This document shows positions 1-64,000 of a stretch of DNA of 64,000 nucleotides, piece after piece. The DNA comes from Bacillus safensis FO-36b (GTDB lineage: Bacteria; Bacillota; Bacilli; Bacillales; Bacillaceae). Under the pieces are notes generated by a model. That model was given only the letters and a program-made list of their open reading frames with translations. It had not been told where the DNA came from and made no database searches. The position numbers and the translations under genes are program-made. Each line of letters begins with the position of its first letter. Position 1 is the first letter of the stretch. The stretch lies in the NCBI RefSeq assembly GCF_000691165.1, contig NZ_ASJD01000002.1, positions 186,001-250,000 of the forward strand, given 5' to 3'.

Positions 1-1233
1 AAAGAACACAAGGTCTCCGCGTTTCATGTCAGATGCACTTACAGCTCTTCCTTTACCTACAAGCGTATCTGTTGTTGTACCGCCAACTGGTCCAAGGTTG
101 ATGCCTGCTGATGCAAATGCCCAGCGAACGAATGAAGAACAGTCAAAACGACGTGCGTCAATATCGGCTTGTGATCTGCCGCCGCCCCATTTATATGGAG
201 ATTGTCCAACAATCGTAGAACCTGTGCTGATCGCACCTTCAATTCCGCCTACGTTACTGCTGACAGGTGATCCACCGCCAGAAGATGGCTTCTTGCTTGG
301 TGAACTGCTGTTGCTGTTATTGTTGTCATTAGATGATCCACTGTTACTTGAAGACGGGCTGCTATCGTTATTTGAGCTGTTGTCTTCCGCTTGAACACTA
401 GCTTGACGCTGCTGCTGTTGTCTTTGCGCTTTTTCTTCTTTTGCTTTTTGAGCTGCTTCTCTTGCTTCTTTTTCAGCTTGTTTTTGTGCAGCGATTGTTG
501 CGTCTTTTTCAGATGCAATGCTGTTAGCCTCACTGTTTAACTCGCTGATTTCAGAAAAAGCACTTCCTTTTTGCTTTTTCACTTGCTTGAATAGCTTGTC
601 TTTTTCATCAAGCTGTTTATTCAAGTCTGATTGAAGCGTTTCAAGCTTTGCAAGTGTGTTTTGCACATTTTCAAGCTTTGTGTTTAATTCGTTTTCAGAC
701 TTTTGAAGTTCTGCTTTGTCTTTTTCCTGCTCTTTAATGATTTCACTGTCTGCGTTGATCAGTGTAGATACTGCACCTGCACGGCTGATGAAATCGCTAA
801 AGCTTTTTGCTCCTAGTAATACATCTATGTATTTCGTAGAACCGCCGCTCTCTTGAAGGGCACGTACACGCTTTTTCAAGAACTCGTTTCTTTCTTCAAT
901 ACGTTTTTCTGTATCGGCAATTTCTTTTTTCAGTGCTTTGATTTCTTTTTTTGTTTTTTCATTTTCTTTTTGTTTTTCTTCGATTTGATCACTTGTTTTT
1001 AAAGCTTTCTCATCAATATCCTTAAGCTTTTGTGCAAGTGCCTCTTGTTTTGCTTCAAGCTTTGAAAGCTCTTCTTTTTTCTTTTGAAGATTCTTGTTTA
1101 CCTCAGACTGCTTGCTGTCTAGTTCTTGTTTCTTTTGTTCAAAGTTCTGTGCGTTTGCTTCATGCGTAAATGGAATAAATAAACCGCTCGCTCCGATCAC
1201 CGAAGCTAAACCGAAAGTAATAAACTTTTTCAC
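1..1233 (-). CDS. cwlO: Peptidoglycan DL-endopeptidase CwlO (3' end cut by window)
   Basis: Secreted D,L-endopeptidase that cuts peptide crosslinks in the lateral wall during elongation and needs FtsEX (known for B. subtilis). The frame is open from a GTG at 1233, preceded by AAGGAGG, to the window edge (411 codons; the B. subtilis protein is about 473 aa). A signal peptide covers about residues 1-28. A long Lys/Glu-rich coiled coil follows, holding the motif [15 protein letters not shown], then a Gln/Ser/Asn-rich linker and an NlpC/P60 domain. The catalytic Cys365 sits in DCSSFVRW. The partner His lies outside the window. It is transcribed alone after an upstream terminator. Confidence 0.95.
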
Positions 1234-1543
1234 GAATAGTTCCTCCTTTGACAATTTCCCAAGCGACATTAGAAAGCAGCAAATTCTCTGCGACCAATCT
1301 GTGCTCTCTATGTCTTTCTTCCTGATTGTTCAGTCAGATGTTGACCAGATTGTTTCTATCACTAGGTGTTTCATTATGTATAGTAAAATATTTAAATATC
1401 TATCTTTGTTTTAATCCACGATTTTCATTATACATGAGACATCGACAAAATGAGCTAATATTTTTATTACATTTATGTTTCAAAAACATGTCGTGATTGT
1501 CATACTTCGCCAATTCCTTGCAAATCACACCTTTTTATCCAAG
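1234..1543 (-). promoter_or_regulatory. cwlO promoter and long 5' leader
   Basis: This gene-free stretch holds a TATAAT -10 box at 1427-1432 (minus strand) with no good -35, which suggests an activator. Transcription from it would give a leader of about 185 nt before the GTG. A TGTAAT half-site lies at 1466-1471 with a degenerate second half 5 nt on, loosely like the WalR box (TGTWAH-N5-TGTWAH); in B. subtilis cwlO is in the WalR regulon. A perfect inverted repeat ATGTTT-N3-AAACAT lies further upstream at 1475-1489. WalR control is inferred. Confidence 0.5.
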
Positions 1544-1570
1544 AAAAAAGCATGACCTTTTCGGCCATGC
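1544..1570 (-). terminator. Rho-independent terminator after the TPR gene
   Basis: On the minus strand an 8-bp stem GCATGGCC / GGTCATGC (one G-U pair) with a GAAAA-type loop is followed by TTTTTT. It ends transcription of the TPR gene before cwlO. Confidence 0.85.
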
Positions 1571-1597
1571 TGGGATGTTCTGAATCTATTTACCTAT

Positions 1598-3058
1598 TTA
1601 ATCGATTAACGTACAGATCTTTCGTTCGTATTTAAACAGTGTTTGAACACTGATCTGAAAAGCGGACGCAACGTCTTTTTTGCTGACAGCTGCTTCTTCT
1701 TGTTCATTCATCCATAGATAATAAGATGCTGCTGCCCAGGCAGGCGCATTTTTCTTATCAATACCAGAAGCACGTGCCTGCTGAATAATATGGAATAACC
1801 AAAAATAAGGCATATGGCTGTCAGGCTGAACCGCTTCCTCCAGACTGGATGCCGCCTGTTTTGCAAAAACAGCATCTTCTGAAAAAGACTTTTCTTTCAT
1901 TTCATCTTCATACAAAAGCAGTTCTATAAATTGCTGTTCAAAGGCCGTTTTCGCTGCGCGTGCATCAAGGACAGACTGCAGTACGTCACGTTCCCCTTTT
2001 TGTTTACTGACATAGTATGCAGTCAGCCGTTCCTCAATCGAGACCATTGGCTCAGTCTCCTCAGGTTTATCCTGCCACGGCTTGATTTCATCTGCGTCGA
2101 TATCTTCTTCAACCATCTTATCCCAAACCGTTTGGGCGAGTGTTTTGTGGCCTGTATGATAGGCTGCGCTTGCAAGCCAGTATAAAAATGTACTATCTCC
2201 CTGAAAACCTGTTTTGTACAAAGAATAAAGCCATTTAAAGGCCCATTCAAATTCTCCCACAAGGGCAAATGTTGCGCCAAGCTTATAACGCTGTTCACTT
2301 AGTATTGGATACACGTGCGTTAACTGCTTTGCTAACACGTTGACCTTTTCTTCTTCTTTTTCATAATGGTAGAAGACTAGCTGATTGCAAAGGGCATGCA
2401 GATTACCGGGATTTTCAAGAAGGACCCGGTTCAACATTTCTTTCGCCTGATGGATTCGGCCAGAATAAAAATAGGCCAAAGCAAGATTATTATACGCTGA
2501 CCAAAATTCTGGATACTCAACAATCATCTGTTCCAGCATCTCAATGGCTTCATCGAGTCTGCCGCTTTCTAGCAAATGGTTTGCTTGATCCTGCTTCACA
2601 ATCAGGTCATCCTGATCATAAGGAAAATCTTCGTCCTCTTCGTCGCTCATATCGAGCAGGTCAAGAAGGTCTTCATTTTCATCCGCAAATTCCCCGTTCT
2701 CTTCCAGCGCGGCATAAGCAGTAGCTGATTTATATGCCTCTTGAAACAGTCCGAGATTCGCATAATTATTGGCTTTAAAATAGTGGCACTCAGACATGTT
2801 TTCATCGATGTGTTCAAGGATAAAATCAAGCAGTTCGTTTGATTGCTGGTAATGACCCATTTCAGTATAGATAATGGCAAGCTGTGACAGCATTTCTACA
2901 TTTTCAGGCTCAAGTACGATGGCCCGCTGTATCAGCTTACTTGCTCTGGACAGATTTCTTTCTCTATATGCTTTAAGACCTTTATGAAAAAAGTAATGCC
3001 CATCTTGAAATAGCTGGACGACTTGTGTGTGATTATTTTGAGAAGTGTATTTACTCAC
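1598..3058 (-). CDS. yvcD: TPR-repeat protein, YvcD-like
   Basis: 486 aa from GTG 3058, chosen because GGAGGG (3064-3069) lies 5 nt upstream and the length fits B. subtilis YvcD (about 484 aa). A longer ATG frame from 3109 has no ribosome site. Tetratricopeptide repeats fill about residues 10-250 (for example SRASKLIQRAIVLEPENVEM and HQAKEMLNRVLLENPGNLHA), with an acidic stretch near residue 150. There is no signal peptide or membrane segment, so it is probably a cytosolic protein-interaction scaffold. Its biochemical role is unknown. The neighbours are cwlO downstream and hisI upstream, each separated by a terminator. Confidence 0.75.
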   Translation of the reverse strand: MSKYTSQNNHTQVVQLFQDGHYFFHKGLKAYRERNLSRASKLIQRAIVLEPENVEMLSQLAIIYTEMGHYQQSNELLDFILEHIDENMSECHYFKANNYANLGLFQEAYKSATAYAALEENGEFADENEDLLDLLDMSDEEDEDFPYDQDDLIVKQDQANHLLESGRLDEAIEMLEQMIVEYPEFWSAYNNLALAYFYSGRIHQAKEMLNRVLLENPGNLHALCNQLVFYHYEKEEEKVNVLAKQLTHVYPILSEQRYKLGATFALVGEFEWAFKWLYSLYKTGFQGDSTFLYWLASAAYHTGHKTLAQTVWDKMVEEDIDADEIKPWQDKPEETEPMVSIEERLTAYYVSKQKGERDVLQSVLDARAAKTAFEQQFIELLLYEDEMKEKSFSEDAVFAKQAASSLEEAVQPDSHMPYFWLFHIIQQARASGIDKKNAPAWAAASYYLWMNEQEEAAVSKKDVASAFQISVQTLFKYERKICTLID

Positions 3059-3161
3059 CGATACCCTCCATTTCGAACAGTGTACCGTGTGTAGTATAAC
3101 ATACTTCACCAGTCGTCACATAGAACAAAAAGAAAGGAAGGATTTGTTTTTCATTTAAAAT

Positions 3162-3190
3162 AAAAAAGCCAGGGATATCCCCCGGCTTTT
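3162..3190 (-). terminator. Terminator of the his operon
   Basis: On the minus strand AAAAGCC-GGGG / CCCT-GGCTTTTTT forms a GC-rich stem around ATAT with a T tract. It begins at the hisI stop codon and closes the eight-gene histidine operon. Confidence 0.88.
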
Positions 3191-3612
3191 CATTCACCTT
3201 GATGACGTTTTTTTAATACCTTTAATACATCATCAAGCGGCAATTGCTGTTCACGTAATAATACAAGAAGATGATAGAGGAGGTCAGCAGTTTCCCATTT
3301 CAATTCTTCTTGATCCCGGTTTTTCGCTGCAATGATCACCTCAGACGCCTCTTCCCCTACCTTTTTCAGGATTTTATCGACCCCTTTTTCAAATAGATAG
3401 GTTGTATAAGCCCCTTCTGGCATTTCCGCCTGACGCTTTGCAATGACCTGTTCAAGTTCATTTAATATCGCAAAACGATCCTGCTCTTCGCTTTGGCGCT
3501 TCACGCCTTCTTCTGAAAAACAGCTATAGCTGCCAGTATGGCAGGCTGGGCCGCTTGGCGCGACAAGGACAAGCAGAGCGTCCTTGTCACAGTCATATCG
3601 AATAGAAATCAC
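3190..3612 (-). CDS. HisI C-terminal part plus complete HisE domain (possible reinitiation product, 140 aa)
   Basis: This is the distal frame of the broken hisI. If translation restarts at GTG 3612, which overlaps the TGA of the first fragment in a GTGA arrangement, the product equals residues 70-209 of intact HisIE. It holds [15 protein letters not shown] and the whole pyrophosphohydrolase helical domain ([20 protein letters not shown]). No Shine-Dalgarno sequence precedes the GTG, so restart would depend on termination coupling and may be weak. Translation of this part is inferred only. Confidence 0.5.
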
Positions 3613-3722
3613 TTGCTGGGTATGTCCAGAGGTGGCGCCGGCGCGACAAGGACAAGCAGAGCGTCCTTGTCACAGTCATATCGAATAGAAATCACTTGCT
3701 GGGTATGTCCAGAGGTGGCGCC
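3557..3722. repeat. Perfect 83-bp direct tandem duplication inside hisI
   Basis: Bases 3557-3639 and 3640-3722 are identical over all 83 positions. Each unit starts GGCGCGACAAGG and ends GGTGGCGCC, so GGCGC occurs at both ends and the junction reads GGCGCCGGCGCG. The unit encodes about residues 61-88 of HisI. No similar duplication was noticed elsewhere in the window. Confidence 0.97.
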
Positions 3723-3902
3723 TTTGTGCCAAAGCTCGTTTCTCGACCGGCTATAAAACCATGTTTCACCTGTCTCCAGCGTTTTTTCATAGGATTCTTG
3801 ATTCATATACGCAAGCGTCAATACTTCCTTACTTTGAGCATCCTGTACAATCGCAGGAATCAGGCCTGCCTCATTAAAGGTTAATTCATTTGCCTGTTTC
3901 AT
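3609..3902 (-). CDS. HisI N-terminal fragment (97 aa)
   Basis: Residues 1-88 are normal PR-AMP cyclohydrolase, including [16 protein letters not shown] and the metal-binding YDCDKD (Cys77). Nine out-of-frame residues (APPLDIPSK) follow before TGA. It lacks the CHTGSYSC segment carrying the other two zinc cysteines (Cys93 and Cys100 in the intact protein; spacings 16 and 7 match those of characterised cyclohydrolases). On its own it should not be active. Its stop overlaps a GTG of the next frame as GTGA. Confidence 0.7.
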
Positions 3903-4657
3903 CTGACCTTCACCCCGTGTTCTCTCAAATATGTCTTCACCTCATGAATGGAGGTTTCTTTATAATGGAAAATAGATGCTGCTAATGCTGCATCAGCTTC
4001 TCCTTTTGTAAAGGCCTCTAGCATATGCTGGGCATTGCCAGCGCCGCCAGAAGCAATAACTGGCACATTGACTGCCTCTGATACAAGCTTTGTCAATCGA
4101 TGATCAAAGCCTGTCTTTTCACCATCGGCATCCATACTTGTCAGCAAAATCTCTCCTGCCCCTCTTTGCACAGCTTCCTTCGCCCAGTCGCTGACCTCTA
4201 AATCTGTTTGACGGCGTCCTCCGTGTGTATAGACCATGTATGCTTTTTTCTCTTCATCGTATTTTGCATCAATTGCAACAACGATACACTGGGAGCCAAA
4301 AAAGTCAGCACCTTCTGAAATCAGTTCCGGCCTTAACACAGCTGCTGTGTTGACAGATACTTTGTCTGCACCCGCTCTTAATATACGCTTCATGTCATCA
4401 AGATGGTTAATCCCGCCTCCCACCGTAAATGGTATCGCAAGAGTGGACGCGACTTGTTTGACCACATCCACCATCGTTTTCCGGCCTTCATGAGAAGCGG
4501 AAATATCAAGGAAGACTAGTTCATCCGCCCCTTCCTCATCATAGATCTGCGCTAATTCGACCGGATCACCAGCATCCTTTAAGCCTAGGAATTGCACCCC
4601 TTTGACAACACGCCCTTCCTTCACATCAAGACATGGGATGATTCGTTTTGTCATCAT
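3899..4657 (-). CDS. hisF: Imidazole glycerol phosphate synthase, cyclase subunit HisF
   Basis: 252 aa, the family length. With HisH it turns PRFAR and ammonia into imidazole glycerol phosphate and AICAR. It is a half-barrel duplicated (beta/alpha)8 protein: the first catalytic Asp is in [15 protein letters not shown] (about residue 12), the phosphate site in FTVGGGI (about 80), the second Asp in [15 protein letters not shown] (about 130-137), and the final phosphate loop in VIASGGAGN. The start and stop overlap hisA and hisI by 4 nt (ATGA), which suggests translational coupling. Confidence 0.97.
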
Positions 4658-5391
4658 ATGCGGTCAAGCCCTTCAAATGCTTCTGCTAAAGTAAACTGCT
4701 TTGTGTAAAGTGCTTTTCCAACGATCGCACCAGACACACCAGACTGTTTTTGCGCTGACAGCTTTTGAAGATCAGCTACTGCGCTGACACCACCTGAAGC
4801 AATCACTTGTTTGCCGGTTGCTTCTGCTAAGCGAACCGTGCTTTCTACATTGGGACCAGACAGCATGCCATCCATTTGAATATCGGTAAAAATAAAGACC
4901 TCTGCGCCTTCCTTTGCCAATTCCCTGCCGAGTTCCTCTGCCTTCACTTTAGACGTTTCAAGCCATCCTTCAGTTGATACAAAGCCATTTCGCGCATCAA
5001 TCCCAATTGCGATTTTCTCTCCATATTGCGCCAGCATTTTTTTCACAAAGACTGGGTTCGAAACAGCTGAGCTGCCGAGAATCACTCTATCTACGCCGCT
5101 CTTTAAATAAAAGGCAACGTCTTCTTCCGACCGAATACCGCCGCCGATTTGTACCTTCACATCTAAGGAGGAAGCAATCGCCAGCACATGCTCATGATTG
5201 ACACGTTTCCCTGCTTTTGCACCATCTAGATCGACAAGATGAATCCATTTAGCTCCTTCTTTTACAAATTGCGCGGCCATGTCGAGCGGTGAATCTCCAT
5301 AAATGGTTTCTTGATCATAATCTCCTTGCACAAGACGTACACATTTGCCATTTCTCATATCAATCGCTGGATATAATGTAAACTCACTCAT
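4654..5391 (-). CDS. hisA: ProFAR isomerase HisA
   Basis: 245 aa, same length as in B. subtilis. It isomerises ProFAR to PRFAR, a TIM barrel homologous to HisF. The general base Asp lies in [19 protein letters not shown] (about residue 10), QIGGGIR holds the phosphate loop, and FTDIQMDGM carries the second catalytic Asp. Four-nt overlaps with hisH upstream and hisF downstream place it firmly in the operon. No oddities. Confidence 0.97.
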
Positions 5392-6026
5392 TTGTTCACC
5401 TTCTGTTCGTTTGCTAATTGAATAAATTGTTTGAGCAGCGCCATTCCCGTTGTACTGCTTTTTTCAGGGTGAAACTGTGCTCCAAGCACATTTCCCTTGC
5501 CAGCAACAGCTGGTACTTGAACACCATAGTCCGCGCTTGCTAATTGCTCATCTGGATTCATATCACTCACATAATAAGAATGAACAAAGTACGCAAATCC
5601 TTCTGGCACACCGTCAAACAATGGGGAGGGCTGATGAAACGTGAGCTCATTCCACCCCATATGAGGTACCTTCAGCCTTTGCCCGTCCTGATCACGATCC
5701 TTTAAAAGAACGACACGCCCTTTTAACAGACCCAATCCTTTTGTGTGTCCTGCCTCTTCGCTTTCTTCAAATAACAGCTGCATACCAAGGCAAATGCCGA
5801 ATAACAGCTTTCCTTCCTCTACGACTTGATGGATAAACGCCTCAAGTCCAGTCTCTTTTAACAGCTGCATTGCATCATGAAACGAACCGACCCCAGGCAA
5901 AATATAAGCATCTGCTTTTTTCAGCTCCTCTACATCAGAGGAGACGATATAGCGGGCACCTGCTCGTTCCAGTGCTTTTGATACGCTGAACAAATTTCCC
6001 ATTCCGTAATCAATGACTCCGATCAT
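5388..6026 (-). CDS. hisH: Imidazole glycerol phosphate synthase, glutaminase subunit HisH
   Basis: 212 aa class I glutamine amidotransferase that feeds ammonia to HisF. The nucleophile is Cys in [11 protein letters not shown] (about residue 79), and the His-Glu pair is in AQFHPEKSS (about 186-188). The oxyanion segment is [16 protein letters not shown] 6026 shares one base with the hisB stop (TAATG), and its TGA overlaps the hisA start. Confidence 0.97.
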
Positions 6027-6610
6027 TAGAGCATCCCCTTTGTTGAAGGAATTCCTTTCACACGTGGATCAATAGTTGTTGCTTCATCTAAGGCACGTGC
6101 CATCGCTTTAAAAATGGCTTCAATTATATGATGTGTATTGGTTCCGTAGTGAACAATGACATGAAGGTTGATCCGGGCTTCAAGTGCAAATTTCCACAGA
6201 AACTCATGCACTAGCTCTGTATCAAAGGTACCAACCTTTTGACTCGGAAAGGCCGCTCTCATTTCCAAATGAGGACGATTGCTTAAGTCGACCACGACCT
6301 GGGCAAGTGTTTCATCCATCGGAACAAAGCTTGATCCATACCGCTTAATTCCCTTTTTATCGCCTAACGCTTCCTTAAACATTTGCCCAAGTACAATGCC
6401 GATATCTTCTGTTGTGTGGTGATCATCAACATCCGTATCTCCTTTCGCATCGACGGTCAAATTAAAGTGTCCATGCTTCGTAAATAAATCGAGCATGTGC
6501 GTCATAAAAGGGACATCTGTTTGAATATCCGCTTTTCCTTCTCCATCAATTTCTAGCGCTAATGAAATGTTCGTTTCATTTGTTTTTCTCGATGTTTCCG
6601 CCTGTCTCAT
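6026..6610 (-). CDS. hisB: Imidazoleglycerol-phosphate dehydratase HisB
   Basis: 194 aa monofunctional dehydratase (the Gram-positive form without the phosphatase domain). It converts imidazole glycerol phosphate to imidazole acetol phosphate. The two manganese-binding histidine clusters are visible as [11 protein letters not shown] (about residue 63) and [13 protein letters not shown] (about 160). One-base stop/start overlaps (TAATG) join it to hisD and hisH. Confidence 0.97.
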
Positions 6611-7896
6611 TACGATTCCTCCCGCTTTCTCGCTTCAATCGACCTTGCATGTGCTTCAAGCCCTTCTAATCTGGCAAAAGCCGCAATGCTTTCCCGGTGT
6701 GTTTCAAAGGCTTCTTGACTATATGAAATAATGCTCGTTTTCTTTTGAAAATCAGTCACACCAAGCGGACTGGAGAATCGAGCTGTTCCGTTTGTTGGCA
6801 GCACATGATTCGGTCCTGCAAAATAATCGCCCACCGGCTCTGGACTATATCGTCCCAAGAAAATCGCACCAGCATGCTTGATTTGACCAAGAAGTGATTC
6901 TGGGTATGCTGTCAGCACCTCTAAGTGCTCTGGTGCTAATTGATTGATGACGTCTACTGCACGATCGATTGATTCTGTCACGTAAATACGGCCATGATCT
7001 TGTATAGATTTTGCTGCGATTGATTTTCTCGGTAAACTATCAAGCTGCTTTCTTACTTCAGCCTGCACGCTTTCAGCAAGTGTCTTAGACGGTGTCACCA
7101 AAATACTAGATGCCAGCGCATCATGCTCTGCCTGCGAAAGTAAATCCGCCGCTACCTCATGCGCGACTGCTGTTTCGTCTGCTAGGACTGCAATTTCACT
7201 TGGCCCTGCAATCATATCAATGTCTACCTGACCAAATACTTCCCGCTTTGCCAGCGCGACATAAATGTTGCCTGGACCTGTGATTTTATCAACAGGTTTG
7301 ATGCTTTCCGTTCCATAGGCAAGTGCCGCAACCGCCTGTGCACCGCCCATTTTATACATCTCAGAAATACCAAGCTCCTTCGCCGCAGCCAAGACAGCGT
7401 CAGAGAGACAGCCATCTTTCCCAGGGGGTGTCACAAGAACGATTCGTTCAACGCCTGCGACTAGCGCAGGGATCACATTCATTAATACAGATGATGGATA
7501 GGCAGCTGTTCCACCGGGGACATACACACCTACTGCATCAAGCGGTGTTACCTTTTGTCCTAGCATTGAGCCGTCCTTTTGGTGATAAAACCAAGAGGAC
7601 GTCAGCTGGCGCTCGTGGTATGTGCGAATATGCTTGATAGCCGTTTGGATAATCTGAATCATCTCTTTATCCAAGCGGTCGCAGGCTTTTGCCATTTCCT
7701 CCTCTGTGACAAGTGGATCTTCAATCAACACCCCGTCAAATTGCTTTGTAAAAGACCGTACAGCTTCATCACCATTTGTTCTTACTTCTTGTATAATGCG
7801 CTGAACAGCCTGACGCTGCTCTTCTGTTCCTGTATCTAAAGACCGTTTGAGTGAGAGAGTATCTGTCTCACCTTCTTGTATGCAGGTGATGTTCAT
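6610..7896 (-). CDS. hisD: Histidinol dehydrogenase HisD
   Basis: 428 aa, NAD- and zinc-dependent enzyme that oxidises histidinol to histidine in the last two steps. The family signature [15 protein letters not shown] lies near residue 225, SQAEHD with zinc ligands near 255, and APEHLE with the catalytic Glu/His near 325. ATG 7896 overlaps the hisG stop by 4 nt. Confidence 0.97.
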
Positions 7897-8540
7897 GATG
7901 ATTCCTCCCCTTCTCCTTCAATGATTCTTGCAAGACGCTGCGCCATTTCATCGATCACCTTATCCTTCATCCTATAGCTCACAGGATTCACAATAAAACG
8001 TGACGTGATATCACAAATATGCTCCGTTTCCACAAGGCCATTTTCCTTTAGTGTTTGACCTGTGGAGACAATGTCCACAATGCGATCGGCAAGCCCAATG
8101 AGCGGTGCTAATTCAATGGAACCATTCAGCTTAATGATCTCCACCTGCTCCCCTTGCTCTCTAAAATAGGACGATGCAACATTTGGGTACTTTGTCGCCA
8201 CACGCGGTGCGACACCCCCCCAGCTCGCTCCTGGCAAGCCAGCAACAGCTAAATGACATTTACTGATGTTTAAATCGAGCACTTCGTACACATCACGAGC
8301 TTCTTCAAGCATGACATCCTTCCCTGCAATGCCAACATCCGCCACGCCGTGCTCTACGTAGGTGGTCACATCCATTGGCTTGGCTAAAATAAAGCGGAGG
8401 TTTTCTTCTGGTACATCAATGATTAATTTTCTTGAATCCTCGAATTCCTCTGGCAGCTGGTACCCCGCCTGTCTTAACAGCCCTGCTGCTTCTTCAAATA
8501 TCCGACCCTTTGGCATCGCCATCGTCAACACTTTACCCAT
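7893..8540 (-). CDS. hisG: ATP phosphoribosyltransferase catalytic subunit HisG (short form)
   Basis: 215 aa from ATG 8540, chosen because AAGGAAG lies just upstream and [17 protein letters not shown] matches the family N-terminus; the open frame runs on to 8561. It condenses ATP and PRPP, the committed step. This is the short form lacking the regulatory ACT-like domain and so needs HisZ, encoded immediately upstream. The PRPP loop is [15 protein letters not shown]. The start lies inside the end of hisZ (8-nt overlap). Confidence 0.96.
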
Positions 8541-9708
8541 TTTGCTCTTCCTTTCTAGCACCGATAAAATAAGTCACCTGCTCAAATGCCTTGGTCATCG
8601 CGTCAATATTTTCAATCCCCGCTAAGTCTTGCAGGACGATCTTTTTCCCTTTTGACCGCTCCTTTTCTGCAAAAGCAAAAGCTTCCAGTCTTTGTTCTTT
8701 GCTAAAAATCACAGCCTCCTGCGGCTCAACAATTTCTTTTGCATCGAGCGCTTCAAGAAGACGGTCTAGTCGAAGTCCGAACCCTGTAGCTGGTGCAGGT
8801 GCATCAAAATGAGCAAGCAATTGATCATATCTCCCGCCGCTTCCGATGACCGACCCAACATGATCTGCAAATACTTCAAACAAAATACCCGTATAATAGC
8901 TCATATGACTCACCATGCTTAAATCTAAACGGATATATTCTGTACAGCCGTAATCTTCAAGTGTCTCCCAAAGCGACTTTAACTGTGCGAGCACTTCTTT
9001 TCCTTCTTGTGAAACGACGATTTCCTCTGCCCGCCCTATTACCTCTTGGCCGCCTCTTAACTCTAAAAGCTGTAACAGCCTCGTTTTATCGATGGAGGAG
9101 AGCGGTAATTGTTTCACATGCTGACGGTATCCCACATAATTCTTTTCATATAAGAAGCGGCGAAGGACATTTGCACGCTCTGTATTTCCGAGTACATCGA
9201 CAAATAACGTCTCTGCTAAAGCGACATGCCCGATCGCGATTTTGAAGGACCTTAGCCCGGCATTTTTTAAGGCAAATACGGCAAGCGCGATGACTTCAGC
9301 ATCTGCACTAATCGAACCATCACCAATCAATTCAATTCCGACCTGCTCAAATTCTGACGGCCTTCCGCCTTCTCTTTCCTGCGCTCGGAACACGTTGGCT
9401 GCATACCCAACACGAAGCGGATACGCCTGCTGGTGAAGCTTGGAAGCCGCCACTCTTGCAATCGGCCCCGTCATATCAGGTCTCAGTACAAGGGTTTGCC
9501 CGTTTTGATCAAGCAGCTTAAAGAGCTGTGTATCTGTAATCGCCGATTGAACACCGACTGTATCGTAAAATTCAAGCGTTGGTGTCTCCATCAAACGGAA
9601 ACCCCAACCAGTCATGACCTCTGTTAAAGAATGTCTCACTTTTTTCTTCGTCTCATACAATCCAGGTAATGAATCCCGCATACCATATGGTTTCTCAAAC
9701 ATAAACAT
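8533..9708 (-). CDS. hisZ: ATP phosphoribosyltransferase regulatory subunit HisZ
   Basis: 391 aa from ATG 9708 ([16 protein letters not shown]), with GGAGG about 11 nt upstream. The extra in-frame codons to 9729 would place the ribosome site inside the gene. It is a histidyl-tRNA synthetase paralogue without aminoacylation activity that complexes with short HisG and gives feedback control by histidine. HisRS-like motifs remain ([16 protein letters not shown], motif 2; [13 protein letters not shown], motif 3), and the C-terminal anticodon-binding domain is reduced. First gene of the operon. Confidence 0.96.
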
Positions 9709-9898
9709 GTTCTTCCGCACCTCCAACACATTAAAACAAAAAATTCCGAATCCTTTAGTTCGCTAATATGATAATATGCTAACAAAATAAAGCGATTAAA
9801 TCAATCATTTTTATTTCCCCCTATTTTCATCAACATATTCTGGAATTATTACATTCGAGTGACACCTGTGCCTTTTCTGTATGTTCGAAGAAAGAACG
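9709..9898 (-). promoter_or_regulatory. his operon upstream region
   Basis: AT-rich region between divergent hisZ and yvpB. A TATTAT-like -10 lies near 9770-9780 on the minus strand, but the -35 is unclear. I see no T-box, no histidine-rich leader peptide and no obvious terminator, so how the operon is controlled cannot be read from the sequence. Confidence 0.35.
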
Positions 9899-9907
9899 TG
9901 CTATAAT
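9899..9907 (+). promoter_or_regulatory. Extended -10 promoter of yvpB
   Basis: TGCTATAAT is a perfect extended -10 (TG-N-TATAAT), about 35 nt before the GTG start. No matching -35 was found, which an extended -10 can tolerate. Confidence 0.55.
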
Positions 9908-9941
9908 ACTTAAAAATATTGAATAACACAGGAGATTAACA

Positions 9942-10730
9942 GTGAAGTTCATCCAGACATTCATCTTAACTTTGTTGTGCGCATGTCTTGTTTATTTCGG
10001 CTTTATATACGTTTCGCAAATCGATCAAGTCAAGAAAACAGCTTCGCCGCAAAAAGCAGCAAAAGAAAACGATACGGCACTTGCAGCTGAAGAAACTCGT
10101 TCAACGAAAAAAGCAGAAACCACACATCATTCATTAAAAGGAAGCAAAAAAGCCATGGACGTCATCCTCTACAATCAAATGGATGCGCCAAGGCTTTATA
10201 ACGGATGCGAAGTCACGAGCTTAGCGATGCTGCTTCATTACAGCGGCTATGAGCATGTAACGAAAAACAAGTTGGCAAATGAAGTAAAACGTGTTCCGCT
10301 CAATTATGAAAATGGCTTAAAAGGAGACCCTCATGACGGGTTTGTAGGCGATATGGAGAATGGGCCGGGTCTTGGTGTTTACCACGAACCGATTTATCAG
10401 CTTGCGAAAAAATATGCAGGCGATCAAGTTGTCGACTTAACCGGAAAGCCTGTTAAAAAGGCCATCTATCAATCACTTGAAAAGGGCTATCCTGTCTGGG
10501 TGATTACGACATCCACCTTTGACAAAACAGATAACATCGAAACTTGGAATACACCGAATGGCAAAATAAATGTAAGCTTTAATATGCATAGCGTGGTCAT
10601 CACAGGCTATGACAAGGAGCATGTCTACTTGAATAACCCCTATGGAGAAAAGAATCAAAAAGTCGACCGTGATCAGTTTGAAGATTCTTGGGAACAGATG
10701 GGCAGTCAGGCGATTATCATTAAAGCGTAA
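9942..10730 (+). CDS. yvpB: Membrane-anchored C39-like cysteine peptidase domain protein, YvpB-like
   Basis: 262 aa from GTG 9942, with AGGAGA 6 nt upstream. A signal or anchor helix spans residues 6-26, followed by a Lys/Ala/Glu-rich linker to about residue 65, then a papain-fold domain of the C39_2 type. Candidate catalytic residues are Cys in NGCEVTSLAMLL (about residue 89), His in NMHSVVITGYD (about 216) and Asn/Asp in VYLNNPYG. Substrate unknown. B. subtilis has yvpB beside hisZ in the same divergent layout. Confidence 0.8.
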   Translation: MKFIQTFILTLLCACLVYFGFIYVSQIDQVKKTASPQKAAKENDTALAAEETRSTKKAETTHHSLKGSKKAMDVILYNQMDAPRLYNGCEVTSLAMLLHYSGYEHVTKNKLANEVKRVPLNYENGLKGDPHDGFVGDMENGPGLGVYHEPIYQLAKKYAGDQVVDLTGKPVKKAIYQSLEKGYPVWVITTSTFDKTDNIETWNTPNGKINVSFNMHSVVITGYDKEHVYLNNPYGEKNQKVDRDQFEDSWEQMGSQAIIIKA

Positions 10731-10764
10731 AAAAACAACCTCTATCCGCATAGAGGTTGTTTTT
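10731..10764. terminator. Bidirectional terminator between yvpB and the DsbA-like gene
   Basis: AAACAACCTCTAT / ATAGAGGTTGTTT is a perfect stem with a 4-nt loop, flanked by A and T runs on both sides, so it serves the convergent genes. Confidence 0.92.
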
Positions 10765-10771
10765 GAATGAT

Positions 10772-11404
10772 TTATTTTTCTAGTAATTCCTTCAGGCGGT
10801 CTTCAAGCTTTTCAGCTGTCATCGCACCTCCGCCCAGGCTAAAGTATTCTTCCCCTCTTTTTAATAAAAGTGTAGGATAGCCGTTCACCTGAAGTTGATG
10901 AACCTTCGCAAAGTCGGCATACGCATCATTCATCGCTTCTTTTGTTTTCATGCGTTCAATGACTGCGTCAGGATCAAGATGATGCGCCAAAGCGATCTCC
11001 CGATACGTTTCTTCATCACTCAGGCTTTTTCCGTCTTGATAAAAAGCCTTTTGCATCGATGAAGCCAAGTGCAATGCGCGCTCAGGTGCGATGGATCTTA
11101 ATGCAGAAAAACCAATGGCCGCAGCTTCAGAGTCTAAAAGAAACGTTCCGTTTGCTAGCAGCTCCTGATAACGTTCACCAAACTCGACACCAGTCAGCTG
11201 ACTAATACGCTGATTTGCTTCTGAAATGTGTGGATAATCCTTTATTGGAAGACTTCTTTCCCCTACAAATAAACCACCCGACACAAGTGTTAATGATATC
11301 TCCGGATGATTTTCATGCAAAGTGCGGATACTGTTTGAAAATCCATAACACCAGCCACAATATGCATCCCATACATAGATGAAAGACAATTCTTGCTCAT
11401 TCAT
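10772..11404 (-). CDS. DsbA-family thiol oxidoreductase (FrnE-like)
   Basis: 210 aa with a thioredoxin fold containing the helical insertion typical of DsbA/FrnE proteins. The active-site pair is Cys16-Cys19 in DAYCGWCYGFSNSI, and the cis-proline loop is NGYPTLLLKRG (about residue 180). There is no signal peptide, so it is likely cytosolic. GGGGAG lies upstream of ATG 11404. It lies 45 nt downstream of the YwnB-like gene and may be co-transcribed with it. A role in thiol or xenobiotic chemistry is inferred from family and neighbours. Confidence 0.8.
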   Translation of the reverse strand: MNEQELSFIYVWDAYCGWCYGFSNSIRTLHENHPEISLTLVSGGLFVGERSLPIKDYPHISEANQRISQLTGVEFGERYQELLANGTFLLDSEAAAIGFSALRSIAPERALHLASSMQKAFYQDGKSLSDEETYREIALAHHLDPDAVIERMKTKEAMNDAYADFAKVHQLQVNGYPTLLLKRGEEYFSLGGGAMTAEKLEDRLKELLEK

Positions 11405-11449
11405 ACGTTAGACTCCCCATTTATCATTTTTAGGCGGTCATGAAACTGC

Positions 11450-12091
11450 TTATTCAGCTTCAGATACAACGGTAAAACGTTCTCCAACATGGGCTGCCTG
11501 CTCCACCTCATCAACCAGCGCAATGGCGTAGTCAGCATAGCTCACATAGCTGTCACCTTTAGAATTGACAATCAGATGGTCTTTCCCTTTCACGTAAGAA
11601 CCTGTACGTTTGCCAGCTGGATTAAAGAATGCAGCTGGACTGAGGAAGGTCCATTTTAATCCCTCTGTCTGTTGAAGATCTTTTAGGTTTTCTCCTTGCT
11701 GTGAAGCCGTAGCAGCATATTCTTTAGGAAACTCTGGTGTGTCCACTAGTCTTGTTGTTTTCGCCTCATCTACAAATAGACTTCCTGCTCCGCCCACAAC
11801 GATCAAACGAGTCTCAGGTGCCTCTTTTAAAATATCGATCATCTTTTTCCCAGCTTCTACGTGCAGGTGCTCTTTTCCAGCAGGTGCGCCAAATGCATTT
11901 ACAATCACATCAAAGCCTTTGATGTCTTCTGCTTGCAAGTGAAACACATCCTTCTCAAGAACAGCTAGTGATGAATCTGTCACCTTTTGTGCATCTCGGA
12001 CGATCGCCGTTACTTCATGTCCTCTTGATTGAGCCTCTTTCACAATTTCTTGTCCTGCTTTACCTGTTGCGCCAATAATTCCAATTTTCAT
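11450..12091 (-). CDS. ywnB: NAD(P)-binding atypical SDR, YwnB-like
   Basis: 213 aa. The Rossmann motif GIIGATGKAGQEIVKEA opens the protein, and Arg32 in IVRDAQK suggests NADP preference. LIVVGGAGSLFVD follows strand 4, with PAAFFNPAGKRTG in the substrate region. It belongs to the NmrA/flavin-reductase-like atypical short-chain dehydrogenases; substrate unknown. AGGAGG precedes ATG 12091. B. subtilis has ywnA and ywnB adjacent, as here, and an inverted repeat like the one at the ywnA promoter lies just upstream. Confidence 0.72.
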   Translation of the reverse strand: MKIGIIGATGKAGQEIVKEAQSRGHEVTAIVRDAQKVTDSSLAVLEKDVFHLQAEDIKGFDVIVNAFGAPAGKEHLHVEAGKKMIDILKEAPETRLIVVGGAGSLFVDEAKTTRLVDTPEFPKEYAATASQQGENLKDLQQTEGLKWTFLSPAAFFNPAGKRTGSYVKGKDHLIVNSKGDSYVSYADYAIALVDEVEQAAHVGERFTVVSEAE

Positions 12092-12134
12092 GTTAACTCC
12101 TCCTGCAATATGGTTTTATGTTGATAAAGAAAGG

Positions 12135-12153
12135 TGTAACTAATACGGTTACA
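12135..12153. promoter_or_regulatory. Inverted-repeat operator upstream of the YwnB-like gene
   Basis: TGTAAC-N7-GTTACA is a perfect 6-7-6 palindrome 44 nt before the ywnB start. The same half-sites with the same spacing overlap the ywnA promoter at 12624-12642, so both are probably bound by the Rrf2 regulator encoded between them. Confidence 0.75.
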
Positions 12154-12178
12154 ACAGAGGTAAAAAAAATTGAATAGA

Positions 12179-12607
12179 TCATCCAATTTTTTTGATTAGC
12201 ACATGCGTTAGTTCACTTAATTTGATCTCAGCAAGTACTTGCTCCATCGCACTTTGAGCGCGGCATAAAATTAATTCAAGCACCGCTTGAATATTTGCAC
12301 CGATCGGACAGTCAGGATTTGGGCTTTCATGAATTTGAAACAATTCTCCCTCATCCACGACTTCAACCGCTTTATACACATCGAGCAGTGTGATGTCGTC
12401 TTCACTGCGGTTCAGCTGAGAACCGCCTTTGCCAAGACTCGTTGAGATTAGGCCAGCTTTTTTTAATTTACTCATAATGCGGCGGATGACCACTGGGTTT
12501 GTATTCACACTTCCCGCGATATCCTCCGATGTCTGTAATGATCCTTTTTCAAGTGATAGCAAGGCCAGAATATGGACAGCGACAGTAAATCTGCTGCTGA
12601 TTTTCAT
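12179..12607 (-). CDS. ywnA: Rrf2-family transcriptional regulator, YwnA-like
   Basis: 142 aa. An N-terminal winged helix (MKISSRFTVAVHILALLSLE, then the recognition segment NTNPVVIRRIMSKLKKAGLI) is followed by the wing GKGGSQLN and a dimer helix. Only Cys100 and Cys114 remain (PDCPIG, LILCRAQ), not the three-cysteine cluster of Fe-S Rrf2 proteins such as IscR, so it probably senses by a single thiol or a ligand. Its own promoter carries a matching operator, indicating autoregulation. Confidence 0.82.
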   Translation of the reverse strand: MKISSRFTVAVHILALLSLEKGSLQTSEDIAGSVNTNPVVIRRIMSKLKKAGLISTSLGKGGSQLNRSEDDITLLDVYKAVEVVDEGELFQIHESPNPDCPIGANIQAVLELILCRAQSAMEQVLAEIKLSELTHVLIKKIG

Positions 12608-12623
12608 GTTTTCTCACCTCTGT

Positions 12624-12659
12624 TGTAATCATTATAGTTACACCATGTCACATTGTCAA
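12624..12659 (-). promoter_or_regulatory. ywnA promoter with overlapping operator
   Basis: On the minus strand TTGACA (12654-12659), a 17-nt spacer and TATAAT (12631-12636) form a perfect SigA promoter. The inverted repeat TGTAAC-N7-ATTACA (12624-12642) covers the -10, a classic repression layout. Confidence 0.85.
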
Positions 12660-12660
12660 C

Positions 12661-12689
12661 AAAAAAGTCTGCCGAGCTACTCAGCAGAC
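12661..12689 (-). terminator. Terminator at the end of yvoF
   Basis: Minus strand: GTCTGC / GCAGAC stem with an 11-nt loop followed by TTTTTT. It overlaps the last codons of yvoF and ends the hprK operon. Confidence 0.82.
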
Positions 12690-13195
12690 GTAGATTGACG
12701 TGCTTCCATTTCTTCTTTCGTATAAATCATGCGCATTGGATTTCCTCCAACAAATGAGCCTGCTGGCACATCCTTATGAACAAGTGTACCAGCCGATACG
12801 ATCGCACCATCCCCAATGGTCACACCAGGTAAAATAGTTGAATTAGCTCCAATTAAAACTTCATCACCAATATAGACTTCCCCAAGTCTGTACTCTTTAA
12901 TCAAATACTCATGGGACAAGATGGTCGTATTATAGCCGATCACACTATTTCGACCGACAGTGATTTTCTCAGGAAACATCAGATCAACCATCACCATTAA
13001 GGCGAACGCCGTATCCTCGCCGACCTTCATACGAAGGAAGGTTCGGTATATCCAATTTTTCATTCCCATAAAAGGCGTGTACCTTGCCATTTGAATAAAA
13101 ATGAAGTTTTTCACCACTTTGAAAAAGGGAACTGTCCGATAGACTTGCCGCAGTGAATTGACCCCTTTTACAGGATAACGATCTGTTTTTCTCAA
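12677..13195 (-). CDS. yvoF: Acetyltransferase of the left-handed beta-helix family, YvoF
   Basis: 172 aa from TTG 13195 (GGAG eight nt upstream, inside the end of ppaX), the length of B. subtilis YvoF. The frame open to 13228 lacks a ribosome site. Hexapeptide repeats (ITVGRNSVIGYNTTI, VYIGDEVLIGANSTI, VTIGDGAIVSAGTLV) form the left-handed helix of the maltose/galactoside O-acetyltransferase group, ending in GNPMRMI. The acetyl acceptor is unknown. Last gene of the hprK operon. Confidence 0.85.
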   Translation of the reverse strand: MRKTDRYPVKGVNSLRQVYRTVPFFKVVKNFIFIQMARYTPFMGMKNWIYRTFLRMKVGEDTAFALMVMVDLMFPEKITVGRNSVIGYNTTILSHEYLIKEYRLGEVYIGDEVLIGANSTILPGVTIGDGAIVSAGTLVHKDVPAGSFVGGNPMRMIYTKEEMEARQSTSAE

Positions 13196-13196
13196 C

Positions 13197-13847
13197 TTAA
13201 TCAGCTCCAACAATCGCCAGGAGATCACTCATTTTCTTCAGCATGAAATCAGGGCGATGCTTTAAAAGCGCCTCTTCTCCCTTAATCGACCAAGCAACAC
13301 CTGCCGTTTTTGTCCCTGCCGCTTGACCAGACAAAATATCGTGATAATTATCACCGACCATCACCGCTTCATGCGGATCACTGCCAAGCTTTGATAATGC
13401 CAGCTGAACAGGCTCCGGATGCGGCTTCTCATTTTGCACATCATCGAGCGTCACAATGACCTCAAAGAACGGCTCTAAACCGGTCAGCTTCAATCCCATT
13501 AAAACCGTATCCCGTATCTTCGTTGTGACAATACCGAGCTTAAATCCTCGATCCTGCAGGACTTTCAATGTGTCGATAACGGTCTCATATTCAGTCACAA
13601 GCAGATCATGCTGCTTATGATTAAACGTGCGGTACATCTGAATCATATCATCCGTCAAATCAGGGTCCATCGCAGAGAATGTATCAAACAAGGACGGACC
13701 AATGAAATGAAGAATATCCTCACGGCTGTACTGACCAGGGTAATAATGATCCAGCGTATGCTGAAATGAAGCAATAATTAATTCATTTGTATTGATTAAT
13801 GTGCCATCTAAATCAAATAGCACTGTGTTGATCGTCGATTCGTTCAT
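13197..13847 (-). CDS. ppaX: Pyrophosphatase PpaX (HAD family)
   Basis: 216 aa, identical in length to B. subtilis PpaX, which hydrolyses the pyrophosphate released when HprK/P dephosphorylates HPr-Ser-P. The HAD motifs are all present: [10 protein letters not shown] (nucleophile Asp11, acid Asp13), GIVTTK (motif II), KPHPEP (Lys) and MVGDNYHDI (acidic pair). It overlaps yvoD by 4 nt. The operon with hprK supports the assignment. Confidence 0.95.
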
Positions 13848-14788
13848 ATGGCTTCCTTTCTAACAGCTGCAAGTTCCCGCTTCCGCCAAATATAGCTAAT
13901 AGCAGCTGTCAATAAAATTGCAGAAATCAGGCGGATGACAAGAAGCGGCCATACTGGAATACCAAGTGGTATAAAAATCAGCGTATCTTCGACCACCGCA
14001 TGGCAGGCAACGAGGAAAATAAAGGCAAGAGTTAAGTCCTTTTTACTCACACCGTCCTCTTCCACTGCCTTCATCATCACGCCGGCTCCGTACGCCAGAC
14101 CAATCGTTAATCCAGCCACCATCGTCATAGATGTATTTTCTTTCATTCCAAGCATTCTAGTAAAAGGTGACAGCCACTTAGACAGTGTATGAAGCCACCC
14201 TAAATCTCTCATGAATTGAATGATGACCATGAGAGGGATGACGATACAGGCGAGCTGGAGCACACCGAGTACAGCTTTTTGTAAAGCAAGCAGGACGATC
14301 ATGTACCAGCTGGAAGGCACATCAGCCGCCTGAGCTGCCGTCAGTAGTCCATATTGCGCCGGCTCCTCGCCTCCCTGCCAAACGAGATGAATGACAATAG
14401 CCGAAATAACAGCAAGACTGATTCTGACCAACAAAATCACAGATACTCTCAGTCCAACCTTTGCTGCCACTGTCGATTCGATGATCAGGTTATGGCAAAA
14501 GGACAGCATCACTGCCAAAATAAACACTTCCTTCACAGGAAGCTCTAATGTCAAAATGGCCGCAATCCCCGCATACAAGTTCAGCATGTTTCCTAATACA
14601 AGCGGAATAGCCGCTTCTCCCGAAAGACCAAACACCCCCATAAATGGCCGAATGAATTGTATGATCCAACCCATTACAGGCGTATGCTGCAAGATACTGA
14701 CGAGAATGGTAACTGGAAAGATGACTTTGCCAAGTGTCCAAGTTGTCGATAGCCCTGCCTTCAAGCCGTTTTTCCATGTCTCTCCCAT
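13844..14788 (-). CDS. yvoD: Nucleoside-recognition (Gate-domain) membrane protein YvoD
   Basis: 314 aa polytopic protein with about eight hydrophobic segments and two Gate-like repeats: [20 protein letters not shown] near residue 60 and [20 protein letters not shown] near 220. ATG 14788 follows GGGGGG at 9-10 nt. The transported substrate is unknown. It sits between lgt and ppaX as in B. subtilis. Confidence 0.88.
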
Positions 14789-14807
14789 CTCTTATGATCC
14801 CCCCTGC

Positions 14808-15632
14808 TTAATTCGATGAGTTGTTCTCTTTATACGGAATCGATGCGTATCCTTTCATTCTTCTAAAGAAAATCAGTAGAACAGCCACTACGAATATCGC
14901 AATCGAAATCATCTGTGCGATTCGAAGATGCTCTGTCAGCATTAAACTGTCTGTTCTCATCCCTTCTATGAAGAAACGGCCGATTGAATACCAAATTAAA
15001 TAAGACAAGAAGATTTCGCCTCTTCTCAGCGATGTTCTGCGTAATAAAATCAATATGACAACACCGGCAAGATTCCAGAATGATTCGTATAAGAACGTCG
15101 GGTGATAATAGGTCCCATCAATATACATTTGATTAATGATAAACTCAGGCAGATGCAAATTTTCTAAAAAGGTTCTTGAAACCGCCTCACCGTGCGCTTC
15201 TTGGTTAATAAAGTTCCCCCAGCGCCCAATTGCCTGCGCTAGTAAAATACTAGGTGCTGCGACGTCAGCTATTTTCCAAAAGGATACCTTTCTCACTTTT
15301 GTAAAAACGATGGCTGTCAGCACGGCACCGATCAGCCCGCCGTGAATCGCAATTCCACCATTCCAAATTTTAATGATTTCGTTTGGGTGCTGCTGATAGT
15401 AATCCCATTCGAAAGATACATAATAAATTCGTGCACAAATAATGGCTATTGGAATGGCAAATAAGATTAAGTCAATAAACATATCTTTATCGATTCCTCT
15501 TTTTTCACATTCTCTCAGTGCGAGCCAGAGTCCAAGCAAGGCCCCGACCCCAATAATCACACCATACCAATGAACCGAAATAGGTCCAAGCTGAAAAGCA
15601 ATCGGATCAATTGGCTGAATTGCTTCGTTCAT
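14808..15632 (-). CDS. lgt: Prolipoprotein diacylglyceryl transferase Lgt
   Basis: 274 aa membrane enzyme that attaches diacylglycerol from phosphatidylglycerol to the lipobox cysteine of prolipoproteins. About seven transmembrane helices. The Lgt signature is [17 protein letters not shown] (about residues 136-152) with its essential Arg, and the catalytic-region His is in AIHGGLIGA (about 95-103). HPTFLYES and [13 protein letters not shown] complete the family pattern. AGGAG precedes ATG 15632. Substrates in this window include CccB and the lipoprotein at 36.4 kb. Confidence 0.96.
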
Positions 15633-15643
15633 ATAGTCAACTC

Positions 15644-16576
15644 CTATTCATCCTGGCCATTGTCTTCAATGACATCGGCAAGTTTACTTGTAAATTGTTC
15701 TGCTGCATTATGTCCCATACGTTTCAGCCTGAAGTTCATCGCAGCCACCTCAATGATGACAGCTAAGTTTCGACCTGGCCGTACAGGGATCGTCAGCTTC
15801 GGCACATCTGTATCGATGATGCGCATTTTCTCTTCTTCAAGTCCTAAACGATCATACTGTTTGCCTTGTTCCCAAAGCTCAAGGTTCATTACAATCGTAA
15901 TTCTCTTATAGCTTCTAACAGCGCCTGCTCCAAATAAGGTCATCACATTAATAATACCTAACCCGCGGATTTCCAAAAGATGTTCAATCAGCTCTGGTGC
16001 GCTCCCGACTAATGTATCCTGATCCTCTTGACGGATTTCCACGCAATCGTCTGCGACAAGCCGATGTCCCCTCTTCACTAATTCTAAGGCTGTTTCACTT
16101 TTTCCTACTCCGCTTTTCCCAATTAATAATACACCTACACCATATACATCTACGAGCACACCATGAATAGCAGTCGTTGGTGCAAGCTTACTTTCTAAAA
16201 AGTTGGTCAATCGACTCGAAAGTCTTGTCGTTTTTAGGCTAGATCGTAAAACGGGCACGCCATTTTCATTTGATGCTTCGATTAATTCCTTCGGGACATC
16301 ACGATCTCGTGACAAAATAATCGCAGGGGTAATATCTGTACAAAGAGACATCATTCTCTGCTTTCGTTCGCGTTCTGGGAGCTGTTCAAAAAAAGAAAGC
16401 TCTGTTTTCCCTAAAAGTTGAACTCTTTCTTTTGGGTAATATGTAAAATAACCAGCCATTTCAATACCTGGTCTGGAAAGATCACTGATTGTAATGGGAC
16501 GATTAATCCCTTCTTCCCCACTTACCAGTTCAAGATGAAATTGTTCCATTATGTCCTTCGTACGAACTTTCGGCAC
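15644..16576 (-). CDS. hprK: HPr kinase/phosphorylase HprK
   Basis: 310 aa from GTG 16576 with AAAGGAGG upstream; this matches the B. subtilis length, whereas the frame open to 16597 does not. It phosphorylates HPr and Crh at Ser46 in response to glycolytic metabolites, which drives CcpA-dependent catabolite repression. The P-loop is [12 protein letters not shown] (about residues 154-165) and the HprK signature is [17 protein letters not shown] (about 200). First gene of the hprK-lgt-yvoD-ppaX-yvoF operon. Confidence 0.96.
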
Positions 16577-16620
16577 GCTTCTTCCTCCTTTTATCACAGG
16601 CGATTCAGAAATACAGCTCT

Positions 16621-16648
16621 ATTTTATCACTTTCAATGATGAACCCAA
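16621..16648 (-). promoter_or_regulatory. hprK operon promoter
   Basis: Minus strand TTGGGT (16643-16648), 16-nt spacer, TAAAAT (16621-16626), about 45 nt before the GTG start. Acceptable SigA match. Confidence 0.55.
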
Positions 16649-16683
16649 AACAGTATTTTATCCTGTTCCTGTTTGACCGCCCT

Positions 16684-16700
16684 AACTGGTATAGACAACT
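16684..16700. promoter_or_regulatory. NagR (YvoA) operator, dre-type site
   Basis: AACTGGTATAGACAACT closely resembles the dre sites bound by NagR/YvoA in front of nagA in B. subtilis. It lies 54 nt before nagA, just after a TTGACC -35-like element (16673-16678), so binding should block nagAB-nagR transcription until an amino-sugar phosphate releases the repressor. Confidence 0.78.
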
Positions 16701-16753
16701 ATACTTAAAAAGAGTAAACTTAAAGTAAAGATAACGAATAAGGGGGCTCAAAC

Positions 16754-17947
16754 ATGAGCGGTTCTTTATTGCTCTCCAATATTCATATTGTGACAAAGAC
16801 AAAGATCATTGAAAACGGTTTTGTCGGTTTACGCGATGGCAAGATTGACTATATTTCAACATCTCCACCGACAGGAAATTATGAAAAAGTATATATTTCC
16901 CGGGAAAACTTTTATTTACTCCCTGGAATGATTGATATTCACATCCATGGCGGATATGGTGCAGACATGATGGATGCGACAGCAGAAGCAATGAATACAC
17001 TCGCTGACAACCTTCCGTCCGAAGGAACGACAAGTTTTTTAGCGACAACCATCACACAAAACCATCATGAGATTGAGCAGGCACTTAAAAATGTCGCTCA
17101 GTGGAAACAAAGTAATGAAGAACAAGCAGGAAGTCAGGCACAATGTATAGGAATCCACCTAGAAGGTCCATTTATTTCTAAAGATAAGGCAGGGGCACAG
17201 CCTGTTCAATGGATTAAACAGCCCGATATTCCGCTTTTTAAAAAATGGCTGGATGCTTCTGAACAGCTCATTCGAATTGTCACGTTTGCGCCTGAGGAAG
17301 ACACAGATTTTGCTTTCCTTTCCATGTTACAGGAAATGAACATGATCCCATCTATTGGACATACGAATGCCCATCATGACATGATGAATTTAGCAGCTAA
17401 GCATGGTGCACGCCATGTAACACACCTTTATAATGCACTGAGTTCGTTTCAGCATCGTGAACCGAATGCTGTAGGTGCTGCTCTTACGAATGAGAACCTT
17501 TATACCGAGCTGATCACAGATGGGATTCACTCCCACCCTCTTTCCATCAAGCTTGCGTATTTGGCAAAAGGAAGTGATCGTTTGATCATGATCACAGACT
17601 CAATGCGTGCAAAAGGTCTTGGGAATGGAACATACGAATTTGGCGGTCAGACGGTCACAGTCAGCGGCGAAAAAGCATTGCTGGACGATGGGACACTTGC
17701 AGGATCAATTTTGCGAATGAAAGATGGCGTCAAACGGATGAAACAGCTCACAAATTGTGAATGGACAGAGATTGCGAAGATGACCTCAACCAATGCAGCC
17801 GCTCAACTGGGTCTTGACCAACAGCTCGGTTCCATCGAAATTGGAAAAATAGCAGATTTGGTGATTTGGGATGAATCTGGTGAACTGATGATGACGATCT
17901 GCCGTGGACAAATCGTCTTTGAAAAAAAGGAGGCCAACCACTCATGA
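16754..17947 (+). CDS. nagA: N-acetylglucosamine-6-phosphate deacetylase NagA
   Basis: 397 aa amidohydrolase that deacetylates GlcNAc-6-P in the first cytosolic step after PTS uptake. Metal and active-site motifs are visible: DIHIHGGYG (about residue 58), HLEGPFIS (about 136), GHTNAH (about 199), THLYNALSSF (about 220) and the catalytic Asp in MITDSMRA (about 281). AGGGGG precedes the ATG. Its TGA overlaps the nagB start. Confidence 0.96.
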   Translation: MSGSLLLSNIHIVTKTKIIENGFVGLRDGKIDYISTSPPTGNYEKVYISRENFYLLPGMIDIHIHGGYGADMMDATAEAMNTLADNLPSEGTTSFLATTITQNHHEIEQALKNVAQWKQSNEEQAGSQAQCIGIHLEGPFISKDKAGAQPVQWIKQPDIPLFKKWLDASEQLIRIVTFAPEEDTDFAFLSMLQEMNMIPSIGHTNAHHDMMNLAAKHGARHVTHLYNALSSFQHREPNAVGAALTNENLYTELITDGIHSHPLSIKLAYLAKGSDRLIMITDSMRAKGLGNGTYEFGGQTVTVSGEKALLDDGTLAGSILRMKDGVKRMKQLTNCEWTEIAKMTSTNAAAQLGLDQQLGSIEIGKIADLVIWDESGELMMTICRGQIVFEKKEANHS

Positions 17948-18669
17948 ACATCATCGAATTTGAAAGCAAAGATCAATTAGGGAAAGAAGCAGCTGCCATT
18001 ATTGCAAGAACAATAGCTGCTAAACCCGATGCCGTACTCGGCCTAGCGACGGGAGGTACACCTATTGAAACTTACAAAGAGTTAATTCAACTTCATCAAG
18101 CGAATCAACTGTCTTTCAAGCAAACAAAAACAATCAATTTAGATGAATATGCAGGACTCAATCCAGAACACGAAAATAGTTATATGACCTACATGAAACG
18201 TCATTTATTTGACCATATTGATCTCCCTCAGGATCAGTATTTTCTTCCAAATGGCAAAGCAGCTCATTTAGAAAAGGAATGCTTAAGATATGACCAGCTC
18301 ATTGAGGATGTAGGCGGCATCGATCTTCAGCTCCTTGGAATCGGTCAAAATGGGCATATCGGTTTTAACGAACCAGGTACCCCTTTCAACTCAAAGACTC
18401 ATGTCGTGCAGTTAGATGAAAACACGAGACAGGCTAACGCAAGATACTTTTCTTCTATTGATGAGGTACCTACACATGCCATCACAATGGGAATCGCGAG
18501 CATTCTTTCAAGTAAAAAGATTCTCCTTCTTGCTTCGGGAAAATCAAAAGCGAAAGTGATACAATATTTAGAACGGGCAGAGATTCATCCGGACTTCCCA
18601 GCGTCTGCACTGAAACTTCATGAAGATGTAACGGTTATGATTGATCGAGAAGCTGGATCACTACGCTAA
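17944..18669 (+). CDS. nagB: Glucosamine-6-phosphate deaminase NagB
   Basis: 241 aa, converts glucosamine-6-phosphate to fructose-6-phosphate and ammonia. The sugar-phosphate loop LGLATGGTPIETYK, the catalytic Asp in TINLDEYAGL (about residue 67) and LLGIGQNGHIGFNEPG with the ring-opening His (about 138) are all present. This is the short Bacillus form without the allosteric C-terminal extension. It is coupled to nagA by a 4-nt overlap. Confidence 0.96.
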   Translation: MNIIEFESKDQLGKEAAAIIARTIAAKPDAVLGLATGGTPIETYKELIQLHQANQLSFKQTKTINLDEYAGLNPEHENSYMTYMKRHLFDHIDLPQDQYFLPNGKAAHLEKECLRYDQLIEDVGGIDLQLLGIGQNGHIGFNEPGTPFNSKTHVVQLDENTRQANARYFSSIDEVPTHAITMGIASILSSKKILLLASGKSKAKVIQYLERAEIHPDFPASALKLHEDVTVMIDREAGSLR

Positions 18670-18687
18670 AAACGAGAGGATTTTCAC

Positions 18688-19413
18688 ATGTTTATTGATA
18701 AGCAGTCACCTATTCCGATGTACCATCAGATTATGGAGAACTTGAAAAAGCAGATTGAGGATGGAACATTAGCACCTGATACACTCATTCCTTCTGAAAG
18801 AGAATATGCAGAACGCTTTGGTATTAGTCGAATGACTGTCAGACAAGCCTTATCGAATCTTGTGAACGAAGGATATTTGTATCGTCAAAAAGGAAAAGGC
18901 ACCTTTGTTAGCCGGAAAAAATTTGAACAGCCGCTTCAAGGCTTAACAAGCTTTTCAGAGGATATGCGCCACCGTGGGCTCAAAGCATCAAGCCAGCTGA
19001 TTGACTTTAAAAAAACCGCATGTCCAGAGCACTTGCTGCCCGTCTTACAGCTGACTAATAGTGATGCTGTATTTGAACTAAAACGGATACGCCTTGCAAA
19101 TGATGAACCGATGGCGATTGAAACGAGCTATATACCTGAAAGATTTGCAGGAGATTTAACAAAGAAACATTTAACTGGCTCTTTATATGAATATATTGAA
19201 ACTCACACTGGCCATGTCATTGCTCATGCCAAACAGGAGCTTGAAGCCAATGTTGCCTCAAAGGAAGAAGCACACTTGCTGTCTATTCTAGCAGGAGACC
19301 CTGTGCTGTCCATAACAAGAACGACTTTTTTTCAACAAGACATTCCATTTGAGTATGTTGTTTCCGTTTATAGAGGGGATCGTTACAAGCTCATTCATAC
19401 AATGGAAAGATAA
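18688..19413 (+). CDS. nagR: GntR/HutC-family repressor NagR (YvoA)
   Basis: 241 aa. The N-terminal winged helix (IPSEREYAERFGISRMTVRQ with the recognition helix after it, wing KGKGTFVS) is followed by a UTRA effector domain from about residue 85 to the end. The family repressor binds GlcN-6-P or GlcNAc-6-P and releases the dre sites of nagAB and nagP. The operator-like sequence upstream of nagA and the operon position support this. Expression within nagAB-nagR would be autoregulated. Confidence 0.93.
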   Translation: MFIDKQSPIPMYHQIMENLKKQIEDGTLAPDTLIPSEREYAERFGISRMTVRQALSNLVNEGYLYRQKGKGTFVSRKKFEQPLQGLTSFSEDMRHRGLKASSQLIDFKKTACPEHLLPVLQLTNSDAVFELKRIRLANDEPMAIETSYIPERFAGDLTKKHLTGSLYEYIETHTGHVIAHAKQELEANVASKEEAHLLSILAGDPVLSITRTTFFQQDIPFEYVVSVYRGDRYKLIHTMER

Positions 19414-19446
19414 ACAGTGCCCCTGACACGGAGCACTGTTTTTTTA
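19413..19446 (+). terminator. Terminator of nagAB-nagR
   Basis: AACAGTGC / GCACTGTT stem with a 12-nt loop and seven Ts. The T tract runs into the stop codon of the convergent yvnB. Confidence 0.85.
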
Positions 19447-22400
19447 TTTCCTAAGAAATTTTATTTCGTCATCATCTTTTGTATGAATTTTCCATATTGG
19501 AGAAATGGCTTTTCCTTGAAAACGATCTTTTGCTACAGTGTACCAATAATAATCTTCATTTGGCTTTAAGCCCTTCCACTCAAAGCTCGCTTTTTTGCCG
19601 CTTTTTATGCCTCGAGCCTCTCCTAGAAGAACATTCGTATACACATTGAGTTCAAAATAATTGGTTTTGACAGATTTCATTTTCGGTGTCAAATCCACAT
19701 CGATTGAAAATTCATCTTGATCTCCATACGTTTTAGGATCATAAAAATGCTCTTGATTCAAGTAAGGTGAGTATGTCGTAAAGTGAAGCTGATTTTTTTC
19801 TTGATCGGCTGTTATCACCCTCATAAACCCTTGACCACCTTCAGGTCCTGACTGATAATCGGCGAGTATTTGATATACTTTCCTGTCTACTTTTCCATCA
19901 TGGTCATCATCAAGCTCATCTACTTTCCTGCTTGCTCCATGATAATGGCCGCTAAATACGGCCACAATATTAGGATGACGTTTCACCACTTGGTGGAAGA
20001 TGAGGTCGCCAATCGGGCTTCGGTTGCCGCTCACTAACAAATACTCATGGAAATTTAAAATGACGATACGATCTGGATGCTCAGAAATGACACGGTTTAA
20101 CCAATCAATTTCATCTTGCTTAATCCCCCAGCCCATGTACACCATCATATAATCATTGCCGCCGGCAGAGATGAGATCATAATGACCTTTATTGTTTCGA
20201 TAGGATTCACCATAGTAAGGCTTATCCGCAAAGCGTTTTTCCCCGAAATATTTTCCGTATTCCGCATATAAACCATCCTTGTGTCTAACATCATGATTTC
20301 CTGCTAAAACACCATAGGGAATGTGATTCTCATCTAATACACGCATAAACGTATCAGCACGGTGCCATTGCTTATCCTTTGAATCATCCACAATATCGCC
20401 TGTATGGAACACATATTGAATGTTTAATTTTTCCCTTTGATCTCTGATCCATTCGACCATTTGTTTAAAGATATGAGGATAGCTCTTTGCATAATATTGA
20501 GTATCAGACATCCATATCATCTTATATGGCTTTTGCGATTTGCTGATTTCATCCTGTACTAGCAAATCAAACGTTTGATTCTTCATGTACTGTCTCACTG
20601 ACAGCAGCCCTTTCAGGTAAAATTCCTTTTGATCCTTGGCAAAGTGATGAGTGATTTTATCCCACTTTTCCTGCTGGTGATTCCACGCGTACATTGTCAC
20701 CTTTCTCCCTGACAAGGAACTCCCTTTCCATACAGCTTCGACGACATCCTTTTCACGTACATCATGATGAACCTTAATTTGAAAACGATGATAAGGAAAG
20801 CGCTGTAAATCCTTCGTTTCAACTGACTTCCCATCAACAAATGCAATGCGGTTCCTTTCTTGATCAGAAAAAATCATTTCTCCTTTTTGGAGATAACTCT
20901 TAGGCGGTTCTGTCTCTGCTGCATACTTAAAAATCTTCATTGAAGGATGCAGCGATGTATATTGATAGGCACGATAAAAAGAGTAATCTAACTTATCATT
21001 CGTTGGATCCTTGGTTAGCACAGTTTGTTTTGATGATTTCATTTTCGTCTTATCTGCCACCCGCTCTGGTGTTTCAGGATGCTCATGTACCGTCTTGAAC
21101 TCTTTTTTCAACGTCGACATGTTCCCGGCAGCGTCTTTTGCTTTAATTGTAAACGTGTGCTTTCCAGGCTTTAATTCACTAGAGGACGTCTGATATGGCA
21201 AAGAAACTGGTTTGCCATCTACATATGCCTTCAACTCCTCTATGTCACTCCAGCGATCCGTTACTTTTGCTTTTAATGTAAAGGCGCCTTTATATTGATC
21301 CTTTGCTTGTACGTTGGTCTTAATTCTCGGCCCAGTGTTATCAACTTTCACACGTACTGAAGCGTACTCGTCTGAGGTTTTGGCCTCAATCAGGTGCGGC
21401 CCTTCTTTCAGCCTTTTTGTGTCCCACTTTATATAGGTTGAGACATACGCCTCTTTTGGAATCTCAAATTGAAACGTTCTCACCTTTTTTGCGTTCCCGC
21501 TGTCTCCCATTCTCCATTCTTTTAGCGGCTTCGCATTGATTGGCGGAATTTGTGTTCCATTTGATAAAATCATCCTGACGTTTTTCAATTCAAAATCATC
21601 ATGATTCTCTCCAGGCAGCCGGTCCACCGGAGAAGACTTTGTACCAGCGTGAAAAGAGATCGTTTGGAGACCTGCCTTTTTTATCTCTTCTTCGGGTATT
21701 GGCATTGTATAGGTACGGTACACTTTTGTCGAATCATCAAAAATAGAAAGTAAACGCCTACCTATATACACACCATTTTTAAAATATAAATTTGTTCCTT
21801 TGACATCAAATGCGATATATGGATCTGCTTCAAGGGCAGAGGATACTTGCTGATTCCGTTTTCCATCTATCCGTAATTCGATGCTTTTTTTCTGATCAGA
21901 CGTTGCCTTTAATGAAAATAAACCTGATACCGTATCTCCCTCTTCTACATTGAATCGCAGACCGTGGGCTTTACTGACCTGCTCCACATCAATCGTTTTT
22001 TTCAACGTCTTGGCTTCATTTTCGCCGTCTGACGCTTCAAGCTGATATTCCAATTGTTCTTTCCCAATCAACTCAGGTGAATAAATAATATGATGAAATA
22101 GCCGGTCATTATGGTCTTTTTGCAGCAGGATTTCCTTAAACGGATCTTTTCGATTCGTTCGATAGCGCAGCTTGACGGTTTTTACGGCCTGATCATCTTG
22201 GACATCTGCTTTAATCTCTACACTTTCAGTGGGTTTCACCGGTTTCCTTACCGTCATATCTTCAATCACAGGTTTATGGATATCTTGAGAAATTTCCTTT
22301 TTTTCAGATGGAATTTGTGCTTTTAGCACTTTACCTGGAGTGGGTTCTTCCTCAATTTTCGAAATCAGCTTCGTCTGCGTAGTACCATCCATTGGATACT

Positions 22401-23298
22401 TAAACAGCAAGGATTTATGCTCGCTAAACCATGATGGCTTCAAACGAAATGCGGCAGAAGAAATCTCTTCACCTATATTTGTTGTGATCGAAACAAGACG
22501 AGATTTTGAGTTGGACAGCCCTTTGCTCTCGATAATGGATAGATGCTCGCCCTCTTTTAATTGGCTTTTGTACATGGCATTAAAGTCCGCTGCCGTTAAA
22601 TGCTCCTGCCCTTTTTTTCTCAGCCAGAATACATAAGGTTTTCCAGGTGAAATGGTGACTGGATTTGTGTGAAAGGAATATACATCATCCATTTCACTTC
22701 CCTGTGCAGGATTGCGGTAGCGGAGCTGATAATGTTTAAGAGAGATAGGCGCATGTGTCGTGTTATACACTTCAATAAACTCAAAAGCATCTTTGCCTTT
22801 TCGGTTTTTTGAATTGACGACAATTTCTGTGATGAATAAATCCGGAATATGTGAAAGATCTTCTTCAAATCCATTTAAATGAACCGATTTCTCAGCCGTT
22901 TTGATGACTGATTTTTGCGTAAGGAACTCTGTATAGTAACGAACGGTTGGATTCCATAATTGATCTGGCGGAATTTTCGCTGTAAATTCTGGCTTCATCC
23001 CTGGCAGCCGTTCCATTGGAATCAAGCGATACCCCAGTTCATCACTTTGTTTATAATACAAGTTCGCAGACAAAATCTGTTCTTGGTCACTAATGGACGC
23101 ACGAAACTGTAGATCATGGCTTTTTCCTAGAACCGGGCGGACGTCCACATGAAATTGGTCAAAGATAAAAGGCGAAAAAGGCTTGTCCGGTACATTCACT
23201 TCTGTTTGAAGAAAAGGTCCTGCTGAAGCAGGCTGACTGAAACAAAAAAGAATGATAAAAAAACATAAAAGCATGATTTGTCTGCTCACGTTCACCAT
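19444..23298 (-). CDS. yvnB: Large secreted calcineurin-like phosphoesterase YvnB
   Basis: 1284 aa (B. subtilis YvnB is about 1289). A signal peptide ends near residue 26 (SQPASA). A lamin-tail-like beta domain lies near 150-230 (LFITEIVVNSK, FEFIEVYN). Several Ig-like/bacterial surface beta repeats fill about 340-770. The metallophosphatase domain spans about 920-1180 with the metal motifs WMSDTQYY, HTGDIVDD, GNHDV, NFHEYLL and FSGHYHG. A short C-terminal beta domain closes it. No sortase motif or transmembrane anchor was seen, so it is probably released or wall-bound. Substrate unknown. GGAGG precedes ATG 23298. Transcribed as a single gene. Confidence 0.88.
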   Translation of the reverse strand: MVNVSRQIMLLCFFIILFCFSQPASAGPFLQTEVNVPDKPFSPFIFDQFHVDVRPVLGKSHDLQFRASISDQEQILSANLYYKQSDELGYRLIPMERLPGMKPEFTAKIPPDQLWNPTVRYYTEFLTQKSVIKTAEKSVHLNGFEEDLSHIPDLFITEIVVNSKNRKGKDAFEFIEVYNTTHAPISLKHYQLRYRNPAQGSEMDDVYSFHTNPVTISPGKPYVFWLRKKGQEHLTAADFNAMYKSQLKEGEHLSIIESKGLSNSKSRLVSITTNIGEEISSAAFRLKPSWFSEHKSLLFKYPMDGTTQTKLISKIEEEPTPGKVLKAQIPSEKKEISQDIHKPVIEDMTVRKPVKPTESVEIKADVQDDQAVKTVKLRYRTNRKDPFKEILLQKDHNDRLFHHIIYSPELIGKEQLEYQLEASDGENEAKTLKKTIDVEQVSKAHGLRFNVEEGDTVSGLFSLKATSDQKKSIELRIDGKRNQQVSSALEADPYIAFDVKGTNLYFKNGVYIGRRLLSIFDDSTKVYRTYTMPIPEEEIKKAGLQTISFHAGTKSSPVDRLPGENHDDFELKNVRMILSNGTQIPPINAKPLKEWRMGDSGNAKKVRTFQFEIPKEAYVSTYIKWDTKRLKEGPHLIEAKTSDEYASVRVKVDNTGPRIKTNVQAKDQYKGAFTLKAKVTDRWSDIEELKAYVDGKPVSLPYQTSSSELKPGKHTFTIKAKDAAGNMSTLKKEFKTVHEHPETPERVADKTKMKSSKQTVLTKDPTNDKLDYSFYRAYQYTSLHPSMKIFKYAAETEPPKSYLQKGEMIFSDQERNRIAFVDGKSVETKDLQRFPYHRFQIKVHHDVREKDVVEAVWKGSSLSGRKVTMYAWNHQQEKWDKITHHFAKDQKEFYLKGLLSVRQYMKNQTFDLLVQDEISKSQKPYKMIWMSDTQYYAKSYPHIFKQMVEWIRDQREKLNIQYVFHTGDIVDDSKDKQWHRADTFMRVLDENHIPYGVLAGNHDVRHKDGLYAEYGKYFGEKRFADKPYYGESYRNNKGHYDLISAGGNDYMMVYMGWGIKQDEIDWLNRVISEHPDRIVILNFHEYLLVSGNRSPIGDLIFHQVVKRHPNIVAVFSGHYHGASRKVDELDDDHDGKVDRKVYQILADYQSGPEGGQGFMRVITADQEKNQLHFTTYSPYLNQEHFYDPKTYGDQDEFSIDVDLTPKMKSVKTNYFELNVYTNVLLGEARGIKSGKKASFEWKGLKPNEDYYWYTVAKDRFQGKAISPIWKIHTKDDDEIKFLRK

Positions 23299-23382
23299 CT
23301 TGCACCGCCTCCCTTCGGATATTGTGTCTCCTGAAGGTCGTTTTTATGTCAGATGGAACGGAGAAACGATGCAAATTTGCAC

Positions 23383-23413
23383 AAAAAAACCGTTAGCTTT
23401 TTTTCGCTAACGG
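23383..23413 (-). terminator. Terminator of the yvlABCD operon
   Basis: Minus strand: CCGTTAGC / GCTAACGG stem around an A-rich loop followed by seven Ts. It overlaps the end of yvlD. Confidence 0.9.
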
Positions 23414-23779
23414 CTCTACAATTCCTTTTTGTATCAACAGATGGAAAATGGATAAAATGACAGCCATCCAAATGGCCGTTCCGAATCCATCAATGTTAAA
23501 GCTATCTCCCATAAAGCTCGATGTCATCATGAGTGTAATCGCATTGATGACAAATAAGAACAATCCTAGTGAAAGAACGGTCACTGGAAGCGTTAAAATG
23601 ATCAAAAACGGCTTCACTAAAATATTGAGCAAAGACAAAATGATACTTGCCACAATGGCTGCGCCAAAACCTTCAATATACACGCTCCCGAGCCCAGGCA
23701 GAATGCCCGAATCAAAATATCCAGCAATGACGATTAAAAGTAATGCATTTACTAAAATACTGACGATCCATCTAAGCAT
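23393..23779 (-). CDS. yvlD: Phage-holin-family-4-type membrane protein YvlD
   Basis: 128 aa with four predicted transmembrane helices (about residues 4-22, 33-52, 57-80 and 100-118), the pattern of the YvlD/Mmp family. Despite the family name nothing links it to phage here. Its ATG directly follows the yvlC stop. Last gene of the envelope-stress operon. The molecular role is unknown. Confidence 0.88.
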   Translation of the reverse strand: MLRWIVSILVNALLLIVIAGYFDSGILPGLGSVYIEGFGAAIVASIILSLLNILVKPFLIILTLPVTVLSLGLFLFVINAITLMMTSSFMGDSFNIDGFGTAIWMAVILSIFHLLIQKGIVEPLAKKS

Positions 23780-23974
23780 TTATTTAGTGCCTTCTTCCGG
23801 AACAACAAAATACCAGATGAAGTAGATCAGGAAGATCGGCATAAATGCTGTCAAAAATCCGATGATGACGGTTAAAATGCGAAGCAGGGATGCATCCACA
23901 CTTAAATATTCCGCAAGTCCACCAACAACACCCGCTATTTTTTTATCTGTTGCTGAACGATAAAGCTTCTTCAT
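23780..23974 (-). CDS. yvlC: PspC-domain membrane protein YvlC
   Basis: 64 aa. The whole protein is a PspC domain: [20 protein letters not shown] followed by one or two hydrophobic helices ending in [10 protein letters not shown]. PspC proteins take part in membrane-stress (phage shock) signalling. Located between yvlB and yvlD in the same order as in B. subtilis, where the operon is SigW-dependent. Confidence 0.92.
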
Positions 23975-23980
23975 GTAGAA

Positions 23981-25072
23981 TCACTCCTTGTCTGATTGGT
24001 GCTTTACTTGTATTGAGCCTGTTTTTGTTTCTGCAAAAATGGATATACTGTGCACCGCTTGTTGATTGGCTTTGATCATTTTCTCTTTTTGTAATGTTTC
24101 ATTTTTCTCTTTAATCATCTCTGCATCAAGTAAATCGTGAGAGATAGACCCGAGATTGCTTTTCAGCTCAGCGGTCACTGCACAAGCACGCGGGATTTGA
24201 ACGTCCACACTGCCTGTTGTCGTTTTCGCATAGATGGAACGGCACTTTTCATCTGACAGCTGAACAGCAATATTTCCATTAAAGCTTTGGGCATCAATTG
24301 ATTCACTTTTCCCGCGCAGGTCTATGAGCCCATTGATGGTTTCTACTTCAATCATACCACACTCATGATCTGCCAGTTTGATTTGTCCGTTTGCTGTTTC
24401 AATTCCGACTTTTTCTGCTTGTAACGAAGCAAAAGAGACAACCCCATTTGTCGTTTTCGCGGCAAGTTCTTTTGTCTTTAGCTTTTCCCCGCGAATCGGT
24501 CCATTAAACAGCTTGACCTTAATCTTATCGTATTGGATACGCGGTACGTATAATGTAACATTGACTTTCATCGTCTTCTTTTCGGTTCGAATAAAAAATT
24601 TATCTCCTTCAAGCCCGCAGTCCAATTGATTGAGAAATTGCTGTCTTGCCTGCTCTCCATCCTCTGCACGGTAGATTTTCGCATGGCACTCAGCTCGAAT
24701 ATCTCGATCGTCCCAAGGCATCACGTTGAGACTACCGTTCGCCAATTGAATATCTAAATGAGAAAGCGATGCATCTTTGAACTGAAAAATGTGCTCAACA
24801 TCAACTGACTGTCCAAAGTTCAAATCAAGATCCACGTCTTTTACCTTTTTCACCGCAGAATCTAACCAGCCAAACAGCTTTGCACCAAGATTTTCGGTAC
24901 CATTTCCTTTGCTCTCTGCTCCAGCTTTTTCTTCATGAAAGCTGTGATCAGCCGTAGACTTTTCTAATGAGACTGACTGACCTTCTTCTAGTTTTTCCAG
25001 CAGCGTAATTGCTTCTTTTGCTGATAATACTCCGTCTTCTACTAATTTTAAAATTCGTTCTTTTTCATTCAT
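23981..25072 (-). CDS. yvlB: DUF4097-type beta-helix protein YvlB
   Basis: 363 aa. The N-terminal short helical domain (ERILKLVEDGVLSAKEAITLLEKLEEG) is of the SHOCT-like type. The rest is a repetitive beta-solenoid of the DUF4097 type with recurring units such as LAAKTTNGVVSFASLQAEKV, IETANGQIKL, VETINGLIDLRGKS and AQSFNGNIAVQ. There is no signal peptide, so a cytoplasmic-face scaffold in envelope stress is likely (inference). Part of yvlABCD. Confidence 0.88.
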   Translation of the reverse strand: MNEKERILKLVEDGVLSAKEAITLLEKLEEGQSVSLEKSTADHSFHEEKAGAESKGNGTENLGAKLFGWLDSAVKKVKDVDLDLNFGQSVDVEHIFQFKDASLSHLDIQLANGSLNVMPWDDRDIRAECHAKIYRAEDGEQARQQFLNQLDCGLEGDKFFIRTEKKTMKVNVTLYVPRIQYDKIKVKLFNGPIRGEKLKTKELAAKTTNGVVSFASLQAEKVGIETANGQIKLADHECGMIEVETINGLIDLRGKSESIDAQSFNGNIAVQLSDEKCRSIYAKTTTGSVDVQIPRACAVTAELKSNLGSISHDLLDAEMIKEKNETLQKEKMIKANQQAVHSISIFAETKTGSIQVKHQSDKE

Positions 25073-25083
25073 ACAAAGCCCCC

Positions 25084-25419
25084 CTAAGATTTGATGGATT
25101 GAAGTACTTTAATCCCTTGAATGATATTCCAAATGACAGAGATCAAAAAGCCAATGACTACTAAAAAAGACAAGATGAACACCGTCATGACTGGAATGAG
25201 CGAGTCACCTGCCTGGGTCGTCAATAAAAATGGAATAGACCCAAAAATCAACAGAATGCACGCTGCGACCGGCAAAAGATGTGACCATAATGCCCGCAAT
25301 GCGTGCCGCTTCGTTTCCTTTTGATCTACTACAAAAAACGCCACGATCGGTACGATAAACGGCATAAACAATACACTAAAATAACAAATAGAAGCAATAA
25401 TCGACTGATCTCTATTCAT
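25084..25419 (-). CDS. yvlA: Small membrane protein YvlA (DUF4870-like)
   Basis: 111 aa from ATG 25419 (MNRDQSIIASICYFS), chosen because AAGGAG lies 9 nt upstream; the open frame to 25437 would contain that site. Three hydrophobic helices (about 7-30, 45-65, 78-103) with KRHALRALW between them resemble DUF4870 proteins. First gene of the operon, behind an ECF-type promoter. Confidence 0.82.
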   Translation of the reverse strand: MNRDQSIIASICYFSVLFMPFIVPIVAFFVVDQKETKRHALRALWSHLLPVAACILLIFGSIPFLLTTQAGDSLIPVMTVFILSFLVVIGFLISVIWNIIQGIKVLQSIKS

Positions 25420-25460
25420 ATATATTCGCTCCTTCATAACGAAAATTCCTTTCTAACTCA

Positions 25461-25487
25461 TACGTTTATTGCGTATAAAAAGTTTCA
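25461..25487 (-). promoter_or_regulatory. ECF (SigW-type) promoter of yvlABCD
   Basis: Minus strand TGAAAC (25482-25487), 17-nt spacer, CGTA (25461-25464), about 42 nt before the yvlA ATG. This fits the SigW consensus TGAAAC-N16-CGTA with one extra spacer base. B. subtilis yvlABCD is in the SigW regulon. Confidence 0.8.
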
Positions 25488-25616
25488 AAATCATTCGATT
25501 TACATATGACCTTAGACACAAATTATTTCTTTTTGCACCTAAGAGTAGATTCTTCACAGATTACCCTTTAAAATATGTTGAAAAGATGGTGATTATCATT
25601 ATAGGGGGTAATTATT

Positions 25617-25847
25617 TTGACAGATCATCATAATTCAAACCACACGGCTCAAACGCTTTTAGACCTTATACAGAAACAAAAAAGCATGAACAGCGATATG
25701 ATCAAGGAGCTTGAGACCATTCATCCGTCTCATCCAAAGTATGGTGATATCCGTTATTTAAAGGTACTGCTCGACAGCAGCAGCACCCATATTTTAAAGG
25801 ATTTAACGCACCTCAGTAATTTAATGCCGAAGGAAGATGTGCAATAA
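25617..25847 (+). CDS. Small hypothetical protein, 76 aa
   Basis: TTG start at 25617 with AGGGGG 7 nt upstream, followed by a good bidirectional terminator, so a real gene is likely. The product is hydrophilic and helical with an early His/Asn-rich stretch (TDHHNSNHTAQTLLDLIQKQ) and no signal, membrane segment or recognised domain. It is isolated between convergent uvrA and divergent yvlA. Function unknown; it could correspond to a small B. subtilis yvk-named gene in this interval, but I cannot confirm that. Confidence 0.62.
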   Translation: MTDHHNSNHTAQTLLDLIQKQKSMNSDMIKELETIHPSHPKYGDIRYLKVLLDSSSTHILKDLTHLSNLMPKEDVQ

Positions 25848-25878
25848 AAGAAAACCCCTCTTATCGAGGGGTTTTCTT
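25847..25878. terminator. Bidirectional terminator between the small orphan gene and uvrA
   Basis: AAAGAAAACCCCTC / GAGGGGTTTTCTTT is a perfect 14-bp stem with a 5-nt loop, usable from both strands. Confidence 0.93.
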
Positions 25879-28754
25879 TATGAAGAAGTTACACTTTCCG
25901 TTTCTTTAACCAGTTGTTTCATGCGTTTACGGTCACGCTCTAAAATAGGCTTCAAGTATTTTCCTGTGTAAGATGCTTCTTCTTTTGCAATGTGCTCAGG
26001 AGTGCCAGAGGCAATGATCGTTCCGCCGCCTGCACCGCCTTCTGGTCCGAGATCAACAAGGTAATCAGCAGCCTTGATAATATCAAGGTTGTGCTCAATG
26101 ACCAACACCGTATCTCCATTTTCAACCAAACGCTGAAGCACTTTTAATAAACGGGCAATATCATCCACATGCAAACCTGTTGTCGGCTCGTCCAAAATAT
26201 AAAGAGACCTTCCGTTTGAACGGCGGTGAAGCTCAGATGCCAATTTCACGCGCTGCGCCTCTCCTCCGGACAATGTCGTTGCAGGCTGTCCAAGTGTAAT
26301 GTATCCTAGCCCCACATCATAAATCGTTTGAAGCTTCCGCTTAATTTTCGGGATATTCTCGAAAAATTGGAGTGCATCCTCCACGGTCATTTCAAGCACA
26401 TCAGCAATGTTTTTTCCTTTATATGTGACCTCGAGTGTTTCGCGGTTATAACGTTTCCCGTGACACACTTCACAAGGCACATACACATCTGGCAAAAAGT
26501 GCATTTCAATTTTAATGATGCCATCCCCGCGGCACGCCTCACAGCGGCCGCCTTTGACGTTAAAGCTGAATCTGCCTTTTTTATAGCCTCGTACCTTTGC
26601 TTCGTTGGTTTGTGCAAACACATCCCGCACATCATCAAAGACACCTGTATACGTGGCAGGGTTGGATCTTGGTGTACGGCCAATTGGAGATTGATCAATA
26701 TCAATGACCTTATCTAAATGATCCATTCCTTTAATTTCTTTGTGCTGCCCTGGCTTCGCTTTCGCTCTGTGCAATTTTTGCGAAAGTGATTTTAATAGAA
26801 TTTCATTCACAAGCGTACTTTTCCCTGAGCCGGATACTCCGGTCACAGCTGTAAAAACGCCAAGAGGAAACTTCGCATTCACGTTTTTCAGGTTGTTTTC
26901 TTTTGCACCTTTTATCTCAATATAGCGGCCGTCAGGCTTTCTTCTCTCAATTGGCAGCGGGATAAATTTCTCACCAGATAAATATTGTCCTGTTAAGGAT
27001 TTCGGGTCCTTCATGACTTCTTCTGGCGTTCCAGCTGAAATCACTTCTCCCCCATGAACTCCTGCTCCAGGTCCAATATCTATTAAATAATCAGCGGCTA
27101 GCATAGTATCTTCATCATGCTCCACGACAATTAGTGTGTTCCCGATGTCGCGCATGTTTTTCAACGTCCCGATCAACCGGTCATTATCGCGTTGATGCAG
27201 ACCAATGGATGGTTCATCTAATATATAAAGAACACCTGTCAGCCTTGACCCGATTTGAGTCGCCAGGCGAATCCGCTGCGCCTCTCCGCCTGATAGTGTG
27301 CCAGCGGACCGGCTCAAATTCAGATAATCTAATCCCACATTATTTAAGAAGGACAAACGCTCTTTGATTTCACGTAAAATGAGCTGGGCAATCTGCAAAT
27401 CTTTCTCAGACAACTCAATTTTTTCATAGAAATCAAGGGCATCAGAGACAGACAAATCGGTGATTTCTCCGATATGCTTGCCATTGATGAGAACCGCCAG
27501 CGTTTCTTTTTTCAGACGATATCCTTTACATGTCGGACATGGCTGATTGGCCATATATTTTTCCATTTGTTCACGAATATAATCAGAGCTGGTTTCCTTA
27601 TAACGCCGTTCAATATTACGAAGAACGCCTTCAAACTCAATTTCATTTTCACGTACCTGACCAAAATCATTTTCATATTTAAAATAAATCCGTTCAGATC
27701 CGCTTCCATATAAAATTTTATCAAATAAATGCGATGGGATATCTTTCACTGGAATGTCCATGTCGATGCCATAATGTGTACAAACAGCCTCAAGAAGCTG
27801 CGGATAGTATTGCGAGCTTTGCGGCTCCCATGGTGCAATGGCATGCTGCCGTAAAGTCAGATCCTTATTAGGAATGACAAGCTCAGGGTCGACTTCCAGT
27901 TTTGAACCGAGCCCATCACAGCTCGGGCAGGCACCAAAAGGACTATTAAATGAAAACATTCTCGGCTCAAGCTCACCAATAGAGAACCCGCAATGCGGAC
28001 AAGCATGATGTTCGCTGAATAACAGCTCTTCTTGTCCAATCACATCAATCATCACTCGGCCTTCGCCCAGCCGCAGAGCCGTTTCAAGGGAGTCAGACAG
28101 CCGAGCAGCAACGCCTTCCTTCACGACAATTCGATCAATGACTACTTCAATGGAATGCTTCTTGTTCTTTTCAAGCTCGATATCTTCTGAAAGGTCTTCC
28201 ATCTCTCCATCGACTCTCACTCGTACATAGCCCTGCTTCCGAATTTGATCAAGCACTTTCACATGTGTTCCTTTGCGGCCGGATACAACTGGCGCAAGCA
28301 CTTGTAATTTCGTTCTTTCAGGATACTCTAAAATACGATCTGTCATCTGCTCAATCGTTTGTGACGTAATTTCAATCCCATGTATAGGACAAATAGGTTT
28401 TCCGACTCGAGCATACAAAAGACGCAAGTAATCATAAATTTCAGTAACAGTACCAACTGTTGATCTAGGGTTTCGGCTCGTCGTTTTCTGGTCAATACTA
28501 ATCGCCGGAGAAAGACCTTCAATGGCATCTACATCCGGTTTATCCATCTGCCCAAGAAATTGGCGTGCATACGCTGAAAGAGATTCAACGTACCTGCGCT
28601 GACCTTCTGCATAAATCGTATCAAAGGCAAGCGACGATTTTCCTGAACCAGATAATCCCGTAATGACCACTAGCTGGTCACGCGGGATATTGACATCAAT
28701 ATTTTTAAGGTTGTGGGCTCTAGCACCTTTCACCTCTATTCGTTCCATAGCCAT
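25878..28754 (-). CDS. uvrA: Excinuclease ABC subunit A
   Basis: 958 aa, the usual size. It is the damage-sensing ATPase of nucleotide excision repair, loading UvrB on lesions. Two ABC modules are visible: Walker A in [14 protein letters not shown] (about 31) and [13 protein letters not shown] (about 640), with [12 protein letters not shown] and [12 protein letters not shown] signatures. Zinc fingers appear as CPHC...CPSC (about 253-280) and CEAC...CEVC (about 737-764). It lies 7 nt after uvrB, so the two form an SOS operon. Confidence 0.98.
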
Positions 28755-28761
28755 CAGGCAA

Positions 28762-30747
28762 TCATCCTTCCGCTTTTAGCTCTAGCAGTAGATCTCTTAA
28801 TTCTGCTGCTTTTTCAAAATCAAGCGCTTTTGCTGCATCTTTCATTTCCATCTCGACTTTTTCGATCACTTTTTCTCGTTCTTTTTTGCTCATTTTCGAA
28901 AGTTTTGGTGCTGCTTTTGTTTCATATTCTTCTGAATCCTCATGTATCTTTGTCGCCTTAATGACATCTCGAATTTTCTTATGGATCGTTTGCGGTGTAA
29001 TCCCGAATTTCTCGTTATATGCTTCTTGCTGTTCTCGTCTTCGCTTCGTTTCTTGAATCGCAATGTCCATCGATTTCGTCATATTGTCTGCATACATAAT
29101 GACCCGGCCTTCTGCATTTCTCGCTGCACGGCCAATCGTCTGGATGAGGGATCTTTCAGAGCGTAAAAAGCCTTCTTTATCCGCATCTAAAATGGCCACG
29201 AGCGACACTTCTGGAATATCCAGTCCTTCACGAAGAAGGTTGATTCCAACAAGCACATCATATTTACCGAGACGCAGATCACGGATAATCTCAATCCGCT
29301 CAAGGGTCTTAATCTCTGAATGCAGGTAATTCACCTTGATTCCGATTTCTTTTAAGTAATCTGTGAGATCCTCAGACATTTTCTTCGTCAGTGTTGTCAC
29401 GAGCACACGCTCATTTTTCTCAACTCGTGCATGAATTTCTCCAATTAAGTCATCAATTTGTCCTTCAATCGGACGAACTTCAATAATTGGATCAAGTAAT
29501 CCTGTTGGACGGATAATTTGTTCCACAACCTCTGGTGTTTTCTCAAGCTCGTATGGACCAGGCGTTGCTGATACATGCACAATATGATTGATATGCTTTT
29601 CAAACTCATCAAAGGTGAGCGGTCTGTTATCAAGTGCTGATGGCAGGCGGAATCCGTGATCAACCAACACTTGCTTTCTAGCTTGGTCCCCGTTGTACAT
29701 GGCGCGGATTTGCGGAATCGTCACATGCGACTCATCGACAACAATCATAAAATCATCTGGGAAATAATCAAGCAGTGTGTAAGGTGTTGAACCAGGAGGA
29801 CGCAAGGTCAGATGTCTTGAATAGTTCTCAATTCCTGAACAAAAGCCCATCTCTCTCATCATCTCAAGGTCATATCTTGTCCGCTGCTCAAGGCGCTGCG
29901 CTTCAAGCAATTTTCCATTTTCACGAAGCTTTTCAAGCTGTTCTTCTAGCTCTTGTTCAATATTGATAATTGCTTTTTCCATTTTTTCTTCTCTTGTGAC
30001 GAAGTGAGATGCTGGGAAAATCGCCACATGATCACGATCACCAAGTATTTCTCCAGTCAGCGCATCCACTTCACGAATACGTTCAATTTCATCACCGAAA
30101 AACTCCACTCTGATACAATGCTCATCTCGTGAAGCAGGAAAAATCTCAACGACGTCTCCTCGGACTCGGAAGGTTCCGCGCTGAAAATCTATATCATTAC
30201 GAGAATACTGAATATCCACCAGCTTACGAAGAAGCTGATTGCGTTCAATCTCCATTTCAGTACGCAAAGACAGCACAAGCTCTCTGTATTCCTCTGGCGA
30301 ACCTAAGCCATAAATACAGGACACACTGGCAATGATGATGACATCTCTTCTCTCAAATAACGAGGACGTAGCCGAGTGTCTCAGCTTATCAATCTCATCA
30401 TTGATGCTGGCATCCTTCTCAATAAATGTATCGGTCTGAGGCACATATGCCTCTGGCTGATAATAATCATAGTAACTCACAAAATATTCAACAGCGTTAT
30501 TAGGGAAAAATTCCTTGAATTCGCTGTATAACTGACCGGCAAGTGTCTTATTATGCGCAATGACAAGTGTCGGTTTGTTCACTTCTTTGATCAGGTTGGA
30601 GACAGTAAAGGTCTTTCCCGTACCTGTAGCACCTAACAGCGTTTGATGCTGTTTCCCCTGATGGATCCCCTCAACAAGCTTTTCAATCGCCTTTGGCTGA
30701 TCTCCTTGGGGCTGATAGTTAGAAACTAATTCAAAGCGGTCACTCAC
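28762..30747 (-). CDS. uvrB: Excinuclease ABC subunit B
   Basis: 661 aa from GTG 30747 (GGAGG 7 nt upstream), exactly the B. subtilis length; the frame open to 30810 would run through the ribosome site into the promoter. It is the helicase-like damage verifier that recruits UvrC. Walker [11 protein letters not shown], beta-hairpin region [16 protein letters not shown] box, helicase motif [11 protein letters not shown] and the C-terminal UVR coiled coil ([18 protein letters not shown]) are present. Induced by DNA damage through the LexA box upstream. Confidence 0.98.
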
Positions 30748-30815
30748 ATCAAAGCCTCCGTTTCGTTTACGAAATCTATCTAATGAATATATTATCATAA
30801 AAGAACACAAAAATA

Positions 30816-30829
30816 CGAACTAAAGTTCG
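30816..30829. promoter_or_regulatory. SOS box (LexA/DinR operator) of uvrBA
   Basis: CGAAC-TAAA-GTTCG is a perfect match to the Bacillus SOS consensus CGAAC-N4-GTTCG. It lies about 70 nt before the uvrB GTG, upstream of an AT-rich -10 region (TGATAATAT), so LexA would cover the promoter. Confidence 0.93.
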
Positions 30830-30954
30830 GCTCTTACTTGATTTTTATTTCCAATACAGTCATACCCTCTCTCCCATGGCAAATAACCCTCTTAAGAAAA
30901 CCTTCCTTTCAGTATGGAACATTTTGGAGTGAGATATTCGATGAGCAGAAAAAG

Positions 30955-30988
30955 AAAGCTGCGCTTACTAGAAATCGTAAGCACAGCT
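30955..30988 (-). terminator. Terminator downstream of csbA
   Basis: Minus strand: GCTGTGCTTAC / GTAAGCGCAGC (one mismatch pair as G-U) with an 8-nt loop and TTTCTTTTTC. A second nested hairpin (GCCATC / GATGGC inside ATGTCAT / ATGACAT) lies nearer the csbA stop at 31000-31042 but lacks a T run. Nothing else is seen in the 30830-31040 interval. Confidence 0.75.
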
Positions 30989-31040
30989 CTTGTTTAAAAC
31001 ATGTCATTTTTCAGCCATCATGCTCTTGATGGCGATGACA

Positions 31041-31286
31041 TCATTGATTTTTTTCAGCTTTCTCTCTTTTTTCGATTTCTTTCTTAGCCATAAACAAAGC
31101 CCCAGCTACTAAAGAAATAATATCTAATCCCACAATAAAGTAGGTTTCTGTATATCCCTTCATGTACGAAGCAAATAAAAGCGCTGCTGTTAACGCAATG
31201 CCCACGTAATGATTGTAAGTAACCTTTGAAAATAAAATAACGAGCAGGAAAGGAAAAACTAGTGCAAATATGGCTTTTGTAATCAC
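31041..31286 (-). CDS. csbA: General stress membrane protein CsbA
   Basis: 81 aa from GTG 31286 with GGGAGG upstream. Three hydrophobic helices (about 4-22, 27-42, 48-66) and a charged C-terminal tail (KKEIEKREKAEK). The sequence MITKAIFALVFPFLLVILF and KGYTETYFIVGLD match B. subtilis CsbA, a SigB-controlled protein of unknown function. Here I see a SigA-type promoter upstream but no clear SigB site. Confidence 0.9.
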   Translation of the reverse strand: MITKAIFALVFPFLLVILFSKVTYNHYVGIALTAALLFASYMKGYTETYFIVGLDIISLVAGALFMAKKEIEKREKAEKNQ

Positions 31287-31319
31287 AAAAACCCTCCCTC
31301 TTCATGGTCTACTTCCTTG

Positions 31320-31348
31320 ATTATAGTAAAGATTGGCATATTGAACAA
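31320..31348 (-). promoter_or_regulatory. csbA SigA-type promoter
   Basis: Minus strand TTGTTC (31343-31348), 17-nt spacer, TATAAT (31320-31325), 33 nt before the GTG. Confidence 0.7.
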
Positions 31349-31457
31349 TTCACAGTTTTCAATTTCGCCTTTTTTCTTCATGTTCGGAGACTTTTGTTGT
31401 AGAAGAAGAAGGAAATTAGTGAGATTGTCCCCTTTGTAAAGATAGGTCTTTCCGTCT

Positions 31458-31487
31458 TTGACAATAACATCCAATCAATTCTATGAT
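31458..31487 (+). promoter_or_regulatory. yvkCBA promoter
   Basis: TTGACA (31458-31463), 18-nt spacer, TATGAT (31482-31487). The initiation region lies inside the palindrome at 31489-31514. Confidence 0.78.
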
Positions 31488-31488
31488 T

Positions 31489-31514
31489 AAAATGATAGTG
31501 CGCACTATCATTTT
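31489..31514. promoter_or_regulatory. Perfect 26-bp palindromic operator upstream of yvkC
   Basis: The half-site AAAATGATAGTGC is followed at once by its exact reverse complement. It begins 2 nt after the -10 box and covers the transcription start, an ideal repression site. The TetR-family gene in the same cluster (34190-34762) is the obvious candidate ligand-responsive repressor (inference). Confidence 0.85.
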
Positions 31515-31567
31515 GAAAAATAGAGAGACATACAAACCATTGGCTATTTGGATAAGGGGGCATTCCC

Positions 31568-34099
31568 ATGTATTCAGTTTTATTTCATGCGGCTGAAGAA
31601 TCCGCATCACTCGCAGGGGCAAAAGGCCTGAATTTAATCAAATTAAACAATCACGGCCTGCCAGTCCCAGATGGATTTATTATCAAAACCAACAGCTTTG
31701 CAAGCTTTCTTTCATATCACAATCTGCAGCCAGCAGAACAAAACCTTTCTCAAAAAATCAAAGAAGCATCGTTTCCTTTACAAATGGAAGCAGAGCTGCT
31801 TTCGTCCTTTCAATCCTTGCGGAAGACTTACCCCTCAGTTGCAGTCAGATCCTCTTCTGTTGCTGAAGATCTCGAAGGCGCCTCATTTGCAGGACAGTAC
31901 GAGACCTATTTAAATATCAAAACAAATGAAGAGTTTTTACAGGCAGTCAAAGAATGCTGGTCTTCTTATTTTGCAGCGAGGGTCACAGAATATAAGGAAG
32001 AGATGAATGAAAACGAGGAAGAGATGCCGCTCATGGCCGTTGTCGTTCAAGGATTGATCCATTCTGACGTCTCCGGTGTCATCTTTAGTGAGAATCCCGT
32101 ATCGGGGAAAACAAATGAAATGATGCTGACCGCAAGCTACGGATTGGGAGAAGCAATTGTCTCCGGTCTTGTGACACCAGACACGTTTATTGTAGATAAA
32201 GAGAACTTTTCGATTGAAAAAACACTTGGGGCGAAAGAGCTGCAAATTGTTCCTTTCCAAGAGGGTGTCATCGAGGAGCCAGTATCGGAGGAAATGGCTG
32301 GCCAGTTTTGCCTGAACGATGATCAATTGAAAGAAATCACACAAATCACGAAACAAGTAGAAGAACTTTACGGACATGGAGTCGATATCGAATTTGGAAT
32401 TGCAGGTGGGTCGTTTTATTTACTTCAAGCAAGGCCGATTACTACAGCTCTTCCAAAAGCAGTAAATGAAACAGCAGGTGCTTCTTTACAAATGAAACCA
32501 GAAGAGCTTCAGGATTTCTGGATTTCAATGGATGATCATATGCCTGGTCCAACGAGCCCTCTTTTCTCAAGTCTGATCATACCAGCCTTAAAAAGCGGGA
32601 TGAAGAAAAATGGAGAAAAGTATCAAGTACCTGATATGAACATCAAAGATATTAAGCTTTACAGAGGCCACCTATACTCAGCACCGGATCTGCCACAAGC
32701 GGAAGAGGGAGCTGCACCCGTTTTTGATGAAAGTATATTTGAGTTATTTCCACATTTAAGTGAACGGATGTATGAGATTCTAGAGAAAAATTTCTTTCCA
32801 TTTTACGAAAAACTCGATCGCCAAATGAATGAACCTATGACCATTGAAAAAGCCATCATTGGCTTTGAAGAATTAAAGGATTTTTATATCCAAGCATATG
32901 ATGATCATTTTGATATCGTCATACCACAAGTCATTCTATCAGCCATCATTGAAGACATGCTTGTCACGTATACTGGTGACCAAACCCAAGTCGTCTTGCT
33001 TCATGAAATGATGATAGGTGTGATGAACAAATCTCTTGAAACAGACAAGGTGCTATCTGATATCGCAAAGGATGTCCTTCAAGATCCAGAACTTCACCAA
33101 GCATTTATTCATCATGAAAAGAACTCGGAGCTGTTACATGCGCTCAATCACTCGGAAAAAGGAAGGCATTTCATTTCGAAATTGGAGGGTTTTCTCCAAG
33201 TTTACGGCTGGCGATCTATTAAAAGTCATGACCTTACAGATGAGACTTGGGCAGAAAACCCAGAGTTTATATTAGATATCATCAGAAATAATATCCATTG
33301 CCATTGTGATTTTGATGAAGAATTTGCAAAAGCAGTTATCAAAAGACAAGAGACGTATAAACATTTTATGAATCAAGTGAAGGATGAATCGTTTAAAACA
33401 AAATTTGAGACGCTGTATCAATTTGCCCTTCAAGCAGCGAATATCCGAGATGACCACCACTTCTACATTGATGCCATGTTAGATGCAAAGGCCCGGGTAT
33501 ATCTATTAAAAATTGGTGAACTTCTTGTACAAAAAGGAGCCATTCCTCATCAAGAAGATCTTTGGTATCTCTACGATGAAGAGGTACAAAAAGCGCTCAC
33601 AACGTCTATCTCATTTAATTCGGTTATCCAGCAAAGAAAGATAGAAATGAAGGAAAATGAAGACATTCAACCACCGGCTTACATTGGCACACCAACTGAA
33701 GCTGAACTGCAGCAAGTAGAAAGAATGCTTGGTTCATTAAGAGAAAATGAAAACAACACACACGATGTGATCCATGGAATTGGCGCATCCAGCGGTATTG
33801 TTTCTGGAAGAGTAAAAGTCATTACATGTGCTGACGAATTCTCACAATTTCAAAAGGATGATATTTTAGTTTGTAAAACGACCACACCTTTATGGACGAG
33901 CTTATTTAGAGATGCAAAAGCAGTCATCACCGATGCTGGAGGCATTTTATCTCATTCAGCTATTATCGCAAGAGAGTATATGATGCCAGCTGTCTTAGGT
34001 ACAAGAATAGCAACTGAAACACTTCAATCCGGTGACCTTGTGACAGTAGATGGCAGCAATGGACGCATTCAGATTTTAAAGCAGCATTCGCGTGTATAA
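31568..34099 (+). CDS. yvkC: PEP-synthase-like phosphotransferase YvkC (rifampin phosphotransferase type)
   Basis: 843 aa. An N-terminal ATP-grasp domain of the PPDK/PEPS type (GAKGLNLIKLNNHGLPVPDGF, VAVRSSSVAEDLEGASFAGQ, DVSGVIFSENP, EFGIAGGSFYLLQARP, about 18-300), a central substrate domain, and a C-terminal swivelling His domain with catalytic His796 in DAGGILSHSAIIARE. The PEP/pyruvate barrel of true PEP synthases is missing, and size and order match rifampin phosphotransferases, which pass the beta-phosphate of ATP via His to the antibiotic. Whether rifamycins are the substrate is unproven. Clustered with a TetR gene and an exporter, consistent with drug response. Confidence 0.82.
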   Translation: MYSVLFHAAEESASLAGAKGLNLIKLNNHGLPVPDGFIIKTNSFASFLSYHNLQPAEQNLSQKIKEASFPLQMEAELLSSFQSLRKTYPSVAVRSSSVAEDLEGASFAGQYETYLNIKTNEEFLQAVKECWSSYFAARVTEYKEEMNENEEEMPLMAVVVQGLIHSDVSGVIFSENPVSGKTNEMMLTASYGLGEAIVSGLVTPDTFIVDKENFSIEKTLGAKELQIVPFQEGVIEEPVSEEMAGQFCLNDDQLKEITQITKQVEELYGHGVDIEFGIAGGSFYLLQARPITTALPKAVNETAGASLQMKPEELQDFWISMDDHMPGPTSPLFSSLIIPALKSGMKKNGEKYQVPDMNIKDIKLYRGHLYSAPDLPQAEEGAAPVFDESIFELFPHLSERMYEILEKNFFPFYEKLDRQMNEPMTIEKAIIGFEELKDFYIQAYDDHFDIVIPQVILSAIIEDMLVTYTGDQTQVVLLHEMMIGVMNKSLETDKVLSDIAKDVLQDPELHQAFIHHEKNSELLHALNHSEKGRHFISKLEGFLQVYGWRSIKSHDLTDETWAENPEFILDIIRNNIHCHCDFDEEFAKAVIKRQETYKHFMNQVKDESFKTKFETLYQFALQAANIRDDHHFYIDAMLDAKARVYLLKIGELLVQKGAIPHQEDLWYLYDEEVQKALTTSISFNSVIQQRKIEMKENEDIQPPAYIGTPTEAELQQVERMLGSLRENENNTHDVIHGIGASSGIVSGRVKVITCADEFSQFQKDDILVCKTTTPLWTSLFRDAKAVITDAGGILSHSAIIAREYMMPAVLGTRIATETLQSGDLVTVDGSNGRIQILKQHSRV

Positions 34100-34189
34100 A
34101 CTTATCATTTTGGATGATATTGGCGGTCATAGGTTTTATCGGTATACTTACTTTGTTGCAAACACATTCATAACCTGAGGTGAGTATGC

Positions 34190-34762
34190 TTGTTAAAATC
34201 TACAAATCAACGAATCATTCGCGCAACAATGGATTTATTAACTGAAAAGGGCTATCAAAAAACAACAACCAAAGAAATAGCGACAAAAGCGAATGTGAGT
34301 GAAGCAACTATTTTTCGCAACTTTAAAAACAAACGCGGCGTCATTGCTGCCATTATGAAAATGAAATCAACACCGACAAAAATCCTAGAAGCAGAATTCA
34401 AAGGCGATTTATACACCGATTTGAAGTTTCTCGGTACCTATTTCCTTGAAGATTTGACTTCCAAAAAAGAATTTATTTATATCAGCATGCGAGAACCGGC
34501 TATGTTTAAGGATTTAACCAGTCATGAAAAGATTTACCCTCAAGAACTGAGAGAAATGCTCATACAATATTTCAAAAAGATGGGTGCCGAGCATCATGTA
34601 TTAAAAGGAAATGAAGACATTTATGCAGACATCTTCATTAGTACGTATTTCGGATTTTTCATTCAGCAGCTAGAGCAAGATTTTCAACTCGTTCTCACAC
34701 AAAAAGAAGATTTTATTGAAATATGCACACACATTTTCATGAGAGGAATTTCTCCCGCTTAA
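34190..34762 (+). CDS. yvkB: TetR-family regulator YvkB
   Basis: 190 aa from TTG 34190 (GAGGTGAG upstream; an overlapping ATG at 34186 is out of frame). N-terminal TetR helix-turn-helix: QRIIRATMDLLTEKGYQKTT, then TKEIATKANVSEATIFRNFK. The C-terminal ligand domain is variable. It lies between yvkC and the exporter yvkA and probably represses all three through the palindrome at 31489-31514. Confidence 0.88.
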   Translation: MLKSTNQRIIRATMDLLTEKGYQKTTTKEIATKANVSEATIFRNFKNKRGVIAAIMKMKSTPTKILEAEFKGDLYTDLKFLGTYFLEDLTSKKEFIYISMREPAMFKDLTSHEKIYPQELREMLIQYFKKMGAEHHVLKGNEDIYADIFISTYFGFFIQQLEQDFQLVLTQKEDFIEICTHIFMRGISPA

Positions 34763-34802
34763 AGGGTGGAATTCTTCTTTTTTACAAAAGGTGGTATACA
34801 CA

Positions 34803-36137
34803 TTGAGGTTAAAAAAAGAGAGTTTCGTCATCTATTCTTTGTTGCTTGGAGCTATACTAGTTCCCGTCAATTCAACGATGATCGCTGTCGCTCTATCATC
34901 CATATCAACTTATTATGATCAATCTCTTGCAAACATCACTTGGGTTGTCACAATTTATCTTATTGTCATGGCAGTCACTCAACCTATCGCTGGTAAGTTA
35001 GGAGATATATACGGACACAGGCGAATGTATTTAATTGGGGTCATGCTCTTTTTAATTGGCTCAATTGGATGTGCTTTAGCTCCTAATCTAGCTTTTCTCA
35101 TCACTTTTCGTTCCATTCAAGCAGCTGGCGGTGCTATTTTAACACCGAATAGCATTGCATTGATTCGTGCAACAGTATCCCCCGAAAAACTGTCTAAAAC
35201 AATGGGGTATTTTGGATTTGGAGCCGGTATTGGTGCCGCACTTGGACCTTTTATTGGTTCGATTCTTATTCAGAGTTTTGATTGGCACTCTATATTCTTT
35301 GTCAATATCCCATTCTTGTTCCTTACACTTGTTACCGGCGTATTACTCATTCCGAAAACAAAGCATACACGCTTACAAGCAAATGTAGACATCACTGGTT
35401 CAATATACTTAACCATCGGGATTGCCACACTCATTCTATGCACTAAAAGCCAATTGCTAAATGAATACTTGATCTATGGAATTCTAGCGTTGATCGTCAT
35501 TCCTTTATTCTTTAAACATGTACGAAAAGTAAAGAATCCGATCATCGATTTGTCGCTTTTTAAAAACAGTTCATTTACAAATGCAAACCTGTCGATCATG
35601 CTGAGTAATTTTGTGATGTATGCCATTCTTCTAATTATGCCGCTGTTTATGGAACAACAACTTGCACTTTCTCATACACAAAGCGGTATTATTCTATCAG
35701 TATTTTCTCTTTGCATGTCTATTAGCGGCTTGTTAGGGGCAAGACTCCATCCGAAAAAAGGCGCGAAAAAAATGATTGGCTTTTCATTTCTCTGTCTCAC
35801 TTTATCAGGAATCATGTTAATCACACTCAGTCAGTTCCCTACCTTACCACTGCTTATCGTGACACTTGTCGCAGGTGGAATTTCATCAGGTATTGGGATG
35901 ACCAGTATGCAGATGGCTTCTTTAACGTCTGTTGATCAAAGCTTATCTGGTTCAGCATCTGGCATTTTCTCTACCTTTCGATATTTTGGCAGTATCATTT
36001 CGTCTACATTGATTGGGATCATGAGTGGTTTTCAATCTTTATTTATTGTATTAATGGGTGCAGGCATTCTTGGTTTCTTTTTATCTCAACGTGTAAGAAC
36101 CAAATCCACCTCCCCATCATCCGAACATTCCGCCTAA
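34803..36137 (+). CDS. yvkA: MFS drug exporter YvkA (DHA2/EmrB type)
   Basis: 444 aa from TTG 34803, because AGGTGG lies 8 nt upstream; a GTG at 34791 would consist of that site itself. About 12-14 transmembrane helices. MFS motif A appears as GKLGDIYGHRRMYLIG (about residues 60-75), and motif C-like GFGAGIGAALGPFIGS (about 134-149) marks a drug:H+ antiporter. Third gene of the yvkCBA cluster; exports an unknown compound, maybe the one modified by YvkC. Confidence 0.87.
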   Translation: MRLKKESFVIYSLLLGAILVPVNSTMIAVALSSISTYYDQSLANITWVVTIYLIVMAVTQPIAGKLGDIYGHRRMYLIGVMLFLIGSIGCALAPNLAFLITFRSIQAAGGAILTPNSIALIRATVSPEKLSKTMGYFGFGAGIGAALGPFIGSILIQSFDWHSIFFVNIPFLFLTLVTGVLLIPKTKHTRLQANVDITGSIYLTIGIATLILCTKSQLLNEYLIYGILALIVIPLFFKHVRKVKNPIIDLSLFKNSSFTNANLSIMLSNFVMYAILLIMPLFMEQQLALSHTQSGIILSVFSLCMSISGLLGARLHPKKGAKKMIGFSFLCLTLSGIMLITLSQFPTLPLLIVTLVAGGISSGIGMTSMQMASLTSVDQSLSGSASGIFSTFRYFGSIISSTLIGIMSGFQSLFIVLMGAGILGFFLSQRVRTKSTSPSSEHSA

Positions 36138-36139
36138 TG

Positions 36140-36178
36140 ACTCCCTTGCTCTATGTTTCTTTAGAGCGGGGAGTTTTC
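36140..36178 (+). terminator. Terminator of yvkCBA
   Basis: ACTCCC-N2-GCTCTA / TAGAGC-N1-GGGAGT stem with an 8-nt loop and TTTTCG. It immediately follows the yvkA stop. Confidence 0.82.
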
Positions 36179-36410
36179 GTCATTTGTATCACTGTAAACT
36201 ATAGCGAGTGCATCCATCAAATCCTGAAAATCATCTTTTAAGAAAGAAAAAATGGCATATGATCCAGACAAAAAAGGAACTTCAGGTACAAATGGTCTCC
36301 CTCACTTACCTAAAAGCTTTTTTTCATTCTTTCAGCATAGATAACTTCAATTTTTTTTCACAATTTTTGTGGTATGATTTTGAAAATAGAGAACGCAAAG
36401 GAGCGGAAGA
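36179..36410 (+). promoter_or_regulatory. Upstream region of the lipoprotein-TCS operon
   Basis: This gene-free stretch is AT-rich. A TATGAT -10-like box lies near 36373-36378 without a clear -35, and a small inverted repeat CACAA-TTT-TTGTG lies at 36359-36371 just before it, a possible operator for the operon's own response regulator. Confidence 0.4.
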
Positions 36411-37394
36411 ATGGTACGTGTGAAATATGTTTTGATCTGTTTATCAGCTCTACTTTTATTCGTTACAGGCTGTGGAAAAGAACAGCAATTTACGCCGCCA
36501 GGCAGCTCTCAATCCATCGCTGTCATCTCTCAATTAAAAAAAGCCTCCTTTTCAATAGTTGATATACAAAAAAATAAAATGCTCTCTTCTGTGGATTTAA
36601 AACACCCACTCACTGATCTTATTCAAATCAATAAAGACGTCATCATCGCTACTAGTAAAGAGGGAGAATCCCTTATCGAAATTAATCTAAAACACGGGAC
36701 AGCAACAGATTATATGAATGTGGATAAAGGACTGACTTCCCTTACATATGATGCAGCTTCTCATACATTAATCGCTGCCAACTCACAGAAAAATGTCGTT
36801 TATTTTATTGATACGGAGCGCAAAAAAATAAAATCGACTGTAAAAACTGGAAAATTACCTTCTTCTATGACTCTTTCTTCGTCAGGTATTTTATTTGTTT
36901 TAAATGCAGAAAGTCATACTGTCTCCGTCATAGATATTGAAAAGGAAAAAAATATACGTACGTTTTCTGTACTTGAACGGCCTTCTGGGATTCATTTTGA
37001 TGGACAGTCCATTTGGATCGGCGGTCATGGTAAACAAGGCACCTTAAATAAGAGTATTTTTGCTTATGACCCTAAAACAGGCAAGAAACAGCGAGAAATA
37101 AAGCTAGGCGTTATGCCTGTTGCATTTTTTCCAGAGAAAAATTCTTCTACTTTATATGTACTATGTCATGGAGATCATACGCTATACAAAGTAGATACCA
37201 AAACAAATAAACAGCTTGCTTCTGTTGAAACTGGTCAAAATCCGAATTATATCACTGCTGATACGTCATCAATTTATGTGAGTAACTTGGATGACAATTC
37301 AGTATCCATCATCGATAAACACTCATTTATCATGAAAAATCAACTGAATGTCCCATCAGGACCTTACGCTATCGTGTTGGAGGAAAAGAAATGA
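36411..37394 (+). CDS. YVTN/YncE-like beta-propeller lipoprotein
   Basis: 327 aa from ATG 36411 (AAAGGAG 8 nt upstream). A lipoprotein signal peptide ends in LLLFVTGC, with the lipidated Cys at about residue 21. The remainder is a seven-bladed type of beta-propeller with repeated blades such as TDLIQINKDVIIATSKEGES, TLIAANSQKNVVYFIDTERK, LFVLNAESHTVSVIDIEKEK, LYVLCHGDHTLYKVDTKTNK and IYVSNLDDNSVSIIDKHS. Its stop overlaps the response-regulator start by 4 nt, so it belongs to a signalling operon. It is probably an extracytoplasmic ligand sensor or accessory to the kinase. I do not recognise a named orthologue. Confidence 0.8.
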   Translation: MVRVKYVLICLSALLLFVTGCGKEQQFTPPGSSQSIAVISQLKKASFSIVDIQKNKMLSSVDLKHPLTDLIQINKDVIIATSKEGESLIEINLKHGTATDYMNVDKGLTSLTYDAASHTLIAANSQKNVVYFIDTERKKIKSTVKTGKLPSSMTLSSSGILFVLNAESHTVSVIDIEKEKNIRTFSVLERPSGIHFDGQSIWIGGHGKQGTLNKSIFAYDPKTGKKQREIKLGVMPVAFFPEKNSSTLYVLCHGDHTLYKVDTKTNKQLASVETGQNPNYITADTSSIYVSNLDDNSVSIIDKHSFIMKNQLNVPSGPYAIVLEEKK

Positions 37395-38077
37395 AGGAAC
37401 AAATGCGTATTTTAATCGTAGATGATGAGCTTGATATGCTTGAGTTAATCGGATCTTTTTTAAAGAGACATGGCTTTCACATTATCACTGCGAATAATGG
37501 AAAAGATGCCTTGCATCAGCTTGAAAAGGAATCTGTTGATCTTGTTGTATTAGATATCATGATGCCTGACATGGATGGATTTGAAGTCTGTCAGCGTATT
37601 CGACAAACATCTCAAATACCGATTTTATTTTTAACAGCGAGGAGTTATGAAGAGGACCGAATTAGAGGACTTGAAATTGGAGCGGATGACTACATCATGA
37701 AGCCTTTCAGTCTGCGTGAGCTTGCAGCAAGAATTGAAACAACCCTGAGACGAATTAGAGGTCTTTCGCTAAAGCGCAGCCGAATACAGATTGGTGACAT
37801 GGAGATTGATCAAGATGGCAGACAAGTTTACCTCCATCAACAGCCCGTTAATTTAACAAGAAGAGAATTTGATTTACTCATGTTTCTTTTGCTCAACCAA
37901 GGACAAGTGTTTTCACGAGAACACCTTTATCAAAAATTGTGGGAATCACATTCAATGAGCGGCTCTTTAAGAACAGTCGATACACATATCAAAACGCTGC
38001 GACTAAAGTTAAAGGAAGCAGAACGATATATTAAAACCGTTTGGGGTGTCGGCTATAAGTTTGAGGAGGAAGAATGA
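37391..38077 (+). CDS. OmpR-family response regulator
   Basis: 228 aa. Receiver domain residues 1-120 with the acidic pocket VDDE, phospho-acceptor Asp55 in LVVLDIMMPDMDG, Thr in FLTARS and Lys in YIMKPFS. The DNA-binding winged helix spans about 130-226 (TRREFDLLMFLLLNQGQVFS, VDTHIKTLRLKLK, VWGVGYKF). Translationally coupled to the lipoprotein upstream and the kinase downstream through ATGA overlaps. Target genes unknown; autoregulation is likely. Confidence 0.92.
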   Translation: MKEQMRILIVDDELDMLELIGSFLKRHGFHIITANNGKDALHQLEKESVDLVVLDIMMPDMDGFEVCQRIRQTSQIPILFLTARSYEEDRIRGLEIGADDYIMKPFSLRELAARIETTLRRIRGLSLKRSRIQIGDMEIDQDGRQVYLHQQPVNLTRREFDLLMFLLLNQGQVFSREHLYQKLWESHSMSGSLRTVDTHIKTLRLKLKEAERYIKTVWGVGYKFEEEE

Positions 38078-39489
38078 AGCCATTATCGATTAAAAAGAAA
38101 GTACTCTTCTTAATTCTTGCAGTGATCGGAATCGTTGCAGCCTCAGCGCTTGCCCTTACCTTTTACTTATACCAGCACTTATATATTGATAAACAGATTG
38201 ATTCCTTAAGTTTGCAAGGTAAGAAGCTTGCAGAAATCTATCACACACACGGGAAAGACAAGTATTTTACCGACAGAATGAAATGGGCAAATGACTCAAG
38301 TCAGGCGAACGTTATTTTTACAGATGATCCAATGGAGCTTTCAAGTGGTCTTCCTTTTGATACGAACACAAATGATAATCTCATTACGTTCAAGGAACGC
38401 CAAAAGCTCCTTCAAGGTGAAACCGTCGTGTTAATTAGAGAACACCCACAGTTTCACCAAGATATTCTTGGCATCGCCATCCCTGTTTTCTCAAGCAATG
38501 ATGATCTATCGGGAACTATTTTCCTCTCCATGCCATTATCAGATGTATATGAACCCTTTGTCCAAATTAGATTGACGCTGGGTATATCCATCTCATTGAT
38601 TCTGCTCCTGATATTTTTAATCGGATATAAGAGCTCCAATCACATTGTACAGACAATAAATAAAATGAAAGAAATTGCAATGGAAATGGAATCTGGCGAT
38701 TTCTCAAAACGAATGGCCGTAACTAAAAAAGGAGACGAGTTAAACCAGCTTAGCCGCTCCTTTAATAAACTGTCTTCAACCCTCGAAAAAGTTGAGCAGC
38801 ACCGCAGGGAATTTCTTGCGAATGTCTCTCACGAACTTAGAACGCCTTTAAGTTATATGAAAGGCTATGCAGAAGGAATTGAAGAAGGGGTCATTGATCA
38901 AAAAAAGGGGATGCAAATCATCCAAGATGAGGCCACACGTTTAAGCCGGCTTGTGCACGACCTTTTAGATCTTGCACAGTTAGAAGGTGACTCTTATCCA
39001 CTTACGATGGAGCCAGTCGTCTTTGCACAGCTCATCCACGATGTTCTTGATCAAATGGCATTCATCGCTGACAAAAAAAGCATTATTTTCAAACGAACGC
39101 TAGAAGAGGATTGTATTGTTTATGGTGATAGCGACCGTCTCCAACAAGTGATACGTAATTTACTGGACAATGCCATTCATTACACGCCATCTGGGAAATC
39201 AATATCGATTGAATTACAAGTTCACCAAGGTGTTGCTGAATTGAAAGTGACCGACGAAGGCAGCGGTATTCCAAAAGAAGATCTTCCACATGTTTCTGAG
39301 CGATTTTATCGTGTAAATAAAGCACGAACAAGAAAGGATGGCGGCTCTGGCCTTGGACTAGCCGTTGTCTATCAAATCATCAAAAAACATCATGGAACAT
39401 TCGACATTCAATCTGAGCCTGGCATTGGTACGACAGCCATCATTCAGCTGCCAAATACTCCTTTCACTGAAGACGTGCCAACCAAATAA
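38074..39489 (+). CDS. Sensor histidine kinase with extracytoplasmic domain
   Basis: 471 aa. TM1 at about residues 10-32, an extracytoplasmic sensor of about 130 residues, TM2 at about 166-188, HAMP to about 240, a HisKA domain with phospho-acceptor His253 in LANVSHELRTPLSY, and an HATPase domain (N box QQVIRNLLDNAIHYTP, G1 DEGSGIP, G2 GGSGLGLAVV). The protein ends after a normal ATPase domain. Forms a three-gene operon with the lipoprotein and regulator. Signal unknown. Confidence 0.92.
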   Translation: MKPLSIKKKVLFLILAVIGIVAASALALTFYLYQHLYIDKQIDSLSLQGKKLAEIYHTHGKDKYFTDRMKWANDSSQANVIFTDDPMELSSGLPFDTNTNDNLITFKERQKLLQGETVVLIREHPQFHQDILGIAIPVFSSNDDLSGTIFLSMPLSDVYEPFVQIRLTLGISISLILLLIFLIGYKSSNHIVQTINKMKEIAMEMESGDFSKRMAVTKKGDELNQLSRSFNKLSSTLEKVEQHRREFLANVSHELRTPLSYMKGYAEGIEEGVIDQKKGMQIIQDEATRLSRLVHDLLDLAQLEGDSYPLTMEPVVFAQLIHDVLDQMAFIADKKSIIFKRTLEEDCIVYGDSDRLQQVIRNLLDNAIHYTPSGKSISIELQVHQGVAELKVTDEGSGIPKEDLPHVSERFYRVNKARTRKDGGSGLGLAVVYQIIKKHHGTFDIQSEPGIGTTAIIQLPNTPFTEDVPTK

Positions 39490-39634
39490 CAAATGAGATG
39501 AAGACTATCTATGAGAATCAGCTGTCTACATTTGAACAGTCTTCTTAACAACCACTATTTTTAATCCCTTTTTCATCACATATTCTATTTTTCAAAAGGG
39601 AGAGCTGAATGCTTCATTCACGAAATACTATCAC

Positions 39635-39679
39635 AAAAAAAGCGTGCAAGACCTTCTTGAGAACGTCCTGCACGCTTTT
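39635..39679. terminator. Bidirectional terminator between the kinase and the permease
   Basis: AAAAGCGTGCA-N1-GAC / GTC-N1-TGCACGCTTTT stem with A and T runs at both ends, serving the convergent genes. The rest of 39490-39634 shows nothing recognisable. Confidence 0.87.
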
Positions 39680-39682
39680 AAA

Positions 39683-41032
39683 TCAAACAGCTGTTTCAAA
39701 CCGCTTTCTGTTGATGAAGAAAGAAAGAGTAATAATCAGATAAATGCCCATTGTGACCATCGTTTGGACAATTGGAGTTGTTGACACAACGCCGATGAAA
39801 ATGGCAATGATCGCAATCACAGAAAACCATGTTGTGAAAGGATACAGCTTCACACGATATCCTCCTGGTTCTGCTACACTTCGAGATTTTAAATGCCCGA
39901 CAGCAATAATAAACCAAATGAATAAGACCGTATAGCTTAAAGATCCCATTAAATAATTAAAGGTTTGACTTCCTACAAAAAGAGAAATCAACACAGCGGC
40001 ATACAATGTAGATGTACACACTAGGATCGCTCTGACAGGCACCTGCTGTTTTGATAGCTTTGAGAAGCCCTTCCATACACGCCCATCCATCGCTTGCGTA
40101 TAAAGTACCCTTGAGGATGCGTACAGCCCAGAGTTCATAGAAGACAAGATCGCTAATAAAATGATACCGTTCATGATGTCACTTGCGTATGGCACGCCAA
40201 TCGTTGCAAACACGGTGACGAATGGACTCACTTGCTCATTGTTTACTTGATTCCAGGGAATCAAGCTGACGATGATGAAGAACGGCAGTACATAGAAACC
40301 GATGATTCGTACAAATGTACTTTGAATGGCCTTTGGGATGACTTTTTCAGGGTTTTTTGTTTCTGCTAATGTGACCCCGATCATTTCAGTCCCGCCATAT
40401 GAATACACCACCACAAGCATGGCCGCAATTAAGCCGCCTGTTCCATTCGGGAAAAATCCTCCGTGGTCGGTTAAGTTGGATAATCCCGGTGCAGCATGCT
40501 GACCAAATGAGACAAACAGCATGGTTAACCCAATGATAATAAATAAAATAATGACAGCAATTTTAATAGAAGCTAACCAGTACTCCGTCTCAGCAAACAT
40601 TTTAACAGAACAAACATTGATCAATGTCACAACAAGTGAAATGATTAACACAAGTATCCAAATCGGCACCTGTGGGAACCAGTACTGAATAAAGATCGCA
40701 GATACGATTGCTTCTGCTGCAATGTTCAGCACCCACATTTTCCAGTATATCCAGTCTAAGAAATAAGCCGGATATTTCCCTAACACCGGTTCAATTAAAT
40801 CACGGAATGTTCTTGCGCCAGGTCGTGCAACCGTCATTTCGGCAAGTCCTTGCATAATAAATAATAAAATAAGACCACCAATCATATATGCCAAAATGAC
40901 AGCAGGACCTGCGATATCAATAGCGGAGCTGCTTCCTTTAAACAGACCAGCACCTATTGCACCACCAAGTGCGAGCATCATAATATGCCTTGACGTCATT
41001 GTTCGTTTTAACTGCACATGTTCCTTTTCCAT
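39683..41032 (-). CDS. yvbW: APC-family amino acid permease, YvbW-like
   Basis: 449 aa with about 12 transmembrane helices. The amino acid permease signature MLALGGAIGAGLFKGSSSAI (TM1 break, about 19-38) and the conserved SYGGTEMIGVTLAETKNPEK (about 210-229) place it in the AAT branch. AAAGGAG precedes ATG 41032. It is preceded by a full T-box leader, so it responds to uncharged tRNA. In B. subtilis the T-box-controlled permease YvbW is assigned to leucine; the candidate specifier codon here (CUC) agrees. Confidence 0.78.
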   Translation of the reverse strand: MEKEHVQLKRTMTSRHIMMLALGGAIGAGLFKGSSSAIDIAGPAVILAYMIGGLILLFIMQGLAEMTVARPGARTFRDLIEPVLGKYPAYFLDWIYWKMWVLNIAAEAIVSAIFIQYWFPQVPIWILVLIISLVVTLINVCSVKMFAETEYWLASIKIAVIILFIIIGLTMLFVSFGQHAAPGLSNLTDHGGFFPNGTGGLIAAMLVVVYSYGGTEMIGVTLAETKNPEKVIPKAIQSTFVRIIGFYVLPFFIIVSLIPWNQVNNEQVSPFVTVFATIGVPYASDIMNGIILLAILSSMNSGLYASSRVLYTQAMDGRVWKGFSKLSKQQVPVRAILVCTSTLYAAVLISLFVGSQTFNYLMGSLSYTVLFIWFIIAVGHLKSRSVAEPGGYRVKLYPFTTWFSVIAIIAIFIGVVSTTPIVQTMVTMGIYLIITLSFFINRKRFETAV

Positions 41033-41082
41033 TTTCTATAGCTCCTTTAAATTTGAATCTTCAGACAAATATAGGATAAAAA

Positions 41083-41363
41083 CATATAAAAAGGCCAGTC
41101 ATCTCCTTGAAGAGACGACTGACCTTGCAACCGCGTTACCACTCTAATTGATTCAGCCATAGCTGAATCCAACTTAAAACCCGTTAACGGAGGTCACACG
41201 TAAAGACTTACTATTCATTCAGTCTTACCGCTCTTTGAGCGAGTTCAATGATTCGTTTTACTGCGTTGCACCAACCCGCAGCTCTCTTAAAAAAACGGAT
41301 GTTCATCTACTATTCTCAAGTCAAAGCGTTTATAGTCAATTTGTATATTCATCAAAGATTTTA
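41083..41363 (-). ncRNA. T-box riboswitch leader of the permease (probably leucine)
   Basis: Minus-strand leader of about 280 nt. The T-box core AGAGTGGTAACGCGG lies at 41131-41145. Before it, stem III GATTCAGC-N4-GCTGAATC lies at 41150-41171. After it, a terminator hairpin GGTCAGTCGTCTC / GGAGATGACTGGCC with TTTTT lies at 41088-41124. The Stem I distal part AGAGAGCTGCGGGTTGGTG is near 41270-41290. The specifier-loop sequence GAA-CTC-G at 41240-41246 suggests codon CUC (Leu) at 41241-41243. The element itself is clear; the specifier reading is by eye. Confidence 0.9.
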
Positions 41364-41370
41364 TTTTTTA

Positions 41371-41399
41371 AATATACTGACTAACCACGCAATTGTCAA
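41371..41399 (-). promoter_or_regulatory. Promoter of the T-box leader
   Basis: Minus strand TTGACA (41394-41399), 17-nt spacer, TATATT (41371-41376). The implied start near 41363 is about 330 nt before the permease ATG. Confidence 0.8.
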
Positions 41400-41422
41400 C
41401 ATCCTTTTTCAGACATTCTCTT

Positions 41423-42097
41423 TTAACGAATCCAAACAGCTACTTCATCCATCGGACGGCGCGTTTTGCCGCGCTTTGGCTCGGTGACACGATAACCAAA
41501 GGCTGCCATGACAGAAATATCATACTGACCATCCTCAAGCAGCCCTTCTTCATCTAGAATGCGATGAATCTCATCGTAGCTGAATCCCTCGACCGGGCAT
41601 GAATCAATGCCAATTTGTGCAGCAGCTGTCATCATGTTTCCAAGGGCAATATACGTTTGTTTTGAAGCCCAGTCAAAGAGCGTACGTTCATTTTCTAACA
41701 AATGAAGATCATTCTCTTGGAATTCTTGGTAGCGTCCCTTCACCATCTCGAACGTTTCGTCTGACATTCCTTTGATTTGCTTGTTGATGTATTCTGCATA
41801 TGCTGAATCATAACGGGCGTCTGTTCTTGCCAAGATGATCACAAAATGGCTGGCAGTAGGAAGCTGCTTTTGCGCTCCCCATGTATACTCTTTTAATTTT
41901 TCTCTAAATGCTTCATTTTGAACAACGAGGAACTTCCAAGGCTCAAATCCTACAGAGCTTGGGGAAAGTCTTCCTGTTTCTAAAATAAATGCAAAATCAT
42001 CCTCTGATATTTTTTTCGTTGGATCAAACTCTTTTGTCGCATGGCGGAACTCATACGCCTCAATGATTTCTTTTTTTAATTGCTCTTTGTCTTGCAT
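41423..42097 (-). CDS. hypO: NAD(P)H nitroreductase / flavin oxidoreductase, HypO (YfkO)-like
   Basis: 224 aa from the ATG at 42097 (AGGA 8 nt upstream); the first in-frame ATG at 42106 abuts that site. It has a nitroreductase fold with FMN-binding Arg and Ser residues in YEFRHATKEFDP and RLSPSSVGFEPWKFLVV, QTYIALGNMMTAAAQIGIDS, and a C-terminal basic GYR...KTRRP patch for the phosphate. It reduces quinones or nitro compounds, typically as a dimer. A divergent HxlR regulator precedes it; in B. subtilis the disulfide-stress regulator HypR controls the nitroreductase HypO, which fits this layout, though the exact orthology is inferred. Confidence 0.72.
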   Translation of the reverse strand: MQDKEQLKKEIIEAYEFRHATKEFDPTKKISEDDFAFILETGRLSPSSVGFEPWKFLVVQNEAFREKLKEYTWGAQKQLPTASHFVIILARTDARYDSAYAEYINKQIKGMSDETFEMVKGRYQEFQENDLHLLENERTLFDWASKQTYIALGNMMTAAAQIGIDSCPVEGFSYDEIHRILDEEGLLEDGQYDISVMAAFGYRVTEPKRGKTRRPMDEVAVWIR

Positions 42098-42252
42098 TGT
42101 ATTCATCCTTTCTATTAACCAATTAGGGCGTTAGTTTCATCAATCCAATTCCTTTCCATTCCCATATAGAAATTGTTATGATAAAAAAACAACAGCCCGA
42201 ATGTGTGATGTGATATCCCTATGGTATAAGAAAAGCTTCGAGTGATTCAAGT

Positions 42253-42270
42253 ACGCACATTTTTGTTCGT
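42253..42270. promoter_or_regulatory. Candidate HxlR operator between hypO and hypR
   Basis: ACGCACA-N4-TGTTCGT is an inverted repeat with one mismatch per arm. A second TTGTTCGT lies about 20 nt further on at 42282-42289. It stands 55 nt before the regulator gene in a 227-nt divergent spacer. Assignment is tentative. Confidence 0.4.
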
Positions 42271-42324
42271 TAGGTACCATCTTGTTCGTGTATCACCAAA
42301 TTTGTCTTAGAAAGGAGTGTTAAG

Positions 42325-42690
42325 ATGAGTGCACCATCCAATCCAGTCAGTATTGTCAATCATGGCTGTCCCGTTTCAGTGACGACAAGTGTCATCGGAG
42401 GGAAATGGAAAGGAGTGATCCTTTATCATTTGACTTGCGGACCAAAACGCTACAATGAATTGCGCCGGCTGCTGCCAAGAATTTCTCAGCGTGTCCTCAC
42501 ACTGCAATTGCGTGAGCTTGAACAAGACGGCGTTGTCCATAGAGAAGTCTATGAGGAGGTCCCCCCTCGTGTCGAATATTCCCTCACTTCTCTCGGAAAT
42601 ACATTAAAGCCTATCATCTTCGCCATGCGTGAATGGGGCGAATCCTACGGGAAAGAAGCGCGCCCAAAAGAAAAAAGCTGCCATCTCTAG
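42325..42690 (+). CDS. hypR: HxlR-family (MarR-like) thiol-sensing regulator, HypR-like
   Basis: 121 aa from ATG 42325 with AAAGGAG upstream. The whole protein is one winged helix: [20 protein letters not shown], then [20 protein letters not shown] and the wing [15 protein letters not shown]. Cys15 in HGCPVS is at the N-terminal position used for redox sensing in YodB, CatR and HypR. Cys38 and Cys118 are further candidates for a disulfide. Divergent from a nitroreductase. The name HypR is inferred from family and context, not from close sequence recall. Confidence 0.68.
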
Positions 42691-42701
42691 CAGCTTTTTT
42701 T
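42671..42701. terminator. Bidirectional terminator between the HxlR gene and minJ
   Basis: AAAAAAGCTGC / GCAGCTTTTTT stem with an 8-nt loop. It contains the last codons of the regulator and abuts the minJ stop. Confidence 0.9.
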
Positions 42702-43887
42702 AAGATGAAATTGCCGTTGGTTCTTGCTGTGGATCATCCTTTACAAACAGGATGCCAAGCTGATGATGCTCCCCTTCGTAAGAAGCACGTTTCTCAAATC
42801 TTGTCTGACCATTTAAGCCAATGATCTCGAGCTTTGTTAGAGCACGATTGGTTTGAAGGGCTTCATAAAATTCCGAAACGGTTTTGACTTCAATTCCATT
42901 CACTTTTGTGATGACTTCTCCGATCTCAAGCTTTAAATCAGCCGCTGGTGTATTTGGAATAATCCCCAGCACCATCAGCCCTTGATTACGCTTAGAGAAG
43001 TAGAACGGGGCAGCATTGTCATTGACCCTCTGTTTCCATGAGAGAAAGGCTCTTCCTATCACCGCAATCAATACAGCTCCCCAAGCAATCGGTTCAAACC
43101 AAATACTTGCAGCCCCTAATAAGGCGACAGCGAGTCCGAGCATGAGAATACGCCGCGCTGTAATTTGAATACTAACAATTGGCAGTGAGCCTTGAATTCT
43201 CTGACCGAATCCGATGATATATGGAATCAAAATAAATGAAAAGCTTTGATCATGTACTTGAAGCACCGGCCACCATGGCAGAGAAGAAGTGAATTCACCT
43301 GCCGGCATCAGCAAAACAAGCGGTAAAAGCCACAGACGGTTTGCCCGCTGCTGACCAATTAAAAGTCCTCTCGCACTCATCACCATAGCAGGCGATGTAC
43401 GTAAATGCGCCGTTCGATAGGCTAGAATCCCCTCCGTCATTAATAGAAGTCCTAGCAGAATGACAACGGCTGATGCATTCATCATTGAGAGCTGCGGCAG
43501 CCAAGAATGACTCACTTGGAAATGCATCAGTCCAAGTGCCGCAATAAAACTGAAACCGAGTGTGTATGCAGACGAAAGCGCACTCGCCTTAAAGAATAAA
43601 GAGAAAACGATGGTCATCGCTGCAATCAGCACGATGAATCCAGGGGGGAGGGCAATCCCTAAGCCTACTGAAATAACGGATAGGCAAATCCCTAGAATCC
43701 ATCCCTTTGAATATGTAAATTTAAGTTCATCGTATACATCTTCTATTCTTGTTTGAAACGCTTTTCTCTCCCGCTTTACGCGGATGTAGCCATGCAATAG
43801 GCTGATTAATATCATGAAATAAAAAAGAGGATGGATTAAAAACAGACCGACCGCTTTTAATCCAGCTCCCATCCACTCCGAGCTCAT
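42700..43887 (-). CDS. minJ: Cell-division topological determinant MinJ
   Basis: 395 aa (B. subtilis 397). The N-terminal two thirds carry about six to eight transmembrane helices. The C-terminal PDZ domain starts near residue 290 (GLMVLGIIPNTPAADLKLEIGEVITKVNGIEV). MinJ bridges DivIVA and MinD at poles and septa and also affects swarming. It follows swrA in the same orientation, the B. subtilis swrA-minJ order, probably as one operon. Confidence 0.92.
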   Translation of the reverse strand: MSSEWMGAGLKAVGLFLIHPLFYFMILISLLHGYIRVKRERKAFQTRIEDVYDELKFTYSKGWILGICLSVISVGLGIALPPGFIVLIAAMTIVFSLFFKASALSSAYTLGFSFIAALGLMHFQVSHSWLPQLSMMNASAVVILLGLLLMTEGILAYRTAHLRTSPAMVMSARGLLIGQQRANRLWLLPLVLLMPAGEFTSSLPWWPVLQVHDQSFSFILIPYIIGFGQRIQGSLPIVSIQITARRILMLGLAVALLGAASIWFEPIAWGAVLIAVIGRAFLSWKQRVNDNAAPFYFSKRNQGLMVLGIIPNTPAADLKLEIGEVITKVNGIEVKTVSEFYEALQTNRALTKLEIIGLNGQTRFEKRASYEGEHHQLGILFVKDDPQQEPTAISS

Positions 43888-43955
43888 TATCGTTCACCGC
43901 CCAAGTCAAGCATTTTCTCTTATTCTATCAAATAAATCGATGCTTGACATCAGGT

Positions 43956-44309
43956 TTATTTCTCCTGATTCATCCAAAGTGTGACATTCGACAGTGAAAA
44001 ATCTTTTAAGTAGTGATTGACATCTACATCTAGTATGCCGCCGAGCAGCTGCATCGACCTCTTGATGTCGGTTAAGTTTATACCAAGTCTCTTATGATTA
44101 TCCATTAAATAATTGAAGTATATCTCAGCACAGTCTTCATCGATTTCGTCGACTGATTCTACCGTTGTGTAATTGACCAAGTACCTGCTTAACAGCATGA
44201 GCAGACTTAATGCCTTTGTAGCGGAAAACGTCACATCTTTCGTACGACTCTTAAGTTCCTCTACCAACTCGTAATATTTTTTCTCTCTCACAATACTTGC
44301 CCTTTTCAA
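43956..44309 (-). CDS. swrA: Master activator of swarming motility SwrA (intact)
   Basis: 117 aa, same length as functional B. subtilis SwrA. TTG start at 44309 with GGGGG 7 nt upstream. The sequence KRASIVREKKYYELVEELK and NVTLWMNQEK matches SwrA closely. It works with DegU on the fla/che promoter. Codons 9-12 read GAG AAA AAA TAT, so the A run that is 8 (functional) or 9 (broken laboratory allele) in B. subtilis is only 6 here. The frame is open, predicting swarming competence. Confidence 0.95.
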   Translation of the reverse strand: MKRASIVREKKYYELVEELKSRTKDVTFSATKALSLLMLLSRYLVNYTTVESVDEIDEDCAEIYFNYLMDNHKRLGINLTDIKRSMQLLGGILDVDVNHYLKDFSLSNVTLWMNQEK

Positions 44310-44513
44310 TTGTGTACCCCCATTTACTAGTTCTTTTAAGAAAAGCGCAAACCTCGGTACAGCTTCATGCTCAAGCTGAATATCCGCAAAAAATAAAATA
44401 TTTAAAATGAGTGCTACTTTTTATTGTAAGAATTATTTATGTAACATACAACTTTCAAAAGTTTCATTTTCATGACATGTTTAAATCAACAGAAAGTCTC
44501 TTATATACATATG

Positions 44514-44540
44514 TTATCGGGTAAAATTGAAGGAATGTTA
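44514..44540 (-). promoter_or_regulatory. SigD-like promoter of swrA
   Basis: Minus strand TAAC (44537-44540), 15-nt spacer, CCCGATAA (44514-44521), close to the SigD consensus TAAA-N15-GCCGATAT. About 205 nt upstream of swrA. In B. subtilis swrA also has a SigD promoter. Another possible SigA promoter (TTGAAA-N17-TAATTC) lies nearer the gene. The rest of 44310-44625 is AT-rich with no gene. Confidence 0.55.
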
Positions 44541-44625
44541 TGTTTTTTGTAAAATAAATGAATATATTTCTCGATATAATTTATTTTTAATCATAAATTA
44601 TTACATGTTCATGACACTTATGAAC

Positions 44626-44656
44626 CAAAAAAAAGAGGCTATTATTCGCCTCTTTA
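44626..44656 (-). terminator. Terminator of ctpB
   Basis: Minus strand: AAAGAGGC / GCCTCTTT stem, 8-nt loop, T run. It overlaps the ctpB stop codon. Confidence 0.9.
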
Positions 44657-46102
44657 TTTTTTAAGATATAGTGCTTTTAGTGCAGTCTGTAATTGAAGGT
44701 CATTTTTTTCGTATGATTTCACTTCATCCACCATTTTGTTCATCATTTCCGCTGTTTTCAAATCAATGACACCTGATTTATCGAGATTGTATGTGCTTTG
44801 GAAGGCAAGTACGGCCTTTTTCGTTTCTTCATCAAAGTATCCATCTACTCTGCCAGGGTCAAATGACAATCCCTTTAACAGCGTCTGCGCTTGTCTCACT
44901 TCTTCATTGTTCATATCACGCTGAAGCGGTTCTTTTAGCTGAAGCGGACCTGCGGTAAAGTAATCCGGCTGATGAATCGCAATTGTCGGTACGACGCCTT
45001 TTTTGTGAATCCAATTGCCTTTTGGCGTGAGCCATTTATACAGCGTTAATTTAATATTACTTCCATCTCCCATCGGAACCGCCTGCTGCACAGTTCCTTT
45101 TCCAAAGGAGACATCACCGACGACTTCATACTTTCCAGCTTCTTTCATGGCTCCAGCAAGTATTTCCGAAGCGGAAGCACTGCCTTTATCAATTAAGACA
45201 TTGACTGGGTAAGGCTTTTTTTCTTTCAGTTTTGAAAAATATCGTTTCCGGTCGCCATTCCGTTCTGCGATTTGAATATAAGGCTGATCTTTCGTAATAA
45301 AATGCTTCAAAATATCTTCCACACTTTGCAGATAGCCGCCAGGGTTTCCTCTCACATCCAGTACAAGGCCTTCTATGCCCTTTTTCTCGAGCTGTTTCAA
45401 GCTTGAAGTGAAATCCTTCGCCGTATCTTCAGAGAAGCTGGAGATCGCAATATAGCCTGTTTTATGACCATTTACCTCTTTTACAGAGGAAGTCACTGTT
45501 TCAAGTGGAATTTCTTCTCGTTTGATATGGAACGTTAGCTCTTTTTCAATCCCGTTTCGTTTGATTGTTAAGGCGACAGACGTTCCTTTTTTTCCTCTTA
45601 TTTTCAGTACAGCATCGTTTAAGCTTTTTTCTTTCATCGGCTCACCGTCTATGCTGATGACTTCATCTTTCGGCTTTAGACCTGCTTTTGCCGCAGGGGA
45701 TTTTTTAAAGGCGGAGACGATAATGATCTTTCCTTCATCCATCCCCACTTCTGCCCCAATTCCCTCAAAGGAAGAATCAAGCGAATCAGAAAATTGCTTT
45801 GCGGTTTGCTTGTCCATGTATACTGAATACGGATCGTTTAACGTCGAAAGCATTCCTTGGATCGCGCCTTCAAGCAGCTTTTGCCGATCCACTTCCTCTA
45901 CATATTCATTTGAAATAAGGTCATAGGCTTTCTCGATCTTTTCCATCCCATTCTCTTTCGCCTTATCACTTGATTGAGCTTGTCCAGCCATTGCAGCTGC
46001 TGCTTGCGGTGACTCCGCATGAGTTCCCTCTTTATGCGTCATCACACCTGCACTTATTAAGAGAACGACACTTGCCATAATAGATGCGATTTGTTTTTTC
46101 AT
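44654..46102 (-). CDS. ctpB: Carboxy-terminal processing protease CtpB
   Basis: 482 aa. An N-terminal signal/anchor helix (about 5-21), a PDZ domain (about 95-180, GIGAEVGMDEG...AAKAGLKPKDEVISIDGEPM), an S41 peptidase domain with catalytic Ser in KGSASASEILAGAM (about 310) and Lys in FGKGTVQQ (about 335), and a C-terminal peptidoglycan-binding-like domain (about 395-460). In B. subtilis it cleaves SpoIVFA to activate SigK processing in sporulation. GGAGG precedes ATG 46102. Confidence 0.95.
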   Translation of the reverse strand: MKKQIASIMASVVLLISAGVMTHKEGTHAESPQAAAAMAGQAQSSDKAKENGMEKIEKAYDLISNEYVEEVDRQKLLEGAIQGMLSTLNDPYSVYMDKQTAKQFSDSLDSSFEGIGAEVGMDEGKIIIVSAFKKSPAAKAGLKPKDEVISIDGEPMKEKSLNDAVLKIRGKKGTSVALTIKRNGIEKELTFHIKREEIPLETVTSSVKEVNGHKTGYIAISSFSEDTAKDFTSSLKQLEKKGIEGLVLDVRGNPGGYLQSVEDILKHFITKDQPYIQIAERNGDRKRYFSKLKEKKPYPVNVLIDKGSASASEILAGAMKEAGKYEVVGDVSFGKGTVQQAVPMGDGSNIKLTLYKWLTPKGNWIHKKGVVPTIAIHQPDYFTAGPLQLKEPLQRDMNNEEVRQAQTLLKGLSFDPGRVDGYFDEETKKAVLAFQSTYNLDKSGVIDLKTAEMMNKMVDEVKSYEKNDLQLQTALKALYLKK

Positions 46103-46193
46103 ATTTGGCCTCCTTCTTCAACTCTTCCTGATGACCTGAGTTATTATATGCCAGAAGAAGGGATTTCATGTAAAGACATTCTCTCGTGAAGGC

Positions 46194-46222
46194 TTGACGA
46201 ATCATTTTATTAGGTGTAATTT
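46194..46222 (+). promoter_or_regulatory. Promoter of the TauE/SafE gene
   Basis: TTGACG (46194-46199), 17-nt spacer, TAATTT (46217-46222), 33 nt before the start codon. Confidence 0.6.
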
Positions 46223-46255
46223 TTATTTTGTTATGATTGAGAAGGAGTCTTCGCT

Positions 46256-46996
46256 ATGTATATTATCTTGACGATGCTTTTATTAGGAATTTTATTAGGT
46301 TTTGTAGGAGCAGGCGGGGCAGGATTTGTCATCGCATTGCTTACGTTAATTTTTGATATCCCTATCCATACCGCACTCGGGACGTCATTAGCCGCTATGG
46401 CATTTACGACACTATCAGGTGCATACAGCCACTACCGGGAAGGGAACATTCAGCTGAAATCTGGTTTGATTGTCGGGGCACTTGCTTGTATCGCTTCTTT
46501 TGCCGGGGCTAAGGTTGCTCCTTTTATTCCAGAAGAGAGTCTGCACTATTTAACAGCAGGGATGCTTTTTTTATCCGCTGTTTTTATGATGATCAAACTA
46601 TTTGTTCTTAATGAAGAGGCTGAGCAGCAGCCGCTTTCTTCTCGTCAGCTGATGACAAGAGGCATTATTTTAGGCCTTGTGTCTGGGATGCTGTCAGGCA
46701 TGTTTGGTATCGGGTCTGCACCATTCATTCAAGTAGGACTTTTGATTTTACTGAAGCTGTCGATAAGGCAAGCCGTTGGCACGACCATGCTTGTCATTAT
46801 TCCGATTTCCATCGGCGGTGGAATTGGATATATTTCAGAGGGCTATGTTGATTTTATCTTGCTGATCCAAATATTAATTGGCACCGTATTAGGCGCATTT
46901 ATCGGCGCGAAATTCACACGCCTTGCACCGAAGCTCTTATTGAAATCAGCTGTTCTGTTAACACCTATTATTGCCGGATTACTGCTGTTATTTTAA
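46256..46996 (+). CDS. TauE/SafE-family membrane transporter
   Basis: 246 aa, seven to eight hydrophobic helices with two homologous halves: LLGILLGFVGAGGAGFVIAL (about 8-27) and LGLVSGMLSGMFGIGSAPFI (about 142-161), the paired G-rich motifs of the TauE/SafE sulfite or sulfoacetate exporter family. GAAGGAG lies upstream. Single gene inserted between ctpB and the M23 gene on the opposite strand. The substrate cannot be told. Confidence 0.85.
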   Translation: MYIILTMLLLGILLGFVGAGGAGFVIALLTLIFDIPIHTALGTSLAAMAFTTLSGAYSHYREGNIQLKSGLIVGALACIASFAGAKVAPFIPEESLHYLTAGMLFLSAVFMMIKLFVLNEEAEQQPLSSRQLMTRGIILGLVSGMLSGMFGIGSAPFIQVGLLILLKLSIRQAVGTTMLVIIPISIGGGIGYISEGYVDFILLIQILIGTVLGAFIGAKFTRLAPKLLLKSAVLLTPIIAGLLLLF

Positions 46997-47009
46997 TTCT
47001 AACTAGATC

Positions 47010-47044
47010 AAAAAAGCCGATAACATCATGTTATCGGCTTTTTG
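47010..47044. terminator. Bidirectional terminator between TauE and M23 genes
   Basis: AAAAAGCCGATAACAT / ATGTTATCGGCTTTTT, a 16-bp stem with almost no loop, flanked by A and T runs. Confidence 0.92.
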
Positions 47045-47045
47045 A

Positions 47046-48308
47046 TTAGCGGATATATTGCGCTGGATTGACTGCATTTGATTTTGCGCCATTCCATAAT
47101 CCTTTATGAATTTCAAAGTGAAGATGCTGACCATGCGATTGGCCGGTATTTCCCATATATCCAAGGAATTGTCCTTGTTCGACTCTCTGTCCTGTTGACA
47201 CACTTCTTGTAGACAGGTGGGCGTATACAGTTTGATATGTCTGTCCATTGATATTGTGCGTAATGAACACAACATTTCCGTAGCTCGATGAGTAGCTGGA
47301 GTTCGTGACTGTTCCAGATGCTGCTGCATAGACAGGAACTGTGCCTTTTGCTGCAATATCTAATCCGAAGTGGTTTCCGCCAGAACGTCCGCCAAAGCCA
47401 GATGAGAAACGTCCTGCAGCTGGTTTAATAAAGCCAGAGCTGCTTGCTGGTGTATCAGACACTTGATCTGAGCCGCCGCTGTGAGATGCAGGTGCATTTT
47501 TTTCAGCTGCTTGTTTTGCTTTCTTCGCTTCTTCCTTTTGTCGGTGTGCTTCCTCAGATTTCACAGCCGCTTTTTGATTCGCTAGGATTTCTTGTTCATT
47601 CTCAAGCTTGCCTAGTTCATCATGTGCATGATTTTTTTTATCTGTCACATCACCTAAAATGTGTTCTTTTTCTTTGTGCTTCTTAGATAAATCTTTTTTC
47701 AGTGCTTCTAGCTCTTTCAGAGATGTTTCAAGTCCGCTTAGCTGATTATTTAGCTCTGCTTCTTTTTGCTCCACCAGCTTTAAGTCATTTTCATGTTCTG
47801 TAATCATGTCTTTGTCTGCTTCGACAATCGTTGTGACAGCCCCAACACGACCGACAAAATCACTAAAGCTGCGAGCACCTAGCAGCACATCTAAATAGTT
47901 GATCGTACCGCCGCTTTTTTGCATTGAACGAATTCGGTCTTTGAAAATGGCTTTTCTTTTTTCAATTCGCTCATTGATGACTTGAATGTCTTTTTTTAGC
48001 TTCTTGATCTCTTGCTTCGTTTTTTTAACTTCTTTCTCTTTTTCAGCGACTTTTTCAGTTGCAGTACTTACCTTTTGGTCAATTTGTTCAATTTCTTTCT
48101 TGAGCTTTGATTCTTTCTTTTCAAGCTTTGCCAGCTCTGACTTCTTCTTCTTCAAGCTTGATTCAGTCTTCGATGTTTTCTCTTCGATTTGTTGACGTTT
48201 TTGATCTAGGTCTTCGTATGCGAATGCACGATTCTCGTTCCCTGGAATGTATAGCCACGTTGTTCCAATAAACGCTGCCATTCCAGCCATCATCAGCTTT
48301 CTTTTCAA
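47046..48308 (-). CDS. EnvC-like M23 endopeptidase with CwlO-type coiled coil
   Basis: 420 aa from TTG 48308, chosen because GGGAGGGG lies 9 nt upstream; the frame open to 48332 would contain that site. A signal peptide (residues 1 to about 30, ending NRAFA) is followed by a long coiled coil (about 33-240) including NYLDVLLGARSFSDF, then a Ser-rich linker and an M23 LytM domain. The zinc motifs are HFGLDIAA and HLHFEIH, both complete, so it should be catalytically active. It lies directly downstream of ftsEX in the same direction. Known EnvC-type proteins are switched on by FtsX; the shared coiled-coil motif with CwlO supports FtsEX as partner (inference). Confidence 0.87.
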   Translation of the reverse strand: MKRKLMMAGMAAFIGTTWLYIPGNENRAFAYEDLDQKRQQIEEKTSKTESSLKKKKSELAKLEKKESKLKKEIEQIDQKVSTATEKVAEKEKEVKKTKQEIKKLKKDIQVINERIEKRKAIFKDRIRSMQKSGGTINYLDVLLGARSFSDFVGRVGAVTTIVEADKDMITEHENDLKLVEQKEAELNNQLSGLETSLKELEALKKDLSKKHKEKEHILGDVTDKKNHAHDELGKLENEQEILANQKAAVKSEEAHRQKEEAKKAKQAAEKNAPASHSGGSDQVSDTPASSSGFIKPAAGRFSSGFGGRSGGNHFGLDIAAKGTVPVYAAASGTVTNSSYSSSYGNVVFITHNINGQTYQTVYAHLSTRSVSTGQRVEQGQFLGYMGNTGQSHGQHLHFEIHKGLWNGAKSNAVNPAQYIR

Positions 48309-48418
48309 AACGATATTCCCCTCCCATGACAACTGTCGACATGAAGAGCCGACCGGATGAATCGGGTCAACCGGTCACATCTTCTATAGAATCCTCGAAT
48401 GCTGCCATCAAAATATAT

Positions 48419-49309
48419 TTATACTTTTAAGAATTTACGGATAGACGTTAAGCTTCCCCATACACCAATGATTGCACCGATCACTAGCAGGACCAGTGAT
48501 ACTTGATAGACAAACGGATTGTATGGAAGCATTGAAATAAATGAGCCTTGTACTCTCGGTGCGACCCAGCCAACTGCATATTGATACGTGCCAAGCAATA
48601 GGGCAATTGGTATAATGGAACCAAATACACCAAGCAATAATCCTTCAATGAAGAATGGCCAGCGGATAAACCAGTTCGTTGCACCTACCAGCTTCATAAT
48701 CTCAATTTCTTTACGTCTAGCAAAAATCGTAATTTTGATCGTATTGGAGATTAAGAACATAGCTGTAAATAACAGCCCAATAATGAGCACAATGCCGACA
48801 TTACGCGCTACTCCAACTACATTGAAGAGTCGGCTGACCTCTTCTTTCCCATAGGTTACTTTATATGTACCCTTTAGGTTTTCTAATTTCTTCGCTACTT
48901 TTGGTGTATCGTGAGGATCTGTTGTTTTCACAATAAACGCATCGTTTAATGGATTTTCTTGATCAACAAGTCCCATGGATTGTCCATTTTCTCCAAAGCT
49001 TTTAATCAGTGCTTTCAGTTCGTCATCCTTAGATGAGTACTTCACATTACTGATTTCAGGAATCTTTTCAATTTCTGCTTTTAATTCATCCTGCTGCTTT
49101 TGATTCGCCGTTAATTCGATTAATACTTTTACTTCTACTTCTTTTTCAGCGTTCGATGCCATGTTATTCAAGTTGAGCATAATCACAAGGAAAACCCCAA
49201 CTAAAATCAATGTGACAGTAACCGCACTAATTGATGCAAATGTCATCCACGTGTTTCTTCCAAGTGAACGGAAGCTCTCACGTAAATGCCGCGAGAGAGT
49301 TTTAATCAT
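48419..49309 (-). CDS. ftsX: Cell-division ABC transporter-like permease FtsX
   Basis: 296 aa from ATG 49309 (MIKTLSRHLRESFRSLGRNT), the B. subtilis length; the longer open frame to 49345 lies inside ftsE. Four transmembrane helices with a large extracytoplasmic loop after TM1 (about 45-165) that contacts the hydrolase partner, and the FtsX C-terminal domain (IEIMKLVGATNWFIRWPFFIEG). With FtsE it activates cell-wall hydrolases, CwlO in B. subtilis. It overlaps ftsE by 8 nt. Confidence 0.96.
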   Translation of the reverse strand: MIKTLSRHLRESFRSLGRNTWMTFASISAVTVTLILVGVFLVIMLNLNNMASNAEKEVEVKVLIELTANQKQQDELKAEIEKIPEISNVKYSSKDDELKALIKSFGENGQSMGLVDQENPLNDAFIVKTTDPHDTPKVAKKLENLKGTYKVTYGKEEVSRLFNVVGVARNVGIVLIIGLLFTAMFLISNTIKITIFARRKEIEIMKLVGATNWFIRWPFFIEGLLLGVFGSIIPIALLLGTYQYAVGWVAPRVQGSFISMLPYNPFVYQVSLVLLVIGAIIGVWGSLTSIRKFLKV

Positions 49310-49988
49310 AAATTCCGTACTCCCCTCTTGCTTCGTCACGCACAATCATTCCATCTTCGATTGCGATGACGCGTTTCTTCATGGTGTTTACAATTTCTTT
49401 GTTGTGTGTCGCCATAACCACTGTTGTTCCGCGGTTATTAATCTCTTCGAGCGTCTTCATGATTTCCCAAGAAGTGTCTGGATCAAGGTTTCCTGTCGGC
49501 TCATCTGCAATGACGACCTCAGGGCTATTAACAATCGAGCGGGCGATAGACACACGCTGCTGTTCACCGCCGGACAGCTGGTCAGGAAATTGACGCGCTC
49601 TGTGCTTTAGCTGAACCAGATCGAGAACATCAAGCACTTTTTTCTTAATGATATGAGGCTGTTCACCAATCACTTCAAGAGCAAATGCTACGTTCTCAAA
49701 CACAGTAAGAGTTGGGAGCAGCTTGAAATCTTGGAATACTACGCCAATTTCTCTTCTTACGTAAGGAATTTCTTTTTCCTTCATTGAGCCTAAATCTTTG
49801 TTATTAATTAAGATTTGCCCTTTGGTTGGCTTCTCTTCACGATACATCATTTTGATGAAAGTGGATTTACCAGCACCGCTGGGACCAACAACATACACAA
49901 ACTCTCCTGGATGGATAGAGACATTGATTCCATTGATCGCCTTTACGCCATTAGGATAGATCTTGTAGACTTCCTTCATTTGAATCAT
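49302..49988 (-). CDS. ftsE: Cell-division ATP-binding protein FtsE
   Basis: 228 aa ABC ATPase. Walker A GPSGAGKSTFIKMM (about residues 36-49), Q-loop VVFQDFKLL, signature LSGGEQQRVSIARS (about 139), Walker B VVIADEPTGNLDP, and switch His in MATHNKEIV. Its nucleotide cycle drives FtsX conformational change and hydrolase activation. Start ATG 49988. Confidence 0.97.
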   Translation of the reverse strand: MIQMKEVYKIYPNGVKAINGINVSIHPGEFVYVVGPSGAGKSTFIKMMYREEKPTKGQILINNKDLGSMKEKEIPYVRREIGVVFQDFKLLPTLTVFENVAFALEVIGEQPHIIKKKVLDVLDLVQLKHRARQFPDQLSGGEQQRVSIARSIVNSPEVVIADEPTGNLDPDTSWEIMKTLEEINNRGTTVVMATHNKEIVNTMKKRVIAIEDGMIVRDEARGEYGIYD

Positions 49989-50340
49989 GTAATCACCTAA
50001 TCTTTTCTTATTCGCTGACTAACAGCTTATCATGATGTTTTGACACTTCTCGTCAAAAAACGTTATGTATGGTCACGCACATACCCTTCGATACTTACTA
50101 ACAATTTATGTCCTTTTCATCCAAAAAGATGAAAAAATTGAATCGTCTAAATTTCAACAACTCCAATTATACGTCATGAATCGACGCAATGGTATTACAT
50201 TTATATTTCAAAACTTATAAATAAAAGGTAAATAGAACAATCAAAACCGAAAAACATGCCTTTATACCCTTATTTTTTAAATAAAATTTAATATAATGCG
50301 TTTTCATACTATCCAAAAGTCTTTTTCTACATATAAAAAA
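49989..50340 (-). promoter_or_regulatory. ftsEX upstream region
   Basis: Gene-free, very AT-rich. A TATAAT lies at 50166-50171 (minus strand), about 178 nt before ftsE, with no convincing -35. A hairpin GTTTTGAC / GTCAAAA with a 7-nt loop but no T run at about 50034-50056 would lie in the leader. No RNA gene or known riboswitch recognised. Confidence 0.35.
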
Positions 50341-50376
50341 ACAAAAAAACCTTGTCGATTAGACAAAGGTTTTATT
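50341..50376 (-). terminator. Terminator of cccB
   Basis: Minus strand: AACCTTTGTC / GACAAGGTT stem (one bulge), 5-nt loop, seven Ts. It overlaps the last codons of cccB. Confidence 0.88.
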
Positions 50377-50701
50377 TTTTCTCTGCAAGCCATTTTGCTA
50401 CTTCTTTTGCCTGCTTCTCATCTACCATACCGCTTGGCATAGAGCCTTTACCGTTTTGCGCAATATCTGCGATTTGGCTTTCATTATATTTCTTCCCTAC
50501 TTCCTTCAGGCTTGGACCGCCTCCGCCAGATAGGTCTTTCCCATGACAGCCGATACAGTTTTGCTGATAGATCTCCTCACCACTGCTCACAGATGATGCA
50601 CTTTTGCTGCCTTCTTTGTCGCTGCTGCTTGAATTTCCTCCACAAGCCGCGAGAACAAGAAGCATCGCTGCAAATAGCATCGTTAATCCGCTTTTTTTCA
50701 T
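50372..50701 (-). CDS. cccB: Cytochrome c-551 lipoprotein CccB
   Basis: 109 aa. Lipoprotein signal with lipobox LVLAAC (Cys20), Ser-rich spacer, then a single-haem class I cytochrome c domain with CIGCH (about residues 49-53) and axial Met in GSMPSGM (about 87). Anchored on the outer membrane face and transfers electrons towards terminal oxidases. GGGAGG precedes the ATG. Upstream neighbour yvjA as in B. subtilis. Confidence 0.95.
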   Translation of the reverse strand: MKKSGLTMLFAAMLLVLAACGGNSSSSDKEGSKSASSVSSGEEIYQQNCIGCHGKDLSGGGGPSLKEVGKKYNESQIADIAQNGKGSMPSGMVDEKQAKEVAKWLAEKK

Positions 50702-50749
50702 CTATTTCCCTCCCTTACAATCATTTGGTCAACGCTATTATATCCTTGT

Positions 50750-51598
50750 TTATGCCCTTTTAAAACCCTCACCAAGCACCTCTTTTGCATCCATCACGAT
50801 GACAAATGCTGATGCATCGATTGCTTTCACCACTTGTTTCAACTTTGTGAATTGTGACTGCCCAACGACACACATCAAAATTGGGCGGTCATGATCGGTA
50901 TATCCTCCGACTGCTGAGATCTTCGTCACACCGCGGTCAATTTGATCAAAAACCGCCTGTCTGACCTCATCTTCATGCCCTGTAATGATCATTGCCATTT
51001 TTGAATGACTGAAGCCAGCCTGTACCACATCAATCGTTTTACTAGAAATAAACACACCAATGACCGCGTACAGCCCCTCTTCAATTCCAAAGACCGTCAT
51101 CGCAGCCAGAACAATCAAGCCATCCATCATCGCTAAACAGGTGCCTAGCGTGAGTCCTGTGTACTTATTGATGATTTTGGCAGCGAGTGCTGTTCCACCC
51201 GTTGATCCATTCCCAAGGAACACGAGCCCTATTCCGATCCCAATGACCACACCGCCAAATATAGCCGCCAGCAGTGCTTCATGTGTGACAGGTGCAATAT
51301 GTCTTGTGACAAACACCATGAAAGGTAAAAAAATCGAGCCAACGAGTGTTTTCACTCCAAATGTACCGCCTAATAAATAAAAGCCAGCGATAAACAGGGG
51401 AATATTAAGCCCCCATTGCACATACGCCGCTTCAAAGCCGAATGACTGCATAATGGTACTAATGCCGCTCACACCGCCTGCTGCAATCTGATTCGGTAAT
51501 AATAACGTATTAAAACCAATCGCCACGATGGCAGATCCGATTAAAATGAACAAATAATTTTTCACTTCGATCCAAAATTGTGAATGTCCCTGCTTCAT
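50750..51598 (-). CDS. yvjA: YitT-family membrane protein YvjA
   Basis: 282 aa. About five transmembrane helices in the first 200 residues (NYLFILIGSAIVAIGFNTLL, LGNGSTGGTALAAKIINKYT), then a cytosolic DUF2179 domain (AMIITGHEDEVRQAVFDQ, AVGGYTDHDRPILMCVVGQS). Family function unknown. GGAGG upstream. Next to cccB and prfB as in B. subtilis. Confidence 0.9.
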   Translation of the reverse strand: MKQGHSQFWIEVKNYLFILIGSAIVAIGFNTLLLPNQIAAGGVSGISTIMQSFGFEAAYVQWGLNIPLFIAGFYLLGGTFGVKTLVGSIFLPFMVFVTRHIAPVTHEALLAAIFGGVVIGIGIGLVFLGNGSTGGTALAAKIINKYTGLTLGTCLAMMDGLIVLAAMTVFGIEEGLYAVIGVFISSKTIDVVQAGFSHSKMAMIITGHEDEVRQAVFDQIDRGVTKISAVGGYTDHDRPILMCVVGQSQFTKLKQVVKAIDASAFVIVMDAKEVLGEGFKRA

Positions 51599-51787
51599 GT
51601 CTGTCTTCCTCCGTTACTTCTGAATGCACACCTATTTTAATCCCTCTTAAAACGATTGTAAATAACAGCCAAATGCAGTGCTAATGGATTAACACTTTAT
51701 CACACAGACGGATCAGCGTACTTGCCGGTTGGCATAAGATGAATTGATGGTATATTTAATATGTACATGAGAAAGAAGGGGCATGCG

Positions 51788-52522
51788 ATGAAGAAAATAC
51801 TGAAGATAACAGGTATGACATTACTTGCACTGATCATCTTAGCTTTTGGTGCTTTCTATACATGGAGCCGCTTTACATATGGACCATCAGAAGAATTAAA
51901 AAAACAAGTGAACATGGAGCAAGTGGAACATAAAAACAATGTTTATACATTTGAAACATCAAAAAGTGATACTGGCATCATTCTCTATCCTGGGGCAAAG
52001 GTGGAACCACTTGCATATGCCTATATCGGGGATACGCTGATGAAAAAAGGCTACTCTGTCTTTATCCCTGACATGCCATTTTCCTTTGCGATCTTCAATC
52101 CAAACAAAGCGCAGGACATCATCAAAGATCACCAATCGATCAAACACTGGTATATTGGCGGACATTCACTTGGCGGGGCAGCTGCCGCTATGTTTGCAGA
52201 AAAAAATCAGAGCAAGCTCGATGGACTTTTTTTCCTAGCATCTTATCCAGCATCAGATGACCTGAAACAATCGTCACTAAAAATCCTCTCTATTTCAGGT
52301 GAAAAGGATGGGCTGGCAACACAAGAAAAAATCAAAAAATCGAAAGCAAATCTGCCGTCTCAAACCGTTTTTCATGAAATAAAAGGCGGAAATCATGCGC
52401 AGTTTGGCATGTATGGCAAACAAAAAGGGGATCAGCCAGCGGACATTCCAGCCCTATCGCAGCAAAATGATCTCATCCAGACAATGCTTGACTGGATGAA
52501 TCGATCAAAAAAGCTCCCATAA
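51788..52522 (+). CDS. Membrane-anchored alpha/beta hydrolase
   Basis: 244 aa from ATG 51788 with GAAGGGG upstream. An N-terminal hydrophobic helix (about 6-26) acts as signal anchor. The hydrolase domain carries the nucleophile elbow GGHSLGGAAAAMFA (Ser about residue 124), Asp in ISGEKDGLAT and His in GGNHAQFG, a complete triad, of the alpha/beta hydrolase family 5 type. Substrate unknown. Stand-alone gene between yvjA and the M3 peptidase. Confidence 0.83.
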   Translation: MKKILKITGMTLLALIILAFGAFYTWSRFTYGPSEELKKQVNMEQVEHKNNVYTFETSKSDTGIILYPGAKVEPLAYAYIGDTLMKKGYSVFIPDMPFSFAIFNPNKAQDIIKDHQSIKHWYIGGHSLGGAAAAMFAEKNQSKLDGLFFLASYPASDDLKQSSLKILSISGEKDGLATQEKIKKSKANLPSQTVFHEIKGGNHAQFGMYGKQKGDQPADIPALSQQNDLIQTMLDWMNRSKKLP

Positions 52523-52535
52523 TAGGAGCTTTTCA
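52508..52535. terminator. Bidirectional terminator after the hydrolase gene
   Basis: AAAAGCTCC / GGAGCTTTT stem with a 7-nt loop, T-rich on both strands. It overlaps the hydrolase stop and faces the convergent M3 peptidase gene. Confidence 0.87.
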
Positions 52536-52539
52536 TTTT

Positions 52540-54333
52540 TTATTTTTTTGTCACCTCTAAAAATTCTTCAGCATCTGCTACAGCCAAACGAATGGCTTCT
52601 TCCCAAAATGCTTTTTGGGTAAGGTCAACGCCTAGATGCTTTTTGGCTAAATCTTCTACTGTCATTGAAGCAGTATCCTTTAATAATGCAATGTATTTCT
52701 CTTCAAACGATGTACCAGCCTGCAATGCTTTTGCGTAAATTCCTAACGAGAACATGTATCCAAAGGTGTATGGAAAATTATAAAATGGAACATTCGTGAT
52801 ATGGAAATGCAGCTTAGAAGCCCAGAAATGCGGATGGTATTCATCTAATGAGTCACCGAACGCTTCCTTCTGCGCTTCGACCATCAATTCATTCAATCTG
52901 TCAGCCGGCACTTCTCCTTGTTTACGCTCTTCATAAAAGCGCTGTTCAAATAAGAAACGAGATTGAATGTTCATGAAGAAAGCTACACTGCGCTGCAGCT
53001 TATCCTCTAACAGGCTGAGCCGCCCCTCTTCATTTGCCGCTTCTTTTAATGAGGCATCAGCTACAATCATTTCTGCGAATGTCGACGCTGTTTCAGCTAC
53101 ATTCATTGCGTATTTGCGATTCAGAATGCGAACATCCTGCATCACTTCCTGATGGAACGAATGACCGAGCTCATGCGCTAGTGTCGCCACATTGGATGGA
53201 CTTCCTGAGAAGGTCATAAAAATACGTGATTCTCCGCTGTCAGGGAAATTTGTACAAAAGCCGCCTACCCGTTTGTTTGGACGGTCCTCAGCTTCTACCC
53301 AGCGTTCATTAAAGGCTTTTTCTGTAAAAGCAGCGAGCTCTTCTCCAAATCCTGCGAAATGTTTCACAATAAAAGCAGCTGCTTCTTGATAAGGATAGAT
53401 TTTGGTCTCACTGCCGATAGGAGCCCCAACATCGAACCAGCTCAGCTTATCCACTCCAAGCATGTCAGCTTTTCGGTGTAAATAATCAATGAATGGCTGC
53501 TTATGTTCATCAATCACAGACCACATTGCATCAAGGGTTTCTTGTTTCATCCGGCAAATTTCAAGCGGTTCTTTTAAAATGTGATCCCAGCCCCTTGCTT
53601 CATACACTTGCAAACGAAAACCAGCAAGGTGATTGAGCGTACTAGCAAATAAATGTTCATCCTGCTTCCATGCATGCTCTAGGTTGTGATAAACGGCCTT
53701 TCTGACTTCACGATCTGAATCATCCATAGCATTTTCTGCTTGGCCTACAGAGATCATCTGCGTTTCTCCATGCTGTTCAAACGGAATGGTAATTTTATTG
53801 ACTAAGCTGGAATAAAGCTCATCCCACGCATGGTACCCATCTACAGCCAGCTTTTGAATCAGCGTTTCTTGTTCAACAGGTAATTGATCCTTCACACGGT
53901 CTCTTCGCTCATTTAATATGTAGCGGACATCTGAAAAGGCTGCTGAATTCATCAATTCTTCCCACTTGTTTGCAGGGATAGCAGCTAGCGCTTGATCAAA
54001 CAGTGCAAGGATGGTTCCTAAATCAGCTTCTAGGTTGGCAATCGTACCTCGAAGACTGCCTGCCTTCATATCCTTCGTATTTTGAGCTTGTAGGCAGGAT
54101 ACAAATGAACTTGCTTGAGACAATTTTTTATATGTAGTTTCATACGCGTCAAGGACAGACGTTAATTGGCTTTCAATGTGTGTATCTTCTTTTGAAAAGG
54201 CATCCACCTTTTGTCGTAATTCATCTAGTAGCTGCTGAATGTTTTGCAGGTATGTCTTAAATTCTGGTGAAGAACTGCCTCCTTTAAAAAAGGCATCTAA
54301 ATCCCACGTTTCTTGCAATGGTGTTAATCCCAA
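52540..54333 (-). CDS. M3-family oligoendopeptidase (PepF-related)
   Basis: 597 aa from TTG 54333 (AAAGGGGG upstream); the frame open to 54366 reads through that site. Cytosolic zinc peptidase with HELGHSFHQ (HExxH, about residue 380) and a downstream Glu in NVAETASTFAEMI. The alpha-helical channel fold of the M3 family accounts for the rest. It degrades short peptides. Shorter than PepF/YjbG of B. subtilis (about 670 aa), so a separate M3 clade. Confidence 0.88.
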   Translation of the reverse strand: MGLTPLQETWDLDAFFKGGSSSPEFKTYLQNIQQLLDELRQKVDAFSKEDTHIESQLTSVLDAYETTYKKLSQASSFVSCLQAQNTKDMKAGSLRGTIANLEADLGTILALFDQALAAIPANKWEELMNSAAFSDVRYILNERRDRVKDQLPVEQETLIQKLAVDGYHAWDELYSSLVNKITIPFEQHGETQMISVGQAENAMDDSDREVRKAVYHNLEHAWKQDEHLFASTLNHLAGFRLQVYEARGWDHILKEPLEICRMKQETLDAMWSVIDEHKQPFIDYLHRKADMLGVDKLSWFDVGAPIGSETKIYPYQEAAAFIVKHFAGFGEELAAFTEKAFNERWVEAEDRPNKRVGGFCTNFPDSGESRIFMTFSGSPSNVATLAHELGHSFHQEVMQDVRILNRKYAMNVAETASTFAEMIVADASLKEAANEEGRLSLLEDKLQRSVAFFMNIQSRFLFEQRFYEERKQGEVPADRLNELMVEAQKEAFGDSLDEYHPHFWASKLHFHITNVPFYNFPYTFGYMFSLGIYAKALQAGTSFEEKYIALLKDTASMTVEDLAKKHLGVDLTQKAFWEEAIRLAVADAEEFLEVTKK

Positions 54334-54430
54334 AATATTTCCCCCTTTATTTGCTAATTTCATCATACAAAGGATATAGAATCAGTATGTCGTATGTATA
54401 CCTTTATATTCATTATATTTTCTCACAATT

Positions 54431-54457
54431 AAAAAAACCCGGCAAGAAGCCGAGTTT

Positions 54458-54458
<1 letters not shown>
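54431..54458 (-). terminator. Terminator of secA-prfB
   Basis: Minus strand: AAACTCGGC / GCCGGGTTT stem with one G-U pair, 5-nt loop, T run, at the prfB stop. Confidence 0.88.
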
Positions 54459-55559
<1,101 letters not shown>

Positions 55560-55598
55560 ATCCTTCACCTCATAGATGTATGGGGGCTGACATGAATA

Positions 55599-55620
55599 GA
55601 AAGAGGTTTTCACCTCTTTC
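55599..55620 (-). other. Intercistronic hairpin between secA and prfB
   Basis: Minus strand GAAAGAGGT / ACCTCTTTC perfect 9-bp stem with a tetraloop and no T run. More likely an mRNA processing or stability element, or a weak attenuator, than a full terminator. Confidence 0.6.
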
Positions 55621-55626
55621 CATTAC

Positions 55627-58152
55627 TTATTCTGTCTTCCCATGACAATTTTTATATTTCTTGCCGCTTCCGCAGTGACATGGGGAGTTTCGTCCAATGT
55701 CTACGACTTTACGTACCGGCTTCTTCTTCACTGTCTTCTCCTCATCGCCCTCTTGCGGCTGATGAGCCGTTGTTTGACCTTGAACCACTTCTTCACGTTC
55801 TAGGTTGTTTTGGATTTCTGATTTCAAGACATACTTGGCCACGTCATCTTCAATTGAAGCAACCATATGCTCAAACATCGCAAATCCTTCCATTTGGTAT
55901 TCACGAAGCGGATTCGTTTGTGCGTACGCACGTAAATGAATCCCTTGACGCAGCTGATCCATTGCATCGATATGGTCCATCCACTTCGAATCCACCGCAC
56001 GAAGAACGATGACTTTTTCAAATTCACGCATTTGTTCTTCGCCAAATGTTTCTTCTTTTGCATCGTATTTTTCTTTAATACGATCCATGATGAAGGTTGT
56101 GATTTCATCTGCTTCTTTACCGAAGATATCTTTGACCGTAATGGCACCTTCGTCTAAATAGTTCGTGTTGATTAATTCAACAAGACCATCTAGTTTCCAT
56201 TCTTCAGGCAGCTCTTCTTTTGGCGTATAAGATCCCACCGCACGCTCAATTGAAGATTGGATCATATTGATGACAATTGATTTTAAGTTGTCAGAATCGA
56301 TGACTTCAAAACGCTGTTTGTAGATTACTTCACGCTGTTGACGAAGCACATCGTCATATTGCAGAAGCTGCTTACGGGAATCAAAGTTGTTCCCCTCTAC
56401 ACGTTTTTGAGATGATTCAACGGCTTTAGACACCATTTTACTTTGGATTGGTGTAGAGTCATCCATGCCAAAGCGGTCAAGCATCGCCATCGTCCGCTCT
56501 GCACCAAATCGGCGCATCAATTCATCTTCCATGGAGAGATAGAATTGGGTAATCCCTGGGTCTCCTTGACGTCCAGAACGTCCGCGAAGCTGGTTATCAA
56601 TACGACGGGATTCATGACGCTCTGTCCCGATAACAGCCAGACCTCCAAGTTCTTTTACACCTTCTCCAAGCTTGATGTCTGTACCACGTCCTGCCATGTT
56701 TGTTGCAATGGTCACAGCACCTTTTTGACCAGCCTCTTCAATAATTTGTGCTTCACGCTCATGGTTTTTTGCGTTTAACACTTGATGAGGAATGCCTTTA
56801 TTTTTAAGCAGCTTAGAAATAAGCTCAGATGTCTCAACTGCTACTGTTCCGACAAGAACTGGCTGCCCTGTCATATAGCGCTGCGCAACATCCTCAGCCA
56901 CTGCTTTAAATTTACCATCCATTGTGCGGTAAATTAAATCAGGTCTGTCATCACGAACCACTGGTTGGTTGGTCGGGATTGACACAACCTGCATGTTGTA
57001 TATGTTACGGAATTCTTCTTCTTCCGTTTTTGCTGTACCAGTCATACCAGATAATTTTTCATACATACGGAAGTAGTTCTGGAACGTAATTGTTGCTAGT
57101 GTCATGCTTTCGTTCTGCACTTCAAGACCTTCTTTTGCCTCGATGGCTTGATGCAGACCTTCACTATAACGGCGTCCTTTCATTAAACGTCCTGTGAAGG
57201 AGTCAACGATGACTACTTGGCCTTCTTCTACCACATAATCCACGTCTTTTTGCATCGCAACATGTGCCTTCAGCGCCTGAGCGATGTGATGGTTCAGCGC
57301 GACATGTTTGACATCAAACAGGTTCTCAATGCCGAATGCTTTTTCCGCCTTCGTCATTCCGCTTTCAGTCAGCTGCACACTTTTTGTTTTAATATCATAC
57401 GTGAAATCATCTTCGATTTTTAATGTGCGGACAAATGCATTGGCTTGTACATAAAGCTTTGTTGATTTCGCAGCTTGTCCTGAAATAATAAGAGGTGTTC
57501 TCGCTTCATCAATTAAAATGGAGTCAACCTCATCGATCACGGCATAATGAAGCGGTCTCTGAACCATTTGCTCTTTGTAAAGCACCATGTTATCTCGTAA
57601 ATAGTCAAAGCCGAGTTCATTGTTTGTTGAATACGTGATATCAGCGGCGTACGCTTCTCTTTTTTCATCTTTGTCTAAGCTGTTTAAGTTTAAGCCGACT
57701 GTTAAACCAAGAAACTCAAAAATTTTGCCCATTTCCTGCGCATCACGGCTTGCCAAGTATTCGTTGACTGTCACGATGTGGACGCCTTTTCCAGAAAGAG
57801 CATTTAAATAAACAGGCATTGTTGATGTCAATGTTTTACCTTCACCTGTTTTCATTTCAGCGATGTTACCTTCGTGAAGCGCGATGCCCCCCATGAGCTG
57901 CACCTTAAACGGGAACATTCCTGTTACGCGGCGGGATGCTTCGCGAACCGTTGCAAATGCTTCAACCAGCAGGTCATCCACGGATTGTCCTTTTTCAAGT
58001 TTTTCTTTAAATTCAATCGTTTTATTTCGTAAAGCCTCGTCAGATAATTTTTCAAAATCTTGAGCGAGAGCTTCGATTTCATTTGCCTTTTTTTCATATC
58101 GGCTGATCGTACGTTTCGTAGGATCAAACACTTTGTTTAAGATTCCAAGCAT
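55627..58152 (-). CDS. secA: Preprotein translocase ATPase SecA
   Basis: 841 aa from ATG 58152 ([21 protein letters not shown] upstream), exactly the B. subtilis length. Walker [15 protein letters not shown] (about residues 99-112), DEVD box [16 protein letters not shown], second ATPase motif [15 protein letters not shown] and [13 protein letters not shown]. The C-terminal zinc finger is [14 protein letters not shown] with a Cys-His final pair rather than Cys-Cys as in B. subtilis; both forms bind zinc in the family. Drives Sec export with SecYEG. Confidence 0.97.
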
Positions 58153-58227
58153 ATAATAACGCTCCTCTATTTCATGCAATTTTTCGGCATGTCCAAAAGT
58201 TTGACAGGTCCATATTTACCTGCATTT

Positions 58228-58255
58228 ATCATACCATACCTTCTTTCATTTCCAA
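58228..58255 (-). promoter_or_regulatory. secA promoter
   Basis: Minus strand TTGGAA (58250-58255), 16-nt spacer, TATGAT (58228-58233), about 76 nt before the ATG. Confidence 0.65.
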
Positions 58256-58277
58256 AGAATTTGCCATAATTTCGCAC

Positions 58278-58310
58278 AAAAAACCCGCCCCTAATGAAGG
58301 GAACGGGTTT
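58278..58310 (-). terminator. Terminator after hpf
   Basis: Minus strand: AAACCCG-N2-CCC / GGG-N1-CGGGTTT stem and TTTT run, between hpf and the secA promoter. Confidence 0.83.
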
Positions 58311-58350
58311 ACTTTATTTAGGTTGTTTTTAAATCAGCATCAACTGATAT

Positions 58351-58914
58351 TTAAGCGTTTGGCTCAATGAGTCCATATTTACCGTCATTTCGGCGATAAA
58401 CCACATTGGTCAAATTTGTCTCAGCATTTGTGAAAACGAAGAAACTATGACCTAACATGTTCATTTGGAGAATGGCCTCTTCACTATCCATCGGCTTTAA
58501 GTTGAAACGTTTTTGTCTGACGATTTCTGTTTCATCAATCTCTTCGTCATCTTGAACTGCTACTTCAGCCGTACCATTTCCTCCAGCAAATAAGTGCTTT
58601 TTGGCACCTTGCTCGCGGAATTTACGGTTTACTTTTGTTTTGTGCTTTCTAATTTGACGTTCTAATTTACTGGCTGCTAGGTCTACTGCATTGTACATAT
58701 CCTCATTATGCACCTCAGCTCGAAGTGCTAGATCAGTCATTGGAATGGTAACCTCAACTTTAGATTCTTGATCGTTGTAAAACTTCAAGTTCACGTTGAC
58801 TGAAGCATCTACATCTGTCTCAAAATAACGCTCCAGCTTTCCAATTTTTTTCTCGACATGATCTCTTAGTGCAGGTGTTACGTCGATGTTTTCTCCTCTG
58901 ACATTGTAATTCAT
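58351..58914 (-). CDS. hpf: Ribosome hibernation promoting factor, long form (Hpf/YvyD)
   Basis: 187 aa. The N-terminal ribosome-binding domain (1 to about 105, NYNVRGENIDVTPALRDHVE, RKHKTKVNRKFREQG) and the C-terminal dimerisation domain (about 130-187, VRQKRFNLKPMDSEEAILQM, VVYRRNDGKYGLIEP) make the long form that dimerises 70S ribosomes to 100S in stationary phase or stress. AAAGGAGG precedes ATG 58914. A SigB-type promoter is present, as expected from B. subtilis. Confidence 0.96.
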   Translation of the reverse strand: MNYNVRGENIDVTPALRDHVEKKIGKLERYFETDVDASVNVNLKFYNDQESKVEVTIPMTDLALRAEVHNEDMYNAVDLAASKLERQIRKHKTKVNRKFREQGAKKHLFAGGNGTAEVAVQDDEEIDETEIVRQKRFNLKPMDSEEAILQMNMLGHSFFVFTNAETNLTNVVYRRNDGKYGLIEPNA

Positions 58915-58963
58915 GTAAAGAACGCCTCCTTTAAAATTAAGGATATGTAAACCTATTTCTACT

Positions 58964-58989
58964 TTTCCCTCCTTTTCTCCTGCTCAAAC
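58964..58989 (-). promoter_or_regulatory. SigB-type promoter of hpf
   Basis: Minus strand GTTTGA (58984-58989), 14-nt spacer, GGGAAA (58964-58969), matching the SigB consensus GTTTAA-N12-15-GGGWAW. It lies about 50 nt before the hpf ATG. Confidence 0.72.
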
Positions 58990-59102
58990 GTAAAAAAAAT
59001 GTGAATATTTATTGAAATTTGTCGAATTTTGCGGTGCTTCAACTGTTGCTTGATAGGTGATGAATATATATTCGGCTGATTCTTGAAAAAGACCAGCGCA
59101 CA

Positions 59103-60788
59103 TTAAATGGTAAAAGATGAAATCGATGTTTTCAGCGATTGAGATAAGGATTTTAAATCCTCCGCAGCGGCTTTCATCTCTTCATTGGCCGCCAATGATT
59201 CTTCAACAGCAGCTGACATGTACTCTGTTTCTTCTGAGTTTCGTTTCGCACCTTCTTCAATGACACCAACTGTTTGAGAAATTTCCTCTGTACTAGCAGA
59301 AATTTGTTCTGCAGTGGCTGACAGCTCTTCTGCTTTCATTGAAATATCACGAATAGATTCCAATATTTCATGGAAGCTCTGTTCAGATAATTGTGATACC
59401 TTTACACCCTCTGCTACATCCCGCTCGACCTTCGTCATCGATTGTGATGACTTTTCTGTATCTTTGTTCACGTTTTCGAGTAATTGACTAATTTGATCTG
59501 TCAGCTGACTAGATTCTTCTGCCAGTTTTCTCACTTCATCTGCTACAACTGCAAAGCCTCTTCCATGCTCTCCTGCCCTTGCTGCTTCTATAGCTGCGTT
59601 TAAAGCAAGCAAATTCGTCTGGTCAGCAATGGCATGGATATGACCTAACAGATCTTGAATGCCTGTAAACTGCGCTTGCACATGGGTCATTGTAGAATGG
59701 TGTTCATTCACAGACTCTTTTATAGAACTCATTTGTTTCACAAACTGTTGAATAAGGGCCGCGCCCTCTTCAGCCTTTTCAGTCACTGAAATTGAGTGAC
59801 CCGAAACATCGGATGTGTGTACAGCTGCATTTTGCATGCCAGTCGACACTTCCTGAATGGCGGATGCTACTTTTCCGACCGCATCTGATTGTTCACGTGA
59901 AGCTTCACTGACCTGTTCAATCGAGCTAGATGTCTGCTCACTAGCCGATAACGTTTGACTGATGGTTTCCTCAAATTGAGCAGCAGAATCAGCAAGCTGT
60001 CTTGATCCGCTTTGCACCTGCAAAATAAGCTGACGCAAATGAGCCGTCATTTGATTAAAGGCTGTGCCGAGTTGACCAATCTCATTTTTAGAGGTCACTT
60101 CAATCTCTTCAAGGGTTAGATCACCATCTGCCATCCTTTTTGCGGCATTTGTGACAGAAACAATTGGTTTTGTCATGCGATGAACAAATCTGATTCCAAT
60201 CACCAAAAGGCCAACAACAATCGCTGCACTGACCAAAATGAGTGTAAGCAATAATTGATTACTATCTTGATTGAGCTGATTGATTTTTTGATCACGTTGT
60301 TTTAGCTGATTTTGAGCGAACTCTTTTGTAAAGGTATGTATTTCTTGTTCGATAGGTTGTAATTCTTGACTGAGGCGGGTGTTGAATTCTTTTTGATTTT
60401 GCATATTTAATGAATTAAATAATCGATTTGTTGAGGTGTAGTAGAGATAATTTTTTTCTGAGATTTGATCTAATAGATTTTTTGCTTGTTTGACCGTACT
60501 CATTTTCGAAGCTTCTGCTGTTTTCTTATTAATATCTTCATATGTTTGCTCAATTTTCTGCAAATTTTCAGCATCTTGCACGACGACATATGTTTTAATC
60601 TGTGCTTCCTGCTTTTGAAGAAGCGCTTCTAATTCCAGCGAGGTCTGATAAAGCTTCACTTCCTTGCTTAATAGCGCTTTATAGGATTGATCTGTTTTGT
60701 AATAGAGAAAGCTTGAGAATCCTAACATACTGACAAACAATACACATATGACAATAAGCCCAAATAAAAATTGATTTTTTAGTCTCAT
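59103..60788 (-). CDS. Methyl-accepting chemotaxis protein with helical-bundle sensor
   Basis: 561 aa from ATG 60788 (GGAGGAAATT upstream); the frame open to 60818 includes that site. TM1 about residues 9-30, a helical periplasmic-type four-helix-bundle sensor (about 31-180), TM2 about 182-203, HAMP to about 255, and a cytoplasmic signalling domain with the conserved tip [20 protein letters not shown] and [15 protein letters not shown]. No CheR-binding pentapeptide at the C-terminus. It stands between hpf and the fli genes; I recall no MCP at this place in B. subtilis, so it may be a lineage-specific insertion. Confidence 0.93.
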
Positions 60789-60821
60789 AATTTCCTCCGA
60801 ATGGTCTGAATTGGACAAAAA

Positions 60822-61211
60822 TTAATGAATGACATACGGCCTCATACAGGCATGTATTTCATCCATCCACTTTCTATATTCAGGTATAAAGTATGTTTTC
60901 AGGAATGATTGGAAGTGATTTGAAGGGAATGTATAGAAAGCTAGTATATCAAAACTTAAAAATATTTGATCAAACGAACGAATCGTTTTGGCAAAGTGTT
61001 CATTTTCAATAATTGAAAGCAGAAGAGGATGTGTTGTGTCTAAATGAAAGAAGGCATGGATCAGATCATTAAAGATCCGATCCCCTTCTGTTTTGTCAAA
61101 ATCCTTCTCAATTTCATCTAAATAGTTTAGACTCTCTTCTATCGTGTATAGAAGTTCATAATATGTGGTTAATAAAATATAGTCATTTGAACGATACGCC
61201 ACAGGTCTCAC
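60822..61211 (-). CDS. Unknown helical protein between fliT and the MCP
   Basis: 129 aa from GTG 61211, or 126 aa from the GTG at 61202, which has AGGTGA 5 nt upstream. Unrecognised. The product is rich in Phe, Tyr, Leu and acidic residues (YELLYTIEESLNYLDEIEKD, FLSFDILAFYTFPSNHFQSF), predicted all-helical with no signal or clear membrane segment. It starts 4 nt after fliT and ends 33 nt before the MCP start, so it is likely co-transcribed with both. A chaperone-like or chemotaxis accessory role is only a guess. Confidence 0.68.
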   Translation of the reverse strand: MRPVAYRSNDYILLTTYYELLYTIEESLNYLDEIEKDFDKTEGDRIFNDLIHAFFHLDTTHPLLLSIIENEHFAKTIRSFDQIFLSFDILAFYTFPSNHFQSFLKTYFIPEYRKWMDEIHACMRPYVIH

Positions 61212-61215
61212 CTAT

Positions 61216-61557
61216 TTATTTCCGTTTATCGTAGTATACGCCGTCACTCGTTATGGGCTGGTATGGATTTTGATAATTCAGCTGTTTTGTTTTCTTTTTT
61301 TGAATGGCTTGAATATCTGCTTTTATCCCATTTTGGATAACCGTTAATTGTTGCGCCATCTGTTGATCTGTTTGGATGATTTCTCGAATTTTCTCTTTTT
61401 CTTGATCCGTCAATTCATGCTGTATATCTCTCATTAATTCGTCTCTCTCAATTAAAAAGGCATCAAAGTCTTCAACAAGTGTCTCACTTTGCGGATTTTC
61501 CGCTATTTCGGCTGCCATTTTTAATGTTTGATCATGCAGCTGGTCCACAATACTCAT
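61216..61557 (-). CDS. fliT: Flagellar chaperone FliT
   Basis: 113 aa from ATG 61557 (overlaps the fliS stop as ATGA), the B. subtilis FliT length; the frame open to 61617 would lie inside fliS. Helical: [40 protein letters not shown]. It serves as export chaperone for the FliD cap. The charged, Gln/Tyr-rich tail ([20 protein letters not shown]) is typical. Third gene of fliD-fliS-fliT. Confidence 0.88.
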
Positions 61558-61958
61558 AGAGAACCCCCGATAGAGTGGTGACGGCCTTTTCGATCGGTTT
61601 GAATGACTTCCTTCCACGCATCACGGAAATCAGTTACGTACTCTTCTACTTCATTCAATATCTCTTCGTCATTTTGAAGATTGGCTTCTATCAGTCTGCG
61701 ATAAATGTAATCATACATACTTGCCATACTCTTTGATACGTCATAGGAACGATTTAAGGTGACATTTAATTCTTGAATGATGTTTTGAGCCTTTTTTAGG
61801 TTCAAGTTTCTCGTTTCTGCATCCTCTTTTTGAATGGCATGCTTCGCTATTCTGATGAACTTTAAGCAGCCTTCATAAAGCATAAGCGTCAACTCGGCAG
61901 GTGTTGCGGTCTCAATAGAATTTTTCTGATAGGCGGCATAAGGGTTCTGTATTGCCAT
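61554..61958 (-). CDS. fliS: Flagellin export chaperone FliS
   Basis: 134 aa, family length. [20 protein letters not shown] is the FliS N-terminus, and [18 protein letters not shown] the first helix. It binds the disordered C-terminus of flagellin to prevent polymerisation and, with FliW and CsrA in Bacillus, links secretion to hag translation. GGAGG precedes the ATG. Confidence 0.96.
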
Positions 61959-61975
61959 ATGTTATAAACCTCCAA

Positions 61976-63505
61976 TTATTGTCCAAGCAGTTGAGAAAGG
62001 TAGCCAGATTGGTTGTTTAGCTTTTGAATTGCACTATCCATGGCGTTAAACTTTTTGTAGTAACGGGCTTCAACCATTTTTAAACGATCTTGGAATGTAC
62101 TCATTCGTTTTGTCAAAGAATCAAGGTCCTTACCAAGTCCGTATTCCTTTGATTCCATTGTTATGCTGCCAGCCTTTTTTTGAATGCTCTTCGAAAAGTC
62201 TGATAAGGAATTTTTGATACGATAGATGATTCCTTGTTCTTGATATTGCTGCTGCGCTTTGTCTTTATCCTTTGAATCCACATTTAAACTACCCGAGATG
62301 AACATTTGTCTGACCTTCTCCGGGTCTTCTTCAATGGCTTTTTTTAATTTCTCTACTCCATCACTATCCTTAATAAATTCAAGCTTCCCACCATCTTTAT
62401 AGCTGGATGATGTCGAAATACCGATTTGTGTGAGTTGGATTTTATTCGCATCACTTGTCGTAATATTAGCATACAAATCACTTCTTATTTTAGAGGCACC
62501 AGATCGTAAAATGGAATCACTTCTCAGCAAGCCAGACTTCGCGGTCGTTTCCCATAGCTCTATTTCTTTTTCAGACATCGCTTTTTTCTCTTCAGCCGTT
62601 AATGGATGATAGTCTCTGTTTTTCTTTTCATTGACTTTTCCATTAATCTGCTCAACGAGTTCATTATATTTATCAACAAATTGTTTAATTTTATCATATA
62701 TTGCATCCACATCTGTTGAAACGTTTAAGCTGACGGGCTTATCTGTGGTTGCTTTAAGCTCGTACGTAATATCAGCCTGCGTGAATGTATTGTTGTTATT
62801 TTCCATTTTCAGACCATTAATCTCGTATTGCGCCTTCTGTCCTTGAGTGGTCGCAACTAATTTGTTATCTCCATCTACTTGGAAGCCTAATTGCGTTAAA
62901 AATGAAGCCGAATTGCCATCAGCTGCTTTAATACTGACGCCTTCACCCGTTGTTCGAGAAGTAAGAGCGATGGTATCCACGTAGTTAGTGCCATCAGAGA
63001 TTTGGCCTTTGTAAGCCGTCACACCTAATTGCGCGCTGTTCAGCTTTTTCACGATGTCATCAATTGTATCGGTATCAGAAGTATTGATTGTCACCGTTTT
63101 TGGTTTTGTCGAATCTGGTGTCGTCACTTCAAACGTAAACGTTCCGTTTGTTGGTGTAAATCCAGATGTACCAGAGGATTTGAAGACGGAAGCTGTCGCT
63201 AGCTGAGTGACATGAATAGAGCCAGAGGTCGCATTTGTTGATCCAGTTGCTGTGACAGCAGATTCATTAGAGCTTGTCACCTTTTTGGCGCCATATGTAC
63301 TTGGACGCGTTAAGTTTAAACTGTTAATCAAATCATCTAATTCTTTAATTTTCGAGTTAACCTCGCGATAGCTGTCTCTTTGCCATTCAAGCGTTTGTTT
63401 CTGACGCGTCATTGTATCAAGTGGTGCTTGCTCCGTTTTCATCAGCTTTGATACGATTTCATCAATATCGAACACATTTGAAAATCCAGTAATACGATTG
63501 ACCAT
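61976..63505 (-). CDS. fliD: Flagellar hook-associated protein 2 (filament cap) FliD
   Basis: 509 aa (B. subtilis about 498). The FliD N-terminal domain (NRITGFSNVFDIDEIVSKLM, about 2-100), a Ser/Thr-rich variable centre (about 100-240) and the C-terminal domain with helices for filament binding (LDSLTKRMSTFQDRLKMVEA, QKLNNQSGYLSQLLGQ) are present. It caps the growing filament and promotes flagellin assembly. GGGAGA upstream. Confidence 0.96.
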   Translation of the reverse strand: MVNRITGFSNVFDIDEIVSKLMKTEQAPLDTMTRQKQTLEWQRDSYREVNSKIKELDDLINSLNLTRPSTYGAKKVTSSNESAVTATGSTNATSGSIHVTQLATASVFKSSGTSGFTPTNGTFTFEVTTPDSTKPKTVTINTSDTDTIDDIVKKLNSAQLGVTAYKGQISDGTNYVDTIALTSRTTGEGVSIKAADGNSASFLTQLGFQVDGDNKLVATTQGQKAQYEINGLKMENNNNTFTQADITYELKATTDKPVSLNVSTDVDAIYDKIKQFVDKYNELVEQINGKVNEKKNRDYHPLTAEEKKAMSEKEIELWETTAKSGLLRSDSILRSGASKIRSDLYANITTSDANKIQLTQIGISTSSSYKDGGKLEFIKDSDGVEKLKKAIEEDPEKVRQMFISGSLNVDSKDKDKAQQQYQEQGIIYRIKNSLSDFSKSIQKKAGSITMESKEYGLGKDLDSLTKRMSTFQDRLKMVEARYYKKFNAMDSAIQKLNNQSGYLSQLLGQ

Positions 63506-63525
63506 TATTTATGTTCTCCCTTCAT

Positions 63526-63867
63526 TTACATTCTTTTATCTACAAATAAACCGACAATTTCTGTCATTGCTGCATAGAAATCAAGCCATTCCTTGGAAGG
63601 AATTTCTCTAATGACTTCATCTGTTTGGTTATCTACGACTTTGACATAATATTCGTTGAGTTTTTCATGTAATTCAAATTGAAGATGAAATTGAGTAGGT
63701 TCAATCAGCTTGTTTGCCCCTTGAAGCGTTTTTTCAATTTCTTCTTTTGAAACAGCCCTGCCATTTGCTTGTGAGTCAGAGTTTACATTGTCATTCTGGT
63801 TATTAGAAACACGGGTTTGAAATGCATCGATAATTGGCTCTAGCGATGTCAACTTACCAACAGACAT
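63526..63867 (-). CDS. yvyC: FlaG-family protein YvyC
   Basis: 113 aa. Disordered Asn/Ser-rich N-terminus (about 18-40), then a FlaG domain (LQFELHEKLNEYYVKVVDNQ, TDEVIREIPSKEWLDFYAAM). FlaG proteins influence filament length. It lies upstream of fliD as in B. subtilis and starts the operon behind a SigD promoter. AGGAG precedes ATG 63867. Confidence 0.92.
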   Translation of the reverse strand: MSVGKLTSLEPIIDAFQTRVSNNQNDNVNSDSQANGRAVSKEEIEKTLQGANKLIEPTQFHLQFELHEKLNEYYVKVVDNQTDEVIREIPSKEWLDFYAAMTEIVGLFVDKRM

Positions 63868-63901
63868 AGTTATTCAGCTCCTGTGCTTTAATCTATCTTT
63901 T

Positions 63902-63927
63902 ATATCGGCTTTGAATTTGCAAATTAA
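63902..63927 (-). promoter_or_regulatory. SigD promoter of the flaG-fliD-fliS-fliT operon
   Basis: Minus strand TTAA (63924-63927), 14-nt spacer, GCCGATAT (63902-63909). The -10 is a perfect SigD (flagellar sigma) element, about 35 nt before the flaG start. Confidence 0.88.
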
Positions 63928-63978
63928 ATATAGATGGACCGATTTGTTAAAGTTTCCTATAGATCATGAACATCTGTA

Positions 63979-63992
63979 TCGAAACGCTTTCA
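63979..63992 (-). promoter_or_regulatory. cre-like CcpA site near the window edge
   Basis: Minus strand TGAAAGCGTTTCGA agrees with the cre consensus TGWAARCGYTWNCW at 13 of 14 positions. It lies upstream of the SigD promoter and may belong to the 3' region of the preceding gene (hag in B. subtilis), which is outside the window. Function uncertain. Confidence 0.35.
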
Positions 63993-64000
63993 CACGGAGA

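Follow-up and report, generated by a model that had tools for sequence, protein, structure and literature searches.

A perfect 83-bp tandem duplication interrupts hisI in the genome assembly of Bacillus safensis FO-36b

In the genome assembly of Bacillus safensis FO-36b, the hisI (hisIE) gene of the his operon is interrupted by two directly adjacent copies of an 83-bp segment, which are 100% identical in a direct sequence comparison and in the TRF output. The length of the unit is not a multiple of three, and the frame of hisI is broken. We consider it probable that this is a recent spontaneous tandem duplication, confined to one strain or lineage, which frameshifts hisI and belongs to an ordinary class of mutation. 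All positions refer to the window, the whole stretch of 64,000 nucleotides that was analysed. The repeat has the highest score of the five TRF rows of the window and is a near-unique perfect tandem repeat in 450 kb, which rules out a chance match. It was noticed in a first-pass annotation, and both its coordinates and its perfect identity hold.

The interrupted hisI locus and its reading frames

The interruption leaves two reading frames with a short overlap (Table 1). In agreement with the frame break after residue 88 that had been proposed earlier, ORF1 follows HisIE up to this residue and then ends in TGA after nine residues that do not belong to HisIE. The accompanying proposal that a single copy of the unit would give a HisIE of 209 residues, judged by alignment alone, agrees with the nearest intact relatives, in which the protein has 209 aa.

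Table 1. Features at the hisI locus, in window positions.
Feature	Position	Strand	Remarks
hisI (hisIE) locus	3190..3902	-	interrupted; last gene of the his operon
ORF1	3609..3902	-	97 aa; HisIE residues 1-88 plus nine other residues; PRA-CH without CHTGxxSC
ORF2	3190..3612	-	140 aa, GTG start; HisIE residues 70-209; end of PRA-CH and complete PRA-PH (HisE)
Copy A of the 83-bp duplication	3640..3722	-	first in gene direction
Copy B of the 83-bp duplication	3557..3639	-	second in gene direction
9-bp stem-loop	3562..3588	.	in copy B, present in copy A too
GTGA, ORF1 stop / ORF2 start	3609..3612	-	4-nt overlap; very weak Shine-Dalgarno pairing upstream
hisF stop / hisI start	3899..3902	-	4-nt overlap

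The Pfam model of PRA-CH is covered by ORF1 from position 2 to 61 of 74 and by ORF2 from 43 to 73, and PRA-PH is complete in ORF2 (PF01503, 1-86 of 86). The DCDKD motif is found in both fragments, CHTGSYSC is present in ORF2 and absent from ORF1, and the N-terminal, SRSR-bearing part is absent from ORF2, as seen in the alignment; hence, no uninterrupted PRA-CH with both DCDxD and CHxGxxSC is encoded at this locus. ORF1 nevertheless clears the NCBI cut-off for PRA-CH with 127.2 versus 126 bits, a value that describes the score and not the activity. In a profile search of the genome PF01502 matched just two pieces, both of them here, so that this profile detected no hisI (hisIE) besides the split gene.

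The remaining genes of the pathway appear to be intact, as the first-pass annotation had suggested. The operon is arranged on the minus strand in the order hisZ-G-D-B-H-A-F-I, and hisF, A, H, B, D, G and Z show full or nearly full coverage of their NCBIfam models. A hisC and two genes of the hisJ type lie elsewhere in the genome; they exceed the family cut-off and have no stop within the match. Four-nucleotide overlaps like that between hisF and hisI also occur at the hisG/hisD, hisH/hisA and hisA/hisF junctions. The GTGA overlap between ORF1 and ORF2 is a chance product of the duplication; the Shine-Dalgarno pairing at the GTG of ORF2 amounts to -3.0 kcal/mol, versus -8.1 to -13.4 kcal/mol for hisG to hisI and -3.5 kcal/mol for hisZ. 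At the gathering threshold, Rfam matches the window only once, with a T-box leader at 41108-41333 on the minus strand, which does not adjoin the his operon.

Comparison with related genomes

The duplication was compared with a genus set of 44 genomes, one per species and including the window's own. A 25-mer spanning the junction, with up to 3 mismatches allowed, was found in one of the 44, the window's own genome. One uninterrupted PRA-CH is present in 42 of the 43 other genomes and none in the remaining one, while two pieces occur solely in the genome of the window. No stop was found inside PRA-CH in any of the 42 other genomes that have the domain. The genome without any PRA-CH match (4.2 Mb, one contig; G035) may reflect a natural loss of this step.

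The aligned loci give the same picture. From 11 relatives taken, 10 were aligned and all 10 are single-copy, and by BLAST all 19 loci (8 named loci and the 11 relatives, L093 included) gave two matches that overlap in the relative, which corresponds to a single copy. The best 80 of 510 named loci are all uninterrupted, 77 by a HisIE motif pattern and the three missed by the pattern on inspection; the closest among these 80 belong to the Bacillus pumilus/safensis group, such as B. safensis S-11 (L004) with 92-93% nucleotide identity around hisI. A comparison with the hisI of close relatives had been proposed with the original observation, and the aligned ones are single-copy and uninterrupted. 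In the protein collection, the ORF1 product forms a cluster of one sequence from one contig among the best 120 of 8000 scored candidates, and the best match of ORF2, among the matches listed, is a 209-aa cluster that comprises 266 sequences.

The best hisI match in the genus set, G043, shares 95-96% identity with the window over its first 59 kb, with gaps between the pieces, and 89-91% over the last pieces. Of its 64 ORFs of at least 100 aa, 55 matched the window, 52 of them in one piece over more than 95% of their length; the nine unmatched ORFs lie outside the tally of frame breaks. The three without a one-piece match are hisI, an ORF that runs into the window edge and an ORF on the strand opposite two genes. 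Hence, hisI is the only broken gene among the 55 matched ORFs, and the sole other frame break, at 23448-23872, falls in the ORF antisense to two minus-strand genes. General frameshift noise, which is absent among the 55 matched ORFs, was rejected as a source of the interruption.

A further short HisI is found in the protein collection. As far as residue 88, this 97-aa protein (P0002, on a contig of 99582 bases) does not differ from the window; from there to residue 96 it follows the intact relatives up to CHTG, and it then ends after an R. It may represent a different truncation in a near relative or an effect of the contig edge.

Assembly, age and origin of the duplication

The first-pass annotation had also raised an assembly or culture artefact as a possibility. 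In an artefact of this kind the natural genome would be single-copy, and the duplication would stem from the assembler, the library preparation or the cultured clone. Overlaps that a De Bruijn assembler fails to merge can appear as false tandem copies, the genome (3.73 Mb, 100% complete by estimate) is a draft of 37 contigs, and an artefact could be expected to take just this form, a perfect duplication private to one genome and lying in a housekeeping gene; moreover, the hairpin described below could disturb sequencing. However, the ends of the contigs, of which 54 of 74 were usable (20 ends of C28-C37, apparently N, were omitted), overlap by 31 nt (nine pairs) or 30 nt (one pair), but never by 83, and an unmerged k-mer overlap was thus rejected as a simple source of the unit. 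The site lies 189 kb inside the 681-kb contig 2, and the 450 kb of this contig examined for repeats, about 12% of the genome, contain no N and, apart from one 12-mer array, no other perfect tandem repeat with a period of 20-600 bp, so that a systematic duplication in the assembly was rejected as well. The junction sequence is also absent from all 43 other genomes. Taken together, the contig ends, the repeat content and the collinearity with the nearest relative favour a real, isolated event. A simple assembly artefact is disfavoured, and overall we judge an artefact to be unlikely.

The 12-mer array is located at G000:C2:274202-274280 and consists of about six and a half perfect copies of a 12-bp unit (CTTTTGAGTCAG). 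As a baseline, 492 kb of his loci from the relatives hold four perfect repeats with a period of 20-500 bp, three of period 52 and one of period 21. The period-52 arrays lie near the his loci of three Bacillaceae (L038:3822-3944, L060:3775-3909 and L068:504-635), and their units are three seemingly unrelated sequences.

For the favoured reading of a true duplication, the divergence of the unit gives an indication of its age. Copies A and B do not differ at any position, while a count by eye gives 6 differences in 83 positions between the window's unit and its counterpart in the nearest relative. It is thus probable that the duplication arose after the divergence from this relative, unless conversion keeps the copies alike. 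The earlier description as a recent, private and gene-breaking event agrees with the identity of the copies, with the uninterrupted domain in 42 of the 43 other genomes and with the lack of a second hisI.

The borders of the unit cannot be slid by even one base to either side, and a GCGCC direct repeat nearby is out of register. Simple slippage between direct repeats could not yield the 83-bp unit under these circumstances and was rejected. The first five and the last five bases of the unit are complementary and enclose the 9-bp stem-loop, so that the whole 83-nt unit closes as a hairpin. Folded as DNA, it reaches -14.1 kcal/mol (z -2.97), with 2 of 200 shuffled sequences folding as well; among background 83-mers the fraction is 0.8% of 3980, and 1.1% of 274 with matched G+C content. 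For at least five complementary terminal bases the frequencies are 0.13% among 83-mers of the window and 21 of 27693 among hisI stretches of 60-110 bases. The unit thus combines a terminal inverted repeat with a better-than-background fold, in a comparison that was made post hoc and for one event.

Hairpin-assisted replication slippage would account for these borders. During replication, the strand carrying the 83-bp segment would fold into a hairpin with its base exactly at the borders of the duplication; formed in the nascent strand, this hairpin would return the 3' end to the start of the unit, and the polymerase would copy the segment again. Such a route requires no direct repeat, and the coincidence of the unit borders with a terminal inverted repeat is in line with it, although here it is a single event seen in sequence alone. 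We consider this the most likely origin, with the reservation that it was deduced post hoc from one case. The 5-bp terminal complement is kept in two of 10 relatives that carry no duplication, in one of which (L087) the segment folds even more strongly (-16.3 kcal/mol); hence, such a hairpin may make a duplication more likely without making it inevitable.

Consequences for histidine synthesis and reversibility

ORF1 would give a truncated PRA-CH that lacks two of the three zinc cysteines, and it is therefore likely that PR-AMP cyclohydrolase activity is lost and that the strain requires histidine. In the structure of the plant HisIE, the metal ligands of PRA-CH are conserved Asp, Cys and His residues from both chains of a swapped dimer, with the metal sites formed across it by Asp125, Asp127, Asp129*, Cys126*, Cys142, Cys149 and His143 (PMC8102479). 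The auxotrophy predicted in the first-pass annotation is likewise backed, as a prediction, by the identical copies, the 42 of 43 intact relatives and the missing second hisI. Reinitiation at GTGA may yield small amounts of ORF2, with its complete HisE domain; as there is almost no Shine-Dalgarno pairing at the start of ORF2, HisE would hinge on this weak reinitiation.

Against a complete loss of HisI function, ORF2 could keep HisE activity and DCDKD is common to both fragments. An alternative reading is a working split gene: ORF1 and ORF2 would be co-translated through the GTGA coupling and would associate, by way of the metal-binding segment that they share and the swapped dimer, to form a PRA-CH of weak activity, while ORF2 would also provide HisE. 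The 4-nt overlap resembles the hisG/hisD, hisH/hisA, hisA/hisF and hisF/hisI junctions, CHTGSYSC is retained on ORF2, and the plant study describes an active site that draws on both chains and HisI and HisE domains that function when expressed apart (PMC8102479). However, the pairing ahead of the GTG is close to nil, each fragment is incomplete (the N-terminal region with SRSR is missing from ORF2, CHTGxxSC from ORF1), a comparable split is absent from all 43 other genus genomes, and the identical copies give no sign of maintenance; a working split gene appears improbable. A still bolder version, a one-step conversion of a fused gene into a pair of coupled, overlapping fragments whose mutual complementation across the swapped dimer sustains histidine synthesis, is more doubtful again; if true, the fragments would be a snapshot of a fused gene splitting without loss of function. 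The known natural HisI/HisE splits of other bacteria lie between the domains. ORF2 resembles a stand-alone HisE in holding a complete PRA-PH, whereas PRA-CH is broken here in the middle of the domain, with one segment in both pieces. The proposal that gain and loss of a repeat copy act as an evolved ON/OFF switch fares worst. Spontaneous duplications inside pneumococcal capsule genes, including cap8E and tts, are reported to give phase variation (Waite et al. 2001, 2003, as cited in PMC4022640), but neither the repeat nor a variable copy number is seen across species: the junction is missing from all 43 other genomes, 42 of which have one uninterrupted copy, all aligned relatives are single-copy, the 5-bp terminal complement is kept in just two of 10 relatives tested, and among the protein matches listed the split product clusters with no other sequence. 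The strain itself was likewise seen in one state only. We regard such a switch as very improbable.

Returning to a frameshifting duplication of the ordinary kind, perfect tandem duplications can collapse and revert. For the two-copy allele, spontaneous collapse should accordingly be possible, as an incidental feature. The pneumococcal capsule genes make such reversibility plausible by analogy: in both cases a tandem duplication inside an ORF inactivates the gene in a manner that is in principle reversible, and here the duplication breaks the frame and close relatives carry the intact single-copy allele. Unlike the capsule genes, hisI is a biosynthetic gene of a Bacillus, with no known selection for switching. 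For the insertions of up to 9 bp in the pneumococcal study, reversion is expected at a frequency of at most about 1e-5 (PMC4022640).

A literature search returned no paper on a tandem duplication in hisI with auxotrophy in Bacillus, and a wider search returned no such allele, judging by the titles and abstract openings of the matches listed. The event is of an ordinary mutation class with a somewhat unusual, hairpin-defined border, and it opens no long-standing question. If real, it would be a clear instance of a biosynthetic gene inactivated by a tandem duplication with exact borders and an associated hairpin, and natural histidine auxotrophy with the capacity to revert would be expected of the strain. 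Genome-based metabolic models may wrongly call it prototrophic, since Pfam sees PRA-CH in both fragments and ORF1 alone passes the NCBI cut-off for phosphoribosyl-AMP cyclohydrolase.
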